Assembly (NCBI GenBank): GCA_003554735.1
Contig: PWHE01000117.1
Span: forward strand, 1-59,449
Origin: Mollicutes bacterium
Lineage (GTDB): Bacteria > Bacillota_I > Bacilli_A > Izemoplasmatales > Izemoplasmataceae
Reading direction: 5' to 3'
Length of the DNA: 59,449 nucleotides
A model generated the notes under the pieces. The model saw nothing but the letters and a program-made list of their open reading frames with translations. It made no database searches and was not told the DNA's origin. Position 1 is the first letter of the stretch, and every line of letters begins with the position of its first letter. This document shows positions 1 to 59,449 of this stretch, piece by piece. Both the position numbers and the translations under genes were made by a program.

Positions 1-13
1 AAAATAAGTTATA

Positions 14-100
14 CATCCTACGCTGGCATTACCCAGATCAGGTAAGGTTTCATTCTAGTGTCAAGAATGTCTCAGCCTAGTTCTCTAAGCTCCCCTGATT
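14..100 (-). promoter_or_regulatory. TPP (THI-box) riboswitch; regulated gene lies beyond the left edge
   Basis: Reverse complement reads TCAGGGGAGC...GGCTGAGA...ACCTGATCTGGGTAATGCCAGCGTAGGATG, the conserved THI-box core (CUGAGA and ACCUGAUCUGGGUAAUGCCAGCGUAGG). Confidence 0.93.
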
Positions 101-150
101 TTATCGACATTTCCATTATAACATGTTTGCTTTGTTGCACAAGCAAAAGA

Positions 151-504
151 CTAATTTAAAAACGTCTGGAACTCAAGTGTGTGGCCGTCCGGGTCCTTTG
201 CGTAGAAATGATAGATTTTGAACTCGTCGTTGAGTTTCGGTTTTGAGACTTCCGCAGAACGGCTCTTGAGGTGGTTGTGCATGCGTTCGACATCAACACG
301 ACGCTCATAGACGAAGGTAATGCAGGTCGACTCGGCCATGTTTTTCGGATGGTGGGTGCAAAACCCGATTTTTCCGTGACCGTCCATGTCGAAAATCAGG
401 CATTTGCCCTGGTCGCGGTACAGTTTCAGATTGAGCACGTCGCCATAAAACTTACGTACTTCGTTCAGATCATAGGTCTTGTAAAAATGAATCACATCTT
501 TCAT
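151..504 (-). CDS. VOC-family (glyoxalase/bleomycin resistance-like) protein
   Basis: ORF with HFYKTYDLNEVRKFYGDVL...DPDGHTLEFQTF typical of VOC domains; start at 504 preceded by ggtggaggg. Confidence 0.8.
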   Translation of the reverse strand: MKDVIHFYKTYDLNEVRKFYGDVLNLKLYRDQGKCLIFDMDGHGKIGFCTHHPKNMAESTCITFVYERRVDVERMHNHLKSRSAEVSKPKLNDEFKIYHFYAKDPDGHTLEFQTFLN

Positions 505-573
505 AGTCATCCCTCCACCTTGATTATAACAAATAAAATCGAAAGAGGTGTGAGGTAAGCACACCTCGATGCA

Positions 574-1866
574 TTATTCGATGATTTCGTAGATCAGCGG
601 GTTGTCTTCCACTGCTTCGTCTTTGATCTCAAACGCGTCAAGGACGGTGTTGACTTCTTCGTTTATGGCTTCCTTATTGGAATAGAGGTAGGCGAGTTCT
701 TCGCCTTCCTCGACATGGTCGCCGACTTTCTTGTTGAGGACGATGCCGACATCGGGGTCGATCACGGCGTCCTTGGTCGCACGTCCGGCGCCCAGGCGCA
801 TTGCGGAAAGGCCGATCGCAAGGGCATCGAGTGAATGGACGTATCCGGAGGATTCGCTTTTCACGGCGATGATGCCTTTGGTCTTGACATAGTCATTCAG
901 GTCGGGGAACACACCGCTTTGCGCTTTGACAAGGGCTTTGAACTTGTCGGACGCTTCAAGGGAAGCGATTTTTTCTTCAATCATGGTTCTCGCTTCTTTG
1001 AGCGTGTCGGTAATGCCGGCCTGATGAACCAGGTGCGCACCGATTTGGATCGAAATCTCGCTCAGGTCCTTGGGGCCGTTGCCTTGCAATGTCTGGATGG
1101 CCTCGACCACTTCGAGTTTGTTTCCAACGGCGTAACCGAGGGGTTCGGACATGTCGGTGATGAACGCGACGATCTTCTTGTCGAAGTTCTTGCCGATCTT
1201 CACCATCGTGCGCGCCAGTTCACGGGCGTCTTCGAGGGTCTTCATGAAGGCGCCTTTGCCGATCTTGACATCGAGGACGATGACATCGGCGCCGCTGGCG
1301 AGCTTCTTGCTCATGATCGACGCGGCGATCAAGGGGATGCTCGGAACGGTTCCGGTGACATCGCGCAAGGCATAAAGTTCCTTGTCCGCCGGCGCGAGTG
1401 AGCTTGTTTGACCGGCAACCGCCAGATTGATATCGTTGACCTGCTTGATGAACGCTTCGCTGGAGAGCGAGATATCGAATCCTTCAATGCTTTCAAGCTT
1501 GTCCAGTGTGCCGCCGGTATGACCGAGGCCACGGCCGGAAAGCTTGGCGAACTTAGCGCCGCATGCGGCCACAAGCGGGCCCAGTACGAGGGTGGTCTTA
1601 TCGCCCACGCCGCCGGTTGAGTGTTTGTCGACTTTAATGCCGTCGATGCTCGAAAGATCGATGATATCGCCGCTATGGAGTACGGCATTGGTGAAATGCG
1701 TCACTTCCTCATCGTTCATGGAGTTGTAATAGATCGCCATCAGAAGCGAGCTCATCTGATAGTCCGGGATGTCGCCTTTGGTATAACCCTGGACAAAGAA
1801 GTCGATTTCCTCTTTGCTCAGGGGATGATTGTCGCGTTTCTTTTCAATAATGTCTACCATTCTCAT
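574..1866 (-). CDS. pdp: pyrimidine-nucleoside phosphorylase
   Basis: KVDKHSTGGVGDKTTLVLGPLVAACGAKFAKLSGRGLGHTGGTLDKLESI motif; full-length family match by eye. Confidence 0.95.
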   Translation of the reverse strand: MRMVDIIEKKRDNHPLSKEEIDFFVQGYTKGDIPDYQMSSLLMAIYYNSMNDEEVTHFTNAVLHSGDIIDLSSIDGIKVDKHSTGGVGDKTTLVLGPLVAACGAKFAKLSGRGLGHTGGTLDKLESIEGFDISLSSEAFIKQVNDINLAVAGQTSSLAPADKELYALRDVTGTVPSIPLIAASIMSKKLASGADVIVLDVKIGKGAFMKTLEDARELARTMVKIGKNFDKKIVAFITDMSEPLGYAVGNKLEVVEAIQTLQGNGPKDLSEISIQIGAHLVHQAGITDTLKEARTMIEEKIASLEASDKFKALVKAQSGVFPDLNDYVKTKGIIAVKSESSGYVHSLDALAIGLSAMRLGAGRATKDAVIDPDVGIVLNKKVGDHVEEGEELAYLYSNKEAINEEVNTVLDAFEIKDEAVEDNPLIYEIIE

Positions 1867-1937
1867 GGTTTTCACTCCTCATTAAGTCATAGTATCGTAA
1901 TAACATGCCATTTTAACATATTCGCGTCGCTTTGGCA

Positions 1938-2762
1938 CTATTTGCTGTCGATTTCACGGAAATGTTCGATCTGTTTTTCAATCATGGCGCGCACATGGCG
2001 TGAGAGTTCCTGGGTGTTCATGTGCTGATAGTCCTCATAATGCATGACAGGATGGAAATGGATGTATACGTGCTGTCTCAAAAACGGCCAGCCCTTCCAG
2101 GTGTTGCAGAAATTGTAGATGGTGGTCACAAGGATCGGGGCTTTCGGTTTGGTCGCGAGTTTGAAGGCACCCGGTTTGAAATCACGCATCGTGTTGCTTT
2201 TGCTGCGTGTGCCTTCAGGATAGATGACCACCGGAACATCGCGTTTGTACTGTTTGATGGCCTTGATGATGGCTTCGATGGCGCTCCTGTCTGTGAGGCG
2301 GTCGATCGGGACATTGCCAAGGATGCCCACAAGCCGGCCGAGGACGGGCCAGCGAAACAGTGACTTTTTGGCGACGAAAATCAGGGGTTGTTCGGGAACG
2401 AACGGCTTGACTGCGATGATGTCATAGTTCGTCTGATGGTTCCCGACCATCACGAAGGGTTCGTTTTGCGGAATGTTCTCAAGACCGCTCGCATGGATTT
2501 TGAGGCGAAGGGCGCGTATCACAAAACGCATGATGCTGTTGACCACTTTGTGGTTGCGCATGTTCTTGGTCTGATCGCCCTTTTGGAAGCGGCCATAAAG
2601 GCTCATGAAGATGAGCAACAGCGCAAACGTGCTCGCAAACGCCAACACAACGGCCGCAATCCAAAGCGCCAAGGCGATTGGTTCCAGTGTGAAGCCGCCG
2701 AACAAAAAGGCGTAGGTAACGGTGAGAATGAACCAGACAATGCTAAAGAGTGCGGTGATCAT
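1938..2762 (-). CDS. plsC: 1-acyl-sn-glycerol-3-phosphate acyltransferase (PlsC-like)
   Basis: NHQTNYDIIA (NHxxxxD) and YPEGTRSKSN motifs; N-terminal TM helices. Confidence 0.92.
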   Translation of the reverse strand: MITALFSIVWFILTVTYAFLFGGFTLEPIALALWIAAVVLAFASTFALLLIFMSLYGRFQKGDQTKNMRNHKVVNSIMRFVIRALRLKIHASGLENIPQNEPFVMVGNHQTNYDIIAVKPFVPEQPLIFVAKKSLFRWPVLGRLVGILGNVPIDRLTDRSAIEAIIKAIKQYKRDVPVVIYPEGTRSKSNTMRDFKPGAFKLATKPKAPILVTTIYNFCNTWKGWPFLRQHVYIHFHPVMHYEDYQHMNTQELSRHVRAMIEKQIEHFREIDSK

Positions 2763-3240
2763 AGTCGGTCCCCTTTCGTAAGTAGGTGGCGAATGTGAGG
2801 GGCGGGTCATCCGCTTTGTTCACCAGACGGTATTGCGAGTAGTCCACTTCCGGGAAAAAGGTGTCACCCTCATATTCACCGTCCACATGCGTGATATAAA
2901 GTACGTCGGCATATGGCAAGGCCGCCTCGTAGACCTGACGGCCGCCGATGATGAAAAGCCGGTGGTCTTTCGGAATGGTTTTGAGGTAGCTCTTAAGATC
3001 GTGAATGACGCGTGCGCCCTTGAAAGTGCGCTTTTGCGTGGTGAGCACGATGTTGTCCCGGTTGGGCAATGGTTTTCCGAGGGACGCCACAATCGATTCA
3101 TACGTCTTTCTTCCCATGACTACCGTGTGATTAAGTGTCTTTTGTTTGAAGTGCTTCAAATCTTTAGGGAAATGCCAGGGCAGGGCGTTGTCTTTACCGA
3201 TCAGCCCTTTTTTGTCCATGGCCACAATCAATGCGATCAT
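2743..3240 (-). CDS. folA: dihydrofolate reductase
   Basis: [32 protein letters not shown]...VMGRKTYES; start codon overlaps the thyA stop. Confidence 0.95.
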   Translation of the reverse strand: MIALIVAMDKKGLIGKDNALPWHFPKDLKHFKQKTLNHTVVMGRKTYESIVASLGKPLPNRDNIVLTTQKRTFKGARVIHDLKSYLKTIPKDHRLFIIGGRQVYEAALPYADVLYITHVDGEYEGDTFFPEVDYSQYRLVNKADDPPLTFATYLRKGTDYDHRTL

Positions 3241-4118
3241 CAGACGCTCACCTTCCCTTTGATATGCGGATGATGTAGATAGTTCTCCAGTGTGAAATCG
3301 TCATACGTCATCGCGAAAATGTCCTTTTTATCCGGGTTGATCCGCATGGTGGGTAGCGGATAGGGTTCGCGTGCGAGTTGTTTTTTGACTTGCTCGATGT
3401 GGTTGTTATAGATGTGCGCATCGCCCATCGTGTGCACGAAATCCCCGACTTCGAGATCCAGGTGTCTGGCGATCATCATGGTCAAAAGCGCATAGGAGGC
3501 AATGTTGAAAGGGACCCCCAGGAATGCGTCGGCACTGCGCTGATAGAGTTGGGATGAAAGTTTCCCGTCATTGATATAAAACTGCACCATCATATGACAG
3601 GGCGGTAGGGCCATCTCATCAAGCAACGGCGCATTCCAGCTGTTGATGACCAACCGTCTTGAATGGGGCGTCTTTTTCATCATGTCGATGACATCTTTCA
3701 GCTGGTCGACCACTTTTCCGTTGCCTTCGAAAGCGCGCCACTGTTTCCCGTAAACCGGTCCGAGATCGCCCCATTTTTCCGCAAAGCCAGGATCGGTGTT
3801 GATGCGTTCGATGAACGCTTTCATCGTCTCCCCCTGGTAGGCGTCGCTTTGCTTATATTTCTGAAAGGGCCACTCGTTCCAGATTCGCACACCGTTTTGG
3901 GTGAGATAACGAATGTTCGTGTCGCCTTTTATGAACCATAGAAGCTCGTGAATGACACTTTTCACATGCACTTTTTTGGTTGTCACGAGCGGAAACCCTG
4001 CACTCAAATCGAAGCGCATCTGATAGCCGAATGTGGAGATGGTTCCGGTTGATGTGCGATCGGACTTCGGGGTTCCGTTTTCAAGGATATGTCTCAAAAA
4101 ATCCAGATACTGTTTCAT
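3240..4118 (-). CDS. thyA: thymidylate synthase
   Basis: [12 protein letters not shown] active site, [20 protein letters not shown]; gaggtgag RBS before ATG at 4118. Confidence 0.97.
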
Positions 4119-4158
4119 TTCGCTCACCTCGTAATGGTATTATATCATACGTGCCAAG

Positions 4159-4185
4159 AAAAAACGCCCTTTGAAGGCGTTTTTA
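4159..4185 (-). terminator. Rho-independent terminator downstream of ssb
   Basis: aaaacgcc ctttgaa ggcgttttt hairpin with T-tract. Confidence 0.65.
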
Positions 4186-4222
4186 TAAGAGGGGTTCCAC
4201 ACGTATGTGGGGGGCGGGGATG

Positions 4223-4549
4223 CTAGTTCTTTGTGTTGATGAAGGTAATTTTCTCGGCGATGACTTCAGGATAGGAAAACGACTTTTCCGCATCAATTTC
4301 ATAGTAGCGCTGCGCAAGTCGCGCCTTCACACCGATGGTTGAGCCTTTTTTGCAGTACTGGACCGTATTCTCCGCAATGCCGCTCCAAAGCGTACAGCGG
4401 ATGAAATCCGTTTCATACGTCCCGGTCTCCTGACTCTTGAAACTTCGCTGCAACGCCAGTGTGATGGTCGTGACTTTCTTTCCGTCGTCGGTGGTCCTGA
4501 GTTCCGGATCATAGACGAGCCTTCCAACCAAAATGACTTGATTTACCAT
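4223..4549 (-). CDS. ssb: short single-stranded DNA-binding protein (OB fold, no acidic tail)
   Basis: MVNQVILVGRLVYDPELRTTDDGKKVTTITLALQR...TDFIRCTLW; ends ...AEKITFINTKN; RBS aaggagg upstream of ATG at 4549. Confidence 0.88.
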   Translation of the reverse strand: MVNQVILVGRLVYDPELRTTDDGKKVTTITLALQRSFKSQETGTYETDFIRCTLWSGIAENTVQYCKKGSTIGVKARLAQRYYEIDAEKSFSYPEVIAEKITFINTKN

Positions 4550-4731
4550 ATCTTCCTCCTTCTTTGTGTACAGTCTACCGCGTTTTTGGTGGAACGTCAT
4601 GGTGCGCTAATTCAGGGTTTGGGACGGTTTATGAGGTTGATTTATCCATTACGGCCGAAAAAGACAAAAAAAAGACCGCTCAGGGTCTTTTTTCGGAAGA
4701 TTTCGTCAAATCGACATGATAACGCAGACTT

Positions 4732-5571
4732 TCAGGATTGTGTGAAAATATCGTTGACGTGACGAATCTCGTCGATCAGGCGGTGAATGATGCGGGCATC
4801 TTCGGTAAAGCGCTGGAGCTGTTTTTTGTTCAAGGGACGGAAAAACTTAAGAGCGAACGTATTTTCATGGTCGTTGAATGATATGAAGAACTTGTTGCCC
4901 ACGAAAGAGAAATCGATGGTGTCGCGATGCAGTTCGTCCAGTTCTTTGAAAAGTGCCACGGTTGTGTCTGTGAACATGCGTTTGTTGCAGGGTTCCGATG
5001 TCGTATAGAGGGTGAACCGGTCGTTGAACAATGCGCTCAAAGCGGCCGATTTCATGAAGCGTTTGTCGGGAAGCGGTTCGAAGTACTGCAAGCCCATACA
5101 GTCGCAGGCGAACGGCTGGTTGAACTCGAAAATGAATATGCGCCCCGAAAAGATAGGCTTTTTTTGATTATCGCCGTCATAAAGCATAACATCGCTCGAA
5201 AGAAACGGGACGGTGTTGAGCGTTCCGGTGATGAGCCCTTCGGATTGATACGCTTCGCTAAGCGGCAGGAAGCCCGAGTTGTTGATCTGATAACGCGAAA
5301 GGCCGACACGGGGGTGATAGTTTCCCCCTTTCATCCAGTCTTCGAGAAGGTTGCTGATGAACGCTTCTTTGAAATTTTCCTTGACGTGTGAGAAATTGGA
5401 GGCGCCGAAAAAAATCATGAGCAGTCCGAAAACGGCACCGATACTGCTTAAAAGAAGCCATTCGTCAAGCGAATAGACCCCACCGGACACGATGACGATG
5501 AGCACACCAAAGGTTATGGTGAGCTCAGCAGTCAGTTTTTGTCTGTAAAGTTTTCGTATTTCTTCGTTCAT
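4732..5571 (-). CDS. DUF3137-like membrane protein
   Basis: Two N-terminal TM segments then a soluble domain with ...FSGRIFIFEFNQPF... resembling DUF3137; assignment by eye. Confidence 0.55.
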   Translation of the reverse strand: MNEEIRKLYRQKLTAELTITFGVLIVIVSGGVYSLDEWLLLSSIGAVFGLLMIFFGASNFSHVKENFKEAFISNLLEDWMKGGNYHPRVGLSRYQINNSGFLPLSEAYQSEGLITGTLNTVPFLSSDVMLYDGDNQKKPIFSGRIFIFEFNQPFACDCMGLQYFEPLPDKRFMKSAALSALFNDRFTLYTTSEPCNKRMFTDTTVALFKELDELHRDTIDFSFVGNKFFISFNDHENTFALKFFRPLNKKQLQRFTEDARIIHRLIDEIRHVNDIFTQS

Positions 5572-5592
5572 GGTTGTCTCCTAAACGTGGCA

Positions 5593-7419
5593 TCATTCAC
5601 TGAAAAGCATCCGCATGAGATTGGAGAACCTTGGGTTCGCGTATTTGTCATAGACGACTTCCCTGGCGAGGATCGGATCATCGGTGATGATGCCATCGAC
5701 GCCGATGTCGCGGATATTGCGGAGGTTCGTCTGTGAGTTCACAGTCCAGACATAGACATCCTTGCCAGCCGAACGGATGGCATCGGCATAGCGCGGATTC
5801 TCCATCAGAATGTATTTGTTGAAACCATAGGCATCGACATGGTCAATGTCGATGAGCGCATTGATCGAGCCGTAAAAACTGATTACAAGATAAAGCGTTT
5901 CGATGTCTTCGTTGAGCTCTTTGACTTGTTTTAACTGGTCTGAAGAGAAGGTCAGGATTTTGACATCGTCCACCATGTCGAGTCGTTCAACGGTTTCCAC
6001 CGTAATCTCTACCATCTCGCGAGAGTAATCCTTGAGGTCGATATAGGCCTTCGCATGGCCGTTGATGGCGTTGAGCGCCTCTTCGAGCGTCGGGATGGGC
6101 TCGCCCTCAAACTCATCGGAGAACCAGCTGCCCGCATCGAGTTCCCGGATTTCTTCATAGGTCATGTCCGCAACCCTGCGGTTGAGCGGATCGTCGGTCG
6201 TCCGTCCGGTGCGGGTATCGTGCATCAGCACAGGGACGTTGTCGGATGTCAAAAGCACATCGAACTCGACCGCGTCGGAATTTTCCTCAATGGCAAGCTC
6301 GATGGCCGCCATGGTGTTTTCAGGCGCGCGCAGTGATGACCCGCGGTGTGCCACGATATCCGGGGCATTGAAATAATCGAGGCCGCCCCTTCTTTGCACG
6401 GCCGCGTACACCGTCGTCCCATTTAAAATCAGCGCGATCGCGAGCCCCAAAGCCACAGCGGGCTTAATAAATCGTGAAGAAAGGAACTTGAACGGTTTGG
6501 CCTCTGTTTCGGGCAGAGTGTCCATTTCATTTTCGGGCGTCTTTTCATGGTACCATTCGCTCATCCAGGCATAATTGACCGGCAGCAATATGAAACTCGC
6601 CACCAGCGCGACGCCGACATACACGGTATAAAGAACGGTCAGCAACGCACCAAGAAGAACCGTCTGGCCTCTGGTGATGAAGATGAAACCGGCGATTAAA
6701 AGCATGATGAGCAGATATATGGCATAAAAAATCAGATTGAGCAGAACATTAAGGACGATAAAGTCCACAATGATGCCTCCACGGTTGCCCTTCAATAGGC
6801 TCCGGACTCTACGATATGCTTTTTTGAGCGGTTTGTTTTCGAGGGTGAAAACGTTCATGGAGAAAATGTTTTCGACAAACACGATGAACAATGCCAAAGA
6901 AAGCGAGACCGAAACCACGATGAACAGGGTTTCCGCAAAGATGTTGTCGGTGATAAACTGCGGGATCGCCAGCGTCGAAGCGATTCCGCTTACGTGCGCA
7001 AGATTGACGGTGATGAAAAACACTAACGCAAGCAGGACAAAAAGGATGTGGAACCGTTTGACTTTCCTTGGCAATTTCCTGAGTGCGATGCGCATCAGTT
7101 CACGTAAGGTGACATTGCGCTCACTTCTGGAAAACCGGAAGAGCAGTGACAGGACCACCATCTCGAAGGCGACATACACGCCGAGGATGAAAAGCATGAC
7201 GAAAAGGATCAGGATGGTCGTGGGTCGCTGCAGGTAATCGATCATGAGCGCATTTGTAATATAGCGGTACCCCGATAGCCTGATGGACAAAAAGAAAAGC
7301 CCGCCGAGTACCGGAAATATCAAAAGCACGCCGATGATGCGGTAGATGGCTTCAAAAGCCACAAGCGTCTTGAAATTGTTTCGAATGAGCAAATAGGTTT
7401 CCTTGAATCTGTTACGCAT
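5593..7419 (-). CDS. glycerophosphodiester phosphodiesterase with N-terminal membrane domain
   Basis: C-terminal IVAHRGSSLRAPENTMAAIELAIEENSDAVEFDVLLTSDNVPVLMHD motif; multi-TM N-terminal half. Confidence 0.93.
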   Translation of the reverse strand: MRNRFKETYLLIRNNFKTLVAFEAIYRIIGVLLIFPVLGGLFFLSIRLSGYRYITNALMIDYLQRPTTILILFVMLFILGVYVAFEMVVLSLLFRFSRSERNVTLRELMRIALRKLPRKVKRFHILFVLLALVFFITVNLAHVSGIASTLAIPQFITDNIFAETLFIVVSVSLSLALFIVFVENIFSMNVFTLENKPLKKAYRRVRSLLKGNRGGIIVDFIVLNVLLNLIFYAIYLLIMLLIAGFIFITRGQTVLLGALLTVLYTVYVGVALVASFILLPVNYAWMSEWYHEKTPENEMDTLPETEAKPFKFLSSRFIKPAVALGLAIALILNGTTVYAAVQRRGGLDYFNAPDIVAHRGSSLRAPENTMAAIELAIEENSDAVEFDVLLTSDNVPVLMHDTRTGRTTDDPLNRRVADMTYEEIRELDAGSWFSDEFEGEPIPTLEEALNAINGHAKAYIDLKDYSREMVEITVETVERLDMVDDVKILTFSSDQLKQVKELNEDIETLYLVISFYGSINALIDIDHVDAYGFNKYILMENPRYADAIRSAGKDVYVWTVNSQTNLRNIRDIGVDGIITDDPILAREVVYDKYANPRFSNLMRMLFSE

Positions 7420-7484
7420 AATATCAGCCTTTCATATGTTACTTCCATTATAACAAATGGGATGGCCCATTGAAACAAAGTGCA

Positions 7485-7510
7485 TAAAAAAGGCATCCCC
7501 GCAGGATGCC
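7485..7510 (-). terminator. terminator after dps
   Basis: Minus strand GGCATCCtgcggGGATGCC followed by T6. Confidence 0.7.
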
Positions 7511-7529
7511 TTCATGCATTTTTCGTCGG

Positions 7530-7973
7530 TTATTTGAGCGCTTGTTTGATGAACCAGATGTGCTTGTCGTAATCCTGGACAATGTCTTCAAGCATCGCGA
7601 CGGTCGCGAAATCGTCGTCCTCGTCCGCTTTGTTGCGGGCATCGGCGATGAGACCTCTCAAGTACTCGAGCGTATCGCGAAGATGCTCATAGGTTTCATG
7701 GATGGTATAGTCCCTGTTTTCAAGCTCTTCGATTTTTGTACGCTCAAGATAGGCTTTCGCGCTCGCTGGAGGGAACTCACCGAGCATTTTCACGCGTTCG
7801 GCGACCTCGTCGTAATTCTCATTGAGCATGTCGTAGAGCTCTTCAGCATATTCGTGAACCTCTTTGAAACGTTCTCCCGGTTCACCGATCACATTCCAGT
7901 GAAGGTTATGGAACTTGACAAACGCAATGGATAAATCGGCGACAAGCTGGTTCAGTAGATCAATCTTGCTCAT
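7530..7973 (-). CDS. dps: Dps-family DNA starvation/ferritin-like protein
   Basis: LLNQLVADLSIAFVKFHNLHWNVIGEPGERFKEVHEYAEELYD Dps ferroxidase region. Confidence 0.94.
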   Translation of the reverse strand: MSKIDLLNQLVADLSIAFVKFHNLHWNVIGEPGERFKEVHEYAEELYDMLNENYDEVAERVKMLGEFPPASAKAYLERTKIEELENRDYTIHETYEHLRDTLEYLRGLIADARNKADEDDDFATVAMLEDIVQDYDKHIWFIKQALK

Positions 7974-8007
7974 TATGATTCCTCCTTGTGAATTTGTTTA
8001 CAGTTCC

Positions 8008-8036
8008 ATTATAATGTAATCATTACAGTTTTGCAA
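8008..8036 (-). promoter_or_regulatory. dps promoter with Fur/PerR-like palindrome in the spacer
   Basis: Minus strand TTGCAA-N17-TATAAT; spacer holds perfect palindrome TGTAATGATTACA (8015-8027). Confidence 0.7.
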
Positions 8037-8045
8037 CCGTTACAC

Positions 8046-9323
8046 TTACTTGTTCGCCCGCACGATGTAAGACGACAAAAAAGCATCATCCAGTCGCCGG
8101 CTTTGTGCACTCACCTCTTCGAGCGTGATCTCGGAGGCGATGGTCAATACGTCGTAATAATTCACATCGCTTTGGATATAGTCCGTAAACTGGTACGCGA
8201 GCGATTCGGGGTGGTCAAGACCGAGGATGAAATTCCCGAGCATCTGGCGTTTGACACGGTTGAAATCCTCCCGTGATATCGCGAGTGTTTTCAAATCTTT
8301 TATGGCTTCTCTGAGCGTCGTGTCCGCTTCGTGGGGGTCGGGGGTTTCCGAGCCGATCAGCGCGTAGGCGTAATTTTTCTCGTAAGCGACCTCGAGACCG
8401 TATGTATCGTTGATGATGCCTTTTTCCAACAAGGCCTCGTAAAGGTCGGACGATTTGCCGAGGGCGAGGTCGAGGAAAATCGAAAGACTCAGGGAGTCTT
8501 TGATGCGTTCGACGGCGGATCCGTCAAACGGGGTCAGCTTGAGCCCCAGAAGCACCGAAGGCATCTTGACGTTCAGCGTTTCGTCCGCTTTTTTCCGCAC
8601 GACATGCGAGGGTTCTTCGGGCAAGGCCGGGTTCGGACGCTTGCTTGTCTGCCCGGGCAACGTGACAGTGGATTCGAGCGCGCCCAGAACGGTGTTTGCA
8701 TCGGCGCCGCTCACAATCACAAGCGTCGCGACATCCGGCGTATAGTAGGCTTCATGCATGTCGCGCAAATGATCGAGCGTGATGGCTTGAATCGATTGCT
8801 TGGTGCCAAGGATGTCATCACGGATCGGATGCGTGTGGTACAGGTTGTTGATGAGGCCGTGATATTGTTTGTAATAAGGGTCATCGAGATGCATGTTCAA
8901 CTCTTCGGTGATGATGTTCTTCTCTTTTTCCACACCGGTTTCGGTGAACTCGGGGTAAAAAAACATCTCGATAAGCCGTTGCGTGTTCGATAAAAGATGG
9001 TTCGTCGCACTGAAGAGATACGTTGTCTGGTTATGTTCGGTGAATGCGTTCAAAGAGGCTTCTTGAAGCGAAAACGCCTTCGATATGTCCGCGCCGTCTT
9101 TTTCGAACACCTTGTGTTCAAGAAAATGGGCCACGCCTTTGGGCACTTCCTGAACCGATCCGGTCTCATCCAGGTAGGATTGGTGGATGGAACCGATCGG
9201 CGTGCTCAACGTGACATAGCTTTTGGAAAAGCCCGGCTTATGGATGAAATAAGTCGACAGTCGCTTCTTGAGTCTGGTGTGATAAAGCGTCTCTTTATAG
9301 TTCGGATATTCAATTCGTTTCAT
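8046..9323 (-). CDS. M16-family zinc peptidase (YmfH-like), catalytic HFLEH present
   Basis: GVAHFLEHKVFEKDGADI (HxxEH); ATG at 9323; upstream ORF extension is out of context. Confidence 0.9.
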   Translation of the reverse strand: MKRIEYPNYKETLYHTRLKKRLSTYFIHKPGFSKSYVTLSTPIGSIHQSYLDETGSVQEVPKGVAHFLEHKVFEKDGADISKAFSLQEASLNAFTEHNQTTYLFSATNHLLSNTQRLIEMFFYPEFTETGVEKEKNIITEELNMHLDDPYYKQYHGLINNLYHTHPIRDDILGTKQSIQAITLDHLRDMHEAYYTPDVATLVIVSGADANTVLGALESTVTLPGQTSKRPNPALPEEPSHVVRKKADETLNVKMPSVLLGLKLTPFDGSAVERIKDSLSLSIFLDLALGKSSDLYEALLEKGIINDTYGLEVAYEKNYAYALIGSETPDPHEADTTLREAIKDLKTLAISREDFNRVKRQMLGNFILGLDHPESLAYQFTDYIQSDVNYYDVLTIASEITLEEVSAQSRRLDDAFLSSYIVRANK

Positions 9324-10557
9324 TGTTCTCACTCCCGAGCACATAGGTGAATACCCATGTGAGCGTGTTGGCGACCCGGATGATGTCTTCGCGGGAGACC
9401 ATGTCAATCGCTTCCAGGTGGGATGTCTCTTCGAAGGGGACATTGAACAGACTGTGCCGCAGCCCCTTGAGCGAAAGGTTCCGGATATTGTCGTAGCTTT
9501 TCTTGATTTGCGATATACGGTGTTTTTTGGCCAGAATGAGGTCTTCATCCTTGAAGTCGCCTTCCTGGACGCGTTTCAAAGTTTGGCGGATCAGCGTTTT
9601 GGCTTTCTCAATGTGTCTGCCTTCCATGCCCGAAAGCACGGTGATCAAGGATGAAAACGGGGCGTAGCCCGAATGGACGTAGTACGCCAGGGAATGGTTT
9701 TCCCTCACTTCACGGAACAACAGTGATTCGCTGCTTTCGCCGAACATCGCGTTGAACACGCTTAAGGGGAAATAATCTTCGTCCTTGTAGTAGATGTCGC
9801 TTCTGAGCGTCATGAAAAGACGGTCCTGAGAGAGTTCCATGGTCTCTTTTACCGGCGTGAGCGTCTTGAAGTCATGGCGGATGAAAAGGTCTTTCGGCAA
9901 CGGTCTGCCTTCAAGCGGCAGGGTTTTGACAAAATCCAGAGCGCGCTCGCGGTCGAAATCTCCGCTCACGCTGATCTGTACCGGATTATCCTTCATCATG
10001 CCGTTGTACGCGTCCGTGACATCGGAAAGGGTGACATCAGGAATCTTTTCTTCCACACCGAGGGCGTTGATGTTGTAGGGATGGTCTTTGTAGAGATGCT
10101 CATAATACCGTTTCGCGGCGTAGCGCGTCTTATTGGTGTATTCCGCTTTGAAATAATCGTCAAGAAACTGTTTTTCTTCACGAAGGGATTTCTCATCGAA
10201 CAGGGGATTGTGGAGCACCTCTTTGATGAACGCAAAAACCTCGGTGAGCAGGGAGGCGTCCGTGAAGGCCGGGGCGGGCAGGCTGAAGGAGAACTGATTG
10301 ATGTGCTGGGTCCCCAGATTCATCGACTGGGCGGAGAACTGGGTGTCATACATCGTCTCAAGCGCCTTGGTCATGGCCTTTCTTGAGGGGTAGCGCTGTG
10401 ATTTGGCCTTCATCATCGCAAGCGCGAGATGACGGGATGTGACCGTGTTTTCACTGAGCGCGTCAAAAAAACGCACAGTGATGTTGAGCGTCTTGAACTG
10501 CTCGGTCTGGATCAGGTGGACGGGGATGGCGTTGACATAAGCGGTTTCAAATTTCAT
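9310..10557 (-). CDS. M16-family protein without HxxEH (YmfF-like partner)
   Basis: Pitrilysin-like fold signatures (SVSGDFDRERAL; SLAYYVHSGYAPF) but no HxxEH near the N-terminus; overlaps the downstream M16 gene. Confidence 0.85.
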   Translation of the reverse strand: MKFETAYVNAIPVHLIQTEQFKTLNITVRFFDALSENTVTSRHLALAMMKAKSQRYPSRKAMTKALETMYDTQFSAQSMNLGTQHINQFSFSLPAPAFTDASLLTEVFAFIKEVLHNPLFDEKSLREEKQFLDDYFKAEYTNKTRYAAKRYYEHLYKDHPYNINALGVEEKIPDVTLSDVTDAYNGMMKDNPVQISVSGDFDRERALDFVKTLPLEGRPLPKDLFIRHDFKTLTPVKETMELSQDRLFMTLRSDIYYKDEDYFPLSVFNAMFGESSESLLFREVRENHSLAYYVHSGYAPFSSLITVLSGMEGRHIEKAKTLIRQTLKRVQEGDFKDEDLILAKKHRISQIKKSYDNIRNLSLKGLRHSLFNVPFEETSHLEAIDMVSREDIIRVANTLTWVFTYVLGSENNETN

Positions 10558-10586
10558 GTGAACCTCCAAAAGGGTGTCAAAAGGTC

Positions 10587-10612
10587 AAAAAAAGTGCCGA
10601 AGCACTTTTTTT
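10587..10612 (-). terminator. terminator after deoD
   Basis: AAGTGC TTCG GCACTT followed by T-tract on the minus strand. Confidence 0.75.
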
Positions 10613-10615
10613 GTC

Positions 10616-11326
10616 TTATTCTGCGAGTGAGAGCGCGATTTCCATCATTTTGGTAAAGGCGTTCTGGCGCTCCTCGGCGCTGGTGGCTTCCTTGGTGACC
10701 AGCGAATCGGAGACGGTGAGGATGCACGCCGCTTCCTTGCCGGTCATCTTGGCGTTATGGAAGAGCGCGAAGGATTCCATTTCGACGGCGATGGCATTGT
10801 GTTCCTTGTAAATGGTCTTGTAGTCATCGAAGTTTTCACGATAGAAGACATCGCTGCTGTGGATGACCCCTTTACGAATGGGGATGTCAAGGTCGGATGC
10901 GTGTTTTTCAAGGGTATCGTTGAGTGACTTCGTGGGATAGGTATACGCTTCGTCGTAGGTACCCGATTGCACCTTGGCATAACTTGATTCGCTGTACGCG
11001 CTGGTCGCAAGCAGCACATCGTAGAGGTCGATCTCATCGGTGTAGGCGCCGCATGAACCGATTCGCACGATACGCTCGACATCGAAGAACTTATAAAGCT
11101 CATAGGAATAGATGCCGATCGAAGGCATGCCCATTCCGCTTCCCATGACACTGATGGGCTTGCCTTGGTAGGTTCCGGTGTAGCCGAACATGTTTCTCAC
11201 AGTGTTGAAACGTTTGACGTTTTCCAGGTAGTTGTCGGCGATGAATTTTGCGCGCAACGGGTCACCCGGCATGAGGACCGTCTTCGCGATGTCGCCTTTT
11301 TCCGCGTTAATGTGTGGTGTGCCCAT
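10616..11326 (-). CDS. deoD: purine-nucleoside phosphorylase
   Basis: MGTPHINAEKGDIAKTVLMPGDPLRAKFIA; VRIGSCGA. Confidence 0.97.
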   Translation of the reverse strand: MGTPHINAEKGDIAKTVLMPGDPLRAKFIADNYLENVKRFNTVRNMFGYTGTYQGKPISVMGSGMGMPSIGIYSYELYKFFDVERIVRIGSCGAYTDEIDLYDVLLATSAYSESSYAKVQSGTYDEAYTYPTKSLNDTLEKHASDLDIPIRKGVIHSSDVFYRENFDDYKTIYKEHNAIAVEMESFALFHNAKMTGKEAACILTVSDSLVTKEATSAEERQNAFTKMMEIALSLAE

Positions 11327-11337
11327 AAAGTTCCCTC

Positions 11338-11997
11338 CTAATAGTTTTCTTTGCTGGTTTTGCCTTGCATGATGCTGACGCCGCTGGAAGCGCCGATGCG
11401 GGTCGCGCCGGCTTCGACCATGGCTTCAAGGTCTTCGAGGTTCTTGACGCCGCCGCTGGCTTTGATTTCTTTGTCGCCGGCGACTTTTTTCATGAGACGC
11501 ACATCCTGAACGGTGGCACCGCCGGTGCCGAAGCCCGTTGAGGTCTTGATGAAGTCCGCACCCGCTTCAATGGCGGCGCGAGCGGCTTGTTCGATCTCGT
11601 CTTCGGTGAGGTAGCAGGTTTCGAGAATGACTTTGAGCGTATGGTTGTGCGCCGCTTCACGAACTGCTTCCACTTCTTTTTTCACAAGGTCGAAACGGCC
11701 TTCTTTGGCCCAACCGATATTGATGACCATGTCGATTTCATGCGCGCCTTTCTTGAGGGCGTCCGTCGTTTCATAGACTTTCGTCTCGGTGGTGTTTGCC
11801 CCAAGCGGGAATCCGATGACCGTGCAGACCAGCACGTCCGATTCTTTCAACGATTCCACTGCATATTCAATCCAGGCCGGATTGAGACAGACGCTTTTGA
11901 AATCGTATGAAATGGCTTCCTCGAGAATGTTGTCGATCTCGTTTTTGGTTCCGAATGCTTTTAAGTACGTATGGTCAATGAGTTTATTGATTTCCAT
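11338..11997 (-). CDS. deoC: deoxyribose-phosphate aldolase
   Basis: [12 protein letters not shown]...[17 protein letters not shown]...IKASGGV. Confidence 0.97.
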
Positions 11998-12637
11998 CCG
12001 TTAGCCTCCTATATATTTTTAAGTATGTTTGTAAGAGCGGTCCCATCATGATGACGGTGATTGGCGTGCCGAAATAGAGTTCGCCGGCGTTGCCTTTGAA
12101 AAGCAGTGTAAGCCCCACACCGATCAGCACCGGGGTAAGTTCCATGAAAAAGCGTACCAATGCGATATTACGGGTCTTGAACTGTTTCATCAATACAAGC
12201 ATGAGCTCTTCATAGATGCCGGCCGGATAGCGGCTGACGATCAGCATGGCGCCACCGATCGGAAGGATGAAGAGACCGAGGAAGAAAACAGCAAACTGGC
12301 TGTATCCGTCGGGGTTGAAGCCGGCAAAGAGGATTTCGTTGAAAAAATCCAGAAAGCCGCCGACGAGGACGAACGGGATGGCGAGGAACAAGTAGCGCCA
12401 GTCCCGGTTGTAAAGAATGACATAAGCGGTGATCAGCGCCGACACCGTCAAAAGTGCCGTGCCGAAGGTAAGCGGCGTGACGGAATAAAGCGCCGTATGA
12501 AGGACATCCCAGCTTGTGACCCCAAGACCGCTCCTAAGGAGCATCACCACGCCGAATGCGGTCACAAGGGCGCCAAACAGATAGATCAGCGCGTCTTTCA
12601 CGGTGAATTTAAGGTCCTTCAGTTCAAGATCGATCAT
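11984..12637 (-). CDS. YczE/YyaS/YitT-family membrane protein
   Basis: Multi-TM protein with [22 protein letters not shown]...[10 protein letters not shown]. Confidence 0.8.
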
Positions 12638-13289
12638 AAATTATCGCTCCCATCCAGCGCATCTGCCATGACAAAATCGGTGCCAGGATGACCGCAAGCA
12701 CAAAGCTTCCGAGATTGACCGCACCGAATCCGATGCCGGCCAGCATGCCGAAAACAAGGGCCAGCGCAATCGCCAGCATTTCCACGCCGAGTCGCGTATA
12801 AAAGACGCTTTTGGTGTTGAACACGTCCATGAACACGACCATCAGTTCATCGAACACCCCGGCGGGAAAGTCGGAGAGGATGATCATCGAAAGACCGAAC
12901 GTGATGATGAAGGTGCCGATGGCGAAGAGTGCCAGGCGGATAAGAACGTGATAGTTTCCTATATCAAGGTTCGAAAACACCACAATGTCCCAAAAATCGA
13001 GGAACGTGGCGACTCCGATAATGGGGATGATCATGAAAATGAAACGCCCTTTTCTCCGGTAAAGCATCACGACGCCCATCACGGTTGCGTTGATGAGGCC
13101 GCTTGCCGTACCGAGCGTGGAGCCGATGAAGGCGCTCAGGTTGTATGAGGTCGTGTCCCACGCGCCGGCACCCAGTCCGGTGGAGAGGACGGTGACGATG
13201 CCAAGCGGGAGCACGACGAAACCCAGAAGGTATTGCAAAATTCTGAGTTTGAAGTTGTCAAAAGGTTTTTTTCGCAATGTTTTCGTCAT
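12624..13289 (-). CDS. YczE/YyaS/YitT-family membrane protein (paralogue)
   Basis: GIVTVLSTGLGAGAWDTTSYNL...ATFLDFWDI aligned by eye to the adjacent gene. Confidence 0.8.
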   Translation of the reverse strand: MTKTLRKKPFDNFKLRILQYLLGFVVLPLGIVTVLSTGLGAGAWDTTSYNLSAFIGSTLGTASGLINATVMGVVMLYRRKGRFIFMIIPIIGVATFLDFWDIVVFSNLDIGNYHVLIRLALFAIGTFIITFGLSMIILSDFPAGVFDELMVVFMDVFNTKSVFYTRLGVEMLAIALALVFGMLAGIGFGAVNLGSFVLAVILAPILSWQMRWMGAIIYDRS

Positions 13290-13318
13290 GTCTATTCTAC
13301 TTTAAACCACAGGGAAAA

Positions 13319-16057
13319 TCAATTGCGCTGTTCTTTCTTGAGCACGGCGGCGCACCGTTTGCAAAGCGTGTCCGTATCCACCGTGGTCACTTGCCAGCAC
13401 CGCGCACAGGTTTCGCCTTCCGCCTTGGTCACGTCGATGCCGAGCGTCTCGAAGTCGTACGCCGCTTCCTTTTCGTCACTGATCTCGACTTGTGAGACGA
13501 TCAGGAGGCGTTCGAGATCGTGCATGGATTCAAGCAGCGCCCTGGTTTCTTCGTTCTTCGGCTTAAGCGTCACTTTGGCGGTGAGCGACTTGCCGATGAC
13601 CTTTTCATTTCTCGCATCTTCAAGGGCTTTTAGCACATGGTCGCGAAGTTTCATGAAACGGTCGTATTTCGATTTGAGCGCCTCGTCCTTTTCAACGAGC
13701 GCATCCGGCATGTTCTCAAGGTAGACGCTTTCTTCGGCGCGGTTGCCTTCAAGCGACTGATAGGCCTCTTCGGCAGTATGCGGGATGATCGGCGTCAACA
13801 GCTTGAGGAGCGCGAGCAGGATGTCATGCACCACCGTCTGCGCACTTCTTCTTACGGTGTCGTCCTTGGCTTCGATGTAGACGATGTCCTTGATGTAGTC
13901 GAGATAGAAGGCGCTTAGCTCTTTGGTCACAAAATTAATGATCGTACGGCTGACATCATCGAAGGCGTAACGTTCATAGTGATCGTTCACGGTGCGCACA
14001 AGTTCATCACGCTTGAGCATCATGTAACGGTCCGTGTCGTTCATGGCCGCATACTCGACGCGGTCTTTACGCTGGTCGAAATCCCCGATCGTTCCGAGCA
14101 TGAAGCGCACGGTGTTGCGGATCTTGCGGTAGGTTTCACTGACTTGTTTGATCATCTTGTCGCTGATGCGCACGTCAGCCGAATAATCGACGGACGCGAC
14201 CCACAGTCGAAGGATATCGGCACCGAGCTGGTCCATGACCTTGAGCGGGTCGACGACGTTGCCTTGCGACTTGCTCATCTTACGGCCGTGGCCGTCGAGC
14301 ACAAATCCGTGGGTGAGGACCGCTTTGTACGGACTCTTGCCCCAGTAGGCCACACCGGTCGAGAGGCTTGAATTGAACCATCCGCGGTATTGATCGGAGC
14401 CTTCCAGGTAAAGATCGGCCGGATAGGAAAGACCGAAATCGGTCATGCCGCCTTTATGGGATGTTCCGCTATCGAACCAGACATCGAGGATGTCGGTTTC
14501 TTTTTCAAAGTTTCCGTTCGGAGATTTATCGCTTGTGAATCCATCGGGAAGGAGGGCGCTCGCTTCCCATTCGAACCAGATGTTGGAACCGTGTTCTTTA
14601 AAGAGCTTACCGACATGGCGGATGATTTCCGCATCAAGAATCGCTTCGCCGTTCTCGTGATAGAATACCGGAATCGGGACACCCCATGCACGCTGGCGGC
14701 TGATGCACCATGAATCGCGGTCCTTGATCATGTTTTCCATCCGGGTTTCGCCCCAGGATGGAATCCACTCCACATCATGCACTTCTTTGAGCATGGCGTC
14801 CTTGAGGGTCTCGATGCTTGCAAACCATTGGTTGGTGGCTCGGAAGATGACCGGTTGCTTGGTCCGCCAGTCATGCGGATAGCTATGCTTGATCCATTCC
14901 ATCTTGAGCAGGTTGCCCGTTTCTTCGAGGTCCTTGACGACCTCTTTCGAGCATTTTTCGATGAACATGCCGTCATAACGTCCGCTTTCAGCGGTCATGT
15001 GACCGCGTTCATCGACGGGGCAGAACACCTCGAGGTTGTTCGCTTTGCCGATCAGGAAGTCGTCCTCCCCGTGTCCCGGAGCGATATGCACAAGTCCGGT
15101 CCCGCTTTCGATGGTCACGTGATGCCCTTCGAGAATGGGGCTTTCGCGGTCGTATAGCGGATGCTTGTACGTGAGACCGAGCAAGTCGGCCCCCTTGATG
15201 TGGCGCACAATTTCAGGGTTCTCCCAGCCGAGCGATTCGCTGATGGTATCAAGCAGTGCCGTCGCAAGCACATAAAGGGTGCCCTCATGGCGCACGAAGA
15301 CATAATCGATCTCGCTTGAGACCGCGGTCGCGAGGTTGGCGGGAATCGTCCAAGGCGTGGTCGTCCACACCAGAAACTTGAACGATTCTTCAAAAGAGCC
15401 AGTATTCACGGCGTCAAACGTGAAATAGATCGAGGGCGAACGTTTGTCGCGATACTCGATTTCGGCTTCAGCCAGTGCGGTTTCGCTGGACGGAGACCAG
15501 AATACCGGTTTGAGGCCTTTGAAAATCAGCCCTTTTTCGACCATCGTAGCGAACACTTCAAGCTGAGAGCCTTCATAGTGAGGCGCCATGGTCATGTAGG
15601 GATTCTCCCACTCGCCAAGGATGCCGAGGCGCTTGAACTGGGTGCGCTGGTTGTCGATTTGTCTGAGCGCATAGTCTTTGCAATGGTCGCGGAACTCCGC
15701 AACACTCATCGATTTGCGGTCTACGCCCTCATTCTTGGTCAGCGCGCTTTCAATCGGCAGACCGTGCGTATCCCAACCGGGCACGTAGCGGGTATGAAGG
15801 CCTCGCATCGATTTATCCCGGACGATCATGTCCTTGAGGACTTTGTTGAGGGCATGACCGATATGGATGTCACCGTTTGCATACGGCGGTCCGTCCGGAA
15901 GGACGAAGGGGGGGTTTCCCTCGTTTTTCTTCAGTCTCTTGTTGTAAATGTCATTGTCCTGCCAAAAACTTTGGCGGGATGGTTCGTTCTTGCCCAGATT
16001 TCCGCGCATCGGAAAGGATGTTTTGGGCATGTGCAGGGTGTCTTTGTAATCTTTCAT
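13319..16057 (-). CDS. ileS: isoleucyl-tRNA synthetase
   Basis: [25 protein letters not shown]-terminal CARCW...CKRC zinc motif; true start ATG at 16057 (the longer ORF runs into the T-box). Confidence 0.97.
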
Positions 16058-16082
16058 CGTTAACACGCTCCTTAGATAAATA

Positions 16083-16310
16083 AAAAAGGCCCGAAAACAA
16101 GGACGAACGTGTAAGTCCGCGGTACCACCTTGATTCCGAAACCGGCGCTTGACGTCTTTAACGCGGACAGGCGGAACGGCTTTTGGCCGTTCATCTCCAC
16201 GGTGATGTCCTTCCGAATGCATCTCCAAGTTCGCAGCACCACTTGGTCTCTTTTAGATAGGGGTTCGGAAAGCGCGTCCGCTTCACAGACGTTATGTGAT
16301 CAGTTCTCAA
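16083..16310 (-). promoter_or_regulatory. T-box leader of ileS
   Basis: Reverse complement contains AAGGTGGTACCGCGG (T-box; 16117-16131) followed by a terminator-like hairpin and T-run just upstream of ileS. Confidence 0.93.
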
Positions 16311-16345
16311 CGTATTATATATAATTTGCAGAGCAATTGCAAGCA

Positions 16346-16624
16346 TTACAGTGTCTGAATGAAGTCGGCCATGAACATGAGGAAGAACCGTAGCAGCAAA
16401 ATGCCTATGATCGGGGTGAAATCAAAGTTTCCGAAAACGAGAAAGCCCCGGAATATCCTGAGGTAGGGGTCGACAATCTGATGCAAAAACGCATAGATGC
16501 GTGAATTCCTCAGTTCGGGAACCCAACTCAGGAGGATATAGCCGATGATGGCGAACATATAGATGTTGAGGATGAAATATAACACCTCGAAAAAGGCGAT
16601 GAGAAATGGATTAAGCAATAACAT
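16346..16624 (-). CDS. yggT: YggT-family membrane protein
   Basis: YILLSWVPELRNSRIYAFLHQIVDPYLRIFRGFL. Confidence 0.9.
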   Translation of the reverse strand: MLLLNPFLIAFFEVLYFILNIYMFAIIGYILLSWVPELRNSRIYAFLHQIVDPYLRIFRGFLVFGNFDFTPIIGILLLRFFLMFMADFIQTL

Positions 16625-16629
16625 AGAGT

Positions 16630-16926
16630 CTACTCCTTGTATTTGTTGATGAACTTGCGCAGCGATTTGTCTTTGAGGTCTTCTTTTGTCGCGAAGGCCA
16701 TGATCTTGTCACGAATGACTTCGACGTTGCCGTCAAGGGCATAGATGACGCCGCTAAGAAAAACGATGAAACGGTTGCTTTCGATGAGGTCGAACTCTTC
16801 GAAATTCAAGATCAGCGGTTTCCTGTACATGAGTTTGTCCGCAAGGTCGAACACGTCGGTTTCCTCGTCAACCTTGATGAATTCAGTTCGGTCATAAGCC
16901 TTTTCAGGCTTTTTCTTCTTTTTCAT
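16630..16926 (-). CDS. sepF: SepF-family cell division protein
   Basis: DLADKLMYRKPLILNFEEFDLIESNRFIVFLSGVIYALDGNVEVI; syntenic with yggS/yggT. Confidence 0.87.
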   Translation of the reverse strand: MKKKKKPEKAYDRTEFIKVDEETDVFDLADKLMYRKPLILNFEEFDLIESNRFIVFLSGVIYALDGNVEVIRDKIMAFATKEDLKDKSLRKFINKYKE

Positions 16927-17563
16927 CGTGCATGCCTCCGTTCAAAAGAATACGGCCGAGTCGCAAATGGGTGGTTCCTTCTTCCAAGGCGATTTCGTAG
17001 TCGTTTGTCATGCCCATGGATAGGTATTGGAGCGAAGGATAGGTATTTTTGGCGGTGTCCCTCAGTTCTCGTAGCAATTTGAACTGGCGTCGGATAACCA
17101 CCTCGTCGGTGGTCAGTTCCGCCATGCCCATCAGGCCGATCGGCTGAATGTTTTTCAGTGGTTTCAAGCTTTCGAGGAAAGGCATCAGGTCATCGGGCTC
17201 GACGCCGTGTTTCTGCTTTTCGTTCGAGATGTTGACTTGGATGAAACAACGGAGCGGCCTTTCTCTTCTTTTGTTGATCTCTTTCGCCAGTTTTACCCGG
17301 TCCAGACTGTGGAGCACATCGATATCGTTAATGATTTTCTTGACTTTCTTGGTCTGTAACGTTCCAAGAAGGTGGACTTCCACAGGATACTGCCTGAATG
17401 TGTCAATCTTATCTTGAAGCGCCTCGACCCTCGATTCGCCGAACGCCTTGATGCCGGCATCGACATAAGGGCCGAAGGCATCCTTGTCAAGATATTTCGA
17501 AGCCATGACGAGTGTGACATCCGGATGATTGGTCTGCAAGGATTCAATCAGTTTTTTGTTCAT
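16904..17563 (-). CDS. yggS: YggS/PLPBP-family PLP-binding protein
   Basis: VTLVMASKYLDKDA (SK lysine), FGESRVEAL, HLLGTLQTKKV, LSMGMTNDYEIALEEGTTHLRLGRILLNG. Confidence 0.93.
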   Translation of the reverse strand: MNKKLIESLQTNHPDVTLVMASKYLDKDAFGPYVDAGIKAFGESRVEALQDKIDTFRQYPVEVHLLGTLQTKKVKKIINDIDVLHSLDRVKLAKEINKRRERPLRCFIQVNISNEKQKHGVEPDDLMPFLESLKPLKNIQPIGLMGMAELTTDEVVIRRQFKLLRELRDTAKNTYPSLQYLSMGMTNDYEIALEEGTTHLRLGRILLNGGMHDEKEEKA

Positions 17564-17567
17564 CGCA

Positions 17568-18749
17568 TTACTTGAAACGGCTTTTGAGCCATGAAGGGAT
17601 GGTCGATTTCTTTTCTTCGTCGTCTTGCGGTTCCTCGTCCGGGTCTTCTTTGTCTTTCTTCGCTTTTTTGGCCTTCTTTTTTTCTTTTTTGGTCGTGGGC
17701 TCATTCGATTCCGCTGAGGAAATCTCCGCCTTTTCGCTTTTGCTTTCGTTTGATACGTAATCGCTGTCGCCAAGCGTGTCGATTTCAAGGCTATTGTTTT
17801 CATCGAAACCGGTCGCGATCACCGTCACGATCACCTCGTCCTCGAGGTCTTCGTTGATGGTGGCGCCATGGATGATGTTGATTTCGGTGCTCGATGCGGC
17901 CTGAATGGATTCGATGGCTTCCGTGACTTCCCAAAGCGCGATTTCCGTACCGCTCGTGATGTTGACGATGGCGTCGGTGGCACCGTCGATATTGGCATCG
18001 AGAAGGGGTGAATCAATGGCTTTTTTGGCGGCTTCTTCCGCACGTTCCTCACCGCTTGAAAGACCGATGCCCATCAGGGCGGTCCCTTTGTCTTTCATCA
18101 CCGTCTTGACGTCCGCGAAGTCCACGTTGATCAGTCCGGGGACGGTGATGATTTCAGCGATGCCTTGCACACCTTGTCTGAGGACATTGTCCGCTTCGCG
18201 GAACGCTTCCAGCATCGAGGTGTTGCGATCGACGACATAGAGCAGACGGTCATTCGGTATGATGATCATGGTATCGACGTAGGGTTTCAGCGCATCAAGT
18301 CCTTCCAGCGCGGTCGCGACGCGACGCCTTCCTTCGAACTTGAACGGTTTGGTGACGATGCCGATGGTCAGACATCCGACCTCGCGGGCGATCTTCGCGA
18401 TGACCGGCGCGGCGCCGGTTCCGGTCCCCCCGCCCATCCCGGCGGTAATGAAGACCATGTCGGTCTCCTGCAGCAACTCACGGATCTCATCTTCACTCTC
18501 AAGCGCGGCACGTCGCCCGATTTCAGGGTCCGCTCCGGCGCCGAGTCCACGTGTCAGCATCTTTCCGATCTGCAGTCTGATATCCGCTTTAGAAAGACGC
18601 AAAACCTGGGCATCGGTATTGATGGCCACAAATTCTACGCCTCTAACTTCGTTCTCTATCATGCGGTTGATGGCGTTGCCGCCGCCACCGCCCACACCTA
18701 TGACTTTAATTGAGGGTTTTTGATGAAATTGGTCGTTGGGTTCGAACAT
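17568..18749 (-). CDS. ftsZ: cell division protein FtsZ
   Basis: [34 protein letters not shown]-terminal [10 protein letters not shown]; ggaggt RBS before ATG at 18749. Confidence 0.98.
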
Positions 18750-18845
18750 AGTATGACCTCCAAGAAAATCTTTAGCCTTATTATAACGCATTCAATGAAA
18801 GAATAAAACACTTCAACTGAAGAATGCGACACAACAATGCGAAAA

Positions 18846-21224
<2,379 letters not shown>

Positions 21225-21238
<14 letters not shown>

Positions 21239-24188
21239 GTTTTTTCGCCTCTTTGTTCATTGCGGAAAGCAGACTGCGCAGACGGATGTTGACCGCACCG
21301 AGGTTGGAAATCTCATCGATCTTGATCTGCGTATAAAGTTTGCCTGCATCTTCAAGGATGTCTTTGATTTCATCGGATGTGATCGCATCCAGGCCGCAAC
21401 CGAAACTTACAAGCTGGACCATGTTGACGCGGTCGAGGGTCGTGATGACTTTCGCGGCGTCATAAAGTCTCGTGTGGTAGGTCCATTGGTCGAGCACCTT
21501 GACCGCGTTCTGATCCGCGAGGTGGTTGATGGAATCCTCGCTCAGCAACACGACATTGAGCGAGCGGATGAGTTTGGGGATGCCGTGGTTGACTTCGGGG
21601 TCGATATGATAGGGCCGGCCCGCGAACACGATCGTGTTTAAGTCGTTTTCCATGGCGTATTGAAGGGCGGCTTCCCCTTCGCGCTGAACGTCCTTGCGGA
21701 AATCGAAGTAGGATTCAAGACCGATATCAAACGCCTTTTTGATATCGCGTTTTGAAACGTCGACATAGTCTTTCAAGATCAGATGGGCCGTCTCGACAAA
21801 CTTTTTCTTGTTTGACAAGCTGACATAGGGCTGGATGAATTTCTCCAGTTCAAGATGGTCCATATTGGCCTCGACGACTTCGGGATAGTGGGCGACGACC
21901 GGACAGTTATAGTGATTGTCCGAGTGCGACTTCTCTTCGAAGTTGTAAGGCATGTTGGGATAGAATATGAAATCGGGGTTTTTCTCGTAAAGGTTCTCCA
22001 TATGACCATGGACCAGTTTGGCCGGATAGCAGATCGTATCGGAGGGGATGGTGTCCTGTCCGCTTTCATAAAGCTTTTTCGATGAGCGGTCCGAAAGAAC
22101 AGTACGGACATTGAGCGCATCGAAAAACGGTTGCCAAAACGGCAGGTTCTCATACATGTTAAGGACCAGCGGGATACCAACCGTGGCCTTGTAGGTTTTA
22201 TCTTCGCTGGGTTGATACTCCATCAATTTGTTGTATTTATAAAGATAGAGGTTCGGAACGGCATCGTAGGTTTTCGCGAAACCGGCCCCTTTTTCGCAAC
22301 GGTTCCCTGAAATATAGCGTTTGCCGTCGCCGAAGATGTTGACGGTGAGGCCGCATAGGTTCTCGCATTTCCGGCAGACAGCGGCTTTCGCCTTGTATTG
22401 GAAGTTTTCGAGCCCTTCAAGGTCGAGCACTTCGGAATGGTTGTCCGGAAGCGCCGCTTCTTTTGCGAGCAAAGCGGCTCCGAAAGCGCCCATAAGGCCG
22501 GCGATATTCGGTCGTGTGACCTCGACACCGGTCTCTTTTTCAAAAGCGCGGAGGACGGCATCGTTCTTGAATGTCCCGCCCTGCACCAGTATTTCAGTGC
22601 CGTATTCTTCCGTCACATCATGAGCCCGTATGACTTTGTATAAAGCATTTTTGACCACACTGATCGCAAGGCCTGCCGAGATATCCTCGGTGGCGGCCGC
22701 CTCGGATTGCGCCTGTTTGACGCTTGAGTTCATGAAGACAGTGCAGCGTGACCCGAGATCGACGGGGTTTTTGCCGGCGAGCGCCATTTGGGCGAAATCC
22801 TTGATTTCATAACCGAGCGATTCGCTGAATGTCTCGATGAAGGACCCACAGCCGCTGCTGCACGCTTCATTCAAGACAATCGACGAAATCAGGCCGTCTT
22901 CGACTTTGAAACACTTCATATCCTGCCCGCCGATATCGACGACAAAACTGACGCGAGGGTTGAAGAATCGCGCCGCGTTGAAATGACAGATGGTCTCGAC
23001 TTCGCTGCCATCGAGATGGAAGGCGTGTTTGATCAACTCTTCCCCGTAGCCCGTGGAGAATGCCTTTTTGACAAGGATTCCGTCATGAAGCTTCCCGTAC
23101 ATAGCCTTCAACGCTCGCTTGACGACATCGAGCGGATTTCCGCGGTTGTGCGTGTAATACTCATGAAGAATCTCGTTATTCTCACCGATCAGGATGAGTT
23201 TGGTCGTGGTCGACCCCGCATCAATGCCGAGGTAGGCATTGCCTGAATAGGCATTGATGTCAACGGTGTCAAGTGACGCTTCCGCGTGACGTTTCAAGAA
23301 CGCTTTTCGCTCCTGGTCGTCTTTGAACAAGGGTTCAAGCGTTTTGCGGCTTTTGCCGTTGGTTTTTTTGCGGTACGCCTTTATGCGTTCGATGATGGTA
23401 TTGATCGCAAGCGGGGTCTCGGTGGCTTCAAGCGCCGCACCGTAGGCGACAAAAATCTCCCCGTTTTGTGGCATGAATACATCCTCGAGCCCCAAGGTTT
23501 CGATGAAACGTTTGCGCAGTTCCGAAGAAAACGTAAGCGGTCCGCCCAAAAAGGCGACTTTTCCATTTATTTTGCGGCCTTGAGAGAGTCCGGCGACCGT
23601 CTGGTTGACAATCGCTTGATAGATGGATGCGGCAATATCGTTTTTGCTGGCTCCTTGATTGAGCAAAGGCTGGATATCGCTTTTTGCAAAAACACCGCAA
23701 CGCGATGCGATGTCATGAAGTTTGTTGAAGTCCTTCGCCAGTTCGTTCACGCCCGCTGCGTCGGTATCAAGCAACGAGGCCATCTGGTCGATGAACGCTC
23801 CGGTGCCGCCGGCACAGGTTCCGTTCATGCGTTGTTCGACGTTGGCCCCGTCAAAAAACATGATTTTCGCATCCTCGCCGCCGAGTTCGACGCACACATC
23901 GATATCCGGTGCGCTTGTGCGGAGGGCGGTTGTCGCACTGATGACTTCTTGTGTGAATTGCGCACCGATGTTTTTCGCAAGCCTTAGTCCGGCGCTACCG
24001 GTGAAGTTGAAATGCATCGTTTCATTGCTGAAACGTTCCTCAAGCGCCTCGAACATGGTTTTCATGGATTGCGTGATACTGCTCATGTGACGATCATATG
24101 TCTTATAGATGATGGCATCATCCTTATCGATGACGACCACTTTGATGGTGGTCGAACCGATGTCGATGCCGACACGAAGTTTATCCAT
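21225..24188 (-). CDS. tandem-ASKHA 2-hydroxyacyl-CoA dehydratase activase (BcrAD/BadFG family) with DUF2229-like region
   Basis: Two ASKHA phosphate-1 motifs VGIDIGSTTIKVVVID and LGIDAGSTTTKLILIG; NGTCAGGTGAF and NEACSSGCGSF; CRKCENLCGL cysteines. Confidence 0.9.
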
Positions 24189-24401
24189 AGTCTCACCTGA
24201 TTTCGAATTATCCCTTAATTGCTTTCCCTATATAGCTGTGTAAATCATGGGTATTATTATATCTCAAATAGTAATAAATTTCTACAGTCTTAATAAATTT
24301 GTCTTAAGCATGTCAAATAAACATATTATAAAGTTTTGTAACTAGTAAATGTCAATAAATCAAAAAAGTTAATTATATCATTAATTTAATATACTTATTT
24401 C

Positions 24402-24430
24402 TTGACTTTTTTATGCATTCAATTTATAAT
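24402..24430 (+). promoter_or_regulatory. sigma-A type promoter for the SHOCT/DUF2089 operon
   Basis: TTGACT (24402-24407) - 17 nt - TATAAT (24425-24430). Confidence 0.75.
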
Positions 24431-24483
24431 GGCATTATCTTCATCCATCATTGTTGGCAATTTTATAATTAAGAGGTGGACCC

Positions 24484-24846
24484 ATGAACGAACTTGAAGT
24501 ACTGAACAGGCTTCAAAGCGGCGACGTAAATGCCAAAGAGGCCTATGAATCGCTGTACGCGGCAAAACCTGAAAAAGCCGTCAAATTGCGTAAAGCCCGT
24601 TTTCTCAGAATGAAGATTTATCTTCCCAATGAGAGTGCCGCGATCAACACGTTGCTGAGGGCATTGTTCATCTTTCCGATTCCGGTCGGTCTGATTTCCT
24701 TTTCTGTCCGCATCGCCAACAAGAATGACAAACTGAACAACGCGGATATCGATTTGAAGGAGCTTCGTGCGCTCATCCGTTATGCCCGCAAAACCCGCAT
24801 AAGCATTCAAAGTGAAGATGCGATCATCAAAATCTCAATCCATTAG
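24484..24846 (+). CDS. SHOCT-like domain small protein
   Basis: N-terminal LEVLNRLQSGDVNAKEAYESLYA helical pair as in the next two genes; RBS aagaggtgg. Confidence 0.65.
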   Translation: MNELEVLNRLQSGDVNAKEAYESLYAAKPEKAVKLRKARFLRMKIYLPNESAAINTLLRALFIFPIPVGLISFSVRIANKNDKLNNADIDLKELRALIRYARKTRISIQSEDAIIKISIH

Positions 24847-24857
24847 GAGGGACCATT

Positions 24858-25250
24858 ATGCAAAAACATGTTATCGGGGAATGCCCGATCTGCAATCACG
24901 ATCTTTTCGTGACCAAGCTTGAGTGTACCAACTGTCATACTGAAATCAGTGGTAAATTCCAACTGTCAAAATTCAACTACCTTTCCAAGGAACATCTTTA
25001 TTTTATCGAACTGTTCATTAAAAACAAGGGAAGCATCAAGAATTTGGAGAAGGAACTGAAAGTATCCTATCCGACCGTCAAGAAAATGCTCTCGGAAGTC
25101 ATCGGTGAACTCGGCTACAAGGTCGATGACGATGATGACGATGACATTGCTCATAGCAAGAGCAAGGAAGAGATTCTTGACAGGCTTCACAAGGGCGAAA
25201 TATCTTCTGAGGAAGCGCTCAAGCTTCTTAAGGAGAAAGGATCCTCATGA
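24858..25250 (+). CDS. DUF2089-like protein: zinc ribbon + HTH + Asp7 + SHOCT-like tail
   Basis: CPICN...CTNCHTEISG, KELKVSYPTVKKMLSEVIGELGYKVDDDDDDD, EEILDRLHKGEISSEEALKLLKE. Confidence 0.8.
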   Translation: MQKHVIGECPICNHDLFVTKLECTNCHTEISGKFQLSKFNYLSKEHLYFIELFIKNKGSIKNLEKELKVSYPTVKKMLSEVIGELGYKVDDDDDDDIAHSKSKEEILDRLHKGEISSEEALKLLKEKGSS

Positions 25251-25615
25251 GCCAGGAAAAACTGAAAATCCTCGAAATGATTGAGAAAAACATCATCTCG
25301 CCCAAGGAAGGGTCCGAACTGCTCAAAGCCCTTGATTCTAAGACGGAGGAAGGCGTCAAAATCAAGAAGAAGGAAGCCTTCAAAATGCTGAAAATACGAA
25401 TCAAGAGCAGCGATGGCGACAAGGTCAACGTGACCATTCCGCTCGAATTCGCCAAAATCGCTCTCCGAAGCAAAAAAGGCATTCCCAAGCTCGACCAGAT
25501 GGACATCGACTTTGATTTTGAAGAACTCATCGGCATGATTGAATCCGGCGCCGAAGGCAAGATTGTCGACATCGAAAGCGACGACGGCGACATTGTGGAA
25601 ATCTATATAGAATAA
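25247..25615 (+). CDS. SHOCT-like/YvlB-N-like small protein
   Basis: EKLKILEMIEKNIISPKEGSELLKAL then an acidic beta-rich tail IVDIESDDGDIVEIYIE; ATGA overlap with the preceding gene. Confidence 0.7.
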   Translation: MSQEKLKILEMIEKNIISPKEGSELLKALDSKTEEGVKIKKKEAFKMLKIRIKSSDGDKVNVTIPLEFAKIALRSKKGIPKLDQMDIDFDFEELIGMIESGAEGKIVDIESDDGDIVEIYIE

Positions 25616-25640
25616 AGCGCATTTTTGCGCTTTATTTTTT
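25613..25640 (+). terminator. terminator of the SHOCT/DUF2089 operon
   Basis: taaagcgca tttt tgcgcttta followed by T6. Confidence 0.8.
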
Positions 25641-25687
25641 TAAGACAAATCTTCGCTGTGGACGCCGAAGAATAAGCAGTGTCACGA

Positions 25688-25715
25688 TTGACATGACAGC
25701 TCTGTATGGTATAAC
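25688..25715 (+). promoter_or_regulatory. promoter of the SDR gene
   Basis: TTGACA - 16 nt - TATAAC. Confidence 0.65.
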
Positions 25716-25756
25716 GAAAGTAGGAACCAAATACATATTATACGAGGAGGATTGCT

Positions 25757-26521
25757 ATGCAAGGCATAGAAGGAAAAGTTGTAATCATCACTGGTGCTAG
25801 CGGTAGCATCGGAAAATCGACCGTAAATAAGTTTTTGGATTTAGGTGCGAAAGTGCTGGCTTCGGATTATGACCACGAAGGCTTGAAAACATTGAAAAAC
25901 GACCTGAGCAGCGATCACCTGGAAACGGTACAATGCGATGTGTCCGACCCGAAGGATATCAAACAAATGTTTGACACTTGTATTGAAACATTCGGCAGGG
26001 TGGACGTCCTTGTGAACAATGCGGGCACAGAAGGAAAAGTGGCACCCGTGGAGGAACAAAAGCTTGAAGACTATGAAAAAGTCATGGATGTCAATGTCAA
26101 AGGCATATTTGTCGCTTTGCAACATGCTTTTCCGCTCATGGAGCAAAACGGCGGTTCAATCATTAACATCTCTTCCGTCGCAGGACTAAGAGGAAGTGCA
26201 AGTGTTACACCTTATATCACAAGCAAACATGCCGTAACAGGCCTCACCAAAGCGGCTGCACTCGAAGGTGGCCCAAAAGGCATCCGGGTAAACAGTGTCC
26301 ATCCTTCACCCGTAGATAACCGCATGATGCGCTCCTTGGAAGAAGGATTCGCTCCGGGTCAGGCGGAAGCCGTCAAGCAAAACATGGAACAGAGCATTCC
26401 GCTTGGTCGGTACGCAAAAAACGAAGAGGTCGCAGACCTGATTGTTTTCCTGGCAAGTGAACACGCCAGTTTCATCAACGGTGTCCAATACCGGGTTGAC
26501 GGTGGCATGGGCGCTTCATGA
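25757..26521 (+). CDS. short-chain dehydrogenase/reductase (SDR)
   Basis: TGASGSIG cofactor motif, NNAGTEG, INISSVAG, YITSK catalytic YxxxK; RBS aggagga. Confidence 0.93.
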   Translation: MQGIEGKVVIITGASGSIGKSTVNKFLDLGAKVLASDYDHEGLKTLKNDLSSDHLETVQCDVSDPKDIKQMFDTCIETFGRVDVLVNNAGTEGKVAPVEEQKLEDYEKVMDVNVKGIFVALQHAFPLMEQNGGSIINISSVAGLRGSASVTPYITSKHAVTGLTKAAALEGGPKGIRVNSVHPSPVDNRMMRSLEEGFAPGQAEAVKQNMEQSIPLGRYAKNEEVADLIVFLASEHASFINGVQYRVDGGMGAS

Positions 26522-26560
26522 TGATTTAGAAAGACCACCGAAACAATAAATCTAAGAACA

Positions 26561-26597
26561 ACCCCCTATCCGTAAGCAGTACGGATAGGGGGGTTTT
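26561..26597 (+). terminator. terminator after the SDR gene
   Basis: accccctatccgta agcag tacggataggggggtttt, long perfect stem. Confidence 0.85.
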
Positions 26598-26749
26598 GAA
26601 TGCAAAGCGAGCGTTTTTCCGTTTTCAGAAAAAACGCCGTGCGGATTTCAGATATTGACCGGTAATGGCATCCGAACGATTGGCGTTGCCTTCATGGTTT
26701 AAAAAACCACAATAGCGAGATGACCCGATTGTCTGAATTGCTTGGAAAT

Positions 26750-27796
26750 TTATCTTTCCGAATCGAACGCATCCGTGATGAACATCGCATCACCAAAGGA
26801 AAAGAAACGATACCGTTCCCTGATTGCGGCCTCATAAGCGCGCATGATGTTCGTTTTACCGGCAAGCGCGCTCACAAGCATGAGCAAGGTCGATTGCGGA
26901 AGATGAAAGTTGGTCAGAAGCCCGTCGATGATCTTGAACTCGAAACCGGGATAGACAAAAAGGTCGCTTTGTCCGCTTCCCGCCTCAATTCTGCCGTTTT
27001 CTACCGCGACCGTCTCGAGGGTTCTCAGTGATGTCGTTCCTACGGGAATGACACGGCGCCCTTCGCGCTTGGCCAGGTTGATACGCTCTTTTGCTTCCTT
27101 TGAAACGCTATAGTATTCTTCGTGCATGGTGTGTTTCGTGACGTCCTCGACTTGAACCGGTCGGAACGTCCCGAGGCCCACATGCAGTGTGACACAGACA
27201 ATTTCAACACCCATCGCTTCGATATGGGCCATGTATTCTTTGGTGAAGTGAAGACCTGCAGTGGGGGCCGCAGCGCTTCCTTTGTATTTGGAATAAACAG
27301 TCTGGTAGCGGTCTTTTTCTTCCAGTTTTTCGTGAATGTATGGAGGCAGAGGCATCTCGCCGAGCGCATCGAGGACCTCGTAGAGGATGCCTTCGTAGTG
27401 GAGTCTGAACTCCCGGAGGCCCTCTTCTTTTTCCTTTACACACTCCATTTTGAGCATGCCCTCGCCGAATGAAAGTGTCGTGCCTTTTTTGACCTTCTTC
27501 GCCTTCTTCACCAGACATTCCCAGATGTTGTCGCCTTTTTCATTGAGTAAAAGCACCTCGATGTTCGCACCGGTGCTTTCTTTGACTCCGATAAGACGGG
27601 CCGGGATCACTTCCGTGTCGTTCAGGACCAGCACATCACCTTTTCTGAGATAGTGATGAAGATTTTTGAAGCGTTCATGACGATAGTCGCCGGTATGACG
27701 ATCCAAGACGAGCAAGCGGGAATCCGTGCGGTTTTTTAGCGGCGTCTGCGCGATGAGCTCTTCGGGTAGATGATAGTCGAAATCGCTTGTTTTCAT
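26750..27796 (-). CDS. queA: S-adenosylmethionine:tRNA ribosyltransferase-isomerase
   Basis: [55 protein letters not shown]. Confidence 0.97.
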
Positions 27797-28800
27797 TCGA
27801 ACAGCCCACCTTGATAGCTTTTGCCGAGATGTTTATATGCTTTTTCAGTCGCCTGACGGCCTCTTGGAGTACGTTTGATGAAACCGAGTTTGAGCAGATA
27901 GGGTTCATAGACGTCTTCGATTGTGGTGACTTCCTCGCTGATCGAGGAAGCCAAGGATTCCACACCGACCGGGCCGCCGTTGAAGCGTTCAATAAGTCCG
28001 TTCAGATAGTCGTAATCCTTCTGGTCAAGCCCTTTTTCGTCAATTTGGAGTTTGTCCAGGGCTTTTTTCGTGATGTCCAGGTCGATGACACCGTCGTTGA
28101 GCACATCCGCGAAATCGCGGATACGCCGGAACAGGCGGTTGACGATACGCGGGGTTCCGCGACTGCGCTTGGCCAGTTCAACCACGCTGTCGTCGACGAT
28201 TGACGCCTCATAGATGCTCGCGGTGCGTTTGCATATTTGTTCAAGCGCGGATTGGTCGTAGTATTCAAGCTTATGCACCACACCGAAACGGTCGCGCAAA
28301 GGCGCTGTCAAGTCTCCGAAACGCGTGGTGGCGCCGATCAACGTGAACGGCGGAAGGTCGACACGAATCGATTTCTGCGTTTCATCTTTGCCGACGATCA
28401 GATCGATCGCAAAATCCTCCATCGCGGGATAAAGCACTTCTTCGACTACTCGGGGCAGGCGATGGATTTCATCAATAAAAAGGATGTCACCGGGTTCGAG
28501 ACTGGTCAGCAACACGGCGAGATCGCCGCTTTTTTCAATGGCCGGACCACTGCTCACTTTGATGTTTGCACCCACCTCATTGGCCACAATGTTCGCAAGT
28601 GTGGTCTTGCCGAGGCCGGGCGGTCCGTATAAAAGCACGTGATCAAGGCTTTCCTTACGGTTTTTAGCGGCCTGGATGAAGATGGCCATCATTTCCTTGA
28701 CGTGATCTTGGCCGATGTATTCGGATAAGGTCCGCGGACGCAGTTCGATCGGTTCGAGATCGTCCCGTTGTTTCTCAGCGGACAGAATGTCGTTTTCCAT
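27793..28800 (-). CDS. ruvB: Holliday junction branch migration helicase RuvB
   Basis: [56 protein letters not shown]. Confidence 0.97.
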
Positions 28801-28876
28801 GATATCTACCTCTTTCATTAAAAATTATACACAAATGTGGGACTTTTACAATGATTAAGGGATAATATCATTTCCC

Positions 28877-28905
28877 TTGCGTTGTCTTTGGCCTTTCTAT
28901 ATGAT
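28877..28905 (+). promoter_or_regulatory. candidate promoter of the coiled-coil operon
   Basis: TTGCGT (28877-28882) - 17 nt - TATGAT (28900-28905); followed by palindrome TGTAAATCGTTTACA (28921-28935). Confidence 0.5.
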
Positions 28906-28960
28906 AAAATTAAAACATATTGTAAATCGTTTACATCCAAGACTGAAAGGAGGGCGCACA

Positions 28961-31900
28961 ATGGCCAATGAAAGACTTGACAATGATACGCTGAAATCTT
29001 CTCGCTATCTCATTGAACGGGACATTCAAAAGCGGATCGAACCGCTTGAAAAAGACATCCAGTCTCTGAAAAAGCGGTACGAGAAGGTGCTAAGCGACGC
29101 GCAAAAGGCATTCGAGGCCAATGAGCGTTCCTATCAGACACAGCTTGAAAAAGCGAAAAAAGAGCATATCAAAGCCATGCGCGCTTCACGTAAAGAAACA
29201 GAGGCCGAGATCCAGAAAGAACAGAAACATCTGGAATCGATCAAACAAAAACAGACACGTGAACTTGCCGAACTCCACAACGCGCACAAAAAGAAAATCA
29301 ACGCCATCGACGAGAAGATTGATTCGATCGAGAAAGAACGCCAAAAAACCCTCAAGTCTATCGAGGAAAAACATAAATCAACCACGCAATCCTATCAAGA
29401 CAAGATCGACCTCTACAAAGAAACACTCGAAACAAACCGCGAACGACACGCTGAAAAACTCGACGAGGCCCTGAAAACACTGGAAAACGCGCAAGTGAGA
29501 GAGCGCGAGAAACTCGCCACGCTGAAATCATCGCTGGACGACAGTTTTGCGGACATCGAGACGGCCATCCGCGAAAAAACGGATGAGACAAGAGACGATC
29601 TGAAACAGGAAAAGAACACCATCGATTACCAGATCAATTCAAAACGCAAACATCTCAATGAGCTCATGAAATCCGTGAAGACCCACCTTTACGATGTGGG
29701 TTCGACGATCAAGGCGCCGTTTGAAAAAAGCGCCGCGCTGCTTCAGGATCTGAGGAAATCGCTCACGGAAAATGAAAAAGCATTCATAAACCGTGTCGAT
29801 TTCGACGTCCGGATTGAAGAACACCGTCTCAACGCCCTGCTTGAGATCGATGATAACGAAACCGTCGACAAGGAGATTCAGACGCAAGTCAACGAACAGC
29901 TTCGACTCAACACATTGCGCAAAAAAGCGCTCAAAGAGCACAGTGACCTCAAGAAGACTCTCATCAACGACACCATCGAAGTATTCAAGACCCAACTCAA
30001 CGCGCTTCATACCGATTTCAAGCGCGCTTTTGACATGCACGAATCCCTGCTTGAGTCCCAGCTCAACCGGCTTAAGAAAAAGCTTGATATCCTGCAGAAA
30101 AACGGAGACATTAATCAACGCGACCTCTCCGCCCTTCATGAAGCCATGCATTCCGAAACCTTTCTCGATCCGTTCAAAACGCTCTTCAACGACATATTCC
30201 ATGCGCTTCACGCCTTTGAGCGCAAGCGCATAGGCATGCTTAAATCAACACTCGAGACACTGAAACCGCACTATGAGGAAATTGACGACATCCGCTTCTT
30301 CCTTGATACCAAGGACGCCGTCAAGGAAATCCGGATCAACGAACAAAAAATCGCCATCGAACAAAGGGACGCCTCTTTGAACCTTGAAATGGACCTTACC
30401 AAACGTTCTCATGACAAGGAGATCCTTGAAATCGAACAGCGGCACACTATCAACGAAAAAAAGGCGAATCATGCGATTGAAGAGGCGAAACAGACACAGA
30501 CAGTCAATGACCTTTTCGCCAGAAAGACCGCCCAGACCGAGCGGCACGAACACAATTTCGAACGGATGAAAGCCGACCTTCAAATGGATTTGAGGGAAGC
30601 ACATTCGAACACTGACCGCGACCAGGTCGAAAGCCGCCAATCCATCGACGAAGCGATTTTGGAACGCAACCGCGAGATCAGTGAACTTGAAAGTCTCCGC
30701 CATAAGCGTCTCAAGCTCGAGGAGCTCAATGCATCGAAGTCGACCGAACACGAACGGCTCCGGCTCAAAGTCAATCAGGACACGCAAACATTGAAGCGGC
30801 TCGAGGAGACCATCCGTCAACGCGAAGACCGACTGGAAAAACGTTTTGAAAGAAAAAAGGAATCCGCTCATGAAGAATTCCTTGAAAACAAGGCCGCACT
30901 CGAGCAGGAACTCGAAGACGCCAAAACCCGCCATGAGGAGAAACTCGATTTCATCGAAAAGGCCTATGAACGTGAAACCAAACGGGCCCGTCGCAACATC
31001 GATGCCATTGAACACATGAAATCCATTCGCACCACCCCTATCCAGGAACGGCATCTTTCCCACAAGAAAGTCCTCCTCGATTCGCTTACGGCGCTTGAGG
31101 ACAGCGAACTCAATGACTGCATAAGAATGGTTCATCCGAGTTTCAAACAAAACGTCATCGAGCACGTCCACCAAACCATCAAGACGCTCGAGGAAACCTG
31201 CGACCATCTCGAAAACCATGACAAAGAGAAAGTAAGAAAAGACACGGACAAAGAACGGCGCCAAACTTTGCGCCTCACGAAAATTGAAGAACGCTACGAT
31301 GAACAGCGTGAAACCATCGAAACACTTGAGGAAGAAATTATCGAATCGCTCGAGGAAGCCTTCGCCTATCCGCTTGAAGCCCTCAGGAAAAAACAGCGCG
31401 TCTCGCTGCGAGAGTTCAGAAATTTGGTTGAAGCCGCGCTCAACGACGTGAAGCAAACACTGGAAACCCTTTATGAGAAAGCGACACGTTTCATCTCGGA
31501 AGGTTTCAACCCCATGGAGGAAACAGACCGCGCGCTACTCGATAAGGCTGAAGACTCCTACAAGCACGCGCTTGAAGAAGAAAAGTCACGCCACGAAAAG
31601 GCATTGAAACCGATCAAAATCCGTCTGGATGCCATCGAGGATACCTACCAGGACAATCTCGCCACCATCGAAGAGGAACTTGAGGCCCAGAAACAGTCGC
31701 TCATCGGCGAGACATACCAGGAAGAACAGACGATCCGCGCACAACTCGAGTCCCAACAGGAAAAGCTCGAGAACCTTGATGCGACCCTCGGGGAGCGCAA
31801 GCAAGCGATCGAGGACCGTCACAAGGACGACCTTGAAGCCATTCGCGAACGCCACGAGGAGAAGCTCAGGGCGCTACGGGAACGTTATGAAAGGCAATAT

Positions 31901-32455
31901 GCCAAGATTGAGGAACGCCTCAAAGACGCGAAAGCCATTTACCAACAGGCGACCATCAACGTCGAACATGCCCTTGAGAGCATCGAAGCGACGCTTAAGG
32001 ACACCCGGGATTCAAACCAGGAACATTTCGACTATGTGAAACGCAAACAGGAGCGCCTGGTCGACCACTCGAAGAAAGAACGCGACGAGGCGAGCAAACG
32101 GGCCCACGAAGCGTTGGATGCGAAACTCGAGGATTTCGAGGAACAGATTCTCGCCTCCAAGGCGCGGCTCGAAGAGAAAATCGAGAATGTCGGCAGGGAC
32201 ATCGCCGAGGAGCTCCGTGAAAAAGACCGTCGCAAAACAGAGCTGGAAAAAAGCGTATCCGATGCCGAGTACAACCTCTACTCCTCGTTTGAAGCGGCTT
32301 ACAATGCGCTTCATGAAGACATTCAAAACGCCTTTGACGCACTTGAGTTCGAAACCACCAAGGGCGAAGCGCACATCGATGCCTTCATCAAAGGTCAGAA
32401 GGACACCGTGGACAAATTCATTGCTGAAAGCGTCAACGCCATTAAAACCGACTGA
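28961..32455 (+). CDS. giant coiled-coil protein CC1 (about 1164 aa), function unknown
   Basis: ATG at 28961 with RBS gaaaggagg; E/K/R/D/Q-rich helical sequence throughout; no TM segment, signal peptide, Walker motif or known domain recognised; TGA stop. Confidence 0.93.
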   Translation: MANERLDNDTLKSSRYLIERDIQKRIEPLEKDIQSLKKRYEKVLSDAQKAFEANERSYQTQLEKAKKEHIKAMRASRKETEAEIQKEQKHLESIKQKQTRELAELHNAHKKKINAIDEKIDSIEKERQKTLKSIEEKHKSTTQSYQDKIDLYKETLETNRERHAEKLDEALKTLENAQVREREKLATLKSSLDDSFADIETAIREKTDETRDDLKQEKNTIDYQINSKRKHLNELMKSVKTHLYDVGSTIKAPFEKSAALLQDLRKSLTENEKAFINRVDFDVRIEEHRLNALLEIDDNETVDKEIQTQVNEQLRLNTLRKKALKEHSDLKKTLINDTIEVFKTQLNALHTDFKRAFDMHESLLESQLNRLKKKLDILQKNGDINQRDLSALHEAMHSETFLDPFKTLFNDIFHALHAFERKRIGMLKSTLETLKPHYEEIDDIRFFLDTKDAVKEIRINEQKIAIEQRDASLNLEMDLTKRSHDKEILEIEQRHTINEKKANHAIEEAKQTQTVNDLFARKTAQTERHEHNFERMKADLQMDLREAHSNTDRDQVESRQSIDEAILERNREISELESLRHKRLKLEELNASKSTEHERLRLKVNQDTQTLKRLEETIRQREDRLEKRFERKKESAHEEFLENKAALEQELEDAKTRHEEKLDFIEKAYERETKRARRNIDAIEHMKSIRTTPIQERHLSHKKVLLDSLTALEDSELNDCIRMVHPSFKQNVIEHVHQTIKTLEETCDHLENHDKEKVRKDTDKERRQTLRLTKIEERYDEQRETIETLEEEIIESLEEAFAYPLEALRKKQRVSLREFRNLVEAALNDVKQTLETLYEKATRFISEGFNPMEETDRALLDKAEDSYKHALEEEKSRHEKALKPIKIRLDAIEDTYQDNLATIEEELEAQKQSLIGETYQEEQTIRAQLESQQEKLENLDATLGERKQAIEDRHKDDLEAIRERHEEKLRALRERYERQYAKIEERLKDAKAIYQQATINVEHALESIEATLKDTRDSNQEHFDYVKRKQERLVDHSKKERDEASKRAHEALDAKLEDFEEQILASKARLEEKIENVGRDIAEELREKDRRKTELEKSVSDAEYNLYSSFEAAYNALHEDIQNAFDALEFETTKGEAHIDAFIKGQKDTVDKFIAESVNAIKTD
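31619..31981 (+). repeat. hendecad (11-residue) protein repeat region within CC1
   Basis: Successive 11-mers IRLDAIEDTYQ/DNLATIEEELE/AQKQSLIGETY/QEEQTIRAQLE/SQQEKLENLDA/TLGERKQAIED/RHKDDLEAIRE/RHEEKLRALRE/RYERQYAKIEE/RLKDAKAIYQQ/ATINVEHALES. Confidence 0.75.
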
Positions 32456-32492
32456 CACAACGCACCCACTTTAAGAGAAAGGAGTGAACGCC

Positions 32493-35372
32493 ATGGCCAA
32501 GAAATACGATATTTCGCTCAACACGAACCAAAAACTCAGCGAGCTCATCGACACGGAGCTTCAAAAAGAATCCAAACTGCTCCAGAACCTGATCAATGAC
32601 GTGGTGACGGCGAATCAGAAAGTCAAATCATCGCACCATCAACGCATCGAAGAAACACGCGTCAAGCTCGAGAAGCTCAATGCCGAGATTGAACGACTCA
32701 AGGATGAAATCAACCAAAAAGAGAAAGAGACCACCATGGCACAGCTCAACTATCTCCTTGAAAGCAAGAACAAAATCTATCAGGCGCTTCAAGAAATGCG
32801 CCAGAAAAACATAGATGTCTACACGAAACGGGATTCCACCGCGAACACGGAACCCCTCAGAGACATGCTTTTCGAATACCTCAATGCCCACACCGAGGCA
32901 CATTCAGACGTCCTGCCGCTCATGAAGACCCTTCGTGAACATACGCTCGATTTCATCGAGGATGGCATCGCAAACATGGAAACCATACTCAAAAACGCAT
33001 CCCGCGACGAGGACGTGCTAAAAGAAACCGTTGACGGCCTTACCAGCAACGTGTTCGACGGCGGAAAATTCTTCGCTTCCTTCAAGGACTCCCTTCTCGC
33101 TTTAGAGGACGAACGCACCCATATACTCCAAGAAGAGGAAAGCGAAGACGCACTCGAAGCGAGAATCGAAAAAACTTTCAAGGACCGCACCGACAAGATC
33201 GACCAAAAAATCGAAGCGCTCGATGCCGAGTTCAAGAAAGACAAGGAAGCCTTGCTTGCGGATAAAGAGGACATCTACGAAAAGAGCCTGAGCAAACTCA
33301 AAGAAAAGCACAAAGGCAAACTCGAAGCTGAGAAAGAAACCAAAGAAAACCTTCAAAACGCTTTGAAACAGCTTCGACTAGACATCATGTCGGCAGAAAA
33401 GGAAGGCCGTGAAGAGCGCGTCAAAAACCTCATCCGCGACTATCAGAAGCTCGAACACAAAGACACCAAGTTTTTTGAAGAAAAACTTGAGAAACAGGCT
33501 GAGGAGAAGGTCAAAGCGGAACTCAAAAAAATCGACAACAAGCTTTACAGGCTTGAGAAACAATACATCGACGATGCCCATGCGCTACGCTTTGAACGCG
33601 AGAAAGTCCGCATTGAAAAAAGCGATTCCAAGGACATGTTCAAGGTGCGCGAGGACCACAAGGGGCTAAAAGGGGACCTTGAATACAATGCGCAGCTGAA
33701 AAATAACATTGAAGACACCCTCGACGCCTTTGAAACCGCGTTGGACCAGGTGCTTTCGTTCAAACGCACCTTGCAAGATGAATACATCCGGCGCGAAGGC
33801 CATTACCTCAACACGCAGGTTGACATGATGGATGATTTCAACACACTCGAGAAAACCTTCAAATCGATGCAACTCGACCTCTCAAGATTGTATCGTGAAA
33901 AACATTTCAAAGATCGCATCCTGCGCGAGAAGATCAAACGCGAAATCCGCATGCATGCGCTTCAGATCAACAAGCACCAGAAATTTGCCCGCATCGACAA
34001 ACGGCTAACCGACGAAGAGAACCTGGCGCTGGTCAAACAGCTTGCCGATGAAGAGGACATCCAAAACGAGAAAATCTACCAGAACGCACTCATTGAACTC
34101 GCCGATAAGGAATATCAGCTTCAGCTTCTGAAAATCCAGTCCCTTTACGACAATGAAATCGGGCTCACCAAAGCCCAGGCTGAACGGTTGAACATCGGTT
34201 ATGACGTCAATGAATCCATGGTTTCGACCACGCTTGAAAGCCAGATCCTCTTTGCCAAACAACAGATCGAATACGCCAAAAGCGAATACGAACTGCGCCT
34301 TGAAAACATCGAGACCTCCCTTAACAAAGAAAAGGAATACGCTGAGGAGAAACTGCGCGAGCACCAGCAGAAATACAAGACCGACAAACTTGATATCATC
34401 AAGGAAAGAGACCGTAAACTGGAGGACCTGAGCTATAAGCAAGCCCTTTTCACGGACGACAAGGACCGGCGGGACCTCAAGGAAAAAGAGGATAGGATTC
34501 GCGAGAACTATGACAAGCGGATCGAAGCCATCAACGAAGCCGAAAACAACGACCCTTACGTCAAACGGTACAAAAAACAGCTTGATAACGCCAATGAACG
34601 GGCCGAAAAAGCCCGGGAGGACGCCAAACACATCCGCGACCAATCGATTCAGACCTTCGAGAACATGCTGAAAACCAGTGAAGAAAAACTCCACCAGTTC
34701 AAAAACAACAAGGAACACGCTTCGGTCAAGCCGATGATCGAGACGGAGGAAAGCACCGCAAAAAACCGTTTCAACGAAAGCATCGAGGATGCCAAAAAAC
34801 TGTATGAAGAAAAAACTGAAGCGCCGAAGCAAAAACTTGAAGAACTCGATGAAAAACTAAAGCATATTCAGGATAAAAGCGGACTTCAAGACAAAATATC
34901 TCCGCTTCTCGAGGAGAAGGAAGCCATCAAGCAACAATACGAAGCGGACGCCAAAGCGCTCAATGAAACACACAATCAGACAATCGAGGCGATTGAGCTT
35001 GAACGAAAGGACTTCATCACCCAGTTCGATCAGGCCAAAACGCAGATCGACGCCAAAAATGACACTGCGGCGTCCGAGCAGCACAAGCGAACCATCAAAC
35101 AAACCCTGAACGCGACCTCAAAAACCCTCGAAAAACAAAACAATGAAATCAAAAACCGGATCGTCACTGAACTGAAACGATTCAAAAAAGAACTCCCTTC
35201 ACGAATCAAGGGTCTCAACCAGGCCATAGAAAAGGCACACAAGGAATACAACGGTTTCCTCGGAAAACTGTCCAGCAACACGGCGCAACGCGAGAAAAAA
35301 GTCAAAAAGACCATCGATTCCGATCATCGCGACGCCTTGCGACAACTCAAACTCACATACGGGAAAAAATAA
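32493..35372 (+). CDS. giant coiled-coil protein CC2 (about 959 aa), function unknown
   Basis: Starts 37 bp after the CC1 stop with RBS aaaggag; same charged helical composition; no other domain recognised. Confidence 0.92.
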   Translation: MAKKYDISLNTNQKLSELIDTELQKESKLLQNLINDVVTANQKVKSSHHQRIEETRVKLEKLNAEIERLKDEINQKEKETTMAQLNYLLESKNKIYQALQEMRQKNIDVYTKRDSTANTEPLRDMLFEYLNAHTEAHSDVLPLMKTLREHTLDFIEDGIANMETILKNASRDEDVLKETVDGLTSNVFDGGKFFASFKDSLLALEDERTHILQEEESEDALEARIEKTFKDRTDKIDQKIEALDAEFKKDKEALLADKEDIYEKSLSKLKEKHKGKLEAEKETKENLQNALKQLRLDIMSAEKEGREERVKNLIRDYQKLEHKDTKFFEEKLEKQAEEKVKAELKKIDNKLYRLEKQYIDDAHALRFEREKVRIEKSDSKDMFKVREDHKGLKGDLEYNAQLKNNIEDTLDAFETALDQVLSFKRTLQDEYIRREGHYLNTQVDMMDDFNTLEKTFKSMQLDLSRLYREKHFKDRILREKIKREIRMHALQINKHQKFARIDKRLTDEENLALVKQLADEEDIQNEKIYQNALIELADKEYQLQLLKIQSLYDNEIGLTKAQAERLNIGYDVNESMVSTTLESQILFAKQQIEYAKSEYELRLENIETSLNKEKEYAEEKLREHQQKYKTDKLDIIKERDRKLEDLSYKQALFTDDKDRRDLKEKEDRIRENYDKRIEAINEAENNDPYVKRYKKQLDNANERAEKAREDAKHIRDQSIQTFENMLKTSEEKLHQFKNNKEHASVKPMIETEESTAKNRFNESIEDAKKLYEEKTEAPKQKLEELDEKLKHIQDKSGLQDKISPLLEEKEAIKQQYEADAKALNETHNQTIEAIELERKDFITQFDQAKTQIDAKNDTAASEQHKRTIKQTLNATSKTLEKQNNEIKNRIVTELKRFKKELPSRIKGLNQAIEKAHKEYNGFLGKLSSNTAQREKKVKKTIDSDHRDALRQLKLTYGKK

Positions 35373-35400
35373 AAGAGCCGGATTTCGATCCGGCTCTTTT
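35373..35400. terminator. bidirectional terminator between CC2 and deoB
   Basis: aaaagagccggat TTCG atccggctctttt, perfect stem with UUCG loop between convergent genes. Confidence 0.9.
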
Positions 35401-35401
35401 G

Positions 35402-36577
35402 CTATTTGAGTTGGTTGAGGAAACTTGTTCCGTAGCGTGGCTTCTTGACGGAAAAGTTTTCGCTGATGGTTGCGGCGATATCGGCGAACGTTTCCCGCTC
35501 GGGAATCTTTCCGCCCTTCAGTGTGCGGTTATAAACAAGGAGCGGCACATACTCCCGCGTATGGTCGGTGCCCACGTGCGTCGGGTCATTCCCGTGATCG
35601 GCAGTGACAATCAGCAGGTCATCGTCTCTGAGTTTGTTCATGAGCTCGGACAGTTGGGCATCGAAGGCTTCAAGCGCTTTTTTATAGCCTTTCGGGTCTC
35701 TTCGATGTCCGTATTTGGCATCGAAATCGACGAGATTGAGGTAGGCGAGCCCTTTGAAGTTCTGGTCACTGTAACGGATGTAGTTTTCCATGCCCTCATC
35801 ATTGTCGGCCTGTTTGATGCTTTCGGTGATGCCTTCACCGTCATAGATGTCGCTGATTTTGCCGAAGGCGACGACATCGTAGCCTTCGTCTTCGAGATAA
35901 TTGAGCGTGGTCTTCTCAAACGGTTTCAACGCATAGTCATGACGATTCGGCGTCCGGCTGAATGCGCCCTTCTTCTCTCCGAGGAACGGACGGGCGATGA
36001 CACGGCCGACTTTGTATTCTTCTTTCATCGTCAGTTCACGGGCGATTTCACAGGCTTTATAGAGTTCGTCAAGCCCGATTTTCTCTTCGTGCGCCGCAAT
36101 CTGAAGGACACTGTCGGCGGACGTGTAGACGATCAGATCGCCGGTTTTGAGCTGGTGTTCACCGAGTTCGTCGAGAATGTCGGTTCCGCTCGCGGCTTTG
36201 TTGCCGACAACTGAGCGGCCGGTACGTTTCTCGAGCTCCCGGATCAGTGATTCGGGGAAGCCGGTCTCGGTGAACGTCTGGAACGGTTTTTCCACTTTGA
36301 GCCCCATCAGTTCCCAGTGTCCGGTCATGGTGTCTTTCCCGTTGCTGATTTCCGCCATTCTTGTATAGTTTCCTATGGCATCGTTTTTCGGTGGAACCCC
36401 TTTGATATCGGTCAGGTTCCCATAGCCGAGTCGCTCCATTGTCGGCAGTGAGATGCCGTTTTGCGACAATGATATGTTGCGGATGGTGTTGGTGCCTTCA
36501 TCGCCATATTCTTTGGCGTCCGGCATGGCGCCGCAGCCGACGCTGTCGATAACTATCAGAAATACGCGATTATACAT
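35402..36577 (-). CDS. deoB: phosphopentomutase
   Basis: [48 protein letters not shown]. Confidence 0.97.
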
Positions 36578-37477
36578 CTAATCTCTCCTTTTGGCATGCG
36601 GGTGATGTTTGTCATAGACCGCAATAAGTTGTTTTTTGTTGATGTGTGTATAGAGTTCGGTCGTCGAGATGCTACTGTGTCCGAGCATTTCCTGGACATA
36701 GCGCAGATCGACGCCCGCTTCTAGCAGATGTGATGCAAACGAATGTCTCAGCGTGTGGGGTGAGACGTTTTTCTCGATGCCCGCTTCGGTTGCGAGGCTC
36801 TTGAGTATCTTGAAGAAGCCGACCCGGGATATGGGGTTGCCGTGACGGTTGAGAAACACGTAAGGCGTCGGTGTTTTCGACAGTTTCAGCCGTCCCGCTT
36901 CCAAGTACGTCTTCAGAGCTCTTTGCGCCTCTGTGCCAATCGGAACGATACGTTCCTTGCCGCCTTTTCCTTCGACGTTGATCAACCCTTGGTTGATGTG
37001 CAGGTCGTTGGTCGAAAGCGCCAGGAGTTCGCTGATCCGAAGCCCGCTTCCATAGAGCAGTTCAAGCATCGCGATGTTGCGCAAGTTAAGGGGTGAGGGA
37101 CCGCGGGCGATGTCGATCAACGTCTCCATGTCTTCGATGCTCAGAATGTCGGGCAGTCTTTTTTCCTGCTTCGGACGGGAGATATTGAGGATGACATTGT
37201 CATCGACAAGCTTCTCATCAAGTAGAAATTGATGGAAACCTTTCATCGCGCTTATTTTTCTTGAGACTGTCGACGGTGCGGTATGGTGTTTCCTCAAAAC
37301 CATGAGGTATTGCTTAATGACGTGTTTGTTAACCGCTTCCGGTTTGGTTATGTTTTTCTTGAGAAGGTATTCGACATAGTGTGAAAGGTCGGATAGATAA
37401 GCTTTTTGCGTGTTTTTGGACAGATGGGTGGTCGCCCTCAGTTCGTACTCATATTCCTTTAACAGCTGTTTGAACAT
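36578..37477 (-). CDS. xerD: XerC/D-type tyrosine recombinase
   Basis: GSGLRISELL, HTLRHSFASHLLEAGVDLRYVQEMLGHSSISTTELYTH. Confidence 0.95.
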   Translation of the reverse strand: MFKQLLKEYEYELRATTHLSKNTQKAYLSDLSHYVEYLLKKNITKPEAVNKHVIKQYLMVLRKHHTAPSTVSRKISAMKGFHQFLLDEKLVDDNVILNISRPKQEKRLPDILSIEDMETLIDIARGPSPLNLRNIAMLELLYGSGLRISELLALSTNDLHINQGLINVEGKGGKERIVPIGTEAQRALKTYLEAGRLKLSKTPTPYVFLNRHGNPISRVGFFKILKSLATEAGIEKNVSPHTLRHSFASHLLEAGVDLRYVQEMLGHSSISTTELYTHINKKQLIAVYDKHHPHAKRRD

Positions 37478-37486
37478 GACATCCTC

Positions 37487-38593
37487 CTATACCATCTGGA
37501 ATATCGCGTTGCCGTACATGAGCCCCTTGTGGGTGAGATGAAGCCGACCGTCAGTCTGTTCGAGAAAGCCTTCTTCGACCATCCGTTTGAAAGAGGGATA
37601 AACGTCGAAAACATTTTTGTTGAAGCGGATTTTAAAATCGTTTAGACTGATTCCTTCAAGCAAGCGGAGGCCGTTGAGCATATAATCCCGTACCGGTTCG
37701 TACGGATAGGCTTCACGGACCGTTGAAGGATCTTGAAGCACCGTGTCGATGTAGCGGGTCACCCTGCGCACGTTGCCATAGCGTGTGGCGCCGTATTTCG
37801 AGTGAGCACCGGCGCCGATGCCGAGGTAATCGGCATCTTTCCAGATTCTTACATTATGAATGGCTTCCTTGCCGGCTTTGGCGAAGTTCGATATCTCATA
37901 ATGAGCGTAGCCAGAATCCTTCAGCCGTCTGATCACGGTTTCGTACATATCGGCTTCCTTGTCCTCATCGGGCAGTTCAACCGCTCCTTTTTTATACAGT
38001 GTATGAAGTCGGGTGCCTTCCTCCAAGATCAGGTTGTAGTATGAGATATGATCGACATTGAGCTTCAGGAGTTGATTCATGTCGTCATGCAATGCATCCA
38101 TCGTCTGCGAAGGCAGTCCGAAAAGCATGTCCGCACTGATGTTTTCAAACCCTGCGTCTCTCAGGGTTCGCACCGCTCGGGCGATGTCTTGGGAACGGTG
38201 GGTGCGATTCAGAAACGCAAGGTGCTCGTCATTGAATGTTTGTATACCAATCGATATACGGTTAACCCCTATGTGTATTAATTTTTGTGCCAAATCTGGA
38301 TTGATGTCCGAAGGGTTGCATTCCACGGTGAACTCTTCGATGTCCGGCATGGGGATGTGGCGTTTCAGCATCCCGCCCAGACGGTCGAACTGCGTTGGGG
38401 AAAGGATGCTCGGCGTGCCGCCGCCAATGAAAATGGTCCGTAAGTCTTTTAAGCGTTCTGCGTGCGCTTCGAGTTCCTTTTCGAGCGCAGCGAGGTAGCG
38501 ATCGCGTTTGAAGGGTTTTGATACTTCTTTCGCAAAATCACAATAGGTGCATATTTTTTCGCAAAACGGAATGTGGATGTATAAAGATTCCAT
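37487..38593 (-). CDS. hemW: radical SAM HemW/coproporphyrinogen III oxidase-like
   Basis: LYIHIPFCEKICTYCDFAKEV (CxxxCxxC), FIGGGTPSIL. Confidence 0.95.
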   Translation of the reverse strand: MESLYIHIPFCEKICTYCDFAKEVSKPFKRDRYLAALEKELEAHAERLKDLRTIFIGGGTPSILSPTQFDRLGGMLKRHIPMPDIEEFTVECNPSDINPDLAQKLIHIGVNRISIGIQTFNDEHLAFLNRTHRSQDIARAVRTLRDAGFENISADMLFGLPSQTMDALHDDMNQLLKLNVDHISYYNLILEEGTRLHTLYKKGAVELPDEDKEADMYETVIRRLKDSGYAHYEISNFAKAGKEAIHNVRIWKDADYLGIGAGAHSKYGATRYGNVRRVTRYIDTVLQDPSTVREAYPYEPVRDYMLNGLRLLEGISLNDFKIRFNKNVFDVYPSFKRMVEEGFLEQTDGRLHLTHKGLMYGNAIFQMV

Positions 38594-38654
38594 AGCAATC
38601 AACCCTTAAATTATAGCATAGAAAACATGCGAAATAAAACATGGGCAAGAAGAA

Positions 38655-38675
38655 AAACACGCCGTCGCGTGTCAG
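38655..38675 (-). terminator. terminator overlapping the lepA stop
   Basis: ACACGC gacg GCGTGT followed by T-run on the minus strand. Confidence 0.6.
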
Positions 38676-40504
38676 TCTTCGTCGATGGAAAGGACAGAAA
38701 GGAAGGCTTCCTGAGGCACTTCGACATTGCCCACATTCTTCATGCGTTTCTTTCCTTCCTTTTGTTTTTCAAGAAGTTTTTTCTTTCGTGAGACATCGCC
38801 GCCATAACATTTGGAAAGAACGTTCTTGCGCATGGCTCGAACGGTGCTTCGGGCGATGATACGATTATTGATGGACGCCTGGATGGGGACTTCGAACATT
38901 TGACGGGGGATGATGTCTTTCAACTTGTCGGTGATGAGTTTGCCACGGTGATAGGCGAAGTCTTTGTGAACGATGGTGGATAAGGCATCCACCACTTCGT
39001 TGTTGATGAGGATGTCCATTTTGACAAGTTTGCTCTCCATGTAGCCTTTCATGTCATAATCCAGCGAAGCATACCCTTTGGAGGAGCTTTTGAGCTTGTC
39101 AAAGAAATCATATACGATCTCGAGCAAAGGCAGTTCATAGGCCAGTTCGACCCGTATGTCGCCCAGATAGGTCATGTTTTTGAAGCGGCCGCGTTTCGAC
39201 TGGCAGAGTTCCATGATGTTTCCGACATATTCCTTGGGGCACATGATGGTCGCATCCACATAGGGCTCCTCAATCTTCTCGATGTACTGTGGTTCCGGCA
39301 TTTCAGACGGGTTGTCGATGGTTTTCATCTCACCGGTATTCATGTGGACCCGATAAATGACACTGGGTGCGGTCGCAATCAGTTCAATGTTGAACTCGCG
39401 TTCAAGACGTTCCTGGATGATTTCCATATGGAGCATCCCCAAAAAGCCGGTGCGGTATCCGAAGCCGAGTGCTTGGGAGTTTTCCGGCTCGTAGGTCAAA
39501 GCGGCGTCATTCAGTTTGAGGCGTTCAAGCGCCTCTCTGAGATCGTTGTAGCGGTTTGAATCGATCGGGAAAAGACCACAGAACACCATCGGTGCCAATG
39601 GGCGGTATCCAGGGAGCGGCTTTTCCGCGGGGTGAACGGCGTTGGTGATGGTGTCACCGACACGGACGTGTTCGACATCCTTGATCGATGCCACCAGATA
39701 ACCGACATCACCCGGTCCAAGGTAGTCTCGGGGTTGTTGTTTCGGTGTGGTGACCCCGACCTCGCTGACCTCGAATTTTTTTCCGCTCGAGAACATTTTG
39801 ATGACTTCCCCTTTGGAGATGGTTCCCTCGATCACACGGATGGAGGGGATGACCCCTCGGTAAGGGTCGTAGATGGAGTCGAAGACCAACGCTTTGAGTG
39901 GAGCTCTCGGGTCACCCTGCGGTGCCGGGACTTTGTCGATGATGCTCGCAAGAATGTCATCGATCCCTTTGCCCTCTTTTGCGCTGGTCAGGACAGCCTC
40001 GGACGCATCAAGGCCGATGACGTCCTCGATGTCCTTGCGTACCTTCTCCACATCGGCGCTCGGCAGGTCGATCTTGTTGATGACCGGAATGATTTCAAGG
40101 TCGTTATCGATTGCCAGATAGACATTGGCAAGCGTTTGAGCCTCAATGCCTTGTGCGGCATCGACGACCAAAAGCGCGCCTTCACAGGCGGCTAGGGACC
40201 GTGAGACTTCGTAGGCGAAGTCGACATGGCCCGGGGTGTCGATAAGATGGAATGTATAGGTGTTTTCGTCTGTATGTTCATAGTTGATCTGTACCGCATT
40301 CAGCTTGATGGTAATGCCTCGTTCACGTTCGAGGTCCATCGAGTCAAGCAGTTGTTCTTTCATCTCACGTGCGGTGATTGATTTGGTTTTTTCCAGAATT
40401 CGATCCGCAAGAGTGCTTTTTCCATGGTCGATGTGCGCGATGATGGAAAAGTTGCGTATGCTTTTCTGGCGTTTTTCGATGGCCGCGTAGTCTTTTTCTT
40501 TCAT
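38672..40504 (-). CDS. lepA: elongation factor 4 (LepA)
   Basis: [56 protein letters not shown]-terminal ...[17 protein letters not shown]. Confidence 0.98.
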
Positions 40505-40616
40505 GAGGCATCTTCCTTTCTGAACGCTTAAATCATTGTACAATAATTTCCTTTATTTTTCAATTGTTTTCATATTGATAATGCGCATTGTTCAGTGCTT
40601 CAAAGAACCATAAACA

Positions 40617-40639
40617 AAAAGGCGCCTAAGCGCCTTTTG
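40617..40639 (-). terminator. terminator of rnpB
   Basis: aaaaggcgc ctaa gcgcctttt. Confidence 0.75.
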
Positions 40640-40645
40640 CGGTTT

Positions 40646-40998
40646 GAAACGTTTCTGTAAGCCATGTTCTGTACCCTTACGGGCGACAATCATTTATCTG
40701 CGCCTAAGCGCCTTCTCCGTAGGTTCTTTTTTCCCCGGAGAAGCGCCCCTACCATAGTTTGGGTTGCTGGCTTGTGGGGTTTACCCGTTCCACCCCCGGT
40801 GTCGCCACCGGGGCTCGTCTCTGTGGCACTTTTAAAGGTACTCATGACTCAATGAGCCATTTTCCCAGCCGTCACCTGCAAACCGACAGGTGCATGGCGT
40901 TATGGTTTCCGCCATCACAAACACTACATCCATCCCAGGATGTGCCAGCATGGACTTTCCTAACGGAGTCAAGCTCCGCTCGATTGCCCGAAACGTTT
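40646..40998 (-). ncRNA. rnpB: RNase P RNA (class B-like)
   Basis: Reverse complement contains GGAAAGTCCATGCTGGCAC near the 5' end and ACAGAACATGGCTTACAG near the 3' end; ends pair as P1 (AAACGTTTC/GAAACGTTT). Confidence 0.95.
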
Positions 40999-41011
40999 AA
41001 TATCGCTTGGT

Positions 41012-43183
41012 TTATTTGTTGTCTTTGTTGCTTTCTTGCTTTTTGCCATCTTCGTCTTTTTTCTTGCGTTCAGGCTTCGGCAAGGTCGCTTTTCTGGAAA
41101 GGTCGATGCGGCCACGGTCGTCGATGCCGATGACTTTCACATTGATGCGGTCACCGAGCTTGACGACATCCTCGACTTTTCCGACACGCTCGTGAGCGAG
41201 TTTGGAAATGTGGCAGAGTCCGTCGGTGCCTTTGAAGAGTTCGACGAAGGCGCCGAATTTCTCGATGCGGACCACTTTGCCGTTGTATACTTCGCCGACC
41301 TGGGCGACACGGACCAAGTCTTCAATTTCCTTGACCGCTGAATTGATCGGGCCGACTTCATGGTGCATGATGGTGATGCGACCGTCCTGCTCGATATCGA
41401 TCTTGACATCGTTGTTGTTTTCGATGATTTTGGAAATCTGTTTTCCGCCCGGTCCGATGACATCGCGTATTTTTTCGGGATCGATGACCATGATTTTGAC
41501 TTTCGGTGCGTACTTGGAGACTTCGGGACGGGGTGCAGGAATCGCTTCAAGCATGTTCTCAAGAATGGTCATGCGGCCTTTTTTCGCTTGCATGAGCGCT
41601 TCTCTCAACACGTCTTTGGAAAGGCCCGCAATCTTGATGTCCATCTGGAGTGCGGTGATGCCGTCTTTCGTACCGGCGACTTTGAAGTCCATGTCACCGA
41701 TATGGTCTTCGAGACCTTGAATATCGGAAAGGACAACATTCCTGTCGCCATCATTGACAAGTCCCATCGCGATGCCCGCAACCGGTGCTTCAATCGGCAC
41801 ACCGGCAGCCATAAGACTCATACAACCCGCACAAATCGACGCTTGCGATGTGGAGCCATTGCTTTCAAGAATCTCCGATACGATTCTTACCGTGTAGGGG
41901 AAATCTTCTTCGTCCGGCATGACTTGTTCAAGGGCTCTTTCCCCTAATGCACCATGCCCGATTTCACGACGTTTCGGCGGGCCATAACGTCCGGTCTCGC
42001 CAACACTGTAAGGTGGGAAGTTGTAATGGAGCATGAAACGTTTCGTTTCAACGCCTTCACCGAGGCCGTCGATTTTTTGGTGTTCCCCGAGCGCTCCGAG
42101 TGTGGTAAGGGAGAGCGCCTGCGTCTGTCCGCGAGTGAATAAAGCGCTACCGTGCGTACGTTCGAAAAGGTCGATTTTGCTGCTTAGTTCTCGGATTTCG
42201 TCATGTTTCCGTCCGTCGGCGCGAGTGCCTTCCTCCACCGTCATGCGGCGGATTTCCGCGGTAATCAGCTCATCGACGGTTTTCTTTGCGTCTTTGAGGT
42301 TGGTTTTGTACGCGTCTTGATCAAGGTCTGCATAATGCTCTTCAAAATATGCCTCGATTTCCTCTTTGAAAGCACGGCTGTCTTCGCTGCGACGTTCACG
42401 GTCGAGCGATTTGACTGTTTCCTTGATGCGCGATTCGAAGGTGTTTTTCACATACTCCACAATGGAATCATCTTTTTGCGGTGCCTCGAATTCCATTTTT
42501 TCCTCACCGATCTCAGCGATGATTTCACGTTGGAACTCGACAAGCTTCTTGATCCATTCATGACCGAACATGATCGCATCAAGCATGTCTTCTTCATCGA
42601 CTTGTTTCGCACCGGATTCGACCATGTTGATGGCATCATACGTGCCGGCAACAATCAAATCGATGTCGGAGTATTCCATTTGCTCCTCCGTCGGGTTGAG
42701 AATGAAATCACCGTTGATTCTACCGACTGTGACGCCTGCGATCGGGCCATCGAAGGGCAGATGCGAGATGCCAAGAGTCAGTGATGAACCGAACATCGCG
42801 GCCATGGCCGGGGAGTTGTCGGTGTTTCCGCTGATGACAGTATTGATAATCTGAATTTCGTGTCTGAATCCATCCGGGAACAGCGGACGCAGGGGGCGGT
42901 CGATGAGACGCGCCGTAAGGGTCTCGTGGTCTGAAGGCTTCCCTTCTCTTTTGAAGAAACCTCCCGGAATCTTTCCGGCTGCATACTGTTTTTCCGTGTA
43001 GTTGACCATCAATGGGAAAAAGTCCATGTCGGTCGCTTCGCGAGACGCCTGGGTGACTGTCAGCACCGAGGTGTCCTCGTAGCGTACCAAAGCGGCTGCG
43101 GTCGCTTGCTTGGCAAGCTCGCCGATCTCTACGACAAGTTTTCTTCCACTGAGGTCGAGCTCAAATCTTTTTGCTTCACTCAT
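41012..43183 (-). CDS. pnp: polyribonucleotide nucleotidyltransferase
   Basis: [43 protein letters not shown] domain, S1 domain [24 protein letters not shown]. Confidence 0.98.
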
Positions 43184-43281
43184 TTTCAATTTCTTCCTCT
43201 TTTCATATACTATTATTATCTATCTAATTATAATATCACAAAAACGTTGTTTCGTATAGTAATACTGTTGTTTTCTTTACA

Positions 43282-43346
43282 TGAAAAGCCCCTTTCAGAG
43301 CCACCGTGAACCGTGAAAGCCTCCGGCTGTGAAAAAGGGGGCGTGC
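43282..43346 (-). terminator. long hairpin/terminator downstream of the UPF0316 gene
   Basis: aaaagcccctttcagagcc...ggctgtgaaaaagggggc imperfect long stem. Confidence 0.5.
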
Positions 43347-43347
43347 G

Positions 43348-43887
43348 CTATTTTCTAATGATGCCGTGACCACCCACAACAGGCCTTATATCATTGATGG
43401 TAATCATGACATCTTCCTGAAATGACCGTAGCAATTTGACGGTCTTGTCGATTTTCTTTCTCGGGATATGCATGTGCAGCACTTCCTTGCGGTCATCCTT
43501 TCCATAGGCATCCACGGCCGTTACGCCCAAGCCCATCTCTCTTAAAGCGATGGATACCCTTTTGCCATGCGCCTTTTTGATGATCGCTTCGACTTTGACG
43601 GTCCCAAGACCGATTTTGCCTTCTATGAACGAACCAAGGTAGTTTCCGAAAGCGAAGGCCAGCGAGACGATGACGACTTTGAGCGGGTCTTCGGTGATGT
43701 CGACCAGCACGGTCGCCGTGATGATGACCCAGATGACGACTTCGAAAAAGCCGATGACGGAACCTTTGAACTTCTCGCCTTTGGTGATGAGCACGAGACG
43801 GACCGTCGCCATACTGACTTCGATGATTTTTCCGAAAAAGATCAGCGGGTACAAGATCAGCGGGCTGAGACTTAAGAACCATTCCAT
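43348..43887 (-). CDS. UPF0316/DUF2179 membrane protein
   Basis: FFGKIIEVSMATVRLVLITKGEKFKGSVIGFFEVVIWV; C-terminal soluble DUF2179-like domain. Confidence 0.85.
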   Translation of the reverse strand: MEWFLSLSPLILYPLIFFGKIIEVSMATVRLVLITKGEKFKGSVIGFFEVVIWVIITATVLVDITEDPLKVVIVSLAFAFGNYLGSFIEGKIGLGTVKVEAIIKKAHGKRVSIALREMGLGVTAVDAYGKDDRKEVLHMHIPRKKIDKTVKLLRSFQEDVMITINDIRPVVGGHGIIRK

Positions 43888-43890
43888 GGA

Positions 43891-45066
43891 TTAAAAGCTT
43901 CCTTCCCCGCGCACAATGTTGCCATCGACGATCACGGTTTCGGGACTGGTCATGATATCAAGAATGTCGCCATCCCAAATCACAATGTCGGCGTCTTTAC
44001 CTTCTTTTAGCGAGCCGACGCGATCATCGAGCCGGTTGAGACGGGCGGCGTTGATGGTCAGCGCTTCCAAGGCGCGGGTTCTATCAAGGCCCGCCTTGAC
44101 AAAAAGCGCAAGCTGGATCAAGGTGTTTTCGGTCGGCACGACGGGATGATCCGTCATGATCGCGAACGACACACCGTGTTCATCGAGGATTCGAGCGCTT
44201 TCAAAGGTGCGGAAGCGGGTTTCATATTTTGTGGAGGGACCAAGTGTCGGCCCAAGAATGACGGGATAGCCGCTTTCTTTGAGGCTTTTCGCAATGAGAT
44301 GCGCTTCCGTGCCGTGTTCGATCGTCATATCGAGGCCGAATTCATCGGCGATTCGAATCGCGGTCATGATGTCATCGCTTCTATGGGCGTGGACTTTGAC
44401 GGGAAGCCCCTCAAAAACCCGTTTCAAGCTGTGCAATTTCATGTCGAAAGGCGGTTTTTTCGCCCCTTCTTCCCCGGCATGGAACGCTTTCAGATTGTCG
44501 TGGTATTCCCGGGCACGCATGAGCCATTCACGGGCGAGCGCCGCAGAAGCCATCCGGGTCGAAGGACTTTGCTGTTTGTTTGAATACACCCGTTTCGGAT
44601 TTTCACCCAGGGCCATCTTCATGCTGACTTCCTCTTTGAGGATCATCGTGTCGATGGTGTCACCGACGGTTTTTATCGCGGTGAAGGTGCCGCCGATCAC
44701 GTTTGCGCTGCCGGGACCGCTGACCACGGTGGTGATGCCGCTGTTCAGGGTTCTTTGAATGGCATTATCATTAGGATAAAGCGCATCGATGCCACGCATC
44801 TCGGGCGTCACCGGACTGGTGGTCTCGTTGTGGTCGCTCCCTTCGAACTGGATGCCTTCCTCGGATATGCCAAGGTGGCTATGGGGTTCGACAAGACCCG
44901 GGGTGAGCATCTTTCCCTTGGCGTCGATGATTTCATATCCTTCAAAATGGGAGGGGTCGAACGACCGACCGATTTTTTCAATCTTTCCTTTGTTTATCGC
45001 AATATACCCTGTTTCCCCATTGATGGTCTCCATGGTGTAAAGCAATGCGTTCTTAATCACTTTCAT
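43891..45066 (-). CDS. amidohydrolase (imidazolonepropionase-like)
   Basis: GKMLTPGLVEPHSHLGISEEG; VKVHAHRSDDI; FAIMTDHPVV; KEGKDADIVIWDGD. Confidence 0.9.
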   Translation of the reverse strand: MKVIKNALLYTMETINGETGYIAINKGKIEKIGRSFDPSHFEGYEIIDAKGKMLTPGLVEPHSHLGISEEGIQFEGSDHNETTSPVTPEMRGIDALYPNDNAIQRTLNSGITTVVSGPGSANVIGGTFTAIKTVGDTIDTMILKEEVSMKMALGENPKRVYSNKQQSPSTRMASAALAREWLMRAREYHDNLKAFHAGEEGAKKPPFDMKLHSLKRVFEGLPVKVHAHRSDDIMTAIRIADEFGLDMTIEHGTEAHLIAKSLKESGYPVILGPTLGPSTKYETRFRTFESARILDEHGVSFAIMTDHPVVPTENTLIQLALFVKAGLDRTRALEALTINAARLNRLDDRVGSLKEGKDADIVIWDGDILDIMTSPETVIVDGNIVRGEGSF

Positions 45067-46192
45067 CAGGGGTTTCATCCTTTCTGAGTTTCTCTTTTTC
45101 TTCCTGGTCAAGTTTTAGTCGTTCCTCGTTGAGTTCCTTGAAATAGTGCATGGTGGTACGAATCATACCGGTGATCGGGATGGCAAGAATGATTCCGACC
45201 ACGCCGAAGAGGTATCCGAAGAACACAAAGGCACTCAGCACGAGCAAGGGGTGGATTTTCGTCTCTTTCCCCATGATCAATGGCTGCGCGACATTGTTCT
45301 GGATCATTTGCCCGACCCCTACCGCGATCGCGATCGCAAGCGGGGCGTAGTTGCCGAACATCAAAGTGTCGTCGGTCAGAGAATAAAGCACCGGGAGGAT
45401 CATGGCGATGAACGGTCCCACATAGGGCACGATGTCGAAGAAACCGAGCATGAACCCAAACAGGAGACTCCGTTCCCTGAAGCCGAGGACGAAAAACATG
45501 ATGGTGAAGGCGATCGCCATGACGAACATGGTGATGAAACGTCCGTTGAAATATTGTGTGATGACCGTGTTGGCGCGTTTCAACAGTTCAATGGCATGCG
45601 GTCGTACTTTTTTCGGAAACAGCATGATGATGCTTTCATAGATGCGGGTACGGTCGTTGAGAATGAAAAACAGAAAGACCGGTACCAGCACAATGGTGAT
45701 GATGATGTTCGTGACGCTATGGAAGACCGCGAACAAATCGAGCTCCAGTTCCCGGACACTCTCCCATGTGAGCATCTCAGTCAAACGCTCATAAAGATCG
45801 CTGAAAAACGGACGGCTGTTGACAAAATCGAGGATGGCCTGCTGGACAACGGGCCAGTCTTCCTGGACGAAATTGAGTCCTTGTTCATAAATCAGGCTGC
45901 CCGCATAACGTACAAAGAAAAAGATTAGCGCACCGACACCGCCGAACACGATGAATGTATTGAACAAGCGATTCGGTTGTTTGAATTTCTTCTCAAGCAA
46001 CTGAAATATTGGCGCGAGAAGATAACTGATGAAAAGAGCGATAGAAAATGGCAGAATGATGGAGGTGGCCGCTTGCCAAAAACGGTTGACAAGATCGCCC
46101 ATAAGCATTCTGATCAGCAACATGATGACTAAAAACAGAGCCACATAGGACAAATAGATGAGATTTCGCACCGCTTTGGGATATTCCTTCAT
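45053..46192 (-). CDS. AI-2E family transporter/permease
   Basis: Multi-TM protein with LLFGFMLGFFDIVPYVGPFIAMIL motif and ...HPLLVLSAFVFFGYLFGVVGIILAIPITGMI. Confidence 0.92.
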   Translation of the reverse strand: MKEYPKAVRNLIYLSYVALFLVIMLLIRMLMGDLVNRFWQAATSIILPFSIALFISYLLAPIFQLLEKKFKQPNRLFNTFIVFGGVGALIFFFVRYAGSLIYEQGLNFVQEDWPVVQQAILDFVNSRPFFSDLYERLTEMLTWESVRELELDLFAVFHSVTNIIITIVLVPVFLFFILNDRTRIYESIIMLFPKKVRPHAIELLKRANTVITQYFNGRFITMFVMAIAFTIMFFVLGFRERSLLFGFMLGFFDIVPYVGPFIAMILPVLYSLTDDTLMFGNYAPLAIAIAVGVGQMIQNNVAQPLIMGKETKIHPLLVLSAFVFFGYLFGVVGIILAIPITGMIRTTMHYFKELNEERLKLDQEEKEKLRKDETPDESD

Positions 46193-46273
46193 GGGGTGCC
46201 TCCTTTCGCACTTCAATTATCATTATAGTAGATTCAAGGGCTTAATTAAAGCGTTACCGGCGAAAAAATAAAA

Positions 46274-46297
46274 ACAGGTGCCTTTGAAGGCACCTGC
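46274..46297 (-). terminator. terminator of rpsO
   Basis: acaggtgcc tttgaa ggcacctg stem downstream of rpsO. Confidence 0.7.
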
Positions 46298-46302
46298 TTG
46301 TC

Positions 46303-46572
46303 TTATCGTCTCAGTCCAAGTTCTTTGATGAGCTTGCGGTAACGTTCAACGTCTTTATCTTTGAGATAGTTCATGAGATTACGACGGTGACCGACTTTTT
46401 GAAGCAATCCGCGACGAGAGTGGAAATCATGCTTGTGTGTCTTGAGGTGTTGGTTCAGCTTTTCGATTTCTTTCGTCAGGATGGCGATCTGGACTTCCGG
46501 TGAACCGGTGTCGCCTTCCTTGATGCGGAATTTCTCCACAAGTGCCTGTTTTTCTTCTTTTGGCAATGACAT
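46303..46572 (-). CDS. rpsO: 30S ribosomal protein S15
   Basis: [51 protein letters not shown]. Confidence 0.98.
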
Positions 46573-46602
46573 AGTCTATTCCTCCATTGTTCGATTTTGA
46601 CC

Positions 46603-46648
46603 CCTGAAACTTAGAAGGACGATGAGGACCGTCGTTCCATGTATCAGG
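46603..46648 (-). promoter_or_regulatory. candidate structured S15 mRNA leader
   Basis: Minus strand nested pairings CCTGA...TCAGG and GGAACGA...TCGTCC between the promoter and the rpsO RBS. Confidence 0.4.
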
Positions 46649-46714
46649 CGCAAATGGTATTATAGCACATAATGCGATTAAATCAAGCGTTTGAATGCAA
46701 TTTTTAAACGCGAA

Positions 46715-47725
46715 TCAGTAATAGAGGTCCGATCGGTCCCTGAGATGCTCAAACGCGTCGTTCTTCCGTCTGAGCAAGGGATCGACAAGGCTTATGAAAA
46801 GCGCAATGGCAATCAACGCGAAGACTGCATACTCAAGCGCATTCTCACTCAAAGGAAGCACGAACAGCCCGATGGACAGGGACGCATGCATGAGAATCGC
46901 AAGCAACACACTGCCGCGACCCCGGATGAAAACCCAGGTGAACACGATGGCAAGCGGCACATTCCACAAGAAGCGTATCAAAACCCCTTCAAGGCCACCT
47001 TCATAAAAGCCGTTGAAATAAAGCGGGGCGTACCAAAGGGCCCACAGTGCGCCGATCAAAAGACTTACAATGAACGGATGAAACCGTCTCACCATCCGCG
47101 GCATCAAGAAGCCGCGCCAGCACAGTTCCTGACCGAGGGCGCCGCCAAACGTCGCCAAGGCGAAGAGTGTGACAACAACGACCGACAGTCGCTCGCCGAG
47201 TGTGGCATACGGTTCAAAGAACCCGCCGATGTCCGCCAACGTCATTCCGGTCGCTAAGGCGCTTCCAAGAAGGATGAACGGAAAAATCAGGAGCCCGACA
47301 AGCAACCATACAGGCGGGATTTTATAGTCGGCGACCGAACGGAAAAGATGGCCGCTTTTCTTATGCGTCAGACTGAGTGAGACGACGTAGGCGGCGAGGT
47401 CCGAGAGCATGAGCGCCCCGAAAATGCTCAAGGGCGAGAATGTCATGTCAAAGACACTCACCATCGCCGCAAGCATGAGGGTGAACGCGAACACGAACGC
47501 GATCAGGTGCGTCCGGAGGTTCGGGATGAACGAAAGCCCCTTGAGCGATGTCGTCACGAAAAGCGCCGCAAGGGATGGCGCAAGCAGTCCAAGCAGGTCC
47601 AGCTGACGTTTGAAACCTTCATTGACTTCCTCGAAAAGCGGACTGACCCCCCAGATGACCCAAGCCGCCAAAAACGACGAGGCGAGCACGAAAAGCGCAG
47701 GCTGTCTACTGATAAATGCGCGCAT
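46715..47725 (-). CDS. CPBP (CAAX/Abi-like) family intramembrane protein
   Basis: GQELCWRGFLMPRM...ALWYAPLYF...LLAILMHASL alignment to CPBP motifs, with substitutions. Confidence 0.85.
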   Translation of the reverse strand: MRAFISRQPALFVLASSFLAAWVIWGVSPLFEEVNEGFKRQLDLLGLLAPSLAALFVTTSLKGLSFIPNLRTHLIAFVFAFTLMLAAMVSVFDMTFSPLSIFGALMLSDLAAYVVSLSLTHKKSGHLFRSVADYKIPPVWLLVGLLIFPFILLGSALATGMTLADIGGFFEPYATLGERLSVVVVTLFALATFGGALGQELCWRGFLMPRMVRRFHPFIVSLLIGALWALWYAPLYFNGFYEGGLEGVLIRFLWNVPLAIVFTWVFIRGRGSVLLAILMHASLSIGLFVLPLSENALEYAVFALIAIALFISLVDPLLRRKNDAFEHLRDRSDLYY

Positions 47726-48632
47726 CGTCTTTGAGTCCTTTCAACAGTTCAAGCGCCGTCGAACCGTCTTGGTCGATCTGGGCTTTGAGGGCCGCGGCGC
47801 TTTCGAACTTCTTCTCGTCGCGCAAGCGTTTGATGAAGACGGTCTCGATGGGTTTACCGTACAGTTCACCCTCGAAATCGAAGAGATACGATTCAACGCT
47901 GATGCCGTCCCGTGGGTTGAGGGTCGGATTGAAACCGACACTGCTCATCGAATGGTACCATGTGCCTTCCGCGAGCGTCATCGTCGCATAGACGCCGCGT
48001 TTGGGGATCAGATACTCGCCACAATCGATGTTCGCGGTAGGATAGTCGATGGTACGGCCCTTTTTCAGGCCGTGCATCACGTTCCCGCGAATCCGGTAGT
48101 AAGAACCGAGCAGCTGAGGAACATCGTCCACCTTACCGCCGCGGATCAGGTCTCGGATCAGGCTTGAACCGATTTTGTAGCCGTCAACGGTCAGTTTGTC
48201 CACGATATCGGTCTCGAACTCGGCGTAGGATTTGAGCAATCCCACATCGCCCGACGCACGGGCGCCGAACTTGAAATCGAACCCGCAGATGAGCACACTA
48301 AGATTGTCGAGGTACGCATCGATGAATGAACGCGGATCCATCGAGGCCACATCCTTGTCAAAACGGATGACATATATTTCATCCAAATCAAAAGCTTGAA
48401 GGCGTCGGATCTTATGGTCGAAGGGGGTGATATAGTAATGATCGATATCAAAAAGCACACTTTTCGGGTGATCGTCGAACGTGATGACCGCTTTGCGGAG
48501 GTTTTCTTTCCTGCCCCGTTCGATCACTTTGTCGATCAGCACTTCGTGCGCTTTGTGGACACCATCAAAAAAGCCGATCGCGGCGATGGTGCCTTTTTTG
48601 ATGGCATGGGGTTTCAAGTCGATGATTTTCAT
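47706..48632 (-). CDS. ribF: bifunctional riboflavin kinase/FAD synthetase
   Basis: AAIGFFDGVHKAHEVLI, RGNVMHGLKKGRTIDYPTANI, GVYATMT. Confidence 0.96.
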   Translation of the reverse strand: MKIIDLKPHAIKKGTIAAIGFFDGVHKAHEVLIDKVIERGRKENLRKAVITFDDHPKSVLFDIDHYYITPFDHKIRRLQAFDLDEIYVIRFDKDVASMDPRSFIDAYLDNLSVLICGFDFKFGARASGDVGLLKSYAEFETDIVDKLTVDGYKIGSSLIRDLIRGGKVDDVPQLLGSYYRIRGNVMHGLKKGRTIDYPTANIDCGEYLIPKRGVYATMTLAEGTWYHSMSSVGFNPTLNPRDGISVESYLFDFEGELYGKPIETVFIKRLRDEKKFESAAALKAQIDQDGSTALELLKGLKDDARIYQ

Positions 48633-49510
48633 GATCTACCTCTTTGGATAAAGACTTTTTCCGGTTTGTATGTGCCATCCTCGCGCCGTACATAGATGGC
48701 GAGGAGCGTATTTGACGAATCGATAAGTTTGAGTCTTTCTTCTTCGCTTTGAAGATCGAGCTTTCGGCCGTTTTCAACCATACCTGCCGTCGAGGCGTCG
48801 ACGGTGAGCGCCGGGATGCCGCGTACCGCTTCACTCAAGGAGAACACTTTGTATTTTCCCCTTTTCAGTTCGGCCATTTCGGTTGCATCCTCGATGCCAA
48901 ACAAACCGGATTGTGTACGGTGAATCCTTCGGGTATGGGCGACGGTGCCGAGACGATGCGCGATATCAAGCGCCAGCTTTCTGACATAAAGCCCCTTGGA
49001 AGCCTCGACGAAAAGATCGGCTTCAACCGTTCCGTCTGGTCGCTTTTTGATTTCAGACAACCGCTTGAGCGTATAAATGAACAGAGGCCTGGGTTCGACC
49101 TCGGGGACATCCTCGCCCTTGCGTGCGTATTCGTAGAGTTTTTTTCCGGCGACCTTGATCGCGCTATAGGCCGGTGGGGTCTGTTCATAGTGACCAAGAA
49201 ATGATGCGAGCGTCGCATCGAGGGTGTCAAACGCGTCGAAGTCACGCTTTTCGAGCAGTTCACCCGCATGGTCGAGGGTGTCGGTGGCGTGGTTGAAGGC
49301 GACGGTGAACATATAGCCCTTGTCGTCCTGATTGATGTAGGGCATGAGTTTCGTGCCTTTGTTGATGCCGAGCACAAGCACGCCGGAGGCTTCCTTGTCG
49401 AGCGTTCCCGCATGGCCGACTTTTTTGGTGTTGAAGGTTCTTCTTATGATATTCACGCAATCGTGTGAACTTATGCCTGTAGGTTTATTGAGTACTATGA
49501 TTCCATCCAT
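48629..49510 (-). CDS. truB: tRNA pseudouridine(55) synthase
   Basis: MDGIIVLNKPTGISSHDCV, KVGHAGTLDKEASGVLVLGI. Confidence 0.97.
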   Translation of the reverse strand: MDGIIVLNKPTGISSHDCVNIIRRTFNTKKVGHAGTLDKEASGVLVLGINKGTKLMPYINQDDKGYMFTVAFNHATDTLDHAGELLEKRDFDAFDTLDATLASFLGHYEQTPPAYSAIKVAGKKLYEYARKGEDVPEVEPRPLFIYTLKRLSEIKKRPDGTVEADLFVEASKGLYVRKLALDIAHRLGTVAHTRRIHRTQSGLFGIEDATEMAELKRGKYKVFSLSEAVRGIPALTVDASTAGMVENGRKLDLQSEEERLKLIDSSNTLLAIYVRREDGTYKPEKVFIQRGRS

Positions 49511-49635
49511 GATATCACCGCCCATATTATACAATATTCGCGCCGTTTTAAAAAGGATTTGGACCGCGAATGTTCTTTACAACATAAATTCGATGGGCTA
49601 TAGTTAAGGTAAGGAATCACACAGGGAGGTGCGTC

Positions 49636-50178
49636 ATGCTCAAAACACTCAAATATGTCGTCATCGGATATGTCGCTTTACTGATGGTCCTTTCCATGGC
49701 GATGGATTATCTGACCGTGTACAACCGACCCATTCCGGACGTCGGCTTCCTGCATTTTCATCAGATCCACCGGACGCCCAGTTCGCGGGCGGACACGCTC
49801 TTCATGATTGATGTGCGAACCACGTACGAAAAAGACGACATGCTGTTTGTCTATTATACGTTTGACGAAGGCCATTCCCAACTGCAAGGGATCAGACGGC
49901 TCAGACAGTATGATGAGGGACGGTATCAGTATCAGAACACCCGTGAGTTCAGAAGGGGTGAGGATAACACCTTCAATTACACAAGGGGCCTGATCGATGA
50001 TACGGACTACCTCATCTTTTTCGGCATTCCCGAACCCGGAAAGGAAACACTGAATATCACAGTCACCTCAGGCGCCTACACTCATCATGATACGGACATC
50101 CCCTTGAAAGTGGACGCCTTCGTCTATGTGCTGAAAGCCCCGCAGGGCAGTTTCACAGTGAACCATCAATATGAATAA
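49636..50178 (+). CDS. hypothetical protein with N-terminal TM anchor/signal
   Basis: RBS gggaggtg; MLKTLKYVVIGYVALLMVLSMAMDY hydrophobic start then soluble beta-rich sequence. Confidence 0.75.
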   Translation: MLKTLKYVVIGYVALLMVLSMAMDYLTVYNRPIPDVGFLHFHQIHRTPSSRADTLFMIDVRTTYEKDDMLFVYYTFDEGHSQLQGIRRLRQYDEGRYQYQNTREFRRGEDNTFNYTRGLIDDTDYLIFFGIPEPGKETLNITVTSGAYTHHDTDIPLKVDAFVYVLKAPQGSFTVNHQYE

Positions 50179-50185
50179 AGCAAAA

Positions 50186-50212
50186 AAAAAGCCTTTTTAA
50201 AGGCTTTTTTTC
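50186..50212. terminator. terminator between the hypothetical gene and trxA
   Basis: aaagcctttttaaaggcttttttt. Confidence 0.7.
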
Positions 50213-50215
50213 ATG

Positions 50216-50527
50216 TTATGCGTTTCTGACCCAGTCGACGAGCGCGTCTTTGGGCATGAAACCGGCTTTTTGGCTGACGACTTCTCCGTCTTTGAGGACA
50301 AAGAGGGAAGGGATGCCTTGCACGCCGTATTGTTGCGCAAGTCCGATGTTTTCGTCAACATTCACTTTAACAACTTTGATGTCGTCGTTTTCGCTTGCGA
50401 CTTGGTCAAGCACCGGACCGATCATTTTGCATGGTCCGCACCAGTCCGCATAAAAATCAAGCAATACGAGTCCGTCTTTTACTTTTTCATCCAAATTCGT
50501 GCTATCTGCATAGATTGCTGATGACAT
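50216..50527 (-). CDS. trxA: thioredoxin
   Basis: VLLDFYADWCGPCKMIGPVLDQVA. Confidence 0.98.
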   Translation of the reverse strand: MSSAIYADSTNLDEKVKDGLVLLDFYADWCGPCKMIGPVLDQVASENDDIKVVKVNVDENIGLAQQYGVQGIPSLFVLKDGEVVSQKAGFMPKDALVDWVRNA

Positions 50528-50558
50528 AGTTTAAATTCCTCCTTAATTAGCTATATAC

Positions 50559-50587
50559 ATTATACAAACAAACGATACGTTTGACAA
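50559..50587 (-). promoter_or_regulatory. trxA promoter with palindrome in spacer
   Basis: Minus strand TTGTCA-N17-TATAAT; CAAACG-TAT-CGTTTG palindrome at 50569-50583. Confidence 0.7.
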
Positions 50588-50635
50588 CTGAATTGCACAA
50601 TGCCTTCACATTATATTATACACATAATGACGCAA

Positions 50636-52963
50636 TTATTCAAAGTAAACAATAGTGGCGCCTTTTCCGCCTTCGTTGCCCTCACCGTCACGATGCGATT
50701 TGACGATCGGACTCGATGAAACGACGTCTTTGACCATCTTTCTGAGGGCCAGTGTCCCAAAGCCGTGGATGATGGTGGCGAATGGCTGGTTGGACAGCGC
50801 GCAATCGTCCAGATATTTCTCCAGTTCCTCTTGCGCTTCATGGACGCGCATGCCACGCAGGTCGAGTTCCTTCGCGGTACTTTTTCTGACGGTTTTGCTG
50901 GCGGGTTGGTCGCTTTTGGGAACGGTTTTCTTTGGCGCATCCTTGATGTATTCGAAATCTTCTTCATCAAACACGCTTTTCAGGCTCCCCATTTGCACAA
51001 GCCACTGATTGCCTTTTTGCTTCTTGATGAGTTCGCCGTGCCGGTTGTATTTCATGATGTAGACCCGGTCGCCGGGAGCGTACTCGTGGTCCTTGGTCCC
51101 GCTTTCCTTGGATGCTTCGGGGGTTGCGAGCTGTTTGGCACGGTGCTTCTTTTCCGCAAGTTCATGCTCTTTGAACGACTTCGTTTTCATGGTTTCGAGT
51201 TCTTCGATGAGCTGTTTGGCCTCTTCCCTGAGTTGTTTGAGTTCGGTGTTGACTTCCTGTGTCATGCGCTCCTTGAGGGATTCCCGTTTTTCCTGGAGCG
51301 CCTGCTTTTCTTTTCGGACCGCTTCTTTTTCACTGAGCAGTTCCTGATTCAACGCCTCATAACGGGAGAGCTCCGCCTCGAGCCGTTTCGATTCGGTCTT
51401 CAATGTATCGACAAGCTTGTTGACGTCGTCTTTTTCGATGTGCACATGCGTCTTGGCTTGTTCAATGATGGATTTTTTAAGTCCGAGACGTTCACCAATC
51501 AGAAAAGCGTGTGACTCTCCGGGGGTCCGAAGCAAAAGTCGATAGGTGGGTCTCAGGGTTTTTTCATCAAACTCGACGCTGGCGTTCATGATGGAATCGT
51601 TGGTGTAAGCATACGCTTTGAGTTCGGGATAATGTGTGGTCGCGATGACAATCGAGTCGTTCTTGGAAAGATGGTTCAGAATGCTCATCGCAAGGGAAGA
51701 CCCCTCTTTCGGGTCGGTCCCGCTTCCGAGTTCATCCAGTAGGACCAGCTGGTCATCGCCATAGTGATCGATGATGTCGACAATCCGACTCATGTGGGAT
51801 GAAAACGTGGACAAAGACTGTTCGATGGATTGCTCATCGCCGATATCGGCACGGATGTGGTTGAACATCCGGATTTCGCTTTTTGGAAGCGCGGGAATCA
51901 TCATCCCGCTTTGAGCCATGAGCGAAAGCAGGCCCACGGTTTTGAGTGTGACGGTTTTCCCGCCGGTGTTCGACCCCGTGATGACCATCATCCGGACACC
52001 CTCGTCGAAGGCGATGGTGTTGGCGACCACTTCGTCTTGTTTGATGAGGGGGTGCCGTGCCTTGATCAGATTGATTCGGTCCGATATTTCAGGCACAGAG
52101 GCCTCGAGGGCATAGCCGTATTTCGCCTTGGCGAAAAGGAAGTCGAGGTGGGTGAAAATCCGAACGTTCGTAGAAAGAAAGTGTCTTTCATCTGCGACCA
52201 GTGCGCTCAATCTATAAAGTATTTTTTCGATTTCCTGGCGTTCGTCCGTTTCAAGTTTAAGTTTTTTCGCACTCAGTTCTCGAACATTCGTGGGTTCGAT
52301 GTAGGCGGTCTCACCGCTGGACGAATAATCGAGGATGGTGCCCTTGACGTTATTCTTCTCGCTCAGTTTGACCGGGATGACATAACGGTCATAACGCATG
52401 GTCACGAGTTTTTCGGTCAATCGGTCGCTTTCTTTGTTCAACGTCGCATCCAGAGTCTCCTTGATGCGTTTTTCGGTCGCTTTCATCGAACCGCGGATAC
52501 CTTTGAGTTTTTGCGAGGCATCGTCCTTGATGTTTCCACGTCGGTCTATGACCGCATCGATGGAACGCTTCAGCGTTTTCAGCACAATCAGTTCGTCACT
52601 GTATTTGAGAATCGTGTATTCCTTTTCGTGATCATCAGCGACTCGGCGCATGTGACGCTTCATTCTTTCAGCCGCATCGATATGGGCGGTGATGTCCATC
52701 AGTTCCCCACTTTGCAGCATGGAGCCGATACGGGCCCGGTTAAGGATGTCGGAAAGCGGATGGATGCCGCCGAATGACGGCGTCAAATCGTCATGGACAA
52801 AAGCGTAGGCTTCCTTAACCTCAAAAAGCGCACTTTTCAGTGCGGTCCTTTCAGTGAACGGCTGTATGTTTTCAACCATACGCTTGCCGTCATCGGTTTC
52901 TGCCTTATCGTTAAGATGGGTGAGGATCTTGTCGAATTCCAATGTGTGCAGGTCGAAAGCCAT
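50636..52963 (-). CDS. mutS2: MutS2 family protein with Smr domain
   Basis: ITGSNTGGKTVTLKTVGLLSLMAQSG, LDELGSGTDPKEGSSLA, Smr LDLRGMRVHEAQEELEKYLDDC...IHGFGT. Confidence 0.97.
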   Translation of the reverse strand: MAFDLHTLEFDKILTHLNDKAETDDGKRMVENIQPFTERTALKSALFEVKEAYAFVHDDLTPSFGGIHPLSDILNRARIGSMLQSGELMDITAHIDAAERMKRHMRRVADDHEKEYTILKYSDELIVLKTLKRSIDAVIDRRGNIKDDASQKLKGIRGSMKATEKRIKETLDATLNKESDRLTEKLVTMRYDRYVIPVKLSEKNNVKGTILDYSSSGETAYIEPTNVRELSAKKLKLETDERQEIEKILYRLSALVADERHFLSTNVRIFTHLDFLFAKAKYGYALEASVPEISDRINLIKARHPLIKQDEVVANTIAFDEGVRMMVITGSNTGGKTVTLKTVGLLSLMAQSGMMIPALPKSEIRMFNHIRADIGDEQSIEQSLSTFSSHMSRIVDIIDHYGDDQLVLLDELGSGTDPKEGSSLAMSILNHLSKNDSIVIATTHYPELKAYAYTNDSIMNASVEFDEKTLRPTYRLLLRTPGESHAFLIGERLGLKKSIIEQAKTHVHIEKDDVNKLVDTLKTESKRLEAELSRYEALNQELLSEKEAVRKEKQALQEKRESLKERMTQEVNTELKQLREEAKQLIEELETMKTKSFKEHELAEKKHRAKQLATPEASKESGTKDHEYAPGDRVYIMKYNRHGELIKKQKGNQWLVQMGSLKSVFDEEDFEYIKDAPKKTVPKSDQPASKTVRKSTAKELDLRGMRVHEAQEELEKYLDDCALSNQPFATIIHGFGTLALRKMVKDVVSSSPIVKSHRDGEGNEGGKGATIVYFE

Positions 52964-53032
52964 AAAAATCACTCCTCGCGACTACTATTTTATCAAATTT
53001 CATGATAAAATACAGTAAAGGAAGTGAAAAAG

Positions 53033-53959
53033 ATGAATTTTGTAATGCGCCCTTCCGACCGCCAAATCAAAGCGTTACTGGACTTTTATAGGCACAATGT
53101 GAAAATGAAAGGCGAAAATCATATCGTGGCTGTGATCAAAGATGATGATCTGACCATCACAATCTACGATACCAATCGGGTCATGTTTCAAGGGAAACAG
53201 GCCGAAGAAGCCTTTTTCTTTTGGCATGACAACTTTGACCTCCCTGGCGAGGTCGACGCCAAAAAACCTTCGAAAACGCATGAATTTTATAAAGTCAGCA
53301 TCGGCTCTGATGAATCGGGTGTCGGTGACTATTTCGGACCGCTGACCGTCTGTGCCGCCTATCTTGACAAGGATGCCATGGCGTTCATATCGGAACTCAA
53401 TGTGGACGATTCCAAGAACCTATCGGACCGCAAGGTGCTTGAACTGGCGCCAAAGCTGATGAAAAAGATCCCTTATTCGCTGTTGGTCCTCAACAACAAG
53501 AAGTATAACGAACTGATCCAGAAGAAATACAACGCCAACACGCTCAAAGCCTACCTGCACGCCCAGGCGCACAAAAAACTGATTGAAAAAATCGATATGG
53601 AAAAAAGACCCTATATCATCGTCGACCAGTTTTGCGAAGAGAGAACCTACATGAACTATTTGAAACAGTTCAAAAACCCTATCCGGCCGGACTTGTTCCT
53701 GACCAAGGCGGAAAGCCGCTACGCTTCGGTGGCGGTGGCCAGCATCATCGCCCGTTACGCCTTTTTGATCAACCTCGCCAAACTCAGTAAAAAGCTTGGC
53801 ATCAAGCTCTTGAAAGGCGCGTCCAAAGCCGTTGACGAACAAGCGTCCCATCTCATTAAAAAAGGTGGCATGAACGCACTCACCCACTTTGCGAAGATCC
53901 ATTTCAAGACGACGGAAAAAGCCAAAGCCTTGCTGGATTCAAACAACCCCACCTACTAA
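53033..53959 (+). CDS. rnhC: ribonuclease HIII
   Basis: IGSDESGVGDYFGPLTVCAAYLDK; KAESRYASVAVASIIARYAFL. Confidence 0.96.
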   Translation: MNFVMRPSDRQIKALLDFYRHNVKMKGENHIVAVIKDDDLTITIYDTNRVMFQGKQAEEAFFFWHDNFDLPGEVDAKKPSKTHEFYKVSIGSDESGVGDYFGPLTVCAAYLDKDAMAFISELNVDDSKNLSDRKVLELAPKLMKKIPYSLLVLNNKKYNELIQKKYNANTLKAYLHAQAHKKLIEKIDMEKRPYIIVDQFCEERTYMNYLKQFKNPIRPDLFLTKAESRYASVAVASIIARYAFLINLAKLSKKLGIKLLKGASKAVDEQASHLIKKGGMNALTHFAKIHFKTTEKAKALLDSNNPTY

Positions 53960-53961
53960 AA

Positions 53962-53990
53962 GACGCCGCGTCAAAAACGCGGCGTCTTTC
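53962..53990. terminator. bidirectional terminator
   Basis: aaagacgccgcgt caaaa acgcggcgtcttt perfect stem. Confidence 0.85.
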
Positions 53991-54339
53991 TCTCTTTATA
54001 ACGGTTTTTTCTCACAAAGGTGAGATGCGTCTTTCCCGCATCACTTTTCACATGCATCTCGTCGATGAGATGGCCGAGGATTTCCAATTCGCTCTTTGAA
54101 TCGATATCGCCCACAAGCTCCCAGCCGTAGGTTTCGATTTCCATGTCACGATCACGATCGATTTTCTTGCGGATTTTGTCGATCAATTGGGCGTCCAGTT
54201 GCTTGACGGTCACCGAAAACACGGTGGCGTTTTCCTCGTGGAACGTTTCCATCCTGACGGACTTATGACCGTGCATCATGAAAAACAGGGTCAATTCACG
54301 GACGATCATCGTCACGATACGGATTTCTCTCTTATTCAT
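53971..54339 (-). CDS. small hypothetical protein, possible GHKL-like C-terminal half
   Basis: RBS gaggaggc; C-terminal ELEILGHLIDEMHVKSDAGKTHLTFVRK vaguely resembles GHKL ATPase ends; closely follows the DUF1576 gene. Confidence 0.65.
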   Translation of the reverse strand: MNKREIRIVTMIVRELTLFFMMHGHKSVRMETFHEENATVFSVTVKQLDAQLIDKIRKKIDRDRDMEIETYGWELVGDIDSKSELEILGHLIDEMHVKSDAGKTHLTFVRKNRYKERKTPRF

Positions 54340-54340
54340 G

Positions 54341-55603
54341 TCATGCCTCCTCGATTTCATCTTTTTTGAGTGCTTCCAAAAACGGAATCATGAGCGCCGC
54401 CACAAAACCGGCAGCAAACCCGTTGTTATATAGGTCGAAGCCCCCTTGAAACAGATAGGTGAGCGGTGTGATGATGATATGCAGGAATCCCGCAAACACC
54501 CCCACGAAAAAGCCGTAACGTCCCGCGATGGGGGACACCGCCGTCACGAACAGGATGGCGATCGCCATGCCCACTTCATCGAGTGAGTAAGCCGGACTCA
54601 GAAGTGCACCGACAAGAGCCCCAAGCATAACCGGCGCGGCATTTTTCGGATGTTTTCCGAATGCCCCGAAGCCCATGACGGTGAGAATGCCGCCCATCAC
54701 CGGTCCGTTGATCTCGATATTCAGTATGAACAGCACCAAAAGACTCATGAGCCCCATGATTCCGACATTCAGCATGGTCGGCGCCCGGCCATAGTCGCGG
54801 ATGAAATCGCTGACGAGGCGTCCGGTGGAGCGTGTCAGGGGCAGATAGTTCTTGAGCACGCGACCATCGATGATGAACGCCGCTGCGATAAACGTCAATG
54901 ACATGAGCAGCGTCAGAAGCTGAAGTTCACTGTGAAACGCTTCGCTGGTCGGTCCGCCGACCATGAAATCGATTCTGAACGCAGTGAGAATGGCTGAATA
55001 GAACATGGAGAGGATGCCCATGGCAAAGCCGATGTTGTAAAGGTTGTACCCTTTATGGAAACGGGTCGTGTGCGCCGCAAGGGCGGGCAGCACGAAACCG
55101 GTCAGAATCCCTACGAGCGTGCCGAGAGGAATACCGACATAAAGGGGCCAGGGACCACCGAAGATCAAAAAGGAAACGATCGGCGAGATACCGGTCGAAA
55201 AAAGAACGACAATCATGAACGAACGGAACTCCAGTTTCTGCATTCTCGCATAAAGGTAGATTCCGATGTAGATGGGGATGGTGTTGAAGATGTTTTTCCC
55301 GAAGAACGAAAACCCCGCAATGGTGAATATACCCGCGAACATCGGTCCGCTCATCTTCATCTTCAGCCTGCTCAGCATCAGGATGTTGATGAGAAGAATC
55401 GTGGATACATTGAACATTGTGGCACTGAATCCGCCGATTCTGAGATAATCACTGATCAGGACGGATGGCGATCTCAGGATTTCAACATAACCGCTGAACA
55501 GATCGGAAAGCGATCCTGTCACAAAACTCATCGAGAAAAGGATAATGAAAATGACGGGCATCAGCATGCGCCGCTTGAGAAACTCGGGTAGGTTGATGGG
55601 CAT
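54341..55603 (-). CDS. DUF1576-family multi-TM protein
   Basis: Internally duplicated membrane protein with MSGPMFAGIFTIAGFSFFGKNIFNTIPIYIGIYL and NGPVMGGILTVMGFGAFGKHPKNAAPVMLGALVG. Confidence 0.8.
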   Translation of the reverse strand: MPINLPEFLKRRMLMPVIFIILFSMSFVTGSLSDLFSGYVEILRSPSVLISDYLRIGGFSATMFNVSTILLINILMLSRLKMKMSGPMFAGIFTIAGFSFFGKNIFNTIPIYIGIYLYARMQKLEFRSFMIVVLFSTGISPIVSFLIFGGPWPLYVGIPLGTLVGILTGFVLPALAAHTTRFHKGYNLYNIGFAMGILSMFYSAILTAFRIDFMVGGPTSEAFHSELQLLTLLMSLTFIAAAFIIDGRVLKNYLPLTRSTGRLVSDFIRDYGRAPTMLNVGIMGLMSLLVLFILNIEINGPVMGGILTVMGFGAFGKHPKNAAPVMLGALVGALLSPAYSLDEVGMAIAILFVTAVSPIAGRYGFFVGVFAGFLHIIITPLTYLFQGGFDLYNNGFAAGFVAALMIPFLEALKKDEIEEA

Positions 55604-55667
55604 AAGACAATCTCCTTGCAAGCAACTTGTGTGTGAACTACAAAATTATAATACCAAAAAAAAAGCA

Positions 55668-55690
55668 TGAGTCAAAAAGTTTTTGACTCA
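55668..55690 (-). terminator. terminator overlapping the ohr stop
   Basis: gagtcaaaaa gt ttttgactc inverted repeat with poly-T on the minus strand. Confidence 0.65.
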
Positions 55691-56101
55691 CGCGATTTTC
55701 GCATTGACGTTCACATTGCCTTTAATCGCTTTGGAATAAGGGCAGAAGCCCAGTCCGGCTTCTAGCAGTTTTTCCTGCTCGGATTTGTCGAACCCCTTGA
55801 TGGAAGCGACCACCTCGAGATCGAACTTGAATCCGCCGTCCGGGTCACCCACAAGGCTCAAATTGGCATCTATGACGATATCATCGGCTTGTTTGCCTTG
55901 TTGCTCAAGCAGAAACTCGATCGAGCTTGCCAGGCATGAAGCATACCCTGCCGCAAACAGGTTCTCAGGGTCGACCCCATTGTTTTCACCGCCCATTTCT
56001 GTCGGTTTTCGGAGTTTCAGATCAAGCGCCTTGTCCTCAGTCTTGAGGCTGCCGTTACGGCCGCCTTCCATACGGGCGCTTCGTTTGAGAAATGTTTTCA
56101 T
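55688..56101 (-). CDS. ohr: organic hydroperoxide resistance protein (Ohr/OsmC)
   Basis: GYASCLASSIEFLLEQQGK and GLGFCPYSKAIKGN catalytic cysteines. Confidence 0.95.
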   Translation of the reverse strand: MKTFLKRSARMEGGRNGSLKTEDKALDLKLRKPTEMGGENNGVDPENLFAAGYASCLASSIEFLLEQQGKQADDIVIDANLSLVGDPDGGFKFDLEVVASIKGFDKSEQEKLLEAGLGFCPYSKAIKGNVNVNAKIA

Positions 56102-56175
56102 TATTGTGTTTCACTCCTTTCTTTTATCCGATTCTACCGTGTTTTACGCTCTTGGCCAAAAGATATACTTTATTA

Positions 56176-56190
56176 TTGTACTTATTACAA
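56176..56190. promoter_or_regulatory. Fur/PerR-like palindrome upstream of ohr
   Basis: TTGTACTTATTACAA, 7-1-7 palindrome with one mismatch. Confidence 0.55.
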
Positions 56191-56267
56191 ATAAACAATG
56201 TATTTAAAATGATAAATTAACGATGGCATGCTATCATTTAATTAGAAAACATTTCAAGGAGGCCCCT

Positions 56268-56663
56268 ATGAATCTGATCCTGATGTATCTCCTGACATTC
56301 GCGGTTTTTTTCGCCATTGACCTGGTATGGCTTGGCGTCATCGCAAAAAAGCTTTACAACAAGTATCTGGGGTATTTGTTGGCGGATAACGTCAATTGGC
56401 CCGCCGCCATCATATTCTATCTATTATTCATTCTAGGGCTTGTCTATTTCGCGGTCTATCCCGCGCATCAAGACGCAAGCGTTTTGACCGCGTTTCAAAA
56501 CGGCGCCTTGTTCGGGTTCTTCTGCTATGTGACTTACGACCTGACAAATCTAGCCACCCTGAAAAACTGGCCGATTCAAATCACCCTCATCGACCTTGTC
56601 TGGGGAACTTTTGTCGGTTCAGCGAGCGCAACGCTCGGTTATTTGCTTTTCACTTTGTTCTAA
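56268..56663 (+). CDS. DUF2177-family membrane protein
   Basis: FAIDLVWLGVIAKKLYNKYLGYLL; GFFCYVTYDLTNLATLKNWP; RBS aggagg. Confidence 0.88.
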   Translation: MNLILMYLLTFAVFFAIDLVWLGVIAKKLYNKYLGYLLADNVNWPAAIIFYLLFILGLVYFAVYPAHQDASVLTAFQNGALFGFFCYVTYDLTNLATLKNWPIQITLIDLVWGTFVGSASATLGYLLFTLF

Positions 56664-56705
56664 ACAAAAACACACCTTAAAAATAAGACAATGGAGACGA
56701 TGCTT

Positions 56706-58499
56706 ATGAACACCACAACATTTAACAAAGAAAAATTCTACCATTCCCTGATGGCCGGAGCAAAAAGCGTGCTCCGGCACAAAGACGCACTGAACGAAAT
56801 CAATGTTTTCCCAGTCGCCGACGGCGACACAGGGACCAACCTGGCTTCCTTGATGCACGCGATACTGGATGAGAGCGACCTCAAAAACGACGACAAAAAC
56901 ACACTCAAAGACATTGCCGACAGAGCGCTCGAAGGCGCCCGCGGCAATTCCGGGATCATCTTCGCTCAGTATCTGAACGGGCTTTTGATCGAACTGGACC
57001 GGCGCGAAGGTGAAATTGATGTCGACGGACTGATCGACGCCATCGAAAAAGCGGTTCCTTATGCTTATGAAGCGGTCAGCGAGCCTGTTGAAGGCACCAT
57101 GATCACGCTCATGCGTGAGTGGAGCGAGTCGCTCAAAAGTCTCAAACAAAAAACCAAGGACCTGATTGTCCTTCTTAGCGAATCATTCGACGCCCTTCGC
57201 AAATCTTTACTGCAAACCACAGAGAAGCTTGACGTCCTCAAACAGAACAAAGTCGTGGATGCCGGCGCCAAGGGGTTCTTCCATTTTGTCGAAGGCTTCA
57301 TGCAATATCTCCGTGACGGCGTCATGGATGAGCTGTATGAAGATTCTTTCGACGCCAAAGATCCTGAAGAAGGCAAACCGGACAATCACGAGTCGTTTGA
57401 AGAAGGCGACTACCGCTATTGTACCGAAGCGCTGATCACCGGGGAGAACCTTTCCGCCAAAGCCATCAAGAAAACCCTTCATGACCTTGGCAACTCGATG
57501 GTGGTCGCGGGCAACGATTCGAAGGCCCGAATCCATATCCACACGAACGAACCACAGGAGGTCTTCTTCCGTTTAAGGGACCATGGCACCATCGAACAAC
57601 AGAAGGTCGACGACATGAAGCGTCAGCACGAAGTCCGCAATGCCCGCAAGTATGACACAGCGATTGTCACGGACTCCATTGCCGACCTCCCTCAGGACCT
57701 GATCGACAAATACCAGATCCAACAGATTCCTTTGCCGATTACCATTGAAGGTTCGGACTACTACGACAAGCTGACCATCACGAGCGAAAAATTCTACGAA
57801 TTCATGGATGAACTCAAAGAATACCCGAAAAGTGCCCAACCCAACCTCAAGCAGATCCAAAACTTTTTCTCCTATCTGAGCACCTACTACAAAAACATCA
57901 TTGTGATCAGCGTGTCATCGAAAATGAGCGGGACCCACAATGTGTTCACACAAGCCAAAAAAGCGCTCGACAAGAACGTCCGGCTGGAAGTCATCGACTC
58001 CAAACAAAACTCCGGCGCACAAGGCTTGCTTGTCATGCGCGCCGCCGAACTGATTGACGAAGGACGCGAATTCAACGAGATTGTTGACACCATCAACACA
58101 CTCAGAGACAAGGCCCGCATCCTGGTCAGTGTCAAGACCCTCAAGTATATGGTGCGCGGTGGCCGGGTATCGAAAGTCACCGGTGTCATCGGGAAAATCA
58201 TGAACCTGAAACCGGTCATCTCGATTGACGAATCCGGCGAGGGCATCATTTTCGCCAAGGGTCTCTCCATCAGGATGTCGACCAAGAAAATCTTCGACCA
58301 CCTTGAGAAAATGCATAAGGAACATGGCATCGAACGTTATGCGGTCGTCCATGCCAAAGCACCCGCTCGCGTCAGCGAATACATCGAAAAAGCCAAATCG
58401 ATCACCGGCATGAATCCATCCTACACCATGGACATTTCTTCGATCGTGGCGATGAACGCCGGCATCGGCACCGTCGCGATCGCATACATCACTAAATAA
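56706..58499 (+). CDS. DAK2 (FakA-like) + DegV (FakB-like) fusion protein
   Basis: N-terminal EINVFPVADGDTGTNL and GARGNSGIIFAQYL; C-terminal AIVTDSIADLPQDLIDKYQIQQIPLPI and SSKMSGTHNVF DegV motifs. Confidence 0.93.
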   Translation: MNTTTFNKEKFYHSLMAGAKSVLRHKDALNEINVFPVADGDTGTNLASLMHAILDESDLKNDDKNTLKDIADRALEGARGNSGIIFAQYLNGLLIELDRREGEIDVDGLIDAIEKAVPYAYEAVSEPVEGTMITLMREWSESLKSLKQKTKDLIVLLSESFDALRKSLLQTTEKLDVLKQNKVVDAGAKGFFHFVEGFMQYLRDGVMDELYEDSFDAKDPEEGKPDNHESFEEGDYRYCTEALITGENLSAKAIKKTLHDLGNSMVVAGNDSKARIHIHTNEPQEVFFRLRDHGTIEQQKVDDMKRQHEVRNARKYDTAIVTDSIADLPQDLIDKYQIQQIPLPITIEGSDYYDKLTITSEKFYEFMDELKEYPKSAQPNLKQIQNFFSYLSTYYKNIIVISVSSKMSGTHNVFTQAKKALDKNVRLEVIDSKQNSGAQGLLVMRAAELIDEGREFNEIVDTINTLRDKARILVSVKTLKYMVRGGRVSKVTGVIGKIMNLKPVISIDESGEGIIFAKGLSIRMSTKKIFDHLEKMHKEHGIERYAVVHAKAPARVSEYIEKAKSITGMNPSYTMDISSIVAMNAGIGTVAIAYITK

Positions 58500-58520
58500 T
58501 CCATCTTCAGGAGGGATAAC

Positions 58521-59330
58521 GTGCACATCTATCTTCTTTACGCAGCGCTTATCATACTCATCTATTTCATCATCGGTTTCATCATCGCGCAAATCAAGAA
58601 AGACAACTCGTTCGCCGATGTCATGTGGGGCGCGGGGTTCATCGTGCTTACAATCGGGCTTTATCTGATTCGCCAGCTAGGCGGCGAGGCGATGATCAAT
58701 GCCCACTTCGTGATTCTTATCATGACACTAGTGTGGGGCTTCAGACTGACCCGCTTCCTCTTCAGGAGAAACCGTAAGGTCGGCGAGGATGCGCGCTACA
58801 TCGAAATGCGTGAAAAATGGGGCGACAAGGTTCGAATCAACGCATTTTTCAAAGTCTTCATGCTACAAGGCCTGCTTCAATACGTTGTGGCGTTCGCGAT
58901 CATCGTCGCCTTCGCCTATCCGAATGAAGAGCCGCTCCCGCTTGCCAATCTCGCCTTGTTCCTCGGGTCTGTCGTTTGGCTCTTCGGCTTCATCTTCGAG
59001 ATGGTCGCCGATCAGCAGATGCGCAACTTCAAGCATCGCCCGGAAATGGAAGGCCGTGTGCTGAAACGCGGACTCTGGCAATACTCGCGTCATCCGAACT
59101 ACTTCGGCGAGGCGACGTTATGGTGGGGACTTTGGATTGTCGTGCTCGGCAACGCCGCATTTCCATTCAATCTCATCGCGATCATCGCGCCGATCACCAT
59201 CACCGTGCTCGTACGCTTCATATCCGGCGTGCCGTTGCTGGAACGAAAGATGATGAACCGCGAGGAGTATCAAGAGTACGCAAACCACACCAGCATCTTT
59301 TTCCCGCTGCCACCCAAAGACAAAAAATGA
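58521..59330 (+). CDS. DUF1295/steroid 5-alpha-reductase-like membrane protein
   Basis: NSFADVMWGAGFIVL; LWQYSRHPNYFGEATLWWGLWI. Confidence 0.93.
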   Translation: MHIYLLYAALIILIYFIIGFIIAQIKKDNSFADVMWGAGFIVLTIGLYLIRQLGGEAMINAHFVILIMTLVWGFRLTRFLFRRNRKVGEDARYIEMREKWGDKVRINAFFKVFMLQGLLQYVVAFAIIVAFAYPNEEPLPLANLALFLGSVVWLFGFIFEMVADQQMRNFKHRPEMEGRVLKRGLWQYSRHPNYFGEATLWWGLWIVVLGNAAFPFNLIAIIAPITITVLVRFISGVPLLERKMMNREEYQEYANHTSIFFPLPPKDKK

Positions 59331-59369
59331 CTCTCTGTCAAGGATAGGGGTCAGTAAGTTGAAACGCTA

Positions 59370-59402
59370 AGCACCGTCATTTCAAATGATGGTGCTTTTC
59401 TT
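59370..59402 (+). terminator. terminator after the DUF1295 gene
   Basis: aagcaccgtcat ttcaa atgatggtgcttttc. Confidence 0.75.
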
Positions 59403-59449
59403 ATGCACTTTTAAGTTTCAAGCCATTGAACGATGTCATGATACGACGT

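Follow-up and report, generated by a model that had tools for sequence, protein, structure and literature searches.

The window analyzed here, a stretch of 59,449 nucleotides (contig C47 of a 1.29-Mb genome that is 82% complete), harbors two adjacent genes, CC1 and CC2, whose giant and almost entirely helical products apparently represent an undescribed, order-wide pair of a known general kind, the long bacterial coiled-coil rods. The pair is unusual in its non-supercoiling periodicity. Judged from anatomy and phylogeny only, we consider it about an even call that these long rods form a pair specific to the order and would assemble together into a cytoplasmic scaffold or filament, straight and free of supercoiling, in the wall-less Izemoplasmatales. 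The shape and internal order of free-living wall-less bacteria are an open question, for which this pair is a vertically inherited, order-wide candidate, and because the cultured strains zrk13 and zrk29 both carry it, it can be tested directly.

Organization and predicted structure of the CC1–CC2 pair

The original prediction described two plus-strand open reading frames of 1164 and 959 residues separated by 37 bp, each with its own strong ribosome-binding site and closed by a UUCG-loop terminator, as a plus-strand island among mostly minus-strand housekeeping genes. Rederiving the coordinates returned this arrangement, with both ribosome-binding sites and the terminator in place and with the neighboring genes (queA, ruvB, deoB, xerD, hemW, and lepA) all on the minus strand. 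The features of the locus are as follows.

27793..28818, minus strand: ruvB, divergent flank and syntenic marker
28882..28910, plus strand: weak sigma-70-like promoter upstream of CC1, 9/12 matches (such sites are no more numerous in the region than by chance)
28947..28953, plus strand: ribosome-binding site of CC1 (AAGGAGG)
28961..32455, plus strand: CC1, 1164 aa, acidic (net charge -43), model helical throughout, non-heptad periodicity 3.62–3.63
30248..30400, plus strand: best conserved CC1 segment, aa 430–480, family consensus EID.I..FLDT.D..KEI; amphipathic periodicity fades here
32478..32487, plus strand: ribosome-binding site of CC2 (AAAGGAGTGA)
32493..35372, plus strand: CC2, 959 aa, acidic (net charge -16), model helical throughout
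32523..32801, plus strand: conserved N-terminal CC2 segment, aa 11–103
34023..34472, plus strand: conserved central CC2 segment, aa 511–660, family consensus KEYELQLLK..SLYDNE..L.K.Q.ERIN.G..VN.AMV.TTLE.Q; periodicity fades here
35371..35400, no strand assigned: intrinsic terminator, 13-pair stem with a UUCG loop, where CC2 and deoB converge
35402..36577, minus strand: deoB, convergent flank and syntenic marker

Residue counts agree with the charged, Pro- and Gly-poor composition noted earlier from the sequence: Trp is absent from both proteins, CC1 has two Cys (C720 and C747), nine Pro, and nine Gly, and CC2 has seven Pro and 16 Gly. Most homologues of CC1 and CC2 also carry a negative net charge. 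A COILS-type score, with a hand-entered scoring matrix, places 57% of CC1 and 63% of CC2 in coiled coil, versus 24% and 27% when the residues of each protein are shuffled. AlphaFold2 predicts a near end-to-end helix for both proteins (pLDDT 78.9 for CC1 and 76.6 for CC2), with longest helices of ≈290 residues, both ends helical, and no globular domain; at a pTM of 0.33 to 0.35, the overall arrangement of these helices is not fixed by the models. Fully extended at 0.15 nm per residue, CC1 and CC2 would reach ≈175 and ≈145 nm, respectively.

Searches of Pfam, NCBIfam, PHROGs, and the PDB (by sequence and fold) revealed no homologue of either protein, and Foldseek with both models retrieved generic long coiled coils only, with TM-scores at or below 0.27; no homology to a characterized family thus emerged from these databases. 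The earlier statements that the pair has no recognizable enzymatic or membrane domain and does not belong to the SMC, Rad50, or MukB proteins hold in Pfam and NCBIfam, in which neither such a domain nor an SMC_N or other ATPase match was found, and the models show no globular heads.

Distribution and descent in Izemoplasmatales

The host belongs to Izemoplasmatales, wall-less Bacilli, which comprise the family of the window (f1, 49 genomes) and two others (f2 and f3); CC2 is carried by named relatives (Izimaplasma/Izemoplasma and Mollicutes MAGs). A single-sequence search of the 49 f1 genomes recovered CC1 in 31 and CC2, the better conserved member of the pair, in 38, and a CC2 profile search recovered 39. 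Nearly every assembled f1 locus shows the gene order queA-ruvB / CC1-CC2 / deoB-xerD-hemW-lepA, in which CC1 and CC2 occupy the strand opposite to that of the other genes. The f2 locus is built likewise, with a pair of about 1150 and 925 to 989 aa, and some f2 loci show the pair though the profile search of those genomes gave no match; the f3 pair (1108–1129 and 931–971 aa) lies a few genes away from ruvB. Far from being absent from relatives, the pair is therefore kept in the ruvB/queA neighborhood across all three families of the order. Both Xianfuyuplasma coldseepsis zrk13 (G045) and Hujiaoplasma nucleasis zrk29 (G054), which are cultured, carry it. zrk13 is reported to be a non-motile, free-living, wall-less coccus of about 300 to 800 nm (PMC8397711) and zrk29 a wall-less coccus of 300 to 500 nm (PMC10470597), which bears out the earlier suggestion that a wall-less host be considered.

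Ten f1 genomes gave no CC2 match; six of these have no full-length ruvB in the assembly, and the assembly of another, G007, ends inside CC1. The pair is cleanly lost from G018 and G029, with no remnant at the junction, and is thus not strictly essential; most simply, it is ancestral to Izemoplasmatales but losable. At the loss junctions (L147:10246-10258 in G029 and L150:7498-7553 in G018), ruvB adjoins deoB or the gene after deoB. In G031, one coiled-coil protein of 702 aa, encoded between ruvB and deoB, takes the place of the pair (L149:11680-13788), and part of f1 has a gene for an ≈460-aa protein between deoB and CC2 (L075:11072-12463, L077:5104-6492, L080:7062-8450, and L081:1257-2639).

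The sequences diverge fast, with a mean CC1 identity to the window copy of 21% within f1. Profile–profile scores from hhalign, judged against block-permuted nulls, are 108 for f1 and f2 CC1 (null at most 34), 101 for f2 and f3 CC2 (null at most 38), and 59 for f1 and f3 CC2 (null at most 25), and at the level of sequence profiles, common descent is confirmed for f1 and f2 CC1 and for all three CC2 groups. The same kind of comparison detected no sequence homology of f3 CC1 to f1 or f2 CC1, and the f3 protein is assigned from its position beside CC2, its size, and its periodicity only. We also considered CC1 and CC2 as paralogues but do not claim this: hhalign gave a probability of 96.5%, yet block-permuted nulls reach 81.2 and the score of 99.9 does not stand out clearly from them, and f2 CC1 against f2 CC2 gave no signal. 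Length conservation, considered as a sign of a molecular ruler, offers no proof of a length-measuring role, with a divergence-normalized gap frequency within the range of neighboring genes.

Helical periodicity and packing

Averaged over homologues, CC1 hydrophobicity peaks at 3.63 residues per turn and not at the classical heptad, and the autocorrelation is strong at 7, 11, 18, 22, 29, 40, 47, and 58, small at 14, and absent at 21 or 28. The CC1 repeat is 29 residues per eight turns. This pattern is found at 3.62 in f2 and f3 CC1 as well and is weaker in CC2 (3.56–3.62), whereas Smc arms given the same treatment, in a control of three sequences only, have a heptad period of 3.505, versus 3.62 to 3.63 in CC1, and lack the 29/8 pattern. 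In an undistorted helix, each turn takes 3.63 residues (PMC9858780), and since the CC1 value of 3.62 to 3.63 is close to this pitch, the hydrophobic stripe runs straight along the helix axis and no supercoil is expected for the rod. As in Smc, the stripe spans ≈120 degrees, and the polar faces of CC1 carry intermixed K/R and D/E. Its core sectors contain 3 to 9% alanine, 37 to 47% ILMV, and 9 to 17% FYW. Hendecad packing requires alanine or else more helices (PMC9858780), and a bulky, alanine-poor core therefore suggests three or more helices rather than a dimer. Near the center of each protein, at ≈440 to 600 in CC1 and ≈470 to 570 in CC2, the periodicity weakens, and this weakening, taken with the conserved blocks of CC1 and with CC2 being best conserved there, suggests docking centers.

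In the scaffold that we favor, the rods would associate via the hydrophobic stripe of CC1, packing probably as three or more helices or as mixed CC1/CC2 bundles, with the conserved centers of the two proteins as putative contact or docking sites, and the product may give mechanical or spatial order to a wall-less cell of 300 to 800 nm. The two-gene unit, order-wide conservation at one locus, common descent by profile comparison, near-total helix, the 29-residue periodicity and stripe of CC1, the lack of a recognizable enzymatic or membrane domain, and the wall-less cultured hosts support such a scaffold; fast divergence, loss of the pair in G018 and G029, the lone 702-aa protein of G031, the ordinary gap frequency, and the low pTM of the models count against it. 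The original prediction of a paired cytoskeletal, scaffold, or nucleoid-organizing filament is partly supported, its functional part being a proposal.

Known systems, Smc absence, and rival explanations

Giant coiled-coil proteins of wall-less bacteria include Mycoplasma pneumoniae HMW2 and related attachment-organelle proteins; CC1 and CC2 are of this general description but gave no family match in Pfam or NCBIfam, and the cultured host zrk13 differs in being, by report, non-motile and free-living (PMC8397711). Scy, with >1000 residues, and FilP are long hendecad-rich bacterial rods that form nearly unwound coiled coils (PMC9858780), and these intermediate-filament-like proteins of Streptomyces resemble our pair as long rods with non-heptad periodicity and little supercoil. 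Literature searches, whose coverage leaves out most subscription journals, returned no report of the pair or of an absence of Smc and ScpA in the order.

The latter absence is notable in itself. Smc (TIGR02168) was detected in one of the 49 f1 genomes, complete genomes being among the negatives, and in this sole positive, G042, Smc lies on a single 4.6-kb contig whose G+C is 0.44, versus 0.50 at the CC locus, and ScpA is missing, all of which indicates a probable contaminant. A looser threshold yielded no Smc in tested f1 members except G042 or in tested f2 members, the f3 search gave partial arm matches only, below the cut-off, and ScpA was found nowhere across the order; in the same genomes, SMC_N finds RecN/RecF-sized proteins, which indicates that the search works. 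Many other families of the class do have Smc, and two changes are required to place the Smc-less families on a RuvB tree, one for f1, f2, f3, f5, f7, f12, f16, and f18 and one for f9 and f20. The question of internal order is sharpened by these small bacteria, which apparently manage without the bacterial condensin.

The most interesting alternative to a scaffold, and a possible one, is that CC1 and CC2 organize or tether the chromosome and now do part of the work of the Smc–ScpAB condensin that was lost. In its favor are the lack of Smc in 48/49 f1 genomes and of full-length Smc in tested f2 and f3 members, the concomitant lack of ScpA where RecN/RecF-sized superfamily members are found, the location of the pair adjoining ruvB and near xerD, and single giants of the same periodicity beside ruvAB in the Smc-less f12 and f16. 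Like the arms of Smc, MukB, and Rad50, to which Foldseek gives weak matches, CC1 and CC2 are giant charged helical rods of similar length; unlike these proteins, they have no ATPase heads, and the TM-scores are at or below 0.25. Pfam and NCBIfam searches found no ATPase or DNA-binding domain in either member, and both are acidic. Moreover, Smc is also absent from f5, f7, f9, f18, and f20, in which no such pair was seen at ruvB, so that the loss of Smc predates the pair and extends beyond it, and the neighborhood is a long conserved housekeeping block, so that gene adjacency says little on function. The acidic charge, the missing ATPase, and the wider Smc loss argue against adopting condensin replacement as the default, and we regard it as unlikely. 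A broader version, in which a lineage of Bacilli lost Smc–ScpAB and evolved ATPase-free straight-rod giants beside ruvAB (one in f12 and f16 and two in Izemoplasmatales) that organize the chromosome or the cell interior instead, strikes us as quite unlikely.

The non-heptad periodicity of CC1, comparable to that of the Scy and FilP rods (PMC9858780), would also suit a division-site or polarity organizer that works like DivIVA, Scy, or FilP, but this is unlikely, given that a DivIVA domain is found in 0/35 CC1 and 0/40 CC2 members (E ≤0.01). CC1 and CC2 differ from Scy and FilP further in lacking a DivIVA-like N-terminal domain and any detectable homology and in coming from a different phylum; plain hendecads there contrast with the 29-residue pattern of CC1, as does the alanine-rich core with the bulky, alanine-poor core of CC1 (3–9%). 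Two other readings start from weak database matches such as long amphipathic helices produce. A periodicity of 3.62, together with apolipoprotein matches (E 0.0007 in Pfam and 1e-5 in the PDB), could indicate an apolipoprotein-like coat of amphipathic helices on the inner face of the membrane, which is very unlikely: the Pfam match scores 19.8 bits against a curated cut-off of 90, the hydrophobic face spans only ≈120 degrees, hydrophobic residues make up about 25 to 28% of f1 CC1, and K/R do not flank the hydrophobic face. We rejected this coat since helical-wheel analysis does not fit it. PADLOC ZorA profiles match CC1 residues 772 to 1094 (E 3e-7), as might be seen if the pair were the tail-like part of a defense machine, and ZorA of the Zorya system does have a long helical tail; however, the match is limited to the middle of the profile (253–553 of 780), as is typical of coiled coils, Pfam gives CC1 no MotA/ExbB motor-domain match, no zorB/C/D partner was seen among its neighbors (ruvB and deoB flank the pair), and the pair occupies a core locus that is inherited vertically throughout the order. 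Such a role is exceedingly unlikely, and with a partial profile match only, the ZorA identity of CC1 was rejected.

Beyond the order, the related and Smc-less f12 and f16 encode one charged, Pro- and Gly-poor protein of 1198 to 1240 aa, divergent beside ruvA-ruvB, with ruvA inferred from size and position (L165:7300-10896, L168:9058-12669, L178:6387-10004, and L210:6560-10282). These giants have no match in Pfam, and their periodicity of 3.615 is the same as that of CC1. An hhalign comparison of CC1 with three of these sequences gave a probability of 68% versus 70% for a reversed control, and with a fourth sequence added, the score was 63.9 versus permuted nulls of up to 42.1. Frames of 1076 to 1100 aa in f3 and f12 match Smc arms, not heads (G089:C5:33255-35246, G085:C3:5696-7723, and G098:C66:5164-7161), and are possibly further giant coiled-coil or SbcC-like proteins. 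The Smc-less f18 has shorter coiled-coil-like proteins of 428 and 554 aa near ruvB (L181:7313-8599 and L213:621-2285).
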